Assembly (NCBI GenBank): GCA_022791995.1
Contig: JAAWAD010000084.1
Coordinates: 1 to 38,605 of the forward strand
Direction: 5' to 3'
Source of the DNA: Lawsonibacter sp.
GTDB lineage: Bacteria; Bacillota; Clostridia; Oscillospirales; Oscillospiraceae
DNA length: 38,605 nucleotides
Of the stretch, positions 1-38,605 are shown one piece after another. Position numbers and translations under genes: made by a program. Position 1 is the stretch's first letter. Each line of letters starts with the position of its first letter. A model generated the notes under the pieces. The model worked only from the letters and a program-made list of their open reading frames with translations. It made no database searches and had not been told where the DNA came from.

Positions 1-5
1 ACGTT

Positions 6-42
6 CTAAACGAGTGAGCAAGACCCACCCGTTTAGGTTTTT
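6..42 (+). terminator. Rho-independent terminator of an upstream gene
   Basis: Arms 6-16 and 26-36 form an 11-bp stem with one mismatch (core CTAAACG / CGTTTAG), a 9-nt loop and a following GTTTTT. The gene it ends lies outside the window. Nothing else is recognisable between here and the ruvC promoter. Confidence 0.6.
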
Positions 43-200
43 ATGCGCTTTTTGCCGTCAAATAGCATAAAACGGGCAGGGGGATTTTGTGCGCTGTGCT
101 GATTATTCCAATTTACTGCAATTTATTCTTGACTTCTGGCGCTTTCCAGTTTAATGCCGCCTGCAAGTGAAAAAGATGCCTTCCCTTAAGCGTAAAAATA

Positions 201-209
201 TGGTATAGT
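201..209 (+). promoter_or_regulatory. ruvC promoter, extended -10
   Basis: TGGTATAGT gives an extended -10 (TGN plus TATAGT) about 36 bases before the ruvC start. No good -35 is seen at the usual distance, which fits an extended -10 promoter. A second weak candidate, TTGACT at 129-134, lacks a clear -10. Confidence 0.45.
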
Positions 210-244
210 AGCTATATTAAGGCCAAGTAGAGCGGGAGGACGGC

Positions 245-766
245 ATGATTATTCTTGGGATTGATCCAGGGGTGGCCACCATCGGCTTTGGGGTTCTCCA
301 GGTGGAGCGGCAAAAAAACACCCTCCTCCGATATGGGGTTATTACCACGCCGGCAGGTCTGCCCCTGTCCAGCCGCCTGCTTCAGGTTTCCAACGATATG
401 GAGGAACTGCTCCAGACCTTCATGCCTGACGAGATGGCGGTGGAGGAGCTGTTCTTCACCAAAAACATCACCACCGGCATTGCTGTAGCCCATGGGCGGG
501 GGGTGATTCTTCTGGCGGCGGAGAAGCTAGGGGTACCTGTCTTTGAGTATACACCCATGCAGGTGAAGCAGGCTGTAACGGGTTATGGAGGCGCAGATAA
601 GAAGCAGGTTATGCTTATGACCCAACGGCTACTGCATATGAAGTCGATTCCCCGCCCGGACGACGCTGCCGACGCCCTGGCAATAGCCATCTGCCACAGC
701 CGGGCGGCTACCAGTCTTTTGAACACCGAGCGGGTTTTTAATCCGGCGAAATACGACACGAGGTAA
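245..766 (+). CDS. ruvC: Holliday junction resolvase RuvC
   Basis: RuvC is the endonuclease that cuts Holliday junctions moved by RuvAB during recombination repair. The 173-residue length is normal. The start IILGIDPGVATIGFG carries the first catalytic Asp (D7), VEELFF near residue 67 carries the catalytic Glu, and RPDDAADALAIAICH near residue 140 carries the last acidic pair. The ATG is preceded by GGGAGGA at 234-240. The stop touches the next gene, so ruvC and ruvA are translationally coupled. This is the first gene of an interrupted ruvC-ruvA-ruvB operon. Confidence 0.97.
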   Translation: MIILGIDPGVATIGFGVLQVERQKNTLLRYGVITTPAGLPLSSRLLQVSNDMEELLQTFMPDEMAVEELFFTKNITTGIAVAHGRGVILLAAEKLGVPVFEYTPMQVKQAVTGYGGADKKQVMLMTQRLLHMKSIPRPDDAADALAIAICHSRAATSLLNTERVFNPAKYDTR

Positions 767-771
767 TGGCT

Positions 772-1380
772 ATGTTTTATTATGTAAACGGCACAGTGGC
801 TCACATGGAGCCCTATCTGGCCGTGATCGACTGCGGCGGGGTAGGATATGCCTGCCGCACCACCAGTTACACCCTGTCCGCCCTGAAAAAGGGGGAGCGG
901 GGGAAGCTCTTTACCCACCTGAATGTGCGGGAGGATGCAGTGGAGCTGTATGGCTTTGCCACGGCGGAGGAGCTGCGGCTGTTTCAGCAGCTGATCTCTG
1001 TCTCCGGCGTGGGGCCTAAGGCAGCCCTGTCGATTCTGTCGGCCAGCACTCCTGCCAATCTGGCGTTGTCCATCATCACCGGGGATGAAAAAGCACTGAC
1101 CTGTGCCCAGGGCATCGGCAAGAAGATTGCGCAGAGGGTCATTCTGGAGCTGAAGGACAAGCTGGCCAAGGGCCAGACCATCAGCGCCGCCGGGGAGAGC
1201 TACGGCGGCACCGGCGTGACTGTTATCCCGGAGAACAAGCTGTCCGAGGCCACGGCCGCCTTGGCTGTGCTGGGTTACTCTCAGGGAGAGATCAGCCTGG
1301 CCATGAAGGGGATTGATGTGAACAGCCTCACCCTGGAGCAGGTGATTAAAGAGGCGCTGAAAAAGATGATGAAGGGGTAA
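772..1380 (+). CDS. ruvA: Holliday junction branch migration protein RuvA
   Basis: RuvA binds the four-way junction as a tetramer and loads the RuvB motor. The protein starts MFYYVNGTV, typical of the OB-fold N-terminus, and contains the helix-hairpin-helix stretches SGVGPKAALSILS and GIGKKIAQRVILELKD. The C-terminal domain III (ATAALAVLGYSQGEI) that contacts RuvB is intact. An ATG at 766 is also in frame, but GAGG at 760-763 lies only 2 bases from it and 8 bases from the ATG at 772, so 772 is preferred; length is then 202 residues. Confidence 0.96.
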   Translation: MFYYVNGTVAHMEPYLAVIDCGGVGYACRTTSYTLSALKKGERGKLFTHLNVREDAVELYGFATAEELRLFQQLISVSGVGPKAALSILSASTPANLALSIITGDEKALTCAQGIGKKIAQRVILELKDKLAKGQTISAAGESYGGTGVTVIPENKLSEATAALAVLGYSQGEISLAMKGIDVNSLTLEQVIKEALKKMMKG

Positions 1381-1387
1381 TATCACG

Positions 1388-2026
1388 ATGAATGAACAAG
1401 ACAGCAGACCGCAGAACGAAAATCCCGAACCGCTGGGCTGGGACGCCATTACCGCCGCCTTTGACAGGCGGTATCCCGGCCAGGACAACCCTATCCACTT
1501 CGGCTGCCTGATCCCCTGGCAGTTGGGGGGCCCCAATCCTCTCCAGGGGGTCAGTGCTTACGACGGAGGGGACTATTTTCACTTTGTCACCTATGGTCTG
1601 TCCGACCTGTACGAGAAGGAGGGGACCGACCCGGAGTACAGCGGCTATGGCTACGAGTTTACCCTGAAGCTGGCCAAGGTGGGCCTGGAGAACGAGATGC
1701 AGGAGCTGCAATGTGTGGCAGGCATTCTCCAGGATCTGGCAAAGCTCACCTTTGAGAAGGGGGAGCAGTTTTTCCCCTATGAGTATATCTATACTGGCCA
1801 GGAGCTGGGCTTTGACCGGCACCAGAAATCCAAGCTCACCGGCTTTATTACCACTTGGGATGAGGTAGGGACCATTGATACCCCCAACGGAAAGGTAGAT
1901 TTCGTCAAGCTGATCGGGGCCACCGACGCTGAGTTGCGAGCCATCATGGACAACAAACTGCGGGTTCAGGAGCTGGAGGAGAAAATCGGCGATGTGACCG
2001 ACTATACCCGGGACAGTACGGTGTAA
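1388..2026 (+). CDS. Suppressor-of-fused (SUFU) domain protein
   Basis: This 212-residue protein has the SUFU-domain pattern: GWDAITAAFDRRYPGQ at the N-terminus, HFGCLIPWQLGGPNPLQGV, then FHFVTYGLSDLYEKEG and a GYGYEFTLKL strand. Bacterial SUFU proteins are soluble and are often found as immunity proteins beside polymorphic toxins; others are single genes of unknown role. No toxin gene is seen nearby. The start lies 7 bases after ruvA, so it is very likely co-transcribed with ruvCA. Base composition matches ruvA rather than the AT-rich R-M genes that follow, so it probably belonged to the operon before the R-M cassette arrived. Its function here is unknown. Confidence 0.75.
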   Translation: MNEQDSRPQNENPEPLGWDAITAAFDRRYPGQDNPIHFGCLIPWQLGGPNPLQGVSAYDGGDYFHFVTYGLSDLYEKEGTDPEYSGYGYEFTLKLAKVGLENEMQELQCVAGILQDLAKLTFEKGEQFFPYEYIYTGQELGFDRHQKSKLTGFITTWDEVGTIDTPNGKVDFVKLIGATDAELRAIMDNKLRVQELEEKIGDVTDYTRDSTV

Positions 2027-2080
2027 CAATTTTGCTAAACGGAAGGGAATAGGATGCCGCGGAGCGGGAGCGCCTGAGAC

Positions 2081-2100
2081 CACCTCCCTGCTTTGGGAGG
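2081..2100 (+). other. Short hairpin between the SUFU gene and the R-M cassette
   Basis: CCTCCC and GGGAGG make a 6-bp stem with a 6-base loop, without a T tract. The downstream arm runs straight into an ATG at 2101. It may be a remnant of the ribosome-binding region of the gene that originally followed, and it marks the left side of the compositional break. Confidence 0.3.
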
Positions 2101-2172
2101 ATGGAGGGATACCATCATGCTTTGCTTGTCATAAATCATCGCGTGCCATTTTACAATTTAGTGAGGTCTGTT

Positions 2173-3156
2173 ATGCCCAAAAAGACGTTTTGTGAATATG
2201 AGCAGTTGTCCTTTGACCACGCAGCAGACAAGGAGAAGGAGCCGTGGATAGAATCGGAAATATGTAAATCCTGTATTTCCTCTGAATTGTTGAAAGCGTT
2301 TTCTCCTGCTTATGTCCGGCAGAATGGTATCCTCTTTACCGGCGATAGTTTGCAATGGATGAAAGGGATAAAAGATGCGTCGGTTGATTTGATCTTTGCT
2401 GACCCGCCTTATAATATCAAAAAAGCTGATTGGGATAAGTTTGAGTCGCAGGAGGAATATATCCGGTGGTCAATTCAATGGATTGAAGAGGCCGCACGGA
2501 TTTTAAAGCCAACCGGAAGCTTGTATATTTGCGGCTTTACAGAGATTTTGGCCGACCTGAAGCATCCGGCCATGCGGTATTTTTCGAAATGCAGATGGCT
2601 GATTTGGCATTACAAAAATAAGGCGAACCTTGGAAATGATTGGGGGCGCTCACACGAGAGTGTGCTTCATTTAAGAAAGAGCAGCGCGTTTAAATTAAAT
2701 ATAGACGACATCAGAGTGCCCTATGGGGCGCATACGCTAAAGTATCCGTCGCATCCACAGGCTGAAACCAGTCAGTACGGAAAGGGGAAGCCGTCATCTG
2801 CTGTCTGGACGCCACACCCTTTCGGTGCGAAACCGAAGGATGTGATTGAAATTCCAACAACGTGCAATGGAATGGGAGAAAAAACAAAACACCCGACCCA
2901 AAAGCCGGAAGAATTGCTTCGGAAGCTGGTTCTGGCATCCAGCAAGCCTGGAGATATCATACTGGATCCTTTTTCCGGGTCGGGCACAACCTTGGTTGCC
3001 GCGGAACAGCTGGGAAGAAAGTGGATTGGCTGTGAAATGAATGAAGAGTATAATTCCTGGGCCATTCGCCGAATTGACAGCGTTCGAATCCGAACGGTGG
3101 AGCAGTGGATCGAATATGACAAGGCAAATGTAAAAAGAAGGGAGTCAATCCGATGA
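2173..3156 (+). CDS. Type II DNA methyltransferase, beta class (N6-adenine or N4-cytosine)
   Basis: It transfers a methyl group from S-adenosylmethionine to an exocyclic amino group in a DNA site, protecting the host from the partner nuclease. From this start the catalytic motif IV DPPYNI is near residue 77 and the SAM-binding motif I DPFSGSGTT near residue 265. The order IV, target recognition region, I is the beta class. HPTQKPEELL just before motif I is the usual motif X. The stretch ADWDKF..EYIRWSIQWIEEAARILKPTGS resembles the M.RsrI / HinfI type, which favours N6-adenine, but N4-cytosine cannot be excluded. The ATG at 2173 has GTGAGG 6 bases upstream; an earlier in-frame ATG at 2101 sits directly on its GGAGG and is less likely. 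Clearly AT-richer than its neighbours, suggesting horizontal acquisition. The stop overlaps the next start by 4 bases. Confidence 0.9.
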   Translation: MPKKTFCEYEQLSFDHAADKEKEPWIESEICKSCISSELLKAFSPAYVRQNGILFTGDSLQWMKGIKDASVDLIFADPPYNIKKADWDKFESQEEYIRWSIQWIEEAARILKPTGSLYICGFTEILADLKHPAMRYFSKCRWLIWHYKNKANLGNDWGRSHESVLHLRKSSAFKLNIDDIRVPYGAHTLKYPSHPQAETSQYGKGKPSSAVWTPHPFGAKPKDVIEIPTTCNGMGEKTKHPTQKPEELLRKLVLASSKPGDIILDPFSGSGTTLVAAEQLGRKWIGCEMNEEYNSWAIRRIDSVRIRTVEQWIEYDKANVKRRESIR

Positions 3157-4052
3157 GATTACACCAGCTGATCGTTTGGGCAAAGGACAAAAGTCGTTTT
3201 AGAAATGTAAACGATTACGCCGATTTTTGTGAAGAGTATCTGGAATTTATTTCTCATGGGCTGCAAGCGGTGATTGTATCTCAAAATGAAAACCACTATC
3301 GCTTTTTTCAATATAGAGAGGATGGAAACTTTAATATTTCCCGCCCCATCAACAGCAATTTGATGATTGAAGCGAAAAATTTTGATGCGAGCAAACAAAG
3401 TTTTTTATACGCCTTACGGCATGTGAAGGAAATACGTGAAAGAGATGACATAAGAAGACAACTGAACCATTTTATATACACATGTCAGCAGGCAATCGGA
3501 GCGACGCTGGACGCCCTTCCATCGGGCGAGAGCAACACTGCCCGCAAAATAAATGGAGATTTATTTGAACGATACATCCGCTTTATTATTTCAGAAATTG
3601 GAATTTCAGTAAGAGATGGGACGATTTCTGTACCTGTGGCTGTGGATGGGGAAGAGCTTTTCAAGATGGCCTATCAGCACGATCTTATCCTTGAAAAAGA
3701 AAATGAAGTACGGGCTATCGGCTCGGTGAAAACGTCGAGCAAGGACCGTATTGATAAGATATTTATTGATAAGTTTCTATATAATCGTTTGACAAACGTC
3801 GATACACCTCATTTTGCGGTATTCCTGAACGATGTGCAGAGGAGAGGAAGGGAACCGAACTTTGGAATCAACACAACGTTTTTGACCGGGCATTTTAAAG
3901 GGTATACGGTGAAGTTGAATCCGTTAGACGGCGTGTACTACTGTGACTTGAGGCCCAATATGTTGGAGGATGCTATTTTGAAGGTGCAGATACGTTCCTT
4001 GGACTGCCTGTTTGTGGAGGATATCTGGCGGTTTGTAGAAGAGCATTCATGA
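3153..4052 (+). CDS. Probable type II restriction endonuclease
   Basis: The assignment rests mainly on position (ATGA overlap with the methyltransferase gene) and on a plausible PD-(D/E)XK nuclease core. In the 299-residue protein, GDLFERYIRFI has a helix Glu at 139, HDLILEKENE gives Asp 177, and GSVKTSSKDRIDK gives S-V-K at 191-193, a D...(S/E)XK pattern followed by a basic helix. No membrane segment or signal peptide. Recognition site unknown. The gene is AT-rich with many AAA/GAA codons, unlike ruvB next door. Its stop is only 20 bases before the ruvB start, so ruvB is probably read through from this gene. It could be a solitary nuclease-like protein, but a matched R-M pair is the simplest reading. 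Confidence 0.75.
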   Translation: MRLHQLIVWAKDKSRFRNVNDYADFCEEYLEFISHGLQAVIVSQNENHYRFFQYREDGNFNISRPINSNLMIEAKNFDASKQSFLYALRHVKEIRERDDIRRQLNHFIYTCQQAIGATLDALPSGESNTARKINGDLFERYIRFIISEIGISVRDGTISVPVAVDGEELFKMAYQHDLILEKENEVRAIGSVKTSSKDRIDKIFIDKFLYNRLTNVDTPHFAVFLNDVQRRGREPNFGINTTFLTGHFKGYTVKLNPLDGVYYCDLRPNMLEDAILKVQIRSLDCLFVEDIWRFVEEHS

Positions 4053-4072
4053 TACGGTAAGGAAGTGTAGCT

Positions 4073-5137
4073 TTGAGCATTGACTTTTCCGGCACGGATT
4101 TTGAAGCAGAGGAGCTGGAGCCTCTGGTGACCACCTCTCTGACCCGGGAGGATGAGGGAGAGTATTCCCTGCGGCCCAAGCTCCTGCGGGAGTACATCGG
4201 CCAGGAGAAGGCCAAAGGGAACCTGGAGGTCTTCATTCAGGCGGCGAAAATGCGTGGAGAGCCGCTGGATCATGTGCTGCTCCACGGCCCACCGGGGCTG
4301 GGCAAGACCACCCTGTCCGGGATCATCGCCAACGAGATGGGGGTCAACGTGCGCATCACCTCGGGTCCGGCCATTGAGAAGGCGGGGGACCTGGCGGCTC
4401 TGCTGACCAACCTGAACGAGAACGATATCCTCTTTGTAGACGAGATCCACCGGCTGAACCGGGCGGTGGAGGAGATTTTGTATCCCGCTATGGAGGATTA
4501 CGCCATCGACATCATCATCGGAAAGGGGCCCTCGGCCAACTCCATCCGCCTGGATCTGCCCAAGTTTACGCTGATTGGGGCCACCACCCGGGCGGGGCAG
4601 CTGTCCGCCCCTCTCCGGGACCGGTTCGGTGTTACGCTGCGGTTGGAGCTGTACACCCCGGAGGAGCTGTCCCGGATTGTCACCCGGTCGGCCGGCATTC
4701 TGGAGGTGCCCATTGAGGACGGCGGCGCCATGGAAATTGCCCGCCGTTCCCGGGGTACCCCTCGGATTGCCAACCGAATGCTGCGGCGCGTGCGGGACTT
4801 TGCCCAGGTACGGGCGGGGGGTGTCATTACAAAAAAAGTGGCCGACGAGGCCCTCACTGCCCTGGAGATTGACTGCCTGGGCCTGGACGCCATCGACCAC
4901 CGAATGCTTCGGAGCATTGTGGAAAATTACCGGGGGGGGCCTGTGGGGCTGGAGACCCTGGCTGCCACCATCAACGAGGAGGCTGTTACCCTGGAGGATG
5001 TGTATGAGCCCTACCTGATGCAGCTGGGATTTCTGACCCGAACGCCCCGGGGCCGGTGCGTCACCCCTAAGGTGTACCAGCATCTGGGTCTCCCCGTCCC
5101 CGGCGGGGCGGGCGGACTGGATCAGCTGAGTCTTTAG
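4073..5137 (+). CDS. ruvB: Holliday junction branch migration ATPase RuvB
   Basis: RuvB is the AAA+ hexameric motor that drives branch migration with RuvA. The 354-residue protein has [16 protein letters not shown], Walker [10 protein letters not shown] near residue 71, Walker [12 protein letters not shown], sensor 1 [10 protein letters not shown], the arginine-finger region RDRFG, and a C-terminal winged helix ending [11 protein letters not shown]. It starts with TTG, with AAGGAAG 7 bases upstream. The R-M pair separates it from ruvA, so its transcription either depends on the ruvC promoter through about 3 kb or on a promoter inside the inserted genes. Confidence 0.96.
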
Positions 5138-5145
5138 GAGGGCAT

Positions 5146-5526
5146 ATGGATCAGAACGCGCTGTTCTTTTTCAACGAAAAGCCGGAGGCTCTGCCCCTTT
5201 ACAGGGCCTTTGAGGAGCGGCTTTTGTCGGAGCTGGAGGGGGTTGTGATCCAGGTCCAGAAGACCCAGATCACCTTGAAAAACCGTCGGGTCTTCGGGGC
5301 GGTGTCCTTTCTGCCCGCCCGGAGGGCCAAGGACCGGCCCACCCCCTACATCACCATTACCCTGGGCCTGAACCGGCGGGAGGGATCACTCCGCATAGAT
5401 CAGGCGTCAGAACCATATCCCGGAAGGTGGATCCACCATCTGGTCATCGGCTCAGCGGAGGAGATCGACAGTGAGCTTATGGCCTGGGTCCGGGAGGCAT
5501 ACAACTTCGCGGCAGCGAAGAGATAG
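5146..5526 (+). CDS. DUF5655 domain protein
   Basis: A soluble 126-residue protein with the pattern of the DUF5655 family: FEERLLSEL near the start, KTQITLKNRRVFGAVSFLP, and PYITITLGLN followed by EPYPGRWIHH and EEIDSELMAWVREAY. The function of the family is not known to me. It starts 8 bases after ruvB behind AGGAGG and is the last gene of the ruv transcript. It ends 46 bases before the convergent znuB stop, with no clear terminator between. Confidence 0.7.
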   Translation: MDQNALFFFNEKPEALPLYRAFEERLLSELEGVVIQVQKTQITLKNRRVFGAVSFLPARRAKDRPTPYITITLGLNRREGSLRIDQASEPYPGRWIHHLVIGSAEEIDSELMAWVREAYNFAAAKR

Positions 5527-5572
5527 CCTCCCTTGTCCCGTCGCCACAGAGGAGCCAGAGGGACCCACCGAA

Positions 5573-6418
5573 CTATCCCGCCTTCCGCAGCAGGAAGGTC
5601 AAAGCAAACCAGGCGGACAGGTACAGGGTGATGGAGGCGCCAGCAGAGGCTCCCCAATAGTAGGAGGTCAGTAGCCCGGCCACACCGGCGGCCACGGCTC
5701 CGGCCAGGGAGAACAGGTGGTACTGCCGCACATTGCGGGCGAGGTTCCGTGCAGCGGCCCCAGGGAGGACCAGCAGGGAGTTAATGACCAGCAGACCCAC
5801 CCAGGTCATGGACAAGGTGACGACCACAGCGATGGCCGCGGAGAACACAGCCTCCTGCCAGAAGACCTGGATGCCCCGGCTGTCTGCCAGGGCGGGGTGG
5901 ACGGCGGAGAGCATCAGCTGGTTGAAGGACAGCAGCCACAGGCCCACTACCAGCAGCAGGATCAGGGCCAGAAGACCGATTTTCGCTGGCTCCACGGACA
6001 GAATGTCGCCGATTAACAGAGCGTTGAACCGGGTGAAGGAGCGGCCGTTCAGGGTAGACAGGAAGATGCCCAGGGCCACAGCGGTGGAGGAGAACACGCC
6101 GATCACTGTGTCGCTGGCCAGGGCGGAGCGCCGCTTTACCAGATTGAACAGCAGGGCGAAGAGGATAGCAAAGAGGACAGCGGCCCAGGTGGGCTCCTGA
6201 AAGCCGCACAGGGCTCCGATGGCCATACCGGTAAAGGCGGAGTGGCCCAGTGCGTCGGAGAAGAAGGACATCCGGCTGTGAACGACCATGGTGGAAAGGA
6301 TGCCGAACAGGGGACAGATCACCAGCACGGCCAGCAGGGCGTGCTTCATAAAGTACATGGAGCCCGGCTGAGCCCACTCGAATGGCAGCAGATCGACCAG
6401 TGTATACCAAAGGGTCAT
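5573..6418 (-). CDS. znuB: Zinc ABC transporter permease
   Basis: This is the membrane channel subunit of a metal-type (ABC-3 family) importer, 281 residues with about eight hydrophobic segments. Typical landmarks are the early DALGHSAFTGMAIG motif that contacts the ATPase, GVFSSTAVALGIFL, and the late TWVGLLVINSLLVLPGAAARNLA stretch. It overlaps znuC by 4 bases and is the last gene of the three-gene operon. The histidine-rich partner lipoprotein points to zinc; manganese is possible for the family. Confidence 0.88.
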   Translation of the reverse strand: MTLWYTLVDLLPFEWAQPGSMYFMKHALLAVLVICPLFGILSTMVVHSRMSFFSDALGHSAFTGMAIGALCGFQEPTWAAVLFAILFALLFNLVKRRSALASDTVIGVFSSTAVALGIFLSTLNGRSFTRFNALLIGDILSVEPAKIGLLALILLLVVGLWLLSFNQLMLSAVHPALADSRGIQVFWQEAVFSAAIAVVVTLSMTWVGLLVINSLLVLPGAAARNLARNVRQYHLFSLAGAVAAGVAGLLTSYYWGASAGASITLYLSAWFALTFLLRKAG

Positions 6419-7218
6419 GGTGTGCCCCCCTTTCCCATGCGCAGATGAAAAGTATCATAAAATTCCGGGGAGGACAGGACCTCCTCTGGGGGGGCCGCCT
6501 TCAGCACCCGCCGGTTGAGGAGAATGACCTGATCGGCGAACTGGCTCAGGGCGGCAAAGTCGTGGGTGGACAGGAAGATGGACAGGTCATAGGCGGTGCG
6601 CAGCTCGTCCAGCATCTCCAGCAGCTGGTGCTCGCCCTCGATATCCACCCCGGACAGGGGCTCGTCCAGAATCAGGATGTGGGGCACCGGTTCCAGGGCC
6701 AGGGCCAGCAGCACCCGCTGGAGCTGGCCTCCGGACAGCACTCCCATGGGCCGGTCCAGCAGCTCCTCCCCGTGGACCCGGGCCAGACAGGCGGCGGCCC
6801 GATCCCGGTATTTGGCCGGGACGGGCAGCCACACCGGCCATTTTGCTGTGGCGGCGGTGAAGAAGTCCAGTACCGACACCGGATCTCCACGGTCAAAGCT
6901 GGGGGCCTGGGGCACATAACCCACCAGGGGACGCTTTCCCTCCGTCACTGTGCCGTCAGCCAGCCGGATGGCCGGCCCGCCGGCAGGGGAGAAGGTGATG
7001 GAACCCTTGTAGCTGGTCTGCCCCAGGATGCTGCGAAACAGAGTAGATTTCCCGGCACCGTTGGGGCCGATGAGGGCCACAATCTCTCCACAGTGGAGGT
7101 GGAAGGATACGTCCTCCAGAATGGTGTCCCCCTCCAGTTTTACGCTCAGGCCCTCTAATTTCAGGCAGCAACTGCCGGCACACCCGGCGGACAGCTTGCC
7201 ATGCTTGATCTTTCTCAT
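6415..7218 (-). CDS. znuC: Zinc ABC transporter ATP-binding protein
   Basis: This is the cytoplasmic ATPase of the metal importer, 267 residues. It shows Walker A GPNGAGKST, the signature LSGGQLQRVLLA, Walker B HILILDEPLSGVD and the switch His in STHDF. The first 15 or so residues are Cys/Lys-rich and not conserved in the family. It overlaps both neighbours by 4 bases, so the three subunits are translationally coupled. Confidence 0.92.
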   Translation of the reverse strand: MRKIKHGKLSAGCAGSCCLKLEGLSVKLEGDTILEDVSFHLHCGEIVALIGPNGAGKSTLFRSILGQTSYKGSITFSPAGGPAIRLADGTVTEGKRPLVGYVPQAPSFDRGDPVSVLDFFTAATAKWPVWLPVPAKYRDRAAACLARVHGEELLDRPMGVLSGGQLQRVLLALALEPVPHILILDEPLSGVDIEGEHQLLEMLDELRTAYDLSIFLSTHDFAALSQFADQVILLNRRVLKAAPPEEVLSSPEFYDTFHLRMGKGGTP

Positions 7219-8183
7219 CCCAGCGGTACCACCCTTTCTCCAGCAAACCCGTTGATCATGGTCTCCAGATTATCATGATAAAGGTTTGAATAATTTTCCA
7301 GCAGACCGAATGCGGAATCTGCCTCGTCCGGGCCATCCATCAGCATAGACAACTGGGCTACCTGACACCCCGTCTCCCGGGCAATGGCGTTGGCTGTGGC
7401 GTCAGAGCCGTTGATTTCGGTGAAGATGATCGGAATGTTGTACGCCTTCACCAGTGCGCTGATCTCCACAATTTCGCGGGCGCTGGCCTCGCTTCCCGCC
7501 TCCTCCTCAATGGAGGCCAGAAGGGGCAGGCCGCAGGCCCGGGCGAAGTACTGAAAGCCGTCGTGAAAGGTAATCAGGCCGGGATACGTGCCCATCTGAG
7601 GGCGAAACTCCATCATCAGATTTTCGATGGTCGTCTGGCAGGAGAGCAGCGTCATATCCGCATTCCGCGTGTTGGTTTCGTACACCTCTGCATAGTGCGG
7701 GTCGGCGAGTACCAGCTGATTGCGCAGGTTGGCGGCCATAATCCGGGCGTTCGCCGGATCCATCCAATAGTGGGGGTCCCAGTGGCCGTGGTCATGTCCG
7801 TCGTGGTCGTCCCCGTCGTGGTCATGGGACAGGTTTTCCAGCAGGTCGACTCCCATTGAACAGTCAATGACTACCGCGTCAGAGGTCTCCAGAGCGGCCT
7901 CCAGGAACTCCTCTAGCCCCGCTCCGTTGAGCGCAATGATATCCGCCCGGTCCAGCTTCTTCATGTCCGCCACGGTAAGGGTGTAGTCGTGCAGGCAGCC
8001 GCCGCTGCTGGTGTCCAGCCGCTCTGCGGCCACCCCCTCTACCCCCTCTGTCAGGCTGGAGACAAGGAGATAGATGGGGTAGGTGGTACACACAATACTC
8101 AGCCGGGGTTCTTGTTTCTTCCGGGCGCAGCCCGGGAGAAGAAGGAGCAGGACCAGCCAGAGGACAGGGATTGTTTTTTTCAT
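7215..8183 (-). CDS. znuA: Zinc-binding lipoprotein of the ABC importer
   Basis: This is the extracellular metal receptor, anchored by lipid: the signal peptide ends in the lipobox LLPGC about 18-19 residues in. It is a cluster A-I (ZnuA/AdcA/TroA) protein of 322 residues. A histidine/aspartate-rich loop (SHDHDGDDHDGHDHGHWD) precedes the metal-ligand motif DPHYWMDP. Further likely ligands are in TFHDGFQYFAR and the late FTEINGSDATANAIARETG. The His-rich loop is typical of zinc rather than manganese receptors. First gene of the operon, with its own promoter divergent from the crotonase gene. Confidence 0.92.
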   Translation of the reverse strand: MKKTIPVLWLVLLLLLPGCARKKQEPRLSIVCTTYPIYLLVSSLTEGVEGVAAERLDTSSGGCLHDYTLTVADMKKLDRADIIALNGAGLEEFLEAALETSDAVVIDCSMGVDLLENLSHDHDGDDHDGHDHGHWDPHYWMDPANARIMAANLRNQLVLADPHYAEVYETNTRNADMTLLSCQTTIENLMMEFRPQMGTYPGLITFHDGFQYFARACGLPLLASIEEEAGSEASAREIVEISALVKAYNIPIIFTEINGSDATANAIARETGCQVAQLSMLMDGPDEADSAFGLLENYSNLYHDNLETMINGFAGERVVPLG

Positions 8184-8227
8184 AGATAACCTCGCTTCCA
8201 GGGGATTGCGCCGGGGTGTTTTCTGCT

Positions 8228-8256
8228 ATTCTAGCATATTTTCCCCGGCGGCGCAA
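8228..8256 (-). promoter_or_regulatory. znuACB promoter
   Basis: Read on the minus strand, TTGCGC (8251-8256), a 17-base spacer and TAGAAT (8228-8233) preceded by TGC give a -35 with extended -10, 45 bases before the znuA start. I do not recognise a clear Zur or AdcR palindrome. Confidence 0.6.
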
Positions 8257-8308
8257 CAAAAAGGGGAAAGGCCGCAGGGGAGAGGTCAGGAGGGTGGCGA
8301 ATTCAGAC

Positions 8309-8337
8309 TTGCGGCTTTGTTCTCCAGGCGGTATAAT
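8309..8337 (+). promoter_or_regulatory. Crotonase gene promoter
   Basis: TTGCGG (8309-8314), a 17-base spacer and a consensus TATAAT (8332-8337) stand 46 bases before the start codon, back to back with the znuA promoter. Confidence 0.7.
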
Positions 8338-8383
8338 AGAGGCACAGCGCAGCCCGATTTACAATTTAAAGGAGGAAACAGCG

Positions 8384-9160
8384 ATGTCTTTTGTAACACT
8401 GGAGCAAAAGGGGCCCGTTGGCATCATCACAATGAACCGGCCCGAGGCTCTGAACGCGTTGAACGACCAGGTGCTGAAGGACTTGGCGGAGATTCTGGAT
8501 CAGGTGGAGGCCAACGACGAAATTTTGGTGGCGATTGTCACTGGGGCGGGCCGGTCTTTTGTGGCCGGCGCGGACATCGGGCAGATGTCCGGCTTCTCCG
8601 CGGTGGAGGGAAAGCACTTTGGCGCCTATGGAAACAGCGTCTTCCTGAAGCTGGAGAATTTGACCAAGCCCACCATCGCAGCGGTGAATGGCTTTGCCCT
8701 GGGGGGTGGATGTGAGTTGTCCATGGCCTGCGACATCCGTCTTGCCAGTGAGAAGGCCAAGTTTGGTCAGCCCGAGGTGGGCCTGGGCATCACCCCCGGC
8801 TTTGGCGGAACCCAGCGGCTTCCCCGCATTGTGGGGGTATCCAATGCCATGGAGCTGATTCTGACCGCCAAGGTCATTAAGGCGGAGGAGGCCCAGGCTA
8901 TGGGGGTGGTGAGCCACGTCTACCCCGCCGAGGAGCTGATGGATAAGGCCCTGGAGCTGGCCAATGCCATCGCCGCCAACGCCCAGGTGGCCGTGCGCCA
9001 GTCCAAAGCGGCCATCCGCCGGGGAATGCAGACCGATATGACCACCGGCGCCGCCTTTGAGGCGGAGGCCTTCGGTCTGTGCTTTGCCACGGAGGACCAG
9101 AAGGATGCCATGCAGGCCTTTGTGAAGAAAGAGAAGCTGGCCTCCTTCAAAAACCGCTGA
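8384..9160 (+). CDS. Enoyl-CoA hydratase / crotonase family protein
   Basis: It likely hydrates or dehydrates short-chain acyl-CoA, as in the crotonyl-CoA step of butyrate formation or fatty acid turnover. The 258 residues show MNRPEALNALN, the oxyanion-hole segment VAGADIGQMS, GGGCELSMACDIRLAS with the first catalytic Glu, and GQPEVGLGITPGFGGTQRLPR with the second. The ATG at 8384 is chosen because AAAGGAGG at 8368-8375 lies 8 bases upstream and the family N-terminus begins there. It stands without the usual bcd/etf/hbd genes, so the exact substrate is open. The next gene starts directly after its stop. Confidence 0.9.
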   Translation: MSFVTLEQKGPVGIITMNRPEALNALNDQVLKDLAEILDQVEANDEILVAIVTGAGRSFVAGADIGQMSGFSAVEGKHFGAYGNSVFLKLENLTKPTIAAVNGFALGGGCELSMACDIRLASEKAKFGQPEVGLGITPGFGGTQRLPRIVGVSNAMELILTAKVIKAEEAQAMGVVSHVYPAEELMDKALELANAIAANAQVAVRQSKAAIRRGMQTDMTTGAAFEAEAFGLCFATEDQKDAMQAFVKKEKLASFKNR

Positions 9161-9622
9161 GTGGACCACAGGGGCTATATGGCCCAGGCTCTGGAGCTTG
9201 CCCGACAGGCCGTCTCCACTGGGGATGTACCGGTGGGCTGCGTCATTGTCCGGGACGGGGAAATTATTGGCCGGGGGCGCAACCGCAGGGAGGAGCGGGG
9301 AGACGCCCTGGCCCACGCCGAGCTGGAGGCGATCCGGGAGGCCTGCGCCCATACGGGGACCTGGCGGCTTCACGGCTGCACCCTGTATGTCACGCTGGAG
9401 CCCTGCCCCATGTGTGCCGGAGGGATCCTCAATGCCCGTATCGACACCATTCGATACGGGGCCCGGGACCCGAAGGCGGGGTGCTGCGGTTCGGTGCTCA
9501 ACCTCTTCGAGGAGGCCTTCAATCACCGGCCCCGCATCTACCAAGGGCCTCTGATTGAACCCTGCGAAGCTCTGCTGCGGAACTTTTTCGAGGGCCTCCG
9601 TGGACGGCCCCGGGAGATTTAA
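9161..9622 (+). CDS. tadA: tRNA adenosine(34) deaminase TadA
   Basis: TadA converts adenosine 34 to inosine in the tRNA-Arg anticodon. The 153-residue protein has the zinc/catalytic motif AHAELEAI (HAE) and the PCXXC motif LEPCPMCAGGIL. The GTG at 9161 follows the preceding stop without a gap and gives MDHRGYMAQALELA, the usual TadA N-terminus; an ATG at 9179 with AGGGG upstream would remove it. No separate Shine-Dalgarno precedes the GTG, so translation is probably coupled to the crotonase gene. The last codons overlap the first conserved box of the small-RNA locus. Confidence 0.95.
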   Translation: MDHRGYMAQALELARQAVSTGDVPVGCVIVRDGEIIGRGRNRREERGDALAHAELEAIREACAHTGTWRLHGCTLYVTLEPCPMCAGGILNARIDTIRYGARDPKAGCCGSVLNLFEEAFNHRPRIYQGPLIEPCEALLRNFFEGLRGRPREI

Positions 9623-9635
9623 AGCTTTTGTAACA
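9616..9635 (+). repeat. 20-bp box, copy A
   Basis: GATTTAAAGCTTTTGTAACA is identical to 9835-9854. It overlaps the tadA stop codon and ends 7 bases before the -35 of the first small-RNA promoter. The same spacing in both copies suggests a protein-binding or UP-like element. Confidence 0.7.
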
Positions 9636-9642
9636 TTTGAAG

Positions 9643-9672
9643 GTGACTTTTTTAATAATCCCCCGCTATACT
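9643..9672 (+). promoter_or_regulatory. Promoter of small-RNA candidate A
   Basis: GTGACT (9643-9648), 18 bases, TATACT (9667-9672). The arrangement is the same as at 9862-9891, with exactly 31 bases from the 20-bp box to the -10 in both copies. Confidence 0.5.
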
Positions 9673-9678
9673 AAAGAG

Positions 9679-9760
9679 CGTAAGGCAAGAACATCTTTTC
9701 ATTCTATCCTCCAATTTCTTGAAAGGCTGGTGCGAGATTCGCACCAGCCTTCCTCCTTGC
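9679..9760 (+). ncRNA. Small-RNA candidate A
   Basis: A predicted transcript of about 75-85 bases starting some 7 bases after the -10. The 5' half is unstructured and pyrimidine-rich, with TTTTCATTCTATCCTCC, whose UCCUCC could pair with Shine-Dalgarno sequences. The 3' half is a perfect 13-bp hairpin (9723-9735 with 9739-9751, loop GAT) followed by CCTCC rather than a T run. No open reading frame of note. Support is the parallel layout of copy B. Both ends are inferred. Confidence 0.45.
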
Positions 9761-9834
9761 AAGGGGCTCGCCTCTGTCTGAGAACGAAGGGCGGTCTCCG
9801 GGCTGCCCCTGTATGCTGCCTTCTGACCGAAGAA

Positions 9835-9854
9835 GATTTAAAGCTTTTGTAACA
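9835..9854 (+). repeat. 20-bp box, copy B
   Basis: Identical to 9616-9635. It ends 7 bases before the -35 of the second small-RNA promoter. Confidence 0.7.
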
Positions 9855-9861
9855 ATTCGGG

Positions 9862-9891
9862 TTGGATTTCTTAATATCTTTTCGGTAAGAT
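9862..9891 (+). promoter_or_regulatory. Promoter of small-RNA candidate B
   Basis: TTGGAT (9862-9867), 18 bases, TAAGAT (9886-9891), aligned with the promoter of copy A. Confidence 0.45.
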
Positions 9892-9897
9892 AAGAAT

Positions 9898-9985
9898 CGC
9901 AAGAGACAGTTCGTTTCATTTTAATCCTCTTTTTCAGCAATAGGCCCCGAACGCTTTGGAGTTGGCGTTCGGGGCCTATTGTATT
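9898..9985 (+). ncRNA. Small-RNA candidate B
   Basis: Paralogue of candidate A. The pyrimidine-rich segment GTTTCATTTTAATCCTC is again followed by a strong hairpin, here 16 bp perfect (9939-9954 with 9965-9980). The hairpin starts 47 bases after the -10, against 50 in copy A. The stem sequences differ completely while the box, promoter layout and TTTCATT..A.TCCTC segment are kept, which points to selection on the single-stranded part. Confidence 0.45.
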
Positions 9986-10057
9986 CTGTAGGGCTTTAGC
10001 GGTTGTTTTGGGAGCATTTAACTGTGTCAATGGCCAGAACAATCGTCAGGCAGTACA

Positions 10058-10083
10058 GAGCGCCCCCTTTCCTGGGGGCGCTC
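10058..10083 (-). terminator. Hairpin after the AGCS symporter gene
   Basis: GAGCGCCCCC (10058-10067) pairs perfectly with GGGGGCGCTC (10074-10083), 5 bases beyond the symporter stop. There is no T tract on either side, so it may act as an RNA 3' end protector or a weak terminator. Confidence 0.5.
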
Positions 10084-10088
10084 CGAAG

Positions 10089-11471
10089 TTATTTCTGCTT
10101 GTTGAAATAATCCTTGGTGATGGACGCGGCCACACTGGACAGAGCCAGCAGGGCAACCAGGTTGGGGATGGCCATAGCGCCGTTGAGGGTGTCGGCAATA
10201 TCCCACATGAGCTGGCCGGAGCCAGTGGCGCCCACAATGCAGAACAGAACGAAAATTACCTTATAGGCCAAAATAAAGGTCTTGTTGTCCCGGGCGATAT
10301 AGCCCCAGCACCGCTCGCCGTAGTAGCTCCAGCTGAGGATAGTGGACAGGGCAAAGAACAGCAGGCTGATCTGGATGACAGTGCCGCCGATGGTGCCGGG
10401 GAGGATGGTATTGAAGGCCGCCACAGCCGCTGCACCCTTGGAGGAGAAGGCGTCCAGACCGCCGGCGGTATCCAGCACACCGGAGAGGATTACGGCAAGG
10501 GAGGTGATGGTGCAGATGACGATGGTGTCAATGAAGACCTCAAACACGCCCCAGATGGCCTGCTCGCAGGGCTCCTCGGTGGAGGAGGCGGCGTGGGCGA
10601 TGGGGGCGGAGCCCAAGCCGGCCTCGTTAGAGAAGACGCCCCGGGCGAAGCCATTCTTCATGGCGACCATAATGGCATAGCCAAAGATACCGCCGCCCAC
10701 AGCCTCAAAGCTGAAGGCACTGGAGAAGATAGCGCCCAGCGCGGCGGGGATCTCCGTGGCGCGCAGTACAATTACACCAATGCCGGCCAGGATATAGAAG
10801 ATGGCCATAAAGGGCACCAGCAGAGAGGTGACCTGACCGATGCGCTTCACGCCGCCGATGACCACGATGGAGACCAGGACCATCAGGACGATGCCGGTCA
10901 CCAGGGGATCCAGGCCGAACAGGCCGCTCATGGCTCCGGCAATCTCACTGGACTGGGCGATGTTGCCAATGCCGAAGGAGGCCAGACCGCCCAGAACAGC
11001 GAAGATGGCAGCCAGCCACTTCCAGCTCTTCCCTAGGCCGTTTTCGATGTAGTACATGGGGCCGCCCTCGTAGGCGCCGTTTGCGCCGGTGTTGCGGTAT
11101 TTCATAGCCAGGGCGATCTCGCAGTACTTGGTACACATACCGAAAAAGGCGGATACCCACATCCAGAATACGGCGCCCGGTCCGCCGGCAAAGATAGCGC
11201 CGGTGACGCCGGCGATGTTGCCGGTGCCCACCGTGCCGGCCAGGGCGGTGGTCACGGCCTGGAAGGGGGACAGGTTGCTGCCGTGGTCCTTATCCTTCTT
11301 CTGGAACAGGGAGCCGATGGTGTTCTTCATGATGAAGCCGAACCAGCGGACCTGAATCCAGCCCGTGCGGAAGGTCAGGTAGATGCCGGTGCCCACCAGA
11401 AGGACCAGCATGATGGGGCCCCAGACAAAGCCGTTGATCGCGTTGTTGACCTTTGTGACAATTTCTAACAT
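10089..11471 (-). CDS. Sodium:alanine/glycine symporter, AGCS family
   Basis: An inner-membrane carrier of the alanine-or-glycine:cation symporter family, 460 residues, with about ten hydrophobic segments. Family landmarks are GTGNIAGVTGAIFAGGPGA, GGPMYYIENGLGK and FSNEAGLGSAPIAHA. The ATG at 11471 (MLEIVTKVNNAING) has AGAGG upstream; in-frame codons further upstream run through the riboswitch and are not coding. The glycine riboswitch before it supports glycine as a substrate. In such operons the carrier is often an exporter or scavenger switched on by excess glycine; the direction here is not known. Confidence 0.92.
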   Translation of the reverse strand: MLEIVTKVNNAINGFVWGPIMLVLLVGTGIYLTFRTGWIQVRWFGFIMKNTIGSLFQKKDKDHGSNLSPFQAVTTALAGTVGTGNIAGVTGAIFAGGPGAVFWMWVSAFFGMCTKYCEIALAMKYRNTGANGAYEGGPMYYIENGLGKSWKWLAAIFAVLGGLASFGIGNIAQSSEIAGAMSGLFGLDPLVTGIVLMVLVSIVVIGGVKRIGQVTSLLVPFMAIFYILAGIGVIVLRATEIPAALGAIFSSAFSFEAVGGGIFGYAIMVAMKNGFARGVFSNEAGLGSAPIAHAASSTEEPCEQAIWGVFEVFIDTIVICTITSLAVILSGVLDTAGGLDAFSSKGAAAVAAFNTILPGTIGGTVIQISLLFFALSTILSWSYYGERCWGYIARDNKTFILAYKVIFVLFCIVGATGSGQLMWDIADTLNGAMAIPNLVALLALSSVAASITKDYFNKQK

Positions 11472-11508
11472 TGCTTTTTCCTCTCTTTTCCTCACACATT
11501 TTGAGTGG

Positions 11509-11547
11509 ATAAAACGAATGGGGAGCACAGCCCAAAGGTGCGCTCCC
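11509..11547 (-). terminator. Expression-platform hairpin of the glycine riboswitch
   Basis: On the minus strand a 9-bp stem (11539-11547 with 11521-11529, one G-U pair) is followed by CATTCGTTTTAT. It lies between the second aptamer and the symporter start, where a regulated terminator is expected. Confidence 0.5.
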
Positions 11548-11601
11548 ACAGCAATGACACCCCACGCCCTGACACGACCGCAGCCGGCCCCAGGGAGGGG
11601 G

Positions 11602-11768
11602 AGTGTCTCTGTCCTTTTGCCTGAGAGATTGGCGGGAGAACCCGCTTTGCACCTTCGGCCCCCGTATACACGGGTGTCTCCAGAGTGCCATCCATCCGCA
11701 GTCCTGGTACCTGAGAGCGTTACACCGTCGGTGGGCCCTCCCGAAGGGGGCCGCTTCTCTGCGGACAT
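11602..11768 (-). promoter_or_regulatory. Tandem glycine riboswitch
   Basis: Two glycine aptamers are read on the minus strand. The first (about 11765-11695) is closed by TCCGCAG / CTGCGGA and contains ACCGACGGTGTAAC followed by CTCTCAGGTACCAGGAC. The second (about 11690-11604) contains GCCGAAGGTGCAAAG and CTCTCAGGCAAAAGGACAG. These are the conserved cores of the class. The tandem layout in front of an AGCS carrier is the classic context. Confidence 0.9.
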
Positions 11769-11804
11769 CATCTGGCCTATTCGATTGTCCATTTTATGGA
11801 GACA

Positions 11805-11833
11805 ATTATATACGCTATGCGGACAAAAGGCAA
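11805..11833 (-). promoter_or_regulatory. Promoter of the riboswitch/symporter transcript
   Basis: On the minus strand TTGCCT (11828-11833), 17 bases, TATAAT (11805-11810), about 35-40 bases before the first aptamer. Confidence 0.65.
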
Positions 11834-11872
11834 GAAAAATTTTTTGGAATTTCGCTTTTCGGTGCTCTTCAT

Positions 11873-11902
11873 AAAAACCCCCGGGAAATCCCGGGGGTTT
11901 TT
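11873..11902 (-). terminator. Terminator of the rimI-to-TIGR04076 operon
   Basis: A near-perfect palindrome, AAAAACCCCCGGGA / TCCCGGGGGTTTTT, gives a GC stem followed by T runs on both strands. It lies 18 bases after the last gene of the minus-strand operon. Confidence 0.85.
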
Positions 11903-11920
11903 AGCGTTTTTGAGGGGGAA

Positions 11921-12274
11921 CTAGGGGGAATCACAGAAATTTCCTTTAAAAAAGTTTTCATTTCCAAGCGGCTCTGCTGTCAGGCGGAACAGAACGCATC
12001 CATCGGGGCAGACCACATTTTTGCTGAACCGGCTGTCACCGCCCACGTTTTCCAAGTCGCCGCCGCTTCGGACGGCCTCCATCAAGGGAAACAGGAGCAG
12101 CATCACCTTGGAGCAGATCCCATGGCCCTTCTCGTTAACTGGACAGCCATAGGTACAGGTGTACCGGTCCCCGATTTCCTCTCCGTTCCGGCAGTAGTGC
12201 TCGGTGGAGCTGCCCCGGAGAAAGCCTGTCACCTCAATGGTAAAGGCGTACTCCTCGTCATACCATTTTTTCAT
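11921..12274 (-). CDS. TIGR04076 family protein
   Basis: A 117-residue cysteine-bearing protein. The pattern YAFTIEVTGFLRG...GEEIGDRYTCTYGCP...GICSKVMLLLFPLMEAVRSGGD...VVCPDGCVLFRLTA matches the TIGR04076 family of small anaerobe proteins of unknown function. Cysteines at CTYGCP, GICS and CPDGC could bind a metal. The start overlaps the end of the regulator gene by 4 bases. Confidence 0.7.
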   Translation of the reverse strand: MKKWYDEEYAFTIEVTGFLRGSSTEHYCRNGEEIGDRYTCTYGCPVNEKGHGICSKVMLLLFPLMEAVRSGGDLENVGGDSRFSKNVVCPDGCVLFRLTAEPLGNENFFKGNFCDSP

Positions 12275-13527
12275 TGGCTTCTCCAGCGCTTCAGGGTGGG
12301 GAACCAGGAGCGCATATTCCGCTCCGCCTCCTCCAGGGGACCGAGAGGAAAGCCGTTCTCCGCATTAAACTTCAGATTGAAAGCGATCATATCCTCCATA
12401 GTGGCGTCCGGGGCGGTAAAGGCCCCGCCCTGATAGCAGTAGCGGCAGTAGTCCGGGCTGAGGCTGCCGTCGGCCTCGGTCCCCTGGTCCTCCGGGCGGT
12501 CCAGAGGCATCATGCAGCATTGACAAAATTTTCTCTCTTCCATGGGGGAATCCTCCTTATGTTGGGGGAGCTTTGGCTCCTCTCTGTCCATAGGATACCC
12601 CGGGAAACCTGACAGGGTCTGTCCAGTTTCATATTGGGCAGCCGCTTTTTTTGCCTCTCTCTGCACCAGCTCCCGCCAGCCGGCCGGAGCCAGCACCTCT
12701 ACCTGCGCCCCAAAGGACAGGAGAAAGGACAGCAGCCAGTTGTCCCCTGGAAGGGTATCCTCCACCAGAAGACAGCCGCTTGCCTCCGTCTTGACCTGTC
12801 TGGGGTGGAAGAAATCCCGTACACGCCAGGCCGCCTCCGGCTGAAACCGCAGATACAGAGCCACGGTCGGACAAGCGGAAGGGGCGGGCGGGTCCAGCGC
12901 CGGCGGGATGGAGCGGGGAAGGAAGCTGTCCGGCTCCAGCACGGCGTCTTCGATGCGAGTCAGCCGGAAGGTCCGCCAGCCCCGGCGCAGACGGCACCAG
13001 CCCTGGAGGTACCAGCAGCCCTCCTTGAAGGCCAGCCGGACAGGTTCTGCCGAACGGTGGGTCTGTTCCCCTGCGGCGCTGTAGTAGGTGAAGGACAGCA
13101 CATGCCGGGTCAGAATGGCCCGCTTGACAATGGAAAAGGTGGCCTGCTCCCGTGCGCCGCCGCCCCAGCCGGCAAAGTCCACCTCCAGCCAGTTGCCGCC
13201 CTCCCGGCGAAATAGAGCGGACAGCCGGGCCAGGGTCTCTCCTGTCTCTCCGCTCTGAAAGGACAGCACCGCCTGGAGGGCCAGAAGGATCTCGTCCTGC
13301 TCCTCTGGAGACAACAGAGCCCGATCCAGCACAAACTGGTCCATCAGGCGGATGCCGCCGCCCTGTCCCTGCTGGGTATACACCGGGATACCCGCTGCCG
13401 ACAGGGCGTCTATATCCCGGTAGATGGTCCGCTCCGACACCTCGAAGCGCTCCGCCAGCTCCCGGGCGGTGAGAGCGCGCTTCTCCACCAGCAGGTAGAG
13501 GATCTGAAACAGACGGCTGTTTTTCAT
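12271..13527 (-). CDS. WYL-domain transcriptional regulator fused to a zinc ribbon
   Basis: A YafY/DeoR-type regulator of 418 residues. Residues 1-65 form a winged helix-turn-helix (ALTARELAERFEVSERTIYRDIDALSAAG as two joined motifs), the middle (about 140-200) is a WYL domain (LSFTYYSAAGEQ..., EPVRLAFKEGCWYLQGWC), and about 215-300 looks like the WCX dimer domain. An unusual C-terminal part from about residue 330 has CQCCMMPL...DYCRYCYQGGAF, a putative zinc ribbon of the type normally found as a separate small protein. Near the join lies an acidic/basic linker. WYL regulators often respond to small ligands or nucleic acids; the target is unknown, perhaps its own operon. Confidence 0.85.
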   Translation of the reverse strand: MKNSRLFQILYLLVEKRALTARELAERFEVSERTIYRDIDALSAAGIPVYTQQGQGGGIRLMDQFVLDRALLSPEEQDEILLALQAVLSFQSGETGETLARLSALFRREGGNWLEVDFAGWGGGAREQATFSIVKRAILTRHVLSFTYYSAAGEQTHRSAEPVRLAFKEGCWYLQGWCRLRRGWRTFRLTRIEDAVLEPDSFLPRSIPPALDPPAPSACPTVALYLRFQPEAAWRVRDFFHPRQVKTEASGCLLVEDTLPGDNWLLSFLLSFGAQVEVLAPAGWRELVQREAKKAAAQYETGQTLSGFPGYPMDREEPKLPQHKEDSPMEERKFCQCCMMPLDRPEDQGTEADGSLSPDYCRYCYQGGAFTAPDATMEDMIAFNLKFNAENGFPLGPLEEAERNMRSWFPTLKRWRSQ

Positions 13528-13542
13528 GGGCGGCTCTCCCCG

Positions 13543-14691
13543 CTACCGGCCTGCAAAAAAAGTCTCCAGCTCTTTCTGAGCGGCCTGAACCGATCCCTGG
13601 ACAAAGTCGGGCTTGCCGCCCCCCCGGCCCTGAAGGGCCTGGTTCAGCTCCTTGGTGAGGGTGCGCAGGTCGCCTCCCTTCTGGCCGATGGCGTACTTAT
13701 ACCCCTGGCCGTCCTGGCCGGAGAAGCAGGTGCACCGGCCCCCGCAGGTCTGGAGCACCGCGTCGCACAGGCGGCGCAGGCTGTCGGGGGACAGGTCGGG
13801 CTCAAAGAGGACCACATCCCCTTTGCCGGCCCAGTGGGAGGCCAGGTCGGAGAAGCGGCGCGCCTCCAGGGCGGACAGGCGGGCCTTCAGACCGGCGGCT
13901 TCGCCCAGCAGACGCTCCGCCGCCGCGCCCGTCTCCAGGGGTTTGGCAGACAGCAGGTTGGACACCTGGCGGTTCTGCTCCAAAATTCGGCTGAGGTAAG
14001 CCAGCGCCCGTCCGCCGCAAACCAGCTCAATGCGGACCCCCTCCCGGAATTTCTGGCAGGACAGGAGCTTCACCAGCCCCACCTGCCCCGAAGAGGCCAC
14101 ATGGGTCCCGCAGCAGGCGCAGGTGTCCGCTCCGGGGAAGGAGACAATGCGCACCCGACCGGTGAGAGCTTTTTTGCTCCGGTACTCCAGGGTCTCCAGC
14201 TCTGCCGGCGGGGGGAAGGTGATAGAGACGGGGTGGTCCTCCCAGATATACTGGTTGGCCGCCTGCTCCAGCTCGGCCAGTTCCCGTTCCCCCAGGGGCA
14301 GGCTCAAATCAATGGTAATGACGTCCGCACCCATGTGAAAGCCCACATTTTCGCAGCCCCACTTGGCGTGGGCAATGCCGGACACGATGTGCTCCCCCGA
14401 GTGGTGCTGCATCAGATCAAAGCGGCGGGCCCAGTTGATGCAGCCCTCCACCGTGCTGTCCACTTCCAGGGGGCTGCTGCACAGGTGGACCACCCGGCCC
14501 TCCCGCTCGTGGACCTCCTGCACCGGAACGCCCCCCAGTGTTCCCAAATCAAAGGGCTGACCGCCCCCTTCGGGGTAGAAGGCCGTGCGGTCCAGCACGA
14601 CCTCCCAGCCCTTTTTTCCCGGAACGCAGGATTCCACGGTTCCGGTGAACCGGGTGAGATAGGGATTCTCCTCATATAGCTTTTCCATCAA
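13543..14691 (-). CDS. Alanyl-tRNA editing protein (AlaX-like, with DHHA1 domain)
   Basis: A stand-alone editing factor that hydrolyses mischarged Ser- or Gly-tRNA(Ala). The 382 residues match the C-terminal half of AlaRS. The N-terminal beta-barrel shows DRTAFYPEGGGQPFD, the zinc-binding HXXXH occurs in MQHHSGEHIVSG, the CXXXH pair in CACCGTHVASSGQ, and the C-terminal part ends in a glycine-rich DHHA1 region (ALQGRGGGKPDFVQGS). No catalytic AlaRS domain is present, so it is not a broken synthetase. It starts 2 bases after the sirtuin stop. Confidence 0.92.
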   Translation of the reverse strand: MMEKLYEENPYLTRFTGTVESCVPGKKGWEVVLDRTAFYPEGGGQPFDLGTLGGVPVQEVHEREGRVVHLCSSPLEVDSTVEGCINWARRFDLMQHHSGEHIVSGIAHAKWGCENVGFHMGADVITIDLSLPLGERELAELEQAANQYIWEDHPVSITFPPPAELETLEYRSKKALTGRVRIVSFPGADTCACCGTHVASSGQVGLVKLLSCQKFREGVRIELVCGGRALAYLSRILEQNRQVSNLLSAKPLETGAAAERLLGEAAGLKARLSALEARRFSDLASHWAGKGDVVLFEPDLSPDSLRRLCDAVLQTCGGRCTCFSGQDGQGYKYAIGQKGGDLRTLTKELNQALQGRGGGKPDFVQGSVQAAQKELETFFAGR

Positions 14692-14692
14692 A

Positions 14693-15418
14693 TCAACCGA
14701 CCTCTATTTGTCCCAGGATTTCCCCGATGGGCCCGGTCATCAGCAGATTTGCCTGGGCGTCATAGGGAGTTGGGCTTTTGTTGATAAGGACCAGCCGGTC
14801 ACCGTGGTAATAGCGCACAAGGCTGGCGGCGGGATAGACTGCCAGTGAGGTCCCGCCGATGATGAGCATGTCCGCGCACTGAATGTCGGCCAGGGCGCCC
14901 TCCAGCACCTGGCTGTTCAGAGACTCCTCATACAGGACCACGTCGGGCTTCACACCGCCGCCGCAGGCGCAGAGGGGCACTCCCTGGGAGTCCCGGACAA
15001 ACTCCACCGGATGAAATTTGTTGCACCGCTGGCAGTAGTTCCGGTGGACAGAGCCGTGGAGTTCCCACACCCGACTTGACCCCGCCGCCTGGTGCAAGCC
15101 GTCGATGTTCTGGGTGACGACGCTCCTCAGTTTTCCAACCCGCTCCAGCTCGGCCAGCTTTTTGTGGGCGGCGTTGGGCTGGGCGTCCAGACAGAGCATT
15201 TTGTCCCGGTAAAAACGGAAAAATTCCTCCGGGTTGTGCTGAAAAAAGGTGGCGCTTAAAATTTCCTCCGGGGGCCAGCGGTATGTTTGATTGTACAGGC
15301 CGTCCACGCTGCGGAAATCGGGGATGCCGCTCTCGGTGGACACCCCCGCCCCGCCGAAAAAGACGATGGACTGGCTCTCGTCCACCCACTGCTGCAAGAT
15401 CTCCTGCTGACGGTTCAT
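14693..15418 (-). CDS. NAD-dependent protein deacylase, Sir2 family
   Basis: Removes acyl groups from protein lysines using NAD. The 241 residues contain FFGGAGVSTESGIPDFRS, QNIDGLHQAAGS, the catalytic His in ELHGSVHRNYC, a zinc site CQRC...CACGG, and GGTSLAVYPAASLV. It overlaps rimI by 4 bases, placing a protein deacylase and an N-terminal acetyltransferase on one transcript. Confidence 0.94.
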   Translation of the reverse strand: MNRQQEILQQWVDESQSIVFFGGAGVSTESGIPDFRSVDGLYNQTYRWPPEEILSATFFQHNPEEFFRFYRDKMLCLDAQPNAAHKKLAELERVGKLRSVVTQNIDGLHQAAGSSRVWELHGSVHRNYCQRCNKFHPVEFVRDSQGVPLCACGGGVKPDVVLYEESLNSQVLEGALADIQCADMLIIGGTSLAVYPAASLVRYYHGDRLVLINKSPTPYDAQANLLMTGPIGEILGQIEVG

Positions 15419-15882
15419 GGCTGCTCCTCCTTTTCGTCCCGGGAGAAGACCCGGGTCATGATGACGGCGTCCTCCCGGGGGTGCTGGTAATAGCCCTTCC
15501 GCAGGCCTGCCCGGCGGAAGAGGCGCTTTTCATACAGGGCGATGGCCGGGGTGTTGGACGCCCGGACCTCCAGGGAGAGGAAGGCAAGATTGACCTCTCC
15601 AAACCGGCAGAACACGTCCAGCAGGGCCGAGCCCACCCCGTGCCGCCGGGCGTCGGGCTTGACGGCGATGTTGTCGATGTAGCCCTCGTCCAGCACGGCG
15701 TGAAGGCCGGCGTAGCCCAGGACATTGCCCTCCGGGTCCTCGGCCACGAGAAAGCTGGCCTGGGGGTCAAACAGCTCTGCCTCCAGCAAGGTCTCGGACC
15801 AGGGATCAGAGAAGCAGGCCTTTTCCAGCGCCGCGATCTGGGGGATGTGGCAGCGGGCCATAGGGACAATCTCGTAATACAT
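15415..15882 (-). CDS. rimI: Ribosomal-protein-alanine N-acetyltransferase
   Basis: A GNAT acetyltransferase of 155 residues. It has the acetyl-CoA-binding stretch VKPDARRHGVGSALLDVF, LSLEVRASNTPAIALYEK and FRRAGLRKGYYQHPREDAVIMTR, the RimI pattern. It is the first gene of the minus-strand operon; AGGAGG stands just upstream of its ATG. In many Firmicutes rimI lies beside tsaB/tsaD; here it does not. Confidence 0.88.
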   Translation of the reverse strand: MYYEIVPMARCHIPQIAALEKACFSDPWSETLLEAELFDPQASFLVAEDPEGNVLGYAGLHAVLDEGYIDNIAVKPDARRHGVGSALLDVFCRFGEVNLAFLSLEVRASNTPAIALYEKRLFRRAGLRKGYYQHPREDAVIMTRVFSRDEKEEQP

Positions 15883-15915
15883 GGGATTCCTCCTAGAAAC
15901 GGTTTGATTGCTTCT

Positions 15916-15944
15916 ATTTTACTCTGCCAAACCGACCTTGGCAA
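15916..15944 (-). promoter_or_regulatory. rimI operon promoter
   Basis: On the minus strand TTGCCA (15939-15944), 17 bases, TAAAAT (15916-15921). It is divergent from the YhhN-like gene promoter. Confidence 0.6.
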
Positions 15945-15967
15945 GAGGGAAATCCGATGGTTTGCTC

Positions 15968-15996
15968 TTGCGCCTGTTTCCCGTTTGTGATATACT
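15968..15996 (+). promoter_or_regulatory. Promoter of the YhhN-like gene
   Basis: TTGCGC (15968-15973), 17 bases, TATACT (15991-15996) preceded by TGA, an extended -10. It stands 25 bases before the TTG start. Confidence 0.65.
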
Positions 15997-16021
15997 CAAA
16001 AGAAAAGAAGAGGCGGTTTTC

Positions 16022-16678
16022 TTGAACAAATACCGGATCCTGGGGCCTGTGCCCCTGTTCCTGACGGTCCAGGGCGTGCTCTGGCTGCGGATTGTATATC
16101 TGGATACATGCCGCGGTGGGGCGGGAGCCACTCTGCTCCGGTATGTGGGGGTTGCTCTGTGCGCCGCCCTGGCCCTGTACGGGGCGTGCCGGGGCGGCGG
16201 GAGGCTTATGGCTGCCGCGCTGGCTCTCACCCTGGCTGCGGACACCTGGCTGGTACTGCTGGACCGGAGCTATCTCTGGGGGGTCTGCCTGTTCTGTGGG
16301 GTGCAGGGGCTGTACCTGGGAAAGATTGCCCGGATCAATGGCGGCAGGACCCTGTGGCCTGTGCGCCTGGGGCTGTCTCTGGGGGTGCTGGCCCTTCTGG
16401 CCGCCCTGGGACAGCTGGACCCGCTGTCCGGCCTCAGCGTGGTCTACTTTGTCAACTTTGCCTGTAATGCGGCTCAAAGCTGGGCCTTGCCCGGGGAGCG
16501 CCTCTTTTCTCTGGGTCTGACCCTGTTTCTGTGCTGCGACGCCTGTGTGGGGGTGTTCAACCGGCCGGCGCTCTTTCCACCGGCCCTTTCCGCCTTTGCC
16601 CAGACAGGGATGTGGCTGTTCTATCTTCCCGGGCAGGTTCTGCTCGCCCTGTCCGGCCTGTCCCGCTCTTCGAGGTGA
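16022..16678 (+). CDS. YhhN/TMEM86-like membrane protein
   Basis: A 218-residue protein with about seven or eight hydrophobic segments. The repeated pattern LAADTWLVLLDRSYLWGVCLFCGVQ (two adjoining parts) and CCDACVGVFN resembles the conserved acidic helices of the YhhN family, whose studied animal member is a lysoplasmalogenase. The match is weak and enzyme activity is not claimed. TTG at 16022 is the likely start, with AAGAGG 8 bases upstream; no ATG is available near the first helix. It opens a tight operon with the next two genes. Confidence 0.55.
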   Translation: MNKYRILGPVPLFLTVQGVLWLRIVYLDTCRGGAGATLLRYVGVALCAALALYGACRGGGRLMAAALALTLAADTWLVLLDRSYLWGVCLFCGVQGLYLGKIARINGGRTLWPVRLGLSLGVLALLAALGQLDPLSGLSVVYFVNFACNAAQSWALPGERLFSLGLTLFLCCDACVGVFNRPALFPPALSAFAQTGMWLFYLPGQVLLALSGLSRSSR

Positions 16679-16684
16679 TGTCCT

Positions 16685-17350
16685 GTGAAATACAGCAAGC
16701 TCCTGTCCGTGGCCCTCTCTCTGCTCACTGCCCTGGTAGTGCTCACTGGCTCGGTGGCCGTTCCCCTTCTGTGCCGCCCCTTCTACTATGCCCACATCGG
16801 ACCCATGGCTTTGGAAGCGTACACCGGGCTGAATGCAGAGGAGATCCGGCAGGCGTTTGACCAGGTGATGGATTTCTGTCTGGGCCTGCGCCCCGATTTT
16901 TCTGCCGGAGTGCTCCGGTGGTCCTATTCCGGGGCCAGTCATTTTGCCGATGTGCGGGTTCTGTTCCTGCTGGATTTGGGAGTGCTGGCGCTGTCTCTTC
17001 TGGCGTTGGCCGCGGTTCTAGTCCTCAGCCGGCGGAGGGGGCTTCTCCCCTGGCGCTTCCGGGGCCATGGGCCCGGCTTCTGGGGGGCGGCGGGCCTGGG
17101 GACTGCCTTTTTGGGTGTGGGAGGTCTGGCGGTCCTGGATTTCGACAGGGCCTTCACAGTATTTCACGCCCTGTTTTTCCCGGGGAAAGACAACTGGCTC
17201 TTTGACTGGCGGGAGGATCCGGTGATCCTGATTCTTCCCCAGGAATTTTTCCGTAACTGTGCCCTTTTGATTTTGGTTCTGCTGCTGGTGTGGTGCGGCG
17301 CGCTGGTTGCCGCCGATCTGCTTCTGGGACGAAAGCCGAGGTGTGTGTAA
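16685..17350 (+). CDS. TIGR01906 family integral membrane protein
   Basis: A 221-residue protein with a first helix at about 5-30, a long outside loop, two central helices, and a last helix near 195-215. The loop motifs FYYAHIGP, LNAEEIRQAFDQVMDFCLG and FSGASHFADVR-like YSGASHFADVR, plus REDPVILILPQEFFRNCALL near the C-terminus, match TIGR01906, a Firmicutes family of unknown function. GTG start with GAGGTGAT upstream, 6 bases after the previous stop. Confidence 0.75.
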   Translation: MKYSKLLSVALSLLTALVVLTGSVAVPLLCRPFYYAHIGPMALEAYTGLNAEEIRQAFDQVMDFCLGLRPDFSAGVLRWSYSGASHFADVRVLFLLDLGVLALSLLALAAVLVLSRRRGLLPWRFRGHGPGFWGAAGLGTAFLGVGGLAVLDFDRAFTVFHALFFPGKDNWLFDWREDPVILILPQEFFRNCALLILVLLLVWCGALVAADLLLGRKPRCV

Positions 17351-17352
17351 AC

Positions 17353-18141
17353 ATGGTGCTTCTGCTCTGCTGTCTGACCACCTTTGCCGCCTGCCTGTTG
17401 GGCACCGTCTGTGGCATGGGGGGCGGCATCATCATCAAGCCGGTGCTGGACGCTTTGGGTGTGATGTCGGTGCCCACCATCACCTTTTTGTCGGGCTGCA
17501 CGGTGATTTCCATGTCCTGCTGGAGTGTGGGGAAGACTCTCCTCCGCCGGGAGGCGGCCATTGACCTGCACACCACCGCCGTTCTGGCGGTGGGAGCGGC
17601 GGTGGGGGGCCTGCTGGGAAAGCAGGTGTATACCACGGTGGCGGCCTGTTTCGCTGACCCCAACACCGCCGGCGGAGTCCAGGCCTGCCTCCTCTTTGCG
17701 GCTACAGCGGCTACGCTTCTGTATACCGTGAATAAGGAGCGCATCGCCTCCAAACAGGTCACGTCTCCCGCCGCCTGCGCGGTCATCGGCCTGCTGCTGG
17801 GAATGCTGGGGTCCTTTCTGGGCATTGGCGGTGGGCCCTTCAATGTGGCGGTGCTGTACTATTTCTTTTCCATGCCCGCCAAAAAGGCGGCCCAGAACAG
17901 CCTGTTCATCGTCCTGTTCAGCCAGCTTACCAGCACGCTGAAAACCGTCCTCTTCGATACAATCCCCCCCTTCCAGGGGGCTGTTCTGGTGGGGATGGTG
18001 CTGTTGGGCATTGTGGGAAGCGAGGCGGGGCGGAGAGTCAATCAGAAGATTGACAACCGGCAGGCGACCCTTTGCCTGGAGGGGGCCATGGTTTTGATTT
18101 TGGGCGTAAATCTCTATAATATCGTGAAATTTTTGGGATAG
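17353..18141 (+). CDS. TauE/SafE family sulfite or sulfonate permease
   Basis: A membrane transporter of 262 residues with the two-fold repeat of this family: CGMGGGIIIKPVLDALGV near the N-terminus and FLGIGGGPFNVAVLYYF in the middle, each beginning a half of about four helices. Family members move sulfite, sulfoacetate or related small organic anions. The ATG at 17353 is 2 bases after the TIGR01906 stop. The next gene encodes a sulfite-reductase-like protein, which supports a sulfur anion as substrate, but this is inference. Confidence 0.85.
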   Translation: MVLLLCCLTTFAACLLGTVCGMGGGIIIKPVLDALGVMSVPTITFLSGCTVISMSCWSVGKTLLRREAAIDLHTTAVLAVGAAVGGLLGKQVYTTVAACFADPNTAGGVQACLLFAATAATLLYTVNKERIASKQVTSPAACAVIGLLLGMLGSFLGIGGGPFNVAVLYYFFSMPAKKAAQNSLFIVLFSQLTSTLKTVLFDTIPPFQGAVLVGMVLLGIVGSEAGRRVNQKIDNRQATLCLEGAMVLILGVNLYNIVKFLG

Positions 18142-18210
18142 CGGATTGGTTTTCACGGCCTGAGTGGAGAAGAGCCTATCAAACAGATCAATTTGTGGGG
18201 AGGAAAAACT

Positions 18211-19566
18211 ATGTTGAAGGAAAAAGCGGCATACTATTATGGCACCTTGGGGAAGAACTGCGCCGAGGGTATCCTGCTGGCGGCCAATGAGGTGTACACG
18301 CTGGGGCTGACCGATCAGGAGGTCCAGCTGTTCGCCGGTTTTGGGCGGGGGATGGGCTGCGGCAGCACCTGCGGGGGACTGTCCGGGGCCATTGGAGTGC
18401 TCAGCCGGATGTACGGCGGCCGGGAGGACTTCCGGGATCTGTGTGGGGCCTTCGTGTCCAGGTTTAAGGACGCCTTGGACTGCGGCACCATTGACTGCGG
18501 CCCTCTGGCCGCCCGGTATAAGACAGAGACCGCTCGGTGTGTCGCGGCGGTGGAGCGGACCGCCCAGGCCCTGGAGGAGTATATCGACCAGCTGGAGGGC
18601 CGGGCCTCTGTTCCGGCGGGGGAGGGCTGTACCCTGCGCCCCGAGGACATCAAGCGGGTGAAGGGGATGGGCTTCCTCCACCACAAGGGAACCAACAAGT
18701 TCAACGGCCGCATCATCACCCGGAACGGCCGCATCACCACCGAGGAGGCGGAGGCCATCAATCGAGCCGCCAAGCTTTATGGCGACGGTCACATGATGTT
18801 CACCACCCGCCTGACGGTGGAGGTGTCCGGCATCGACTATAAGGACATCGACGCCTTCCGGGCAGAGGTGGGCAAGGCAGGTCTGGAGACCGGGGGCACC
18901 GGCAGCAAGGTGCGCCCAGTGGTGTCCTGTAAGGGAACCACCTGCCAGTATGGACTGTACGATACCTACAGCCTGAGTGAGGAGATCCACGAGCGGTTCT
19001 TCAAGGGGTACGCCGATGTATCCCTGCCCCATAAGTTCAAGATTGCCCTGGGGGGCTGCCCCAATAACTGCGTCAAGCCCAATCTGAACGATCTGGGCAT
19101 CATCGGCGCCCGGGTACCCGGGTATGACCCGGAGCAGTGCCGGGGCTGCAAAAAGTGCCAGCTGGAGGCCTCCTGTCCGGTAAAGGCCGCAAGGTTGGTG
19201 GATGGCAAGCTGGTGATTGATCCTGAGCTGTGCAACAGCTGTGGCCGGTGCATTACCAAGTGCCCCTTCCACTGCAACGACGACGGTACTTACGGCTGGC
19301 GGGTGTTTGTCGGCGGCCGCTGGGGCAAGCGAGTGGCCCGCGGTCAGCCCCTGGAAAAGGTCTTTACCGACAAGCGCGAGCTGCTGGACGTGGTGGAGAA
19401 GGCCATCCTCCTGTTCCGGTCAGAGGGACAGTCTGGAGAGCGCTTTGCCGATACCATCCAGCGCATCGGTTTTGACAAGGTCCAGGCGATGCTTCTGGGA
19501 GACGAGCTGTTGAAACGCAAAAACGAGATCCTCGGCCGGAATGTGGTGGGCGGCGCCACCTGCTGA
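18211..19566 (+). CDS. C_GCAxxG_C_C domain fused to a sulfite reductase-like Fe-S protein
   Basis: A 451-residue redox protein. Residues 1-130 match the C_GCAxxG_C_C family (KNCAEGILLAANEV, GMGCGSTCGGLSGAIG, DCGTIDC). From about 150 a nitrite/sulfite reductase core follows, with MFTTRLTVEVSGI, then cysteines in VSCKGTTCQYG (about 239-244) and GGCPNNCVKPN (about 283-287), the likely siroheme/[4Fe-4S] ligands; the first pair is spaced by four residues. A two-cluster ferredoxin segment follows (CRGCKKCQLEASCP near 310, CNSCGRCITKCPFHC near 340). GGGGAGG precedes the ATG. Probable function is reduction of sulfite or a related anion in the cytoplasm; electron donor unknown. The fusion order is unusual. 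Confidence 0.85.
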   Translation: MLKEKAAYYYGTLGKNCAEGILLAANEVYTLGLTDQEVQLFAGFGRGMGCGSTCGGLSGAIGVLSRMYGGREDFRDLCGAFVSRFKDALDCGTIDCGPLAARYKTETARCVAAVERTAQALEEYIDQLEGRASVPAGEGCTLRPEDIKRVKGMGFLHHKGTNKFNGRIITRNGRITTEEAEAINRAAKLYGDGHMMFTTRLTVEVSGIDYKDIDAFRAEVGKAGLETGGTGSKVRPVVSCKGTTCQYGLYDTYSLSEEIHERFFKGYADVSLPHKFKIALGGCPNNCVKPNLNDLGIIGARVPGYDPEQCRGCKKCQLEASCPVKAARLVDGKLVIDPELCNSCGRCITKCPFHCNDDGTYGWRVFVGGRWGKRVARGQPLEKVFTDKRELLDVVEKAILLFRSEGQSGERFADTIQRIGFDKVQAMLLGDELLKRKNEILGRNVVGGATC

Positions 19567-19577
19567 GGAGAGCGGGA

Positions 19578-19615
19578 ACGCCTGCCCTTTGCAGGGACAG
19601 GCGTCCCTGTCCTGC
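19578..19615 (+). other. Two overlapping alternative hairpins before nth
   Basis: Hairpin 1 pairs ACGCCTG+CCC (19578-19587) with GGG+CAGGCGT (19594-19604). Hairpin 2 pairs GCAGGGACAGG (19591-19601, one bulged G) with CCTGTCCTGC (19606-19615). They share 19591-19604, so only one can form. A modest TATTTT follows hairpin 2. It may be a terminator between the sulfite-reductase-like gene and nth, or an attenuator. Confidence 0.4.
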
Positions 19616-19636
19616 TGTATTTTGAGGTGATGTGTT

Positions 19637-20284
19637 GTGAGAAAGACCGCGGAAGAGGTGCGCTCCATTGTCCAGGCCCTGAAGGAGCTGTACCCCCAGG
19701 GAATCTGTTCTCTAGAGTATCAGAAGGACTATGAGCTGCTGTTCTCCGTCCGGCTGGCGGCCCAGTGTACCGATGAGCGGGTGAATAAGGTGACCCCCGC
19801 CCTCTACGCCCGCTTCCCCACTCTGGAGGCCCTGGCCAACGCCGACATCTCCGAGGTGGAGGAGTACATACACTCCACTGGCTTTTTCCGGGCCAAGGCC
19901 AAGGATATTGTACTGGCTTCCCAGATGCTGCTCCGGGAGTACGGCGGAAAGGTCCCGGATACCATGGACGACCTGCTGAAGCTGCCCGGGGTGGGCCGTA
20001 AGACTGCCAACCTGATTCTGGGGGATGTGTACCATGTGCCCGGAGTGGTGGTGGCCGATACCCACTGCATCCGTATCTCCGGGCTGCTGGGCCTCACGGA
20101 CGGCTCCAAGGATCCCGGGAAAGTGGAGCAGCAGCTGCGGGCCGTCCTGCCCCCGGAGGAGTCCAACGACTTCTGCCACCGGTTGGTGCTCCATGGCCGG
20201 GCGGTGTGCGTTGCCCGCCGGCCCCAGTGTCAGGAATGCCCCCTGCGCCCCTGGTGCGACTACTTTGCAAAAAACGGTACGTAA
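19637..20284 (+). CDS. nth: Endonuclease III
   Basis: A DNA glycosylase/AP-lyase for oxidised pyrimidines. The 215 residues include LFSVRLAAQCTDERVN, the helix-hairpin-helix LPGVGRKTANLIL with the catalytic Lys, the catalytic Asp in VVADTHCIRIS, and a C-terminal [4Fe-4S] site C-X6-C-X2-C-X5-C (CVARRPQCQECPLRPWC). GTG start with GAGGTGAT 7 bases upstream. A good terminator follows. Confidence 0.95.
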   Translation: MRKTAEEVRSIVQALKELYPQGICSLEYQKDYELLFSVRLAAQCTDERVNKVTPALYARFPTLEALANADISEVEEYIHSTGFFRAKAKDIVLASQMLLREYGGKVPDTMDDLLKLPGVGRKTANLILGDVYHVPGVVVADTHCIRISGLLGLTDGSKDPGKVEQQLRAVLPPEESNDFCHRLVLHGRAVCVARRPQCQECPLRPWCDYFAKNGT

Positions 20285-20332
20285 CAGGAACACACCAAAA
20301 GGGGCCTTGCACGGGGGAGCTGTCCCGGCGAG

Positions 20333-20360
20333 AGAGCGGAGGGAGTGCCTCCGCTCTTTT
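20333..20360 (+). terminator. nth terminator
   Basis: AGAGCGGAGG (20333-20342), loop GAGTG, CCTCCGCTCT (20348-20357), then TTT. A perfect 10-bp stem. Confidence 0.85.
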
Positions 20361-20371
20361 GCACCTTGGAA

Positions 20372-20390
20372 TTTATCGAAAAACGATAAA
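20372..20390 (+). promoter_or_regulatory. Palindromic operator candidate
   Basis: TTTATCG-AAAAA-CGATAAA is a perfect 7+5+7 palindrome 6 bases upstream of the -35 of the DUF2975/HTH operon. The small HTH protein in the same operon is the obvious candidate to bind it. Confidence 0.55.
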
Positions 20391-20396
20391 AATATA

Positions 20397-20425
20397 TTGA
20401 CAATCATTTTTTGCTGTGGTAAGAT
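20397..20425 (+). promoter_or_regulatory. Strong promoter of the DUF2975/HTH operon
   Basis: Consensus TTGACA (20397-20402), 17 bases, TAAGAT (20420-20425) preceded by TGG. This is one of the best promoters in the window. Confidence 0.8.
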
Positions 20426-20452
20426 GTAGTCAAAAAGGAAGGAGTGGGCACG

Positions 20453-21058
20453 ATGGAAAAGAATGCGGTACAGCGTCTGGCCAGACTTCTGCGCGTTATG
20501 GTTTCGGTATTGATTGTATGCAACGGGGTTGGCCTGTTTTTTGTGCCTGCCATGACGCACACATCCCCCTGGGAGTTTTTTCCCTACCTGGAGAATAACC
20601 TTTTGACCTTTTTCCATGCCCGCCCTCTGGGGGAGGACGATATTTTTATCCCATCGGTGTTCTATGTCCTGGCCTGTTGGGGAGAAGTCCTGACACATCC
20701 GTGGAGCAATGTGGTCTGGCTGCTTTACACTGGTTTCTTGTTTTTCTGCGGCTGCTGTTCCCTCATCATCCTCCGTCAGGCACGGCGTATTCTGGATACC
20801 GTTCTGGAGGGCAACCCCTTTCAGATGTCGAACGCCCGCAGCATGAAGCGGGCGGCGGTATGCTGTTGGTGCATCTCCGCCTTAGCCCTAGTGCGGCTGA
20901 TTGGCGAGCTGTTCCGGCACAAAAGCACCGCGCCGCTGTATACCTATAACACCCTGTTCGTTGTGGTCTTCTACATGGGCGGCCTGCTGTTTCTGGTTAT
21001 GTCCGCTCTGTTCCGCCAGGCGGCGGAGCTGAAGGAGGACCAGGATCTGACGATTTAG
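20453..21058 (+). CDS. DUF2975 family membrane protein
   Basis: A 201-residue protein with four hydrophobic segments (about 12-34, 70-102, 128-148, 163-185). The central RQARRILDTVLEGNPFQMSNARSMKRAAVCC, read as adjoining parts, is the DUF2975 signature (a G-NPF-  motif between helices 2 and 3). Such proteins are usually encoded just upstream of a YozG-type HTH protein, as here. Function unknown. The ATG at 20453 has AAGGAG about 8 bases upstream. Confidence 0.8.
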   Translation: MEKNAVQRLARLLRVMVSVLIVCNGVGLFFVPAMTHTSPWEFFPYLENNLLTFFHARPLGEDDIFIPSVFYVLACWGEVLTHPWSNVVWLLYTGFLFFCGCCSLIILRQARRILDTVLEGNPFQMSNARSMKRAAVCCWCISALALVRLIGELFRHKSTAPLYTYNTLFVVVFYMGGLLFLVMSALFRQAAELKEDQDLTI

Positions 21059-21068
21059 GGGGTGGCGT

Positions 21069-21290
21069 ATGGCGATTGTAGTCAATCTGGACGTGATGAT
21101 GGCCAAGCGGAAGATGTCCCTGGGGGAGCTGGCCCAGCGGGTGGATATCACGATGGCAAATCTGTCTATTCTAAAGAACAACAAGGCCAGAGCGGTGCGG
21201 TTTTCCACCCTGGAGGCCATCTGTGCTGCGCTGGACTGTCAGCCGGGGGACATTCTGGAATTTGTTTCCGACAAGGAGGAGAAACCATGA
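21069..21290 (+). CDS. Small Cro/CI-type HTH regulator (YozG-like)
   Basis: A 73-residue single-domain DNA-binding protein. MAKRKMSLGELAQRVDIT and MANLSILKNNKARAVRF form the helix-turn-helix and recognition helix, followed by TLEAICAALDCQPGDIL. It matches the HTH_26 / YozG type that pairs with DUF2975. It probably regulates its own operon through the 20372-20390 palindrome. The stop overlaps the next start (ATGA). Confidence 0.88.
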   Translation: MAIVVNLDVMMAKRKMSLGELAQRVDITMANLSILKNNKARAVRFSTLEAICAALDCQPGDILEFVSDKEEKP

Positions 21291-21424
21291 GAGATGGAAA
21301 ATGGAGGGCGCTGCTGTCCGCTCTCTTCTGGCGGTCCATGCTGGTTCTGGCGGTGCTGCTTTTGCTCTGTGTCGCTGTCTGGGTCGCGGTGGACCTCTTC
21401 TTTTCCACGGGGTGGCGTGTATGA
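21287..21424 (+). CDS. 45-residue single-pass membrane protein
   Basis: A short gene overlapping both neighbours by ATGA junctions. The product has a basic N-terminus (MRDGKWR), one helix (about 8-39, rich in Leu/Val/Ala) and a short outside tail. I do not recognise it. The tight coupling on both sides supports translation. Confidence 0.6.
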   Translation: MRDGKWRALLSALFWRSMLVLAVLLLLCVAVWVAVDLFFSTGWRV

Positions 21425-21801
21425 CACGGGGAGCGCTTCACCTGAAAAGGGCCCTGGCCGCTCTGGCGATTGGAGGGATCCTCCTCAGTACGCCCCTGGT
21501 GCCAGGGCTTATGGCCTTCTGGTGTGACGGTCGGTCGGTGCTGGAGATTTTCTTCGATCCCAGTGGAGACGGTCTGTTTTGGGGTTTCGTCGTCTTTTTG
21601 GGGGCGTATCTCTATGTGTTCCAGGACCCGACCACCCCGGTTGCAACAGGCAGCTTCCTGCTGTGGGGCGGGGAGATCGCCACCATTCTTTTTCTGTGGC
21701 GGGTCCGGCAGCGTCTGGGTCAGCAGCTGGAGAAGCAGACTGGCTGGTGGGACGAGGCCGGTCTGGGGCAGGCGAATGAGCGGGAAGGGAGGAAATCCTG
21801 A
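21421..21801 (+). CDS. Unrecognised 126-residue membrane protein
   Basis: Two or three hydrophobic segments (about 10-32, 50-67 and 76-93) are followed by a charged C-terminal tail with VRQRLGQQLEKQTGWWDEAG. The layout loosely resembles a shortened DUF2975 protein but without the NPF motif, so no family is assigned. It overlaps the 45-residue gene by 4 bases and is followed by GGGAGG 1 base before its stop region. Confidence 0.6.
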   Translation: MTRGALHLKRALAALAIGGILLSTPLVPGLMAFWCDGRSVLEIFFDPSGDGLFWGFVVFLGAYLYVFQDPTTPVATGSFLLWGGEIATILFLWRVRQRLGQQLEKQTGWWDEAGLGQANEREGRKS

Positions 21802-21802
21802 T

Positions 21803-22204
21803 ATGGGCAGGCTGAGCAGGCATAAAAAAGCGGTGCTGGCACTGGCACTGGCGGCGTTAGCTCTGGGAATGTGGTGGCACTATGACCACCGCTTCACCCC
21901 GGAGCGCTGGCAGGAGGCGGGGGCGGCTCACCGGGGCAAGCTTCTCCAAAGCCTTCTGCGGCAGTATGACCTGGTGGGCATGTCCCGGGAAGAGGTGGAG
22001 GTCCTGCTGGGGCCGGACCAGGAGGGCGAGCAGTGGGCGGAATGGCTGAACGTCAGCCGTGATCCGTTCCGGGATCCGACGCGGGAGGGGACCTTTCTCT
22101 ACCCGGAGCTGGTCTACCCCGCTTATGGCCAGGGGTGGCCGAAATATCTGGAGCTGACCCTGGTCGATGGCCAGGTGGCCCATGTGAGGATTGCCTTGGG
22201 ATAG
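21803..22204 (+). CDS. Unrecognised 133-residue membrane-anchored protein
   Basis: One N-terminal helix (about 9-24) anchors an exported domain. LLRQYDLVGMSREEVEVLLGPDQ resembles the SmpA/BamE-type repeat found in many small secreted proteins, in which a GM..EEV..LLG helix precedes a beta sheet. No lipobox. Start ATG at 21803 with GGGAGGAAAT upstream, 1 base after the previous stop. Confidence 0.6.
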   Translation: MGRLSRHKKAVLALALAALALGMWWHYDHRFTPERWQEAGAAHRGKLLQSLLRQYDLVGMSREEVEVLLGPDQEGEQWAEWLNVSRDPFRDPTREGTFLYPELVYPAYGQGWPKYLELTLVDGQVAHVRIALG

Positions 22205-22215
22205 GGGGGGATGGA

Positions 22216-22734
22216 ATGGATTGGTTTACATGTTTGATCCTAGGCGGGCTGGCCATACTGTGTGGCGGCGTGCTGCTCTGTCTGCACTGTCTTCTGTTCG
22301 GGAGGGGGCGGTCCCGCCGGCAGCTGGCCTGGCTGACCCTGGCTCTGGGAGGTGTGCTGCTGGTGCAGTACGGCGGCGGGGCGGTGTTGGCCCGGTATGG
22401 GCTGGGCTGGCGGGCCCTGCCCGAGCTGTTCTTGACGCTGGCTGGGGGGCTGCTTGTGCCGGCTGTGCTGGCCAAGAGCAGTCGGATGATTTGGGAGCTC
22501 CCCGGAGAAGAGGAGGCCGCCGCTGCCTTGGGCAGCCTGTGTGGGGCGCTGGCCATTGTGGCCGTCCTGGGCTGGGGGGCGCTGGGGCTGCTCTTTGGCT
22601 CCTGGACCGACCGGGTATCTGAGTGGGAGGGGCAGAAGGTTGTGCTCCAGGACGCTGGAATTTTTCGGATCACCGGTTATCGCTATGTGAACGCCCTGGT
22701 CCATGGGGAGGAGCTGTTTACCTGGAAGGACTGA
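22216..22734 (+). CDS. Unrecognised 172-residue membrane protein
   Basis: About four hydrophobic segments (4-28, 37-57, 72-90 and 110-128) and a soluble C-terminal part ending in FRITGYRYVNALVHGEELFTW. No family recognised. ATG at 22216 follows GGGGGGATGG. It is the last gene of the DUF2975/HTH transcript and is followed by a terminator shared with nrdR's 3' end. Confidence 0.6.
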   Translation: MDWFTCLILGGLAILCGGVLLCLHCLLFGRGRSRRQLAWLTLALGGVLLVQYGGGAVLARYGLGWRALPELFLTLAGGLLVPAVLAKSSRMIWELPGEEEAAAALGSLCGALAIVAVLGWGALGLLFGSWTDRVSEWEGQKVVLQDAGIFRITGYRYVNALVHGEELFTWKD

Positions 22735-22746
22735 GGCAAACAAAAT

Positions 22747-22784
22747 GGGACAGATATCCAGCTGGATTTCTGTCCCTGATTTTT
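22747..22784 (+). terminator. Terminator of the DUF2975/HTH operon
   Basis: GGGACAGA (22747-22754) pairs with TCTGTCCC (22769-22776); inside, ATCCA/TGGAT extends the stem past one mismatch. TGATTTTT follows, reaching the nrdR stop codon on the other strand. Confidence 0.8.
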
Positions 22785-23238
22785 ACTTATCCTGAAGCAG
22801 CTTGGAAAGCTCGTCCATAAAGGTGTTGATGTCCTTGAACTGGCGGTATACGGAGGCGAAGCGCACATAGGCAACCTCGTCCACCTTTTTCAGACCGTCC
22901 ATCACCAGCTCGCCGATTTGGGTGGAGGGTACCTCCCGTTCCAGGCGGCTCTGGAGGCACTGCTCGATTTCAGAAACCATTGCCTCCAGGTCGTGGTAGG
23001 CCACCGGCCGTTTTTCGCAGGCCCGAATCAGCCCGCTCATAATTTTGTTCCGATCGAAGCTCTGGCAGCTGCCGTCCCGCTTGACTACCATCAGCGGCAG
23101 GCTCTCCATGGTCTCGTAGGTGGTAAAGCGCCTGTGGCAGGACAGACACTCCCGGCGGCGGCGGATGCTGGCTCCCTCATCCGCGGGGCGGGAATCCACA
23201 ACCTTACTCTCCGGGTGGGCACAGTACGGGCATTTCAT
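22783..23238 (-). CDS. nrdR: Transcriptional repressor NrdR
   Basis: Represses ribonucleotide reductase genes when dATP is high. The 151 residues have the zinc ribbon [18 protein letters not shown]...[13 protein letters not shown] and then an ATP-cone domain ([33 protein letters not shown] in two parts). The ATG at 23238 is chosen because AGGAGG lies 7 bases upstream and the family begins MKCPYC. No nrd genes are in the window. Confidence 0.95.
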
Positions 23239-23287
23239 GAGACGCACCTCCTGATATAGTCCAGCGGAAGACATTGGCTTTGCCACT

Positions 23288-23316
23288 ATTGTACCACAAA
23301 GTACGGAGTTTGTCTA
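23288..23316 (-). promoter_or_regulatory. nrdR promoter
   Basis: On the minus strand TAGACA (23311-23316), 17 bases, TACAAT (23288-23293) preceded by TGG. Confidence 0.6.
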
Positions 23317-23348
23317 AGCTTATTTTCCGAAGAGATTGAGTTGAACGT

Positions 23349-24359
23349 TCACTTCAGAAAGGTTTGATAGTCCCGGTAGTTCTCCTCCAGCAGGCGGGGG
23401 GTGTCCAGCCCATATGGACACTTCCGGCTGCACTGGCCGCAGTGGAGGCAGTCCTTCACCTTCTCCATCTTGGCCTGCACCGCCGGGGTGAGCCAGTCCT
23501 GGGTGGGGGCCCGGCGCAGCAGGAGAGAGACCCGGGCACAGGTGTTGATCTCAATGCCGACCGGGCAGGGCATACAGTAGCCGCAGCCCCGGCAGAAGTC
23601 CCCGGCCAGCTCCTTCCGGTCCTTGTCGATGACCGCCTGATACTCCGGGGTCATGGCCGGGGTCTCCTGGACGCAGGCCAGGAACTGGTCCAGCTCCCAC
23701 TCGTGCTGTACGCCCCAGATGGGAACCACCGCAGGCTGCTGGGCCATAAAGGCGGCGGCGGCCATGCCGTTTTGAATCAGCCCGCCGGCCATCCCCTTCA
23801 TCGCGATAAAGCCCATATTCGCCTGGGTACACAGGTCCACCAGCTCCTGCTCCTGAGGGCCGGACAGATAGCTGTAGGGGAACTGGAGCGTGGCGTACAG
23901 GCCGGAGGCAATGGCCTCCTTGGCCACGGCCAACCGGTGGTTGGTGATGGAGATGAAGCGGATCTTGCCCTGGGCTTGCGCCTCCAAAGCGGCGTCGTAC
24001 AGGCCGTCCTCTCCCCCTGGCTTGGGGCAGAAGGCGGGATTATGAAACTGATAGATGTCGATATAGTCGGTGCCCAGGGTGCGCAGACTGGTTTCTAGGT
24101 CCTTTTTCAGGGCCTCGCCGGTCTGGGCCATGGTTTTGGTTGCGATAATCAGTTTATCCCGCAGGCCCTGGAAGGCATAGCCCAGCTTTTCCTCGCTGTC
24201 GCTGTAGGCACGGGCGGTGTCGAAATAGGTCATACCCCCATCTAAGGCCTTCCGAAGCAGGTGAACGGCCACTTCCCTGGAGTCCCGCTGGATGGGCAGA
24301 CAGCCAAAGCCGTTCTTCTCAATGGTAATGCCGGTTTTTCCTAATGTAATGGGTGTCAT
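23349..24359 (-). CDS. Aldo/keto reductase with C-terminal 4Fe-4S domain
   Basis: A 336-residue oxidoreductase common in anaerobes. The N-terminal TIM barrel shows the AKR landmarks FDTARAYSDSEEKLG (Asp and Tyr), KLIIATKT (Lys) and YIDIYQFHNP. From about residue 245, CRGCGYCMPCPVGIEI and later CLHCGQCSRKCPYGLDTP form two ferredoxin-type clusters. Substrate unknown. It lies 52 bases after dnaE and is the last gene of the long minus-strand run. Confidence 0.9.
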   Translation of the reverse strand: MTPITLGKTGITIEKNGFGCLPIQRDSREVAVHLLRKALDGGMTYFDTARAYSDSEEKLGYAFQGLRDKLIIATKTMAQTGEALKKDLETSLRTLGTDYIDIYQFHNPAFCPKPGGEDGLYDAALEAQAQGKIRFISITNHRLAVAKEAIASGLYATLQFPYSYLSGPQEQELVDLCTQANMGFIAMKGMAGGLIQNGMAAAAFMAQQPAVVPIWGVQHEWELDQFLACVQETPAMTPEYQAVIDKDRKELAGDFCRGCGYCMPCPVGIEINTCARVSLLLRRAPTQDWLTPAVQAKMEKVKDCLHCGQCSRKCPYGLDTPRLLEENYRDYQTFLK

Positions 24360-24411
24360 ACAAGGTTCCTCCTCTTGCGTTTTGTGTCTCTCGACTTGTT
24401 TTGTGCGTTTG

Positions 24412-27400
24412 CTATGTCGCTGCGGTTACAACAACATTCTCCTGACCCAGCCGCTCCACCAGATCGTCCAGGAGCGCGGGGTGGAGCTCACAGCGGGAGC
24501 CCAGGCGCTTTTTGCTGTCTGCAAAGCAGAGAACCACGCTGTTTTCCCCGGGGAAGAAGGACAACACCAGACGGATTTTCCGCAGGGCAGGATCGGTCTG
24601 GCTGGGCAGGCGGATCCACAGACGCTCTGCGGGGGGCAGGGCCTGGGCCAGGTCATCCAGGGGCCGGATGGAATCCACCATGATCTGGGGTTCCTTCTCC
24701 TCCCGTACAGAAATCTTCCCCTCCACCAAAATGACAGAGCCCGTCTGAATCAAGCCACCGCTCTCCTCCAGTACACGGGAGAAGCAGAGCAGCTCCATCC
24801 CTGCGGTGTCATCCTCCAGATTCACGTAGGCCATCATAGTGTTGTTTCGGGTGGTGCGGCTTTTGTGAGAGGCAACCAGACCAGCAATCGTTACCCGCTG
24901 GCCGTCCCGATACTCCCTGGGCCCGTCTTCCTGCCGGAAATCGGACAGGATGGAACCAATGGAGACCGCACCCTTCCGCCGGACCAGCTCCCGATACTGG
25001 TCCATGGGGTGGCCGGACAGGTAGAGACCGGTGGTCTCCTTCTCCATGCGCATCAGCTCCTGGGCGGAGTACTCCGGCAGGTTGGGCAGCTCGGCCTCCG
25101 CCTGGGCGGTGTGCGTCTCCTGTTCTCCGAAGCCGAACAGATCCAGCTGCCCCTCCAGATTGCGCTTTCGCCCGGCGGCAATGCTGTCCAGCACCTGGCC
25201 GCAGACCTCCATCAGCTGGGAGCGGCGGCAGCCCATGCGGTCAAAGGCGCCGCTTTTAATCAGGCTCTCCAGCGCACGCTGGTTTAAATCCTGGTCGTAC
25301 ATCCGGTTACAGAAGTCCATAAAGCTAATAAAAGGTCCGCCCAGCTGCCGCTGCTCAATCAGTCTTTGAATAAGGGACCGGCCCACGCCCTTCAAAGCGG
25401 CCAGTCCGAAGCGGATATTCCCCTCCGCCACAGTAAAGTCCACATCCGACTGGTTGATATCCGGGGGGAGCACCTGGATGCCCATGCTCCGGCACTCAGC
25501 GATATACTCGGCCACCTTCTCGGTGGAGTCCAGCACCGAGGTGAGCAGAGCGGACATATACTCCCGTGGGTGATGGCATTTGAACCAGGCGGTCTGGTTG
25601 GCCACAATGGCATAGACCAGGGAGTGGGCCTTGTTGAAGGCGTAGTCAGCAAAATCGAAGATCTGGTCATAGATGGTCTTGGCGGTCTCCTCCGGGATGC
25701 CGTTGGCGATGCAGCCGGGGATGCCCCGGGCCTTGTCCCCGTAGATAAAAGCCTCTCGCTCCCGTTTAATCTCTTTCTCCTTTTTCTTGGAGATGGCCCG
25801 GCGCACCATGTCCGCCTGGCCCAGGGAATACCCTGCCAGCTGCTGGAAAATCTGGATGACCTGCTCCTGATAGACCATCACACCGTAGGTGGAGGACAGA
25901 ATGGGCTTCAGGGAGGGGTGCTCGTAGACAATCTTGGAGGGGTCCTGCTTACAGGCCAGGAACCGGGGGATGTTGTCCATGGGGCCGGGGCGGTACAGAG
26001 CCACAACGGCACAGATGTCTTCGATGGTTTTGGGCTGCATACTGACGCAAAGTCCGGTCATGCCGGCGGACTCCAGCTGGAACACGCCGGAGGTTTTTCC
26101 CTCGCACAGCATGGCCATGGTGGCTGGGTCGCTGTCTGGGATGTCCCGCAGCGTGAAACCGGGCTCCGTTTTCTGCACCATCCGGGCGGCGTCATCCAGA
26201 ATGGTCAGGTTGCGCAGGCCCAGAAAGTCCATTTTCAGCAGGCCCAGCTCCTCCAGGGTGGTCATAATGTACTGGGTGACAGGCAGGCCATCGTTAGCAG
26301 ACAGGGGAACATATTCATACACCGGGCGCTTTGTGATGACTACACCGGCGGCATGGGTGGAGGCGTTCCGGGGCATTCCCTCGATGTCCCGGGCGACGTC
26401 GATCAATTTTTTGATCCGGCTGTCCCCGCTGTAGGCATCCTTCAGCGGCTTGGACAGAACAAGGGCCTTTTCCAGGGTCATGTCCTTGTCAAAGGGGACC
26501 TGCTTGGCGATACTGTCCACCTCGGCATAGGGGAGATTCAGCACCCGGCCCACATCCCGGATGGCGGCCCGTGCCTTCAACGTGCCAAACGTGACAATGT
26601 TGGCCACATGGTCCGCGCCGTACTTCCCCTTCACATAGTCGATGACTTCCTGCCGGCGGCGGATGCAGAAGTCAATGTCAATGTCGGGCATAGACACCCG
26701 CTCCGGGTTCAGGAACCGCTCAAAATACAGGCCGAACCGCATGGGGTCCACATCGGTGATGTCCAGGCAGTAGGCCACGATAGAGCCGGCGGCGGAGCCC
26801 CGGCCGGGGCCCACCGGGATACCCTTTCCCTTGGCGAAGGCGATAAAGTCAGAAACAATCAGAAAGTAATCCACAAAGCCCATCTGCCGTATCATGTCCA
26901 TCTCGGCGTAGAGCCTGTCCCGGTAGTCCTGGGGCGGGTTGGCGTAGCGGCGCTGAAAGCCCTCCTGGCACAGGTGGTCAAAATAGGCGTCGCTGCTGTC
27001 CCAGCCAGGAGGCAGCCGGAAGGCAGGCAGGTGATACGTGCCGAATTCAAACTCCAGATTACACAGCTGGGCAATTTTCCCGGTGTTTTCCAGGGCCTCG
27101 GGGCAGTGGGGGAAGAGGGCGGCCATCTCCTCCTCCGACTTCACATAGAACTGGTCGCTCTCGAATTTCAGACGGTCCGGGTCGTCCAGGGTTTTCTTCA
27201 TCTGGATACACATGAGGATGTCCTGGGTTTCCGCGTCCTCCCGGCGCAGGTAGTGGGCGTCGTTGGTGGCAATCAGGGGGATGTCTGTCTCCTCGTGGAG
27301 GCGGAACAGGCCAGCGTTGACCCGCTTCTGCACATCGATGCCGTGGTCCTGGAGCTCCAGATAGTAGCCGTCCGGGCCAAAGAGCTCCCGCATCTCCAGA

Positions 27401-27879
27401 GCAATTTTTCTGGCTTGTTCATACTCCTCCGCCGCCAGCAGCTTGGGCAGCTCGCCCGCCAGACAGGCAGAGCAGGCGATCAGCCCCTTGCAGTGGGCGC
27501 GCAGCAGGTCCATATCAATGCGTGGCTTGGTGTAAAAGCCCTCCAGATAGGCCTGGGAGACCATATAGGACAGATTCCGGTAGCCCTCCTCGTTCCGGCA
27601 CAGCAGAACCAGGTGGCTGTAGCCGGAGTCCAGCTCGTGGATTTTCTGGAACCGGGTGCGGCCCCGGGGGGCCACATAGACCTCGCAGCCGATGATAGGC
27701 TTAATGCCGGCCTTTTTGCAGGCCCGGTAGAAGTCCACCACCCCGTACATGCAGCCGTGGTCCGTAATGGCCACGGCCTCCTGGCCCAGCTCCTTCACGC
27801 GCTCCACCAGCTTGTCAATCCGGCAGGCCCCGTCCAGCAGAGAGAATTCCGTGTGGAGATGTAAGTGAACAAAGGACAT
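24412..27879 (-). CDS. dnaE: DNA polymerase III alpha subunit
   Basis: A C-family replicative polymerase of 1155 residues, the usual DnaE length. It starts with the PHP domain (HLHTEFSLLDGACRI, ITDHGCMYG), has the palm catalytic acids in MPDIDIDFCIRRR near residue 396, the fingers and tandem HhH region (ALKGVGRSLIQRLIE), and an OB fold near 995 (QRVTIAGLVAS). No exonuclease domain is inserted, so it is DnaE and not PolC. GGAGGGTGAG stands before the ATG; the GNAT gene ends 3 bases upstream. Long open frames on the opposite strand are shadows. Confidence 0.97.
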   Translation of the reverse strand: MSFVHLHLHTEFSLLDGACRIDKLVERVKELGQEAVAITDHGCMYGVVDFYRACKKAGIKPIIGCEVYVAPRGRTRFQKIHELDSGYSHLVLLCRNEEGYRNLSYMVSQAYLEGFYTKPRIDMDLLRAHCKGLIACSACLAGELPKLLAAEEYEQARKIALEMRELFGPDGYYLELQDHGIDVQKRVNAGLFRLHEETDIPLIATNDAHYLRREDAETQDILMCIQMKKTLDDPDRLKFESDQFYVKSEEEMAALFPHCPEALENTGKIAQLCNLEFEFGTYHLPAFRLPPGWDSSDAYFDHLCQEGFQRRYANPPQDYRDRLYAEMDMIRQMGFVDYFLIVSDFIAFAKGKGIPVGPGRGSAAGSIVAYCLDITDVDPMRFGLYFERFLNPERVSMPDIDIDFCIRRRQEVIDYVKGKYGADHVANIVTFGTLKARAAIRDVGRVLNLPYAEVDSIAKQVPFDKDMTLEKALVLSKPLKDAYSGDSRIKKLIDVARDIEGMPRNASTHAAGVVITKRPVYEYVPLSANDGLPVTQYIMTTLEELGLLKMDFLGLRNLTILDDAARMVQKTEPGFTLRDIPDSDPATMAMLCEGKTSGVFQLESAGMTGLCVSMQPKTIEDICAVVALYRPGPMDNIPRFLACKQDPSKIVYEHPSLKPILSSTYGVMVYQEQVIQIFQQLAGYSLGQADMVRRAISKKKEKEIKREREAFIYGDKARGIPGCIANGIPEETAKTIYDQIFDFADYAFNKAHSLVYAIVANQTAWFKCHHPREYMSALLTSVLDSTEKVAEYIAECRSMGIQVLPPDINQSDVDFTVAEGNIRFGLAALKGVGRSLIQRLIEQRQLGGPFISFMDFCNRMYDQDLNQRALESLIKSGAFDRMGCRRSQLMEVCGQVLDSIAAGRKRNLEGQLDLFGFGEQETHTAQAEAELPNLPEYSAQELMRMEKETTGLYLSGHPMDQYRELVRRKGAVSIGSILSDFRQEDGPREYRDGQRVTIAGLVASHKSRTTRNNTMMAYVNLEDDTAGMELLCFSRVLEESGGLIQTGSVILVEGKISVREEKEPQIMVDSIRPLDDLAQALPPAERLWIRLPSQTDPALRKIRLVLSFFPGENSVVLCFADSKKRLGSRCELHPALLDDLVERLGQENVVVTAAT

Positions 27880-27882
27880 GGC

Positions 27883-28431
27883 TCACCCTCCTTTCATTTT
27901 TGCAGCCTCTTCCCCCGAGGCCTGACGCTCCTGCACAGTGCCTGCGTGCTCTGGGTCCGCGGCCTCCTCCAGGGTCTCCCCGGTCAGGCGGTAGGTGGTC
28001 CACTGGTCCATGGGAACGGCGCGCATTCGCTTGGTATAGAAGTCGATGGAGGGCCGGTTCCAGTCCAGGCAGGCCCACTCCAGCCGTCCGCAGCCCCGCT
28101 CCCGGGTGATGCGGGCCAGCTCCTGTAGGAGGGCCTTTCCATAGCCGCTTCCCCGGGCCTGGGGGAGGACGAACAGGTCCTCCAGATAGACGCCTGCCCG
28201 GCCCAGGAAGGTGGAAAAGTTATGGAAGAACAGAGCGAAGCCCACCTCGTTTCCCTCAGCCACGGCAAAGAGGACCTCCGCCTTTTGTTTTTCAAAAATC
28301 CACTCCCGCAGCAGCTCCGGTGTGGCGACTACCTGGTCGGACATGTGTTCATAGTCGGCCAGGGCGCGGATAAAGGAGAGAATCAGCGCCTCGTCTCCGG
28401 GGACGGCGGGGCGGAAGGTACAGCTTGGCAT
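27883..28431 (-). CDS. GNAT family N-acetyltransferase
   Basis: A 182-residue acetyltransferase. The acetyl-CoA loop LPQARGSGYGKALLQELA and the C-terminal RLEWACLDWNRPSIDFYTK are typical of the diamine / small-amine acetyltransferase-like (SAT) branch, with YLEDLFV before the loop. A polyamine or thialysine substrate is possible but unproven. The last 20 residues are charged and extra. AAGGAG precedes the ATG. Confidence 0.88.
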   Translation of the reverse strand: MPSCTFRPAVPGDEALILSFIRALADYEHMSDQVVATPELLREWIFEKQKAEVLFAVAEGNEVGFALFFHNFSTFLGRAGVYLEDLFVLPQARGSGYGKALLQELARITRERGCGRLEWACLDWNRPSIDFYTKRMRAVPMDQWTTYRLTGETLEEAADPEHAGTVQERQASGEEAAKMKGG

Positions 28432-28478
28432 GATGTTACTCCTTGTGTAATATTTTGTCCGGGGGATGCGGGCCGTTC

Positions 28479-29366
28479 CTACCGTTGTGCCAGCTCCACC
28501 AGCTTGCGCAGCCGGTGGTTGAGAGCTGACTTGGTGACGGGCGGGTCACACCGCTCGGCCAACTGAGCCAGGGTGTCCTCCGGGTGGGCGATCCGAAGGG
28601 CGGCGGCTTCCCGCAGCTTGTCTGGCAGAGCAGTCAGCTGGCCCCGGGTCTCCAGAGTGCGGATGGCCTCTGTCTGGGCCATAGCGGCCTCCACAACCTT
28701 GTCTAGGTTGGCGGCGTCGCAGTTCACCCGGCGGTTGACGCTCCCCCGCAGGTCGCGCTCCGCTTTGGCGTTCATGAACTCCATGGCGGCCAAGGGGGCG
28801 CCGATGGCGGTAAGAAAGTTCTCAATCCGCTCGCTCTGCTTCAAATAGATGACCGCATTGCCCTTCCGCCGGGCCAGCTTGGGTTCCAGATTCATCTCCC
28901 GCATCAGCACCAGCATCTCCCGGCTGACGCTGAGATGGGAGGTACTCAGCTCCAGATGGTAGCTCTTCCGGGGATCGGTGACAGAGCCCCCTGCCAGAAA
29001 GGCCCCCCGGAGAAAGGCGGCGCGGCAGCAGCTCTCCTCCAGCACGGCAAAGTTCACATGGAGGGACAGCGACCTAGAATCCCAGCCGTAGGCGTGGTGG
29101 ATGGCGGCTAGCTTGTTGGGGTCGGAGAGGGCGAATATCTGTTTCCCCTCCCCCTGAGGCAGGCGGTCAAAGGCGGTTTGAAAGGACTTTTGAAACAGAA
29201 CCGGCAGACGCTGGGCGAAAGCGGCGTGTTCCGTGACAATGCGCACCTCCCGCCCGTCGAAGGTATTGCAGCACAGCAGGGCACCATAGGCCTCCGCCTG
29301 GGTGCAGCATGCCCGGTTCAGGGGAATGCGGCACAGCTCGTTTTTCACGTCACCCGCAAAGGACAT
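28479..29366 (-). CDS. whiA: DNA-binding protein WhiA
   Basis: A 295-residue protein with an N-terminal divided LAGLIDADG-like fold (CRAAFLRGAFLAGGSVTDPRKSYHLE in two parts) and a C-terminal helix-turn-helix (HPEDTLAQLAERCDPPVTKSALNHRL, two parts). WhiA is linked to sporulation in actinobacteria and to division/chromosome segregation in Firmicutes. It sits 3 bases after yvcK, the conserved rapZ-yvcK-whiA order. Confidence 0.95.
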   Translation of the reverse strand: MSFAGDVKNELCRIPLNRACCTQAEAYGALLCCNTFDGREVRIVTEHAAFAQRLPVLFQKSFQTAFDRLPQGEGKQIFALSDPNKLAAIHHAYGWDSRSLSLHVNFAVLEESCCRAAFLRGAFLAGGSVTDPRKSYHLELSTSHLSVSREMLVLMREMNLEPKLARRKGNAVIYLKQSERIENFLTAIGAPLAAMEFMNAKAERDLRGSVNRRVNCDAANLDKVVEAAMAQTEAIRTLETRGQLTALPDKLREAAALRIAHPEDTLAQLAERCDPPVTKSALNHRLRKLVELAQR

Positions 29367-29369
29367 AGC

Positions 29370-30410
29370 TTATTCCTCCAAAATATACCGCCGTTCGCCC
29401 CGAAAAATGCGCACAGTCCGGCTGCGGTAGATCTCCAGCAGGGCCTGGGCCAGCTTGTCGGAGTCGTGGCGGGCAAAGTCCTGGGCTCCGGCCGTAAGGG
29501 GGCGCTCCACCAGTTCCAGACCCAGGGCGGCGATCCGGTCCCGGTCCATCTCCAGGGGGGCGGCGTCCTCCTCCCGGTATTTCTCCACCAGGCCGGGGCC
29601 TACCGGGGCGGAATTGGCAAGGCACAGGTCAACCAGACCGGGGCCTCCGTGGGCCAGCAGGGCCTCGATATGGTCGGCGGCGGTGTACTCCTCTGTCTCC
29701 CCCTCCTGGGTCATGATATTGCACACATAGATTTTGGGGGCGTCGGACTGGATTACCGCCTGGGCCACCCCCTCCACCAGCAAGTTGGGGATGATGCTGG
29801 TATACAGGCTCCCCGGTCCAAGAAGAATCAGATCGGCCTCTCGGATGGCCTCCAGGGCGGCGGGAAGGGGCGTGGGATGTTCGGGAATCAGGGTCACGTG
29901 GTCAATGCGGCAGTCCTGCTCCTTTTTGAAGCTGCAAATTTGGGACTCTCCCACCACCCGGGCTCCGTTTTCAAAGACGGCCTCTAGCTGGACGTCGGCG
30001 CTGGTCACAGGGATCACCTGTCCGGTGATGGCCAGCACATGGCTCATCTGACGCACCGCCTCCTCAAAGGAGCCCGTGACCCCATTGAGGGCGGCCAGAA
30101 TCAGGTTGCCGAAGGACTGTCCTGCCAAGGAGCCCTCCGCGAAGCGGTAGGTGAGCAGGCGCTCCATAATGGGCTCGGTGTTGGCCAAGGCCTCCATGCA
30201 GTGGCGGATATCCCCTGGCGGGGGCATTCCCAGGTCCTGGCGCAGCACCCCGGAGCCGCCCCCGTTGTCCGCCACGGTGACGACGGCGGTCAGGTTTTTG
30301 GTGTATTTTTTCAGACCCCGCAGCATGGTGGACAGCCCCGTCCCGCCGCCGATGGCGGTGATCTTGGGCCCCCGCTCCCACTGCTGGAGGGGGGGGTAGG
30401 ATTCAGACAT
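29370..30410 (-). CDS. yvcK: Gluconeogenesis factor YvcK (CofD-like)
   Basis: A 346-residue UDP-sugar-binding protein needed for cell shape on gluconeogenic carbon sources in Bacillus. It shows the nucleotide-binding start TAIGGGTGLSTMLRGLK, TVADNGGGSGVLRQD and GSLYTSIIPNLL. The ATG at 30410 overlaps the end of the preceding gene (ATGTCTGA) and has GAGGGA about 7 bases upstream; an ATG at 30425 is also in frame. Coupled to the genes on both sides. Confidence 0.94.
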   Translation of the reverse strand: MSESYPPLQQWERGPKITAIGGGTGLSTMLRGLKKYTKNLTAVVTVADNGGGSGVLRQDLGMPPPGDIRHCMEALANTEPIMERLLTYRFAEGSLAGQSFGNLILAALNGVTGSFEEAVRQMSHVLAITGQVIPVTSADVQLEAVFENGARVVGESQICSFKKEQDCRIDHVTLIPEHPTPLPAALEAIREADLILLGPGSLYTSIIPNLLVEGVAQAVIQSDAPKIYVCNIMTQEGETEEYTAADHIEALLAHGGPGLVDLCLANSAPVGPGLVEKYREEDAAPLEMDRDRIAALGLELVERPLTAGAQDFARHDSDKLAQALLEIYRSRTVRIFRGERRYILEE

Positions 30411-31392
30411 TTGTGCTTCCCTCATTTATCGCGGCAAGTACATTCCGGGCCCGCTCCTGGAGCTGAGGCAGGCCCGGCTGCTCTGCCGCCTCCAGAATGG
30501 TCTGGACGGTCTGCCGGTCCTCTTCGTTGGGCTGCTCCGCCCGCTGGACCTGAGTCAGATAGGCGATCAGCAGGGGGACGCCGTCGTCCATTGCGGAGAA
30601 GTTCCGGCAGGGCCCTTCGTCCAGCAGGGCCCGGATGAGCCCGCCGGCGGCGTCCAGCTGCGTCCGGGTCATTGGCTGCTCCAGCCGCTTCATCAGCTTC
30701 CCCTTTTCGGCGCAGTCCAGGGCAGTGTAGGCGGGCAGCACGTCGTTGTTCCATCCCTCATCCAGCAGCCACTCCTCCGCCACCTCGTTGGGGGACGTTA
30801 TCTCCCGGATGGCGTGGATCCGGCCCCAGCCCCGGGTCTTCCGGGCCATGTCGAACAGGACGTCGTCTCCGTTGTCCCAGCGGCTGGCCACAAAGGCACA
30901 GAACAGGGTCAGCTCGTCGGACAGAGCCAGGGCCCGAACCACGTCCCGCCATTTTCCCTTGGTGCCGGCCATCAGCTCCAGGACGGTCAGAGCGTACTTG
31001 ATTGCGCCCAGGCTGGCGCTTTGGGTAAGCAGTGCGGTGGCAAAGGTGAACAGCCGGCTGGCGTCCAGCCCGGCGCGGTGCGCCACAATCCATTCCTGGA
31101 GGCCGTCGGTGCAGCCCAACATTCCGTCGTTCTCGCCGAAGCAGGCGGCCAGCTCGGTGGCGGCCGCCTCATAGCTCCCCCCACAGGCCACAGTGTTCGT
31201 AATCGTCTCCAGTCTCTCCAGCAGTTCCTTGTTGCTGCCTCCGCCGGCGTGGTAGAAGACGATGCCGTCCTTTGCCCCATCCGCAAAGCGCAGGGCATTG
31301 GGGTCGGTGGGCTCCGGCTGGATGGAGAAGCCCTGGGGCAGAACCCCCTCTTTTCCGGCGGCGGCCCGGATTTTTTCATAAATTGACTCCAT
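30403..31392 (-). CDS. Unrecognised protein between rapZ and yvcK
   Basis: A 329-residue soluble protein, mostly helical by composition, Ala/Leu/Glu-rich, without signal peptide, membrane helix or a motif I know. An N-terminal segment (about 30-55) with FADGAKDGIVFYHAGGG precedes a long helical array reminiscent of HEAT-type repeats, which is only an impression. The ATG at 31392 has GAGAGGAGAG upstream; a GTG at 31410 overlapping the rapZ stop is the alternative. It overlaps yvcK by 8 bases, so it is fully embedded in the conserved rapZ-yvcK-whiA cluster, where other Firmicutes have no gene. Confidence 0.75.
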   Translation of the reverse strand: MESIYEKIRAAAGKEGVLPQGFSIQPEPTDPNALRFADGAKDGIVFYHAGGGSNKELLERLETITNTVACGGSYEAAATELAACFGENDGMLGCTDGLQEWIVAHRAGLDASRLFTFATALLTQSASLGAIKYALTVLELMAGTKGKWRDVVRALALSDELTLFCAFVASRWDNGDDVLFDMARKTRGWGRIHAIREITSPNEVAEEWLLDEGWNNDVLPAYTALDCAEKGKLMKRLEQPMTRTQLDAAGGLIRALLDEGPCRNFSAMDDGVPLLIAYLTQVQRAEQPNEEDRQTVQTILEAAEQPGLPQLQERARNVLAAINEGSTNV

Positions 31393-31406
31393 TACGCTCT
31401 CTCCTC

Positions 31407-32264
31407 TCACGTTCTGCCCAGGTCCCGGTGGTTCTCAGCGATGGGCCAGCCCTCTGCCCGGATTTTTTCGGCCAATGCGTGGGTGACGGCCACCGACCGG
31501 TGGTGCCCTCCGGTGCAGCCTACCGCAATGACTAGGCCAGCCTTCCCCTCCTCCTCGTATCGGGGCAAAAGCCAGCCCACCAGTCCCCACAGCCGCTCCA
31601 TCAGTGCCTCGGCGTCGGGGCTTTGAAACACGTAATCCCGCACCCCGGTGTCCAGGCCGGTGAGGGGGCGCAGCTCGGTTACATAGTAGGGGTTGGGCAG
31701 AAAGCGCACATCGAAGACCAGGTCGGCTTCCATCGGAATCCCATGCTTGAAGCCGAAGGACATGACCTGTACGTCCATCCGCCCCTCGCCGCCCTTGGCG
31801 AACAGGCGGCGCAGCTCTCCCTTGAGACGGGAGGTGGACAGGCGGGAGGTGTTTAAAATGTATTCCGCCCGCTCCCGCAAAGGGGACAACATCCAGCGCT
31901 CCAGCTCGATGGCCTCCTCCAGGCTGCTGCACTCCTCCGCCAGGGGGTGGGAGCGGCGGGTCTCCTTATACCGCTTGATGATGGCCTCGGTAGAGGCCTC
32001 CATGAACAGGATGCGGCAGGCGCACTTCATGGCCTTCAGGGTGTCCAGAGCCTGGAACAGGTCGTGGAAATTGGTGCCCCCACGCACGTCTGTAACCAAC
32101 GCCACCCGGCCATATTCCCCCGTCCCGGCCATGCCCAGCTCGGCGAACTTGGGGATGAGGGGGGCGGGGAGATTGTCCACGCAGAAAAAGCCCATGTCCT
32201 CTAAAAATGTAGCCGCCTTGCTTTTGCCTGCCCCAGACAGGCCAGAGATGATGACAAATTCCAT
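31407..32264 (-). CDS. rapZ: RNase adapter / nucleotide-binding protein RapZ
   Basis: A 285-residue P-loop protein (RapZ/YvcJ). It has Walker A SGLSGAGKS near residue 8, DVRGGTNFHDL, the late DVRFLPNPYYV and the C-terminal VGCTGGHHRSVAVTHALA. In enterobacteria it directs small RNA processing for amino-sugar synthesis; in Firmicutes it is an NTP-binding protein of less certain role. First of the rapZ-hyp-yvcK-whiA group. Confidence 0.94.
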   Translation of the reverse strand: MEFVIISGLSGAGKSKAATFLEDMGFFCVDNLPAPLIPKFAELGMAGTGEYGRVALVTDVRGGTNFHDLFQALDTLKAMKCACRILFMEASTEAIIKRYKETRRSHPLAEECSSLEEAIELERWMLSPLRERAEYILNTSRLSTSRLKGELRRLFAKGGEGRMDVQVMSFGFKHGIPMEADLVFDVRFLPNPYYVTELRPLTGLDTGVRDYVFQSPDAEALMERLWGLVGWLLPRYEEEGKAGLVIAVGCTGGHHRSVAVTHALAEKIRAEGWPIAENHRDLGRT

Positions 32265-32310
32265 CGGTATCCCTCTCTCTTTTGGGTGTCTTACGTGGCA
32301 GATTTGGGTG

Positions 32311-32339
32311 TGTAGGGGCGCACGATGTGCGCTCTTACA
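32311..32339 (+). repeat. REP-like palindromic element
   Basis: TGTAGGG-GCGCAC-GAT-GTGCGC-TCTTACA is an interrupted palindrome of 29 bases between murB and rapZ; its right edge includes the murB stop codon. It looks like the dispersed palindromic repeats common in Oscillospiraceae intergenic regions. It could also act as a weak terminator after murB. Confidence 0.5.
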
Positions 32340-33273
32340 TTCCGCTCCCCAGGACCTTGATCTCCAGCTCCAGCTCCACGTTGGTCTGTTGGAAAACCCG
32401 CTCCTTCACCTGGTCTGCCAGCGCCAGCACATCGGCGCAGGAGGCGCCTCCCCGGTTGATGACAAAGCCGGCGTGCTTCTCGGATACCTGGGCCCCGCCC
32501 ACGGTGAGGCCCTTCAGGCCGCACTGGTCGATGAGGGCGGCGGCGAAGTAGCCCGGGGGGCGCTTGAAGGTGGAGCCGGCGCTGGGGAACTCCAGGGGCT
32601 GCTTGGCCTTCCGCTGGGCAGCCAGCTCATCCATGCGGGCCTTGATGGCGGCGGGGTTCCCCGGGTCCAGCTGGAAAGTGGCCTCCAAAATCAAAAAGTC
32701 TCCGCCAGAAAAGACGCTCCTCCGGTAGCCGAAGCCGCACGACCCGGCGGAGAAGGTCCGCCGGTTTCCCTCCAAATCCAGGGCGGTGACCTCCTCCAGC
32801 ACCTGGGCAATCTCGCCGCCATAGGCCCCGGCGTTCATGGTCACAGCGCCTCCCACGCTCCCCGGGATGCCGCTGGCGAACTCCAGACCGGTGAGACCCC
32901 AGTGCAGTGCCGTTTTGGACAGGGTGGACAGCAGCGCAGCTCCCCCCGCCGTCAGCAAGGGCCTTCCTCCCTTTGGAGCGGGGTGGAAACAAATCTCTTC
33001 AAACTCCCCCACCAGCTTAACCACAAAGCCCGGATATCCGCGGTCGGCTACCAGCAGGTTGGAGCCGTTGCCCAGGAAAAAGGGATCCACGCCCAGCTCT
33101 GCCGCCGTTTTGAGTATAGTCTGGGCCTTTTCCATTGTCTTGGGCAGGGCCATCAGGCGGGCGGGGCCGCCGATGCGGAAGGTGGTGTGTTTGGACATAG
33201 GTTCCTCAGAGCGCAGCTCCAGGCCGGGGCAGCGGCGGGCCAGCTCGGCCTCTAATGCGGAAAAACGATCCAT
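32335..33273 (-). CDS. murB: UDP-N-acetylenolpyruvoylglucosamine reductase
   Basis: A FAD enzyme making UDP-MurNAc for peptidoglycan. The 312 residues show the FAD-binding HTTFRIGGPARL, GNGSNLLV, GIPGSVGGAVTMNAGAYGGE, the proton-donor Ser in PSAGSTFKRP, and NRGGASCADVLALADQVK. Lacking the long loop of type I enzymes, it fits type II. The ATG at 33273 has GGAGG upstream; the in-frame GTG further upstream has none. Confidence 0.96.
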   Translation of the reverse strand: MDRFSALEAELARRCPGLELRSEEPMSKHTTFRIGGPARLMALPKTMEKAQTILKTAAELGVDPFFLGNGSNLLVADRGYPGFVVKLVGEFEEICFHPAPKGGRPLLTAGGAALLSTLSKTALHWGLTGLEFASGIPGSVGGAVTMNAGAYGGEIAQVLEEVTALDLEGNRRTFSAGSCGFGYRRSVFSGGDFLILEATFQLDPGNPAAIKARMDELAAQRKAKQPLEFPSAGSTFKRPPGYFAAALIDQCGLKGLTVGGAQVSEKHAGFVINRGGASCADVLALADQVKERVFQQTNVELELEIKVLGSGM

Positions 33274-33320
33274 AGGGGGCCTCCAATTCTGTGCAGCACA
33301 CACAAAGGCTGTTTTGTATT

Positions 33321-33326
33321 ATTATA
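33321..33326 (-). promoter_or_regulatory. murB promoter -10
   Basis: On the minus strand TGCTATAAT gives a consensus extended -10 about 48 bases before the murB start. The -35 (TTCTAT) is poor. Confidence 0.5.
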
Positions 33327-33354
33327 GCAGATTCTTCTCCAGAATAGAAGAGGT

Positions 33355-33383
33355 TAGAAAAGGGCCGGCGCAGGCGCCGGCCC
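33355..33383 (-). terminator. hprK-glcK terminator
   Basis: GGGCCGGCGC / GCGCCGGCCC is a perfect 10-bp palindrome with 2 bases between, followed on the minus strand by TTTTC. It separates glcK from murB. Confidence 0.8.
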
Positions 33384-33407
33384 CTGTATACAGGCGGAAG
33401 AGAGCTC

Positions 33408-34358
33408 TTATACCATATTGCACAGCAGGGCGGCGCCCACCACGCCGGCGTCGTTGCCCAGAGAGGCCTTCTCCAGGCGGGTGGGGTTCTTCTTGTCAAA
33501 AGTACCCTGACGGACCAGAACCCGCAGGGGGTCCAGAAGCAGGTCGTCCTCAGCGTTGCTGACGCCGCCGCCCAGGCAGACGATCTCGGGCTGGAGGATG
33601 TTAATCAGATTGATAATGCCGATGGACAGGCCCTGGAGGTAGATGTCCAGCACCCGTCTGGCCGCCGCGTCCCCCAGGCGGGCCCCCTGGAAGGCGGTGC
33701 GGCCCTGGGCCTTGAACCGGTCCCCTTCGCACAGCTCCCATAAGGCGCTGCTCTTGTCCCGCTCCATCTCCAGCTGGGTCAGACGGATCAGGGCAGTGGC
33801 GGAGCCATACTGCTCCCAGCAGCCCCGGTTGCCGCAGCCGCACAGAATGCCGTTGGGCTTGATTACCATATGGCCCACCTCCATCCCGGAGTTGGCATAG
33901 CCGGTGAACAGCTTTCCGTCCATCACCATACCGCCCCCGATGCCGGTGCCCAGGGTAATGACCACTGCCGGGTCGCAGCCCTTGGCCGCTCCAGCCCAGT
34001 ATTCCCCGATAGCGGCGCAGTTGGCGTCGTTGCCCAGGAAGACGGGTACGTCCCACACGGCCTGAAACAGCTCCCGGAAGGGGGTGTTCTCAAAGGCCAT
34101 GTTGGGCGTCTGCACCACCACGCCCCGCTTGTTGTCCACCTGACCGGGCAGACCGACCCCTACCGCCGCGATTTCGCTGTAGGGTACGCTGCCCATCTCG
34201 CAGACCTTTTTGGCCAGACGGGCCAGCTCGGCGCACAGCGCGTCCGCGGTCATATCCTTGTCCACCGGATGGCTCACCTTGTCCAGAATATGTCCTTTCT
34301 CGTCCACAAGGCCGGATACCAGATTGGTGCCTCCCACGTCGATGCCGATGTAGTACAT
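33408..34358 (-). CDS. glcK: ROK family glucokinase
   Basis: Phosphorylates glucose in the cytoplasm. The 316 residues have the ATP-binding GIDVGGTNLVSGLVD, the sugar-binding FLGNDANCAAIGEYWAG with the catalytic Asp, TLGTGIGGGMVMDG, and the ROK zinc motif CGCGNRGCWEQYGS. The pairing with hprK places it in carbon-catabolite control. It starts 2 bases after hprK. Confidence 0.93.
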   Translation of the reverse strand: MYYIGIDVGGTNLVSGLVDEKGHILDKVSHPVDKDMTADALCAELARLAKKVCEMGSVPYSEIAAVGVGLPGQVDNKRGVVVQTPNMAFENTPFRELFQAVWDVPVFLGNDANCAAIGEYWAGAAKGCDPAVVITLGTGIGGGMVMDGKLFTGYANSGMEVGHMVIKPNGILCGCGNRGCWEQYGSATALIRLTQLEMERDKSSALWELCEGDRFKAQGRTAFQGARLGDAAARRVLDIYLQGLSIGIINLINILQPEIVCLGGGVSNAEDDLLLDPLRVLVRQGTFDKKNPTRLEKASLGNDAGVVGAALLCNMV

Positions 34359-34359
34359 C

Positions 34360-35316
34360 TTATTTTCCCTCTCCTTCCGCCATCAGCAGTTCAAAGTGCT
34401 GATCCATCCGCTGGGTCAGCTCCAGAGCGGCATTGTGTCCCATTTTCCGGTGGCGGTTGTTCATCGCAGCCACCTCTACAATGCTGGCCAGGTTCCGACC
34501 GGGCTTGACGGGAATGGTGATGGAGGGCACGCTGACGCCTAAAATTTCCGTATGGGCCAGCTCCAGCCCCAGGCGGTCGTACACCGCGTGGTCGTTCCAG
34601 GGTTCCAGGTTGACAATCAAATCAATTTCCTGTTTATCCTTTACCGCACCCATGCCGAACAGGCGGCGTACATCCACCACGCCGATGCCCCGCAGCTCCA
34701 TGTAGTACCGGATCAGCTCTGGCGCTTGGGCCTCCAAGGCGCCCTGAAGGGTCTTTTTGATCTCTACCGCGTCGTCGGCAATGATGCGGTGGCCCCGTTT
34801 GATGAGCTCGATGGCCACCTCGCTCTTGCCCACGCCGGACTCTCCTTGGAACATGACGCCCTCTCCATAGATCTCCATCATCACCCCGGAGCGGGTGATC
34901 TGGGGGGCCAGCCGGTTGTACAGACTGGCGATGAGGGCGCTCATAAAAGCAGAGGTGCGGGCCGGTGTACGCAGAACGGTGCAGCCGTATTCCCTGGCCT
35001 TCTCCAGGCACTCCGGGCACACATCCAGTCCCCGGGTGACAATGATTCCAGGCAGGTCATAGGAAAACATTTTGCCGAAGATTTCCAGCCGCTGGGCATG
35101 GGGCATCTCCTCCACAAAGGCGTTCTCCGTCCGGCCCAGCAGCAGCAGACGCTGGGCGTCGAAGTGCTGGAAAAAGCCGGCCAAGGGAAGACCGGGACGG
35201 CTTACGTCCACCGTGTACAGGGGGATTTTTTCAAAGTCAGTCCCCGCGTTTAGAACTTCCAGATTGAACTCTTGAATGATCTCGCCCAGCTTGACGCTGC
35301 GGCTGTTCTCAGCCAT
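34360..35316 (-). CDS. hprK: HPr kinase/phosphorylase
   Basis: Phosphorylates and dephosphorylates Ser46 of HPr to control catabolite repression. The 318 residues show an N-terminal domain with DVSRPGLPLAGF, ITRGLDVCPECLEKA, the P-loop GESGVGKSEVAIELIKRGH near residue 155, and the family signature YMELRGIGVVDVRRLFGMGA (two parts) with IPVKPGRNLASIVEVAAMN near the C-terminus. First gene of a two-gene transcript with glcK. Confidence 0.96.
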   Translation of the reverse strand: MAENSRSVKLGEIIQEFNLEVLNAGTDFEKIPLYTVDVSRPGLPLAGFFQHFDAQRLLLLGRTENAFVEEMPHAQRLEIFGKMFSYDLPGIIVTRGLDVCPECLEKAREYGCTVLRTPARTSAFMSALIASLYNRLAPQITRSGVMMEIYGEGVMFQGESGVGKSEVAIELIKRGHRIIADDAVEIKKTLQGALEAQAPELIRYYMELRGIGVVDVRRLFGMGAVKDKQEIDLIVNLEPWNDHAVYDRLGLELAHTEILGVSVPSITIPVKPGRNLASIVEVAAMNNRHRKMGHNAALELTQRMDQHFELLMAEGEGK

Positions 35317-35355
35317 AGAAATTCGCCCCTTTTCTGTTCAGAATTTTACTTCTCC

Positions 35356-35384
35356 AGTATAGACGAAAACCGTCCGCCGCGCAA
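35356..35384 (-). promoter_or_regulatory. hprK promoter
   Basis: On the minus strand TTGCGC (35379-35384), 17 bases, TATACT (35356-35361), about 40 bases before the ATG. Confidence 0.65.
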
Positions 35385-35431
35385 GTCCCTCTGAAAAATT
35401 ATCAGGGTGCATACCCTGTTTTCTCCGGCAT

Positions 35432-36136
35432 ATGCTTACCGGGGAGGGATGGACCTTGCTGGGAGTGCTGAAATTGGACAGCCGGGGCTGGGGGCGGGCG
35501 GAGCGGGACAGCCTGTATGGGCTGCCGGTGCTGTGCAGCCGGGCGGATCCCGTCGGCTGGCTGGGCGAGTTCCGCCTGCGCCGGGCGGGGCGGGCGCTGC
35601 ACTGCGGAGGCGCTGTACACACGCTGGCGCCCCAGGGATTTGACAGGTGGCCCCTGCTGGAGGCCTGGGGGCTGCGGCCTGTGGATCCGCTCCCGCTGGT
35701 TCGGGCCCAGAGTGTCCCCTTGGCGCTCACGGCCATGGCCCGACAGGGGCTGGACCCCGGTCGGGGGGTGGTGGCCCTGCGGGGAGCCCGGGCAGACCGG
35801 GATATGGAACGGACGGCCCAGGCCCTGTGCCCTCTGGTGCGCCGCCTGATTATCGACGCCCCCAGAGGAGGAGAGGAGCTGTCCCGCCGTCTGCGGTGGG
35901 AGTATGGAATTCCCATTCTCCCGCCAGAGGAGGGGGGGCAGGTGGCGCTGTGCTTCTCCCCGGTGGTCCAGCAGCCGGAGAAGGCTGTTTTGTCCCTCTA
36001 CGGTCCCCGCCCCGACCTGGGGGACCTGACGCTGAGCGCCCCTATGCTGAAAGAGGAGGACCAGACCGATTTGCCTCTGCTGGCCGCCCTTTGGGAGGGG
36101 GGCTGCCTGGAGAGCAGCCGCTTAAAAATCACTTGA
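35432..36136 (+). CDS. Unrecognised 234-residue protein
   Basis: A soluble Arg/Leu/Gly-rich protein with no membrane helix or known motif. VVALRGARADRDMERTA and RRLIIDAPRGGEELSRRL suggest an alpha/beta fold. The ATG at 35432 lacks a Shine-Dalgarno; a TTG at 35456 has GGGGAGGGA 6 bases upstream and may be the true start (226 residues). The stop lies inside the -35 of the greA promoter. The position between hprK and greA, and the lack of other recognisable marks, suggest a lineage-specific gene, possibly of the sporulation type, but that is a guess. Confidence 0.6.
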   Translation: MLTGEGWTLLGVLKLDSRGWGRAERDSLYGLPVLCSRADPVGWLGEFRLRRAGRALHCGGAVHTLAPQGFDRWPLLEAWGLRPVDPLPLVRAQSVPLALTAMARQGLDPGRGVVALRGARADRDMERTAQALCPLVRRLIIDAPRGGEELSRRLRWEYGIPILPPEEGGQVALCFSPVVQQPEKAVLSLYGPRPDLGDLTLSAPMLKEEDQTDLPLLAALWEGGCLESSRLKIT

Positions 36137-36161
36137 CAGACGTCCTGGAAAATCCTATAAT
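36134..36161 (+). promoter_or_regulatory. greA-lysS promoter
   Basis: Consensus TTGACA (36134-36139), 16 bases, consensus TATAAT (36156-36161). The -35 overlaps the stop codon of the preceding gene. It leaves a leader of about 100 bases. Confidence 0.85.
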
Positions 36162-36190
36162 AAAAATACTGCACAGAATGGATAAAACAG

Positions 36191-36226
36191 GACAGCTTCC
36201 TCTCCGTTTCGGGGAGAGGAGGTGTC
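36191..36226 (+). promoter_or_regulatory. Leader hairpin with a strong Shine-Dalgarno before greA
   Basis: CCTCTCC pairs with GGAGAGG, and outer GACA with TGTC. The 3' arm contains AGGAGGTG (36217-36224), a near-perfect Shine-Dalgarno that serves TTG at 36227 or GTG at 36232 rather than the canonical greA ATG at 36272. Confidence 0.4.
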
Positions 36227-36271
36227 TTGGCGTGTTGTATTGCCGAATATTGGAAAGGTGTGGATTGTCCC

Positions 36272-36745
36272 ATGGCAAAAGAATACAAGCTGAGCCCCCA
36301 GCGGCTCCAGGAGCTCCAGGAGGAGCTGAACTATCTGAAAACCGTTCGGGAGAAGGAAGTGGCCGAGCTGCTGAAGGAGGCCCGCTCCTTTGGCGACCTG
36401 TCGGAGAACAGCGAGTATGATGAGGCCAAAAACGAGCAGGGCAAGCTCCACTCCCGTATCGCCCAGGTGGAAGAGATCCTGGCCAACTATGTGGTGATTG
36501 ACGAGGAGGACACAGCCGGGGACTATATCCGCCTGGGCTCCACAGTCACCGTGCTGGACAAGGAGTTTGACGAGGAGCAGGTATATAAGGTGGTAGGCTC
36601 GCAGGAGGCCGACCCGATGAACGGGGCTATCTCGGAGGACTCCCCCTTTGGCAGAGCCCTGCTGGGCAAAAACGCCGGGGACGACATCACGGTGGACGCC
36701 CCCGCCGGTCCTGTGGAGTATAAGATTTTAAAAGTGGAGCGGTAA
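36272..36745 (+). CDS. greA: Transcription elongation factor GreA
   Basis: Rescues stalled RNA polymerase by stimulating transcript cleavage. The 157 residues have the N-terminal coiled coil with the acidic tip (EARSFGDLSENSEYDEAK) and the C-terminal domain ISEDSPFGRALLGKNAGDDI. The ATG at 36272 gives the normal length, though its AAGGTG is about 13 bases away. An in-frame TTG at 36227 behind AGGAGGTG would add 15 residues (with CC and WKGVDC) not typical of GreA. Confidence 0.95.
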   Translation: MAKEYKLSPQRLQELQEELNYLKTVREKEVAELLKEARSFGDLSENSEYDEAKNEQGKLHSRIAQVEEILANYVVIDEEDTAGDYIRLGSTVTVLDKEFDEEQVYKVVGSQEADPMNGAISEDSPFGRALLGKNAGDDITVDAPAGPVEYKILKVER

Positions 36746-36781
36746 AGCTCCAGGATACAGTACAGATAGGAGAGGTCCCAT

Positions 36782-38287
36782 ATGGCCGACAAGAATCAAC
36801 CCAGCGCCGCCCCTGAGCAGGAGAACCTGTCCCAGCTGCTTCAGGTCCGCCGGGACAAGCTAAAGGAGCTTCAGGAGAGCGGAGCCGATCCCTTCCAAAT
36901 CACCCGTTTCCAGGTGGACAACGACTCGGCCAACATTAAGGCCAACTTTGACGCCCTGGAGGGGCAGGCGGTGTCCATCGCCGGTCGCCTCATGTCCAAG
37001 CGGGGGATGGGGAAGGTGTCCTTCTGCGACCTTCAGGACAAATCGGGGCGCATCCAGCTCTATGCCCGGAAGGACGAGATGGACGAGGCGGTCTACGCCC
37101 GTTTCAAAAAATACGACATCGGGGATATTGTGGGCATCCACGGCACTGTCTTCCGCACCCAGCGGGGAGAGATGTCTGTCCGGGTGTCCCAGGCCCAGTT
37201 GCTCTCCAAGTCCCTGCTGCCCCTGCCGGAAAAGTTCCACGGTCTGACCAATCAGGAGCTCCGCTACCGCCAGCGGTATGTGGATCTGATTGTCAATCCG
37301 GAGGTGAAGCGCACCTTTGTCCTCCGCTCCCGGTTTATCAAGCATGTCCGGGACTTTATGGATGGCCGGGGCTTTGTCGAGGTGGAAACCCCGGTGCTGA
37401 ACACCATCTCCGGCGGGGCCACGGCACGGCCCTTCATTACCCATCACAATACACTGGATATCGACATGTATATGCGCATTGCCACCGAGCTGCCTCTGAA
37501 GCGGCTGATTGTGGGCGGAATGGATCGGGTGTATGAGATTGGGCGTATTTTCCGCAACGAGGGGATGGATCCCAAGCACAACCCGGAGTTCACCACCATT
37601 GAGCTCTATCAGGCCTATGCCGACTTCAACGACATGATGGACCTGTTTGAGGATCTGCTGTCCTCCGCTGCCCAGAAGCTGCTGGGCATCTATCAGGTCC
37701 AGTGGCAGGGAGAGGAGATTGATCTCACCCCCGGCTGGCCGAGGCTGACCATGGCGGAGGCGGTGAAGCAGTATACAGGCATTGACTTTATGGCGATTGC
37801 CTCGGATGAGGAGGCAGTGACCGCTGCCCGCTCCATCGGTGTGGAGCTGTCCGAGACCGCCGACAAGACCTGGGGCAACGCCCTGTACGAGTGCTTTGAC
37901 CAGCGGGTGGAGGAGAAGCTGATTCAGCCTACCTTTATTACCATGCACCCGGTGGACGTCTCTCCCTTGGCAAAGCGGTCCCCTGCTGACCCCCGCTTGA
38001 CAGAGCGCTTTGAGCTGTTCATCTGCCGCAGCGAGATGGGCAACGCGTTCTCCGAGCTCAATGACCCCATCGACCAGCGCCAGCGCTTCCAGAAGCAGGT
38101 GGAGCTGCGGGATAAAGGAGACGACGAGGCCGGCATGATGGATGAGGACTTCCTTACCGCCCTGGAATATGGAATGCCTCCCACCGGCGGCCTGGGAATT
38201 GGCATTGACCGCTGCGTCATGCTGCTCACCGGATCCGACTCCATTCGGGATGTGATTCTCTTCCCCACGATGAAGCCGCTGGACTAA
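36782..38287 (+). CDS. lysS: Lysyl-tRNA synthetase, class II
   Basis: Charges tRNA-Lys. The 501 residues contain the N-terminal OB fold ([20 protein letters not shown] in two parts), motif 1 around [23 protein letters not shown] (two parts), [13 protein letters not shown], motif 2 [19 protein letters not shown] and motif 3 [22 protein letters not shown] precedes the ATG, 36 bases after greA; co-transcription with greA is a known Firmicutes arrangement. Confidence 0.97.
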
Positions 38288-38382
38288 AAATCGGCATTAG
38301 AAATTAGAAAAACGGACCATATCGCTGAAAAGCATGGTGTAAATTCAAAAAATTGTTACGAAGTCTGAGATGCACATTTGAA

Positions 38383-38403
38383 TTTTACGACAGTTTTACG
38401 ACA
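38383..38403 (+). repeat. Direct repeat after lysS
   Basis: TTTTACGACA occurs at 38383-38392 and 38394-38403, 11 bases apart, about one helical turn. The region 38288-38427 is AT-rich and otherwise without a recognisable feature. Confidence 0.4.
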
Positions 38404-38427
38404 AACGAAAAGGATTTGGTATGGCAA

Positions 38428-38459
38428 AAGAAGTACCAGCCTCATGGCTGGTACTTCTT
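38428..38459 (-). terminator. Strong hairpin between lysS and the window-end gene
   Basis: AAGAAGTACCAGCC (38428-38441), loop TCAT, GGCTGGTACTTCTT (38446-38459): a perfect 14-bp stem. The minus-strand side is followed by CTTTTGCC, the plus-strand side by ACTATATT, so it may serve both directions. Confidence 0.6.
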
Positions 38460-38503
38460 ACTATATTGCGGTACCACAACAGAGAGTGCGCATCCGCTGG
38501 TGA

Positions 38504-38605
38504 TCAGACGGCAGCACCATCCAAGCCTGGCTGCAAAGCCGTCAATTTTGCCGAGGCCATTCCAGTATTATGGAGCCACGGCGTCACTTCATCATCCGTC
38601 AGCAG
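38504..38605 (-). CDS. 3' end of an unrecognised gene (partial)
   Basis: The minus strand is open from the window edge to a TGA at 38504, giving a 33-residue C-terminus (TDDEVTPWLHNTGMASAKL and a GLDGAAV end). The codons look plausible and a terminator follows, but the fragment is too short to identify. It may be chance. Confidence 0.3.
   Translation of the reverse strand: MLTDDEVTPWLHNTGMASAKLTALQPGLDGAAV

Follow-up and report, generated by a model that had tools for sequence, protein, structure and literature searches.

The window analysed here is a stretch of 38,605 nucleotides from a Lawsonibacter sp. genome that is about 80% complete. It carries two same-strand units, hereafter U1 and U2, downstream of a gene with Pfam deaminase families (9161..9622, +), presumably tadA, which is a syntenic neighbour outside the RNA units. 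Both lie between convergent genes (tadA and a symporter gene) and have in common a 21-bp box, a -10 element, a short leader and a perfect hairpin. The box, AGATTTAAAGCTTTTGTAACA, is a putative activator site present letter for letter at 9615..9635 (U1, +) and 9834..9854 (U2, +); the original prediction had rightly called it identical in the two units, at a length of 20 bp that falls one short. Exactly 31 bases separate it from the -10 elements TATACT (U1, 9667..9672, +) and TAAGAT (U2, 9886..9891, +), as had been stated, and a downstream half-site lies in each gap (TTTTTTAATA, 9648..9657, +, 22 bp past the first half-site; TTTCTTAATA, 9867..9876, +). The predicted small RNAs are about 80 nt (U1, 9680..9760, +) and about 86 nt (U2, 9899..9984, +) long and score 89 bits with covariance model R1 and 105.2 bits with model R2, respectively, the window being among each model's own sequences. 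Their leaders start with GTAAGG (9680) and GCAAGAG (9899) and each contains CATT and TCCTC within a pyrimidine-rich segment, which begins at 9698 in U1 (TTTCATTCTATCCTCC) and at 9914 in U2 (TTTCATTTTAATCCTC). Within these segments we delimited the seeds UUUCAUUCUAUCCUCC (9698..9713, +) and UUUCAUUUUAAUCCUC (9914..9929, +). The leaders are followed by terminator-like hairpins, at 9723..9751 (+) in U1 (arms 9723-9735/9739-9751, 13 bp, then a pyrimidine tail) and at 9938..9981 (+) in U2 (arms 9938-9954/9965-9981). Of the perfect stems of 13 and 16 bp described earlier, the first was recovered as such, and the U2 arms measure 17 bp.

Simple consensus rules detect these elements only in part. A promoter scan called a promoter at U1 and none at the -10 of U2, which is identified from the window sequence and by comparison. 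A terminator rule demanding 5 T in 8 left the U1 hairpin uncalled; its two terminator-like calls compare with an expectation of 1.4, and one falls within the U2 hairpin, where the T-run is weak in the window.

We characterised the promoter by comparison, using 159 distinct sites that passed a consensus filter. The resulting position weight matrix (PWM) contains ATTTAA-N5-TTGTAACA followed by TTT.TTAACA, the latter conserved and positioned within the -35/-10 spacer, and contains no good -35; the -35 with an 18-base spacer proposed previously is thus not the conserved part. The distance from box to core (PWM end to GCAAG) was 22 bp in 142 of the 159 sites, and the autocorrelation of the PWM was highest at a lag of 22 bp, 11 bp being a secondary local maximum. 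Such an 11/22-bp register is that of the tandem half-sites bound by OmpR-family regulators. An OmpR-family response regulator bound to these half-sites may accordingly be what activates the U1 and U2 promoters. When the PWM was scanned over the window and 800 kb from each of two further genomes (G007 and G363, stretches that exclude their own sRNA loci), the U1 and U2 sites scored 60.4 and 58.9 bits and the best other sites 0.0 (window), 13.7 (G007) and 8.9 (G363) bits. A 17-bp version of the box occurs exactly in the own genome only at U1 and U2, and three further matches with 3 mismatches equal the control number. Across nine genomes, 26 matches with at most one mismatch were found versus 6 for the reversed control; 17 of them, including all 12 exact ones, were at sRNA genes and nine elsewhere. 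On these counts the box is largely private to these sRNA genes. Two of the nine boxes elsewhere, each with one mismatch, precede a gene for an OppA-like lipoprotein in G301 and G363, which represent two genera (L209 and L213, around 1501). In G363 this box has no third half-site and does not rank among the 14 sites that score best with the full PWM in the 800 kb containing it, so the gene's membership of the regulon is doubtful.

Among close relatives, BLASTN with positions 9600-9995 returned the own genome and 48 of 60 genomes of the same genus, with no match in the remaining 12 or in any of 38 genomes of other families. From the 49 matching genomes we kept 30 loci, the own one and the 29 best matches. 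Median identity to the window, available for 28 of these 29 relatives (L035 gave none), was 0.97 and 1.00 for the U1 and U2 cores, 0.93 for both boxes and 0.77 for tadA DNA, versus 0.66 and 0.63 for the hairpins, 0.61 for the spacer and 0.57 for downstream DNA. The expected conservation of box and leader segment was thereby borne out; box, promoter and seed are mostly kept where the locus is found. In alignments of 28 U1 (A1) and 27 distinct U2 (A2) sequences from the kept loci, whose rows were picked by regexes holding most of the seed, the cores were invariant or nearly so. The U1 seed, with its UCCUC and CAUU, was identical in 28/28 U1 units of L009-L038 and the U2 seed was near-invariant, and a box-only listing of the same loci agreed, revealing no U1 or U2 overlooked by the seed regexes. 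The GTAAGG start of the window's U1 is exceptional, the other 27 of the 28 aligned units having GCAAGG. The hairpin stems are variable and their changes compensatory, with two-sided changes in 7 of 21 predicted pairs for U1 and 11 of 23 for U2. Pairs predicted within the leaders never or hardly vary and so provide no evidence. Outside the 30 kept loci, another genome of the window's genus (G011; L210, around 1501, -) has, behind tadA, a U1 that has diverged and whose seed is altered to CATCTGAATCCTCC.

We also determined how far the units extend across the family and order. In the covariance search of Oscillospiraceae suggested at the outset, model R2 found matches in 96 of 400 genomes (E ≤ 0.001), representing 42 of 106 genera; ten of the 96 belong to the window's genus, and the letters were inspected for part of the 96. 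Across the order, model R1 gave matches in 21 of 394 genomes, comprising 12 in the family, three of genus g223 in another family (f13) with the same promoter layout and a variant seed, and six weak ones outside the family, of which the one inspected resembles a bare terminator, the other five being in G069, G082, G512, G577 and G671. The g223 loci (L076-L078) show an sRNA-type promoter layout with the segment UUUUUCUCCCUCUAAUUC. Weak matches at L073, L090, L091 and L067:223 resemble bare terminators and were rejected as false positives. An exact scan for the U2 core yielded 97 stretches (L095-L191), the genera named being Flavonifractor, Pseudoflavonifractor, Intestinimonas, Lawsonibacter, Flintibacter, Colidextribacter and Galloscillospira. 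Relatives of Flavonifractor, Pseudoflavonifractor, Intestinimonas and Lawsonibacter are common gut bacteria. Over loci L009-L191, a regex requiring GCAAG, CATT and TCCTC, so that both seed parts are present by selection, identified 184 distinct units, 172 of them with the box. Two units were found on 66 locus strands, one on 49 and three on one, with a spacing of 154-215 bp in 67 of 68 cases and 700 bp in the other. The EPC.MC motif of tadA lay upstream of 146 of the 173 units having at least 1 kb of upstream sequence. In sister genera the commonest seeds were CUUUUCAUUUCAUUGUAUCCUC for U2 and CUUCUUUUCAUUCUAUCCUC for U1. Carriage on mobile elements was dropped as an explanation, since phages and plasmids gave no match to the units at E 1e-5.

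By sequence comparison, the units thus have their own promoter, a terminator, a conserved leader and no conserved ORF, as expected of trans-acting sRNA genes. We consider it likely that U1 and U2 are paralogous trans-acting sRNA genes, in which an activator-dependent promoter would drive a leader that blocks the Shine-Dalgarno (SD) sequence and AUG of target mRNAs, followed by a terminator hairpin. This agrees with the earlier proposal of sibling trans-acting sRNAs with an anti-SD seed, which is the reading best supported by promoter architecture, leader conservation, hairpin compensation, tandem duplication, family-wide spread and the fit of the seed to Met-Lys starts, all seen in comparison. 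In the transcript, a leader some 35 nt long would precede a terminator hairpin of the intrinsic type. The UCCUC seed put forward originally is present, and the seed is wider than that, since the core combines UCCUC with CAUU and is complementary to both SD and AUG. Pairing of these two parts with the SD site and AUG of a target may block translation initiation, and solute-binding lipoproteins of nutrient transporters may be prominent among the targets. The predicted probability of being unpaired exceeded 0.5 for UCCUC in 131 and for CAUU in 146 of the 184 units, and the predicted UCCUC accessibility was 0.62 versus 0.61 for shuffled leaders. Pairing of a UUGGAG loop of U2 with the U1 seed was also considered and dropped, as the loop is absent in L020 and L028.

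The seed-based target prediction called for at the outset was carried out in an unbiased energy test on predicted SD-bearing starts (gene starts heuristic) in G007 and G363, over 800 kb per genome (n = 567 and 462). Compared with shuffled seeds that retain UCCUC, the seeds preferred Met-Lys (MK) over non-MK starts, to a degree reached by 1 (G007 U1), 6 (G007 U2), 6 (G363 U1) and 1 (G363 U2) of 200 shuffles. No preference for lipoproteins over other MK starts was detected in the same test (91, 113, 75 and 19 of 200 shuffles; lipoprotein classes of 11 and 9, some miscalled, e.g. an iron-sulphur-like and an ABC-ATPase-like protein). These results support tuning of the seed to SD plus AUG-AAA and make a lipoprotein regulon a lead.

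Pattern searches did bring up lipoproteins. Complementary to the U2 seed of sister genera, the pattern AGGAN{1,6}AATGAAATGAA matched 20 times across 12 genomes (none for the reversed control); ten matches were U2 itself, and eight of the ten others were lipoprotein genes as judged by eye. A stricter pattern gave 22 matches in 35 U2-positive genomes, 18 of them lipoproteins by regex (eight LivJ-like by eye; three being one orthologue), whereas its permuted control gave 4 matches and no lipoprotein. In 35 genomes without detected U2, 11 matches included 5 lipoproteins, a lower share (Fisher's test, P = 0.049; 0.11 once the one orthologue was merged). This control set, made up of 23 R2-negative genomes of the family and 12 other-family genomes without a BLASTN match, is not clean, because genus g98 has R2 matches in other species. 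The best Pfam names of eight candidate products were NMT1_3 (two), Peripla_BP_6, SBP_bac_5, ABC_sub_bind (two), Peripla_BP_2 and Bmp. An exact U1 complement was abandoned as a target rule, having given nearly nothing (2 non-self matches in 14 genomes). Taken together, a specificity for lipoproteins beyond Met-Lys starts is suggestive by pattern and unsupported in the energy test.

The best single candidate target is predicted to be the sole pattern match in the own genome, an NMT1_3 solute-binding lipoprotein that we take to be of the TAXI type. Its start and the own U2 have a predicted energy of -28.5 kcal/mol, reached by none of 2000 shuffled seeds (mean, -12.0), with 16 contiguous pairs, a further 9 past a bulge and another 2 on the opposite side. 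The G213 and G325 orthologues (80-83% identity, residues 59-350) retain AATGAAATGAA, all three having been selected by the pattern. LivJ-type starts, a class chosen for its pattern matches, were tested with one common sister-genus U2 seed for all 20 U2-positive genomes and the controls. They averaged -22.9 versus -16.0 for shuffled seeds, the fraction of shuffles being at most 0.05 in 13 genomes. The selection is circular for eight of the 20 (G309, G256, G377, G410, G213, G276, G325 and G246), which all reached that level, as did five of the other 12 (G278, G301, G363, G112 and G171); the start used for G161 is not LivJ-like. In six genomes without detected U2 the values were -17.8 versus -15.5 (two of six at ≤ 0.05), and in the window's genus, with its own seed, -14.7 versus -12.7 (none of four). 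A ZnuA-type zinc-binding lipoprotein (PF01297) is encoded in the window itself at 7215-8183 (-), adjoining an ABC-ATPase-like ORF (6415-7218, -); its start and the own U2 have a predicted energy of -19.5 kcal/mol.

The target data also bear on the rival that survives best, namely that the RNAs exist but work differently, by titrating a protein or, as anti-SD mimics, by titrating ribosomes or mRNAs globally without specific repression. The seed does resemble an anti-SD, the preference in the unbiased test is for MK starts in general and not for specific genes, and the 5' end GCAAGAGACAG is conserved about as strongly as the seed in the listed units. However, individual starts pair far better with the seed than with shuffled versions, and U1 and U2 retain different seeds within the same genomes, so that we regard such titration as rather unlikely. 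A more far-reaching version of the sRNA reading, to which we give limited credence, is that an ancient Oscillospiraceae sRNA pair under a dedicated two-component system co-represses the solute-binding lipoproteins of many nutrient transporters, the seeds and their targets co-evolving from one genus to another. If true, this pair would be a Gram-positive gut analogue of GcvB. The likeness to GcvB of E. coli, compared by function alone and on part of its literature, is that it regulates genes for amino-acid uptake, as we propose for U1 and U2. GcvB has another seed type and depends on Hfq.

A second rival reads the conserved segment on the opposite strand, where GGAGG..ATGAAA would serve as SD and start codon for tiny minus-strand genes (MKRCSCL.., MKRTVSC..) whose leaders would be the hairpins. 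Reverse-complemented, both seeds do read as a well-spaced SD with ATG AAA, and the leftmost matched GCAAG and the SD-nearest ATG share one common phase in 150 of 184 units, a count that is weak either way because different GCAAG copies are mixed. The resulting ORFs are nevertheless erratic in length, with a stop within 3 codons in 59 and within 16 codons in 94 of the 184 units, and the commonest sister-genus U2 gives ATG AAA TGA. The C-termini of the predicted peptides vary between species, the U1 core of L036 contains a one-base insertion, and core conservation covers all codon positions. Moreover, the conserved order of box, -10, leader and hairpin indicates plus-strand transcription. In view of the erratic lengths, the differing C-termini and the L036 insertion, we judged antisense mini-genes very improbable. 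It is harder still to credit that the hairpins merely terminate tadA and the convergent symporter gene, between which they sit, and that the promoters serve nothing functional, as leader conservation of 97-100% and a promoter box are unexpected of bare terminators and 21 of the 27 units without an upstream tadA motif carry the box.

Returning to paralogous trans-acting sRNAs, we compared U1 and U2 with known families. Rfam 15 contained no family at gathering score for either unit, and only sub-gathering matches, none near gathering, occurred in 9500-10100 at E ≤ 10, in keeping with the original statement that no known family matches. The LhrC RNAs of Listeria have an Rfam model. The sibling RNAs of Neisseria, a Gram-negative genus (NgncR_162/163 and the meningococcal siblings), are alike in being metabolism-linked in the portion of the literature drawn on, their sequences being compared via the Rfam search only. 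A search by title found nothing on base-pairing sRNAs of Flavonifractor, Pseudoflavonifractor, Intestinimonas or Lawsonibacter relatives, and the main text of a catalogue of structured RNAs from human microbiomes names none of Flavonifractor, Oscillospir- and tadA, although the supplementary tables may contain the loci unnamed (PMC8040213).

The closest parallels come from two other groups, as described in the available parts of the respective reports. The streptococcal csRNAs are CiaR-dependent siblings in which an unpaired segment pairs with SD and AUG, and their promoters carry TTTAAG-N5-TTTAAG ending 10 nt before the -10 (PMC3091779). U1 and U2 resemble them as sibling RNAs with an SD and AUG complement, found in all 28 U1 units above, and with direct repeats in an 11-bp register upstream of the -10; they differ in clade and promoter, having ATTTAA-N5-TTGTAACA plus a third half-site (PWM of 159 sites, ATTTAA-N5-TTGTAACA...TTTTTTAACA) instead of the CiaR repeat (PMC3091779). 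LhrC1-5 of Listeria are LisR-dependent, number five or more copies, carry redundant CU-rich sites, pair at the SD and repress oppA (PMC4132741, PMC5880928). Likenesses are the multicopy siblings, CU-rich SD pairing, response-regulator control and oppA or other surface-protein targets, regulator and targets being predicted in our case, while the copy number and redundant CU-rich sites differ and there is no sequence match (PMC4132741, PMC5880928). As the csRNA promoter definition failed and no Rfam match was obtained, we assign U1 and U2 to what is probably a separate new family whose mode of action would be like that of csRNAs and LhrC. With the family in 42 of 106 sampled genera and its seed explicit, post-transcriptional control becomes directly testable in these bacteria, and seed divergence can be compared with target divergence between genera. 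Elsewhere in the window, the only matches at Rfam gathering are two of RF00504 that form a tandem glycine riboswitch (11607-11771, -); it lies in the 5' part of the longest mechanical ORF at 10089-11792, which is AGCS symporter-like and whose real start is probably further in.
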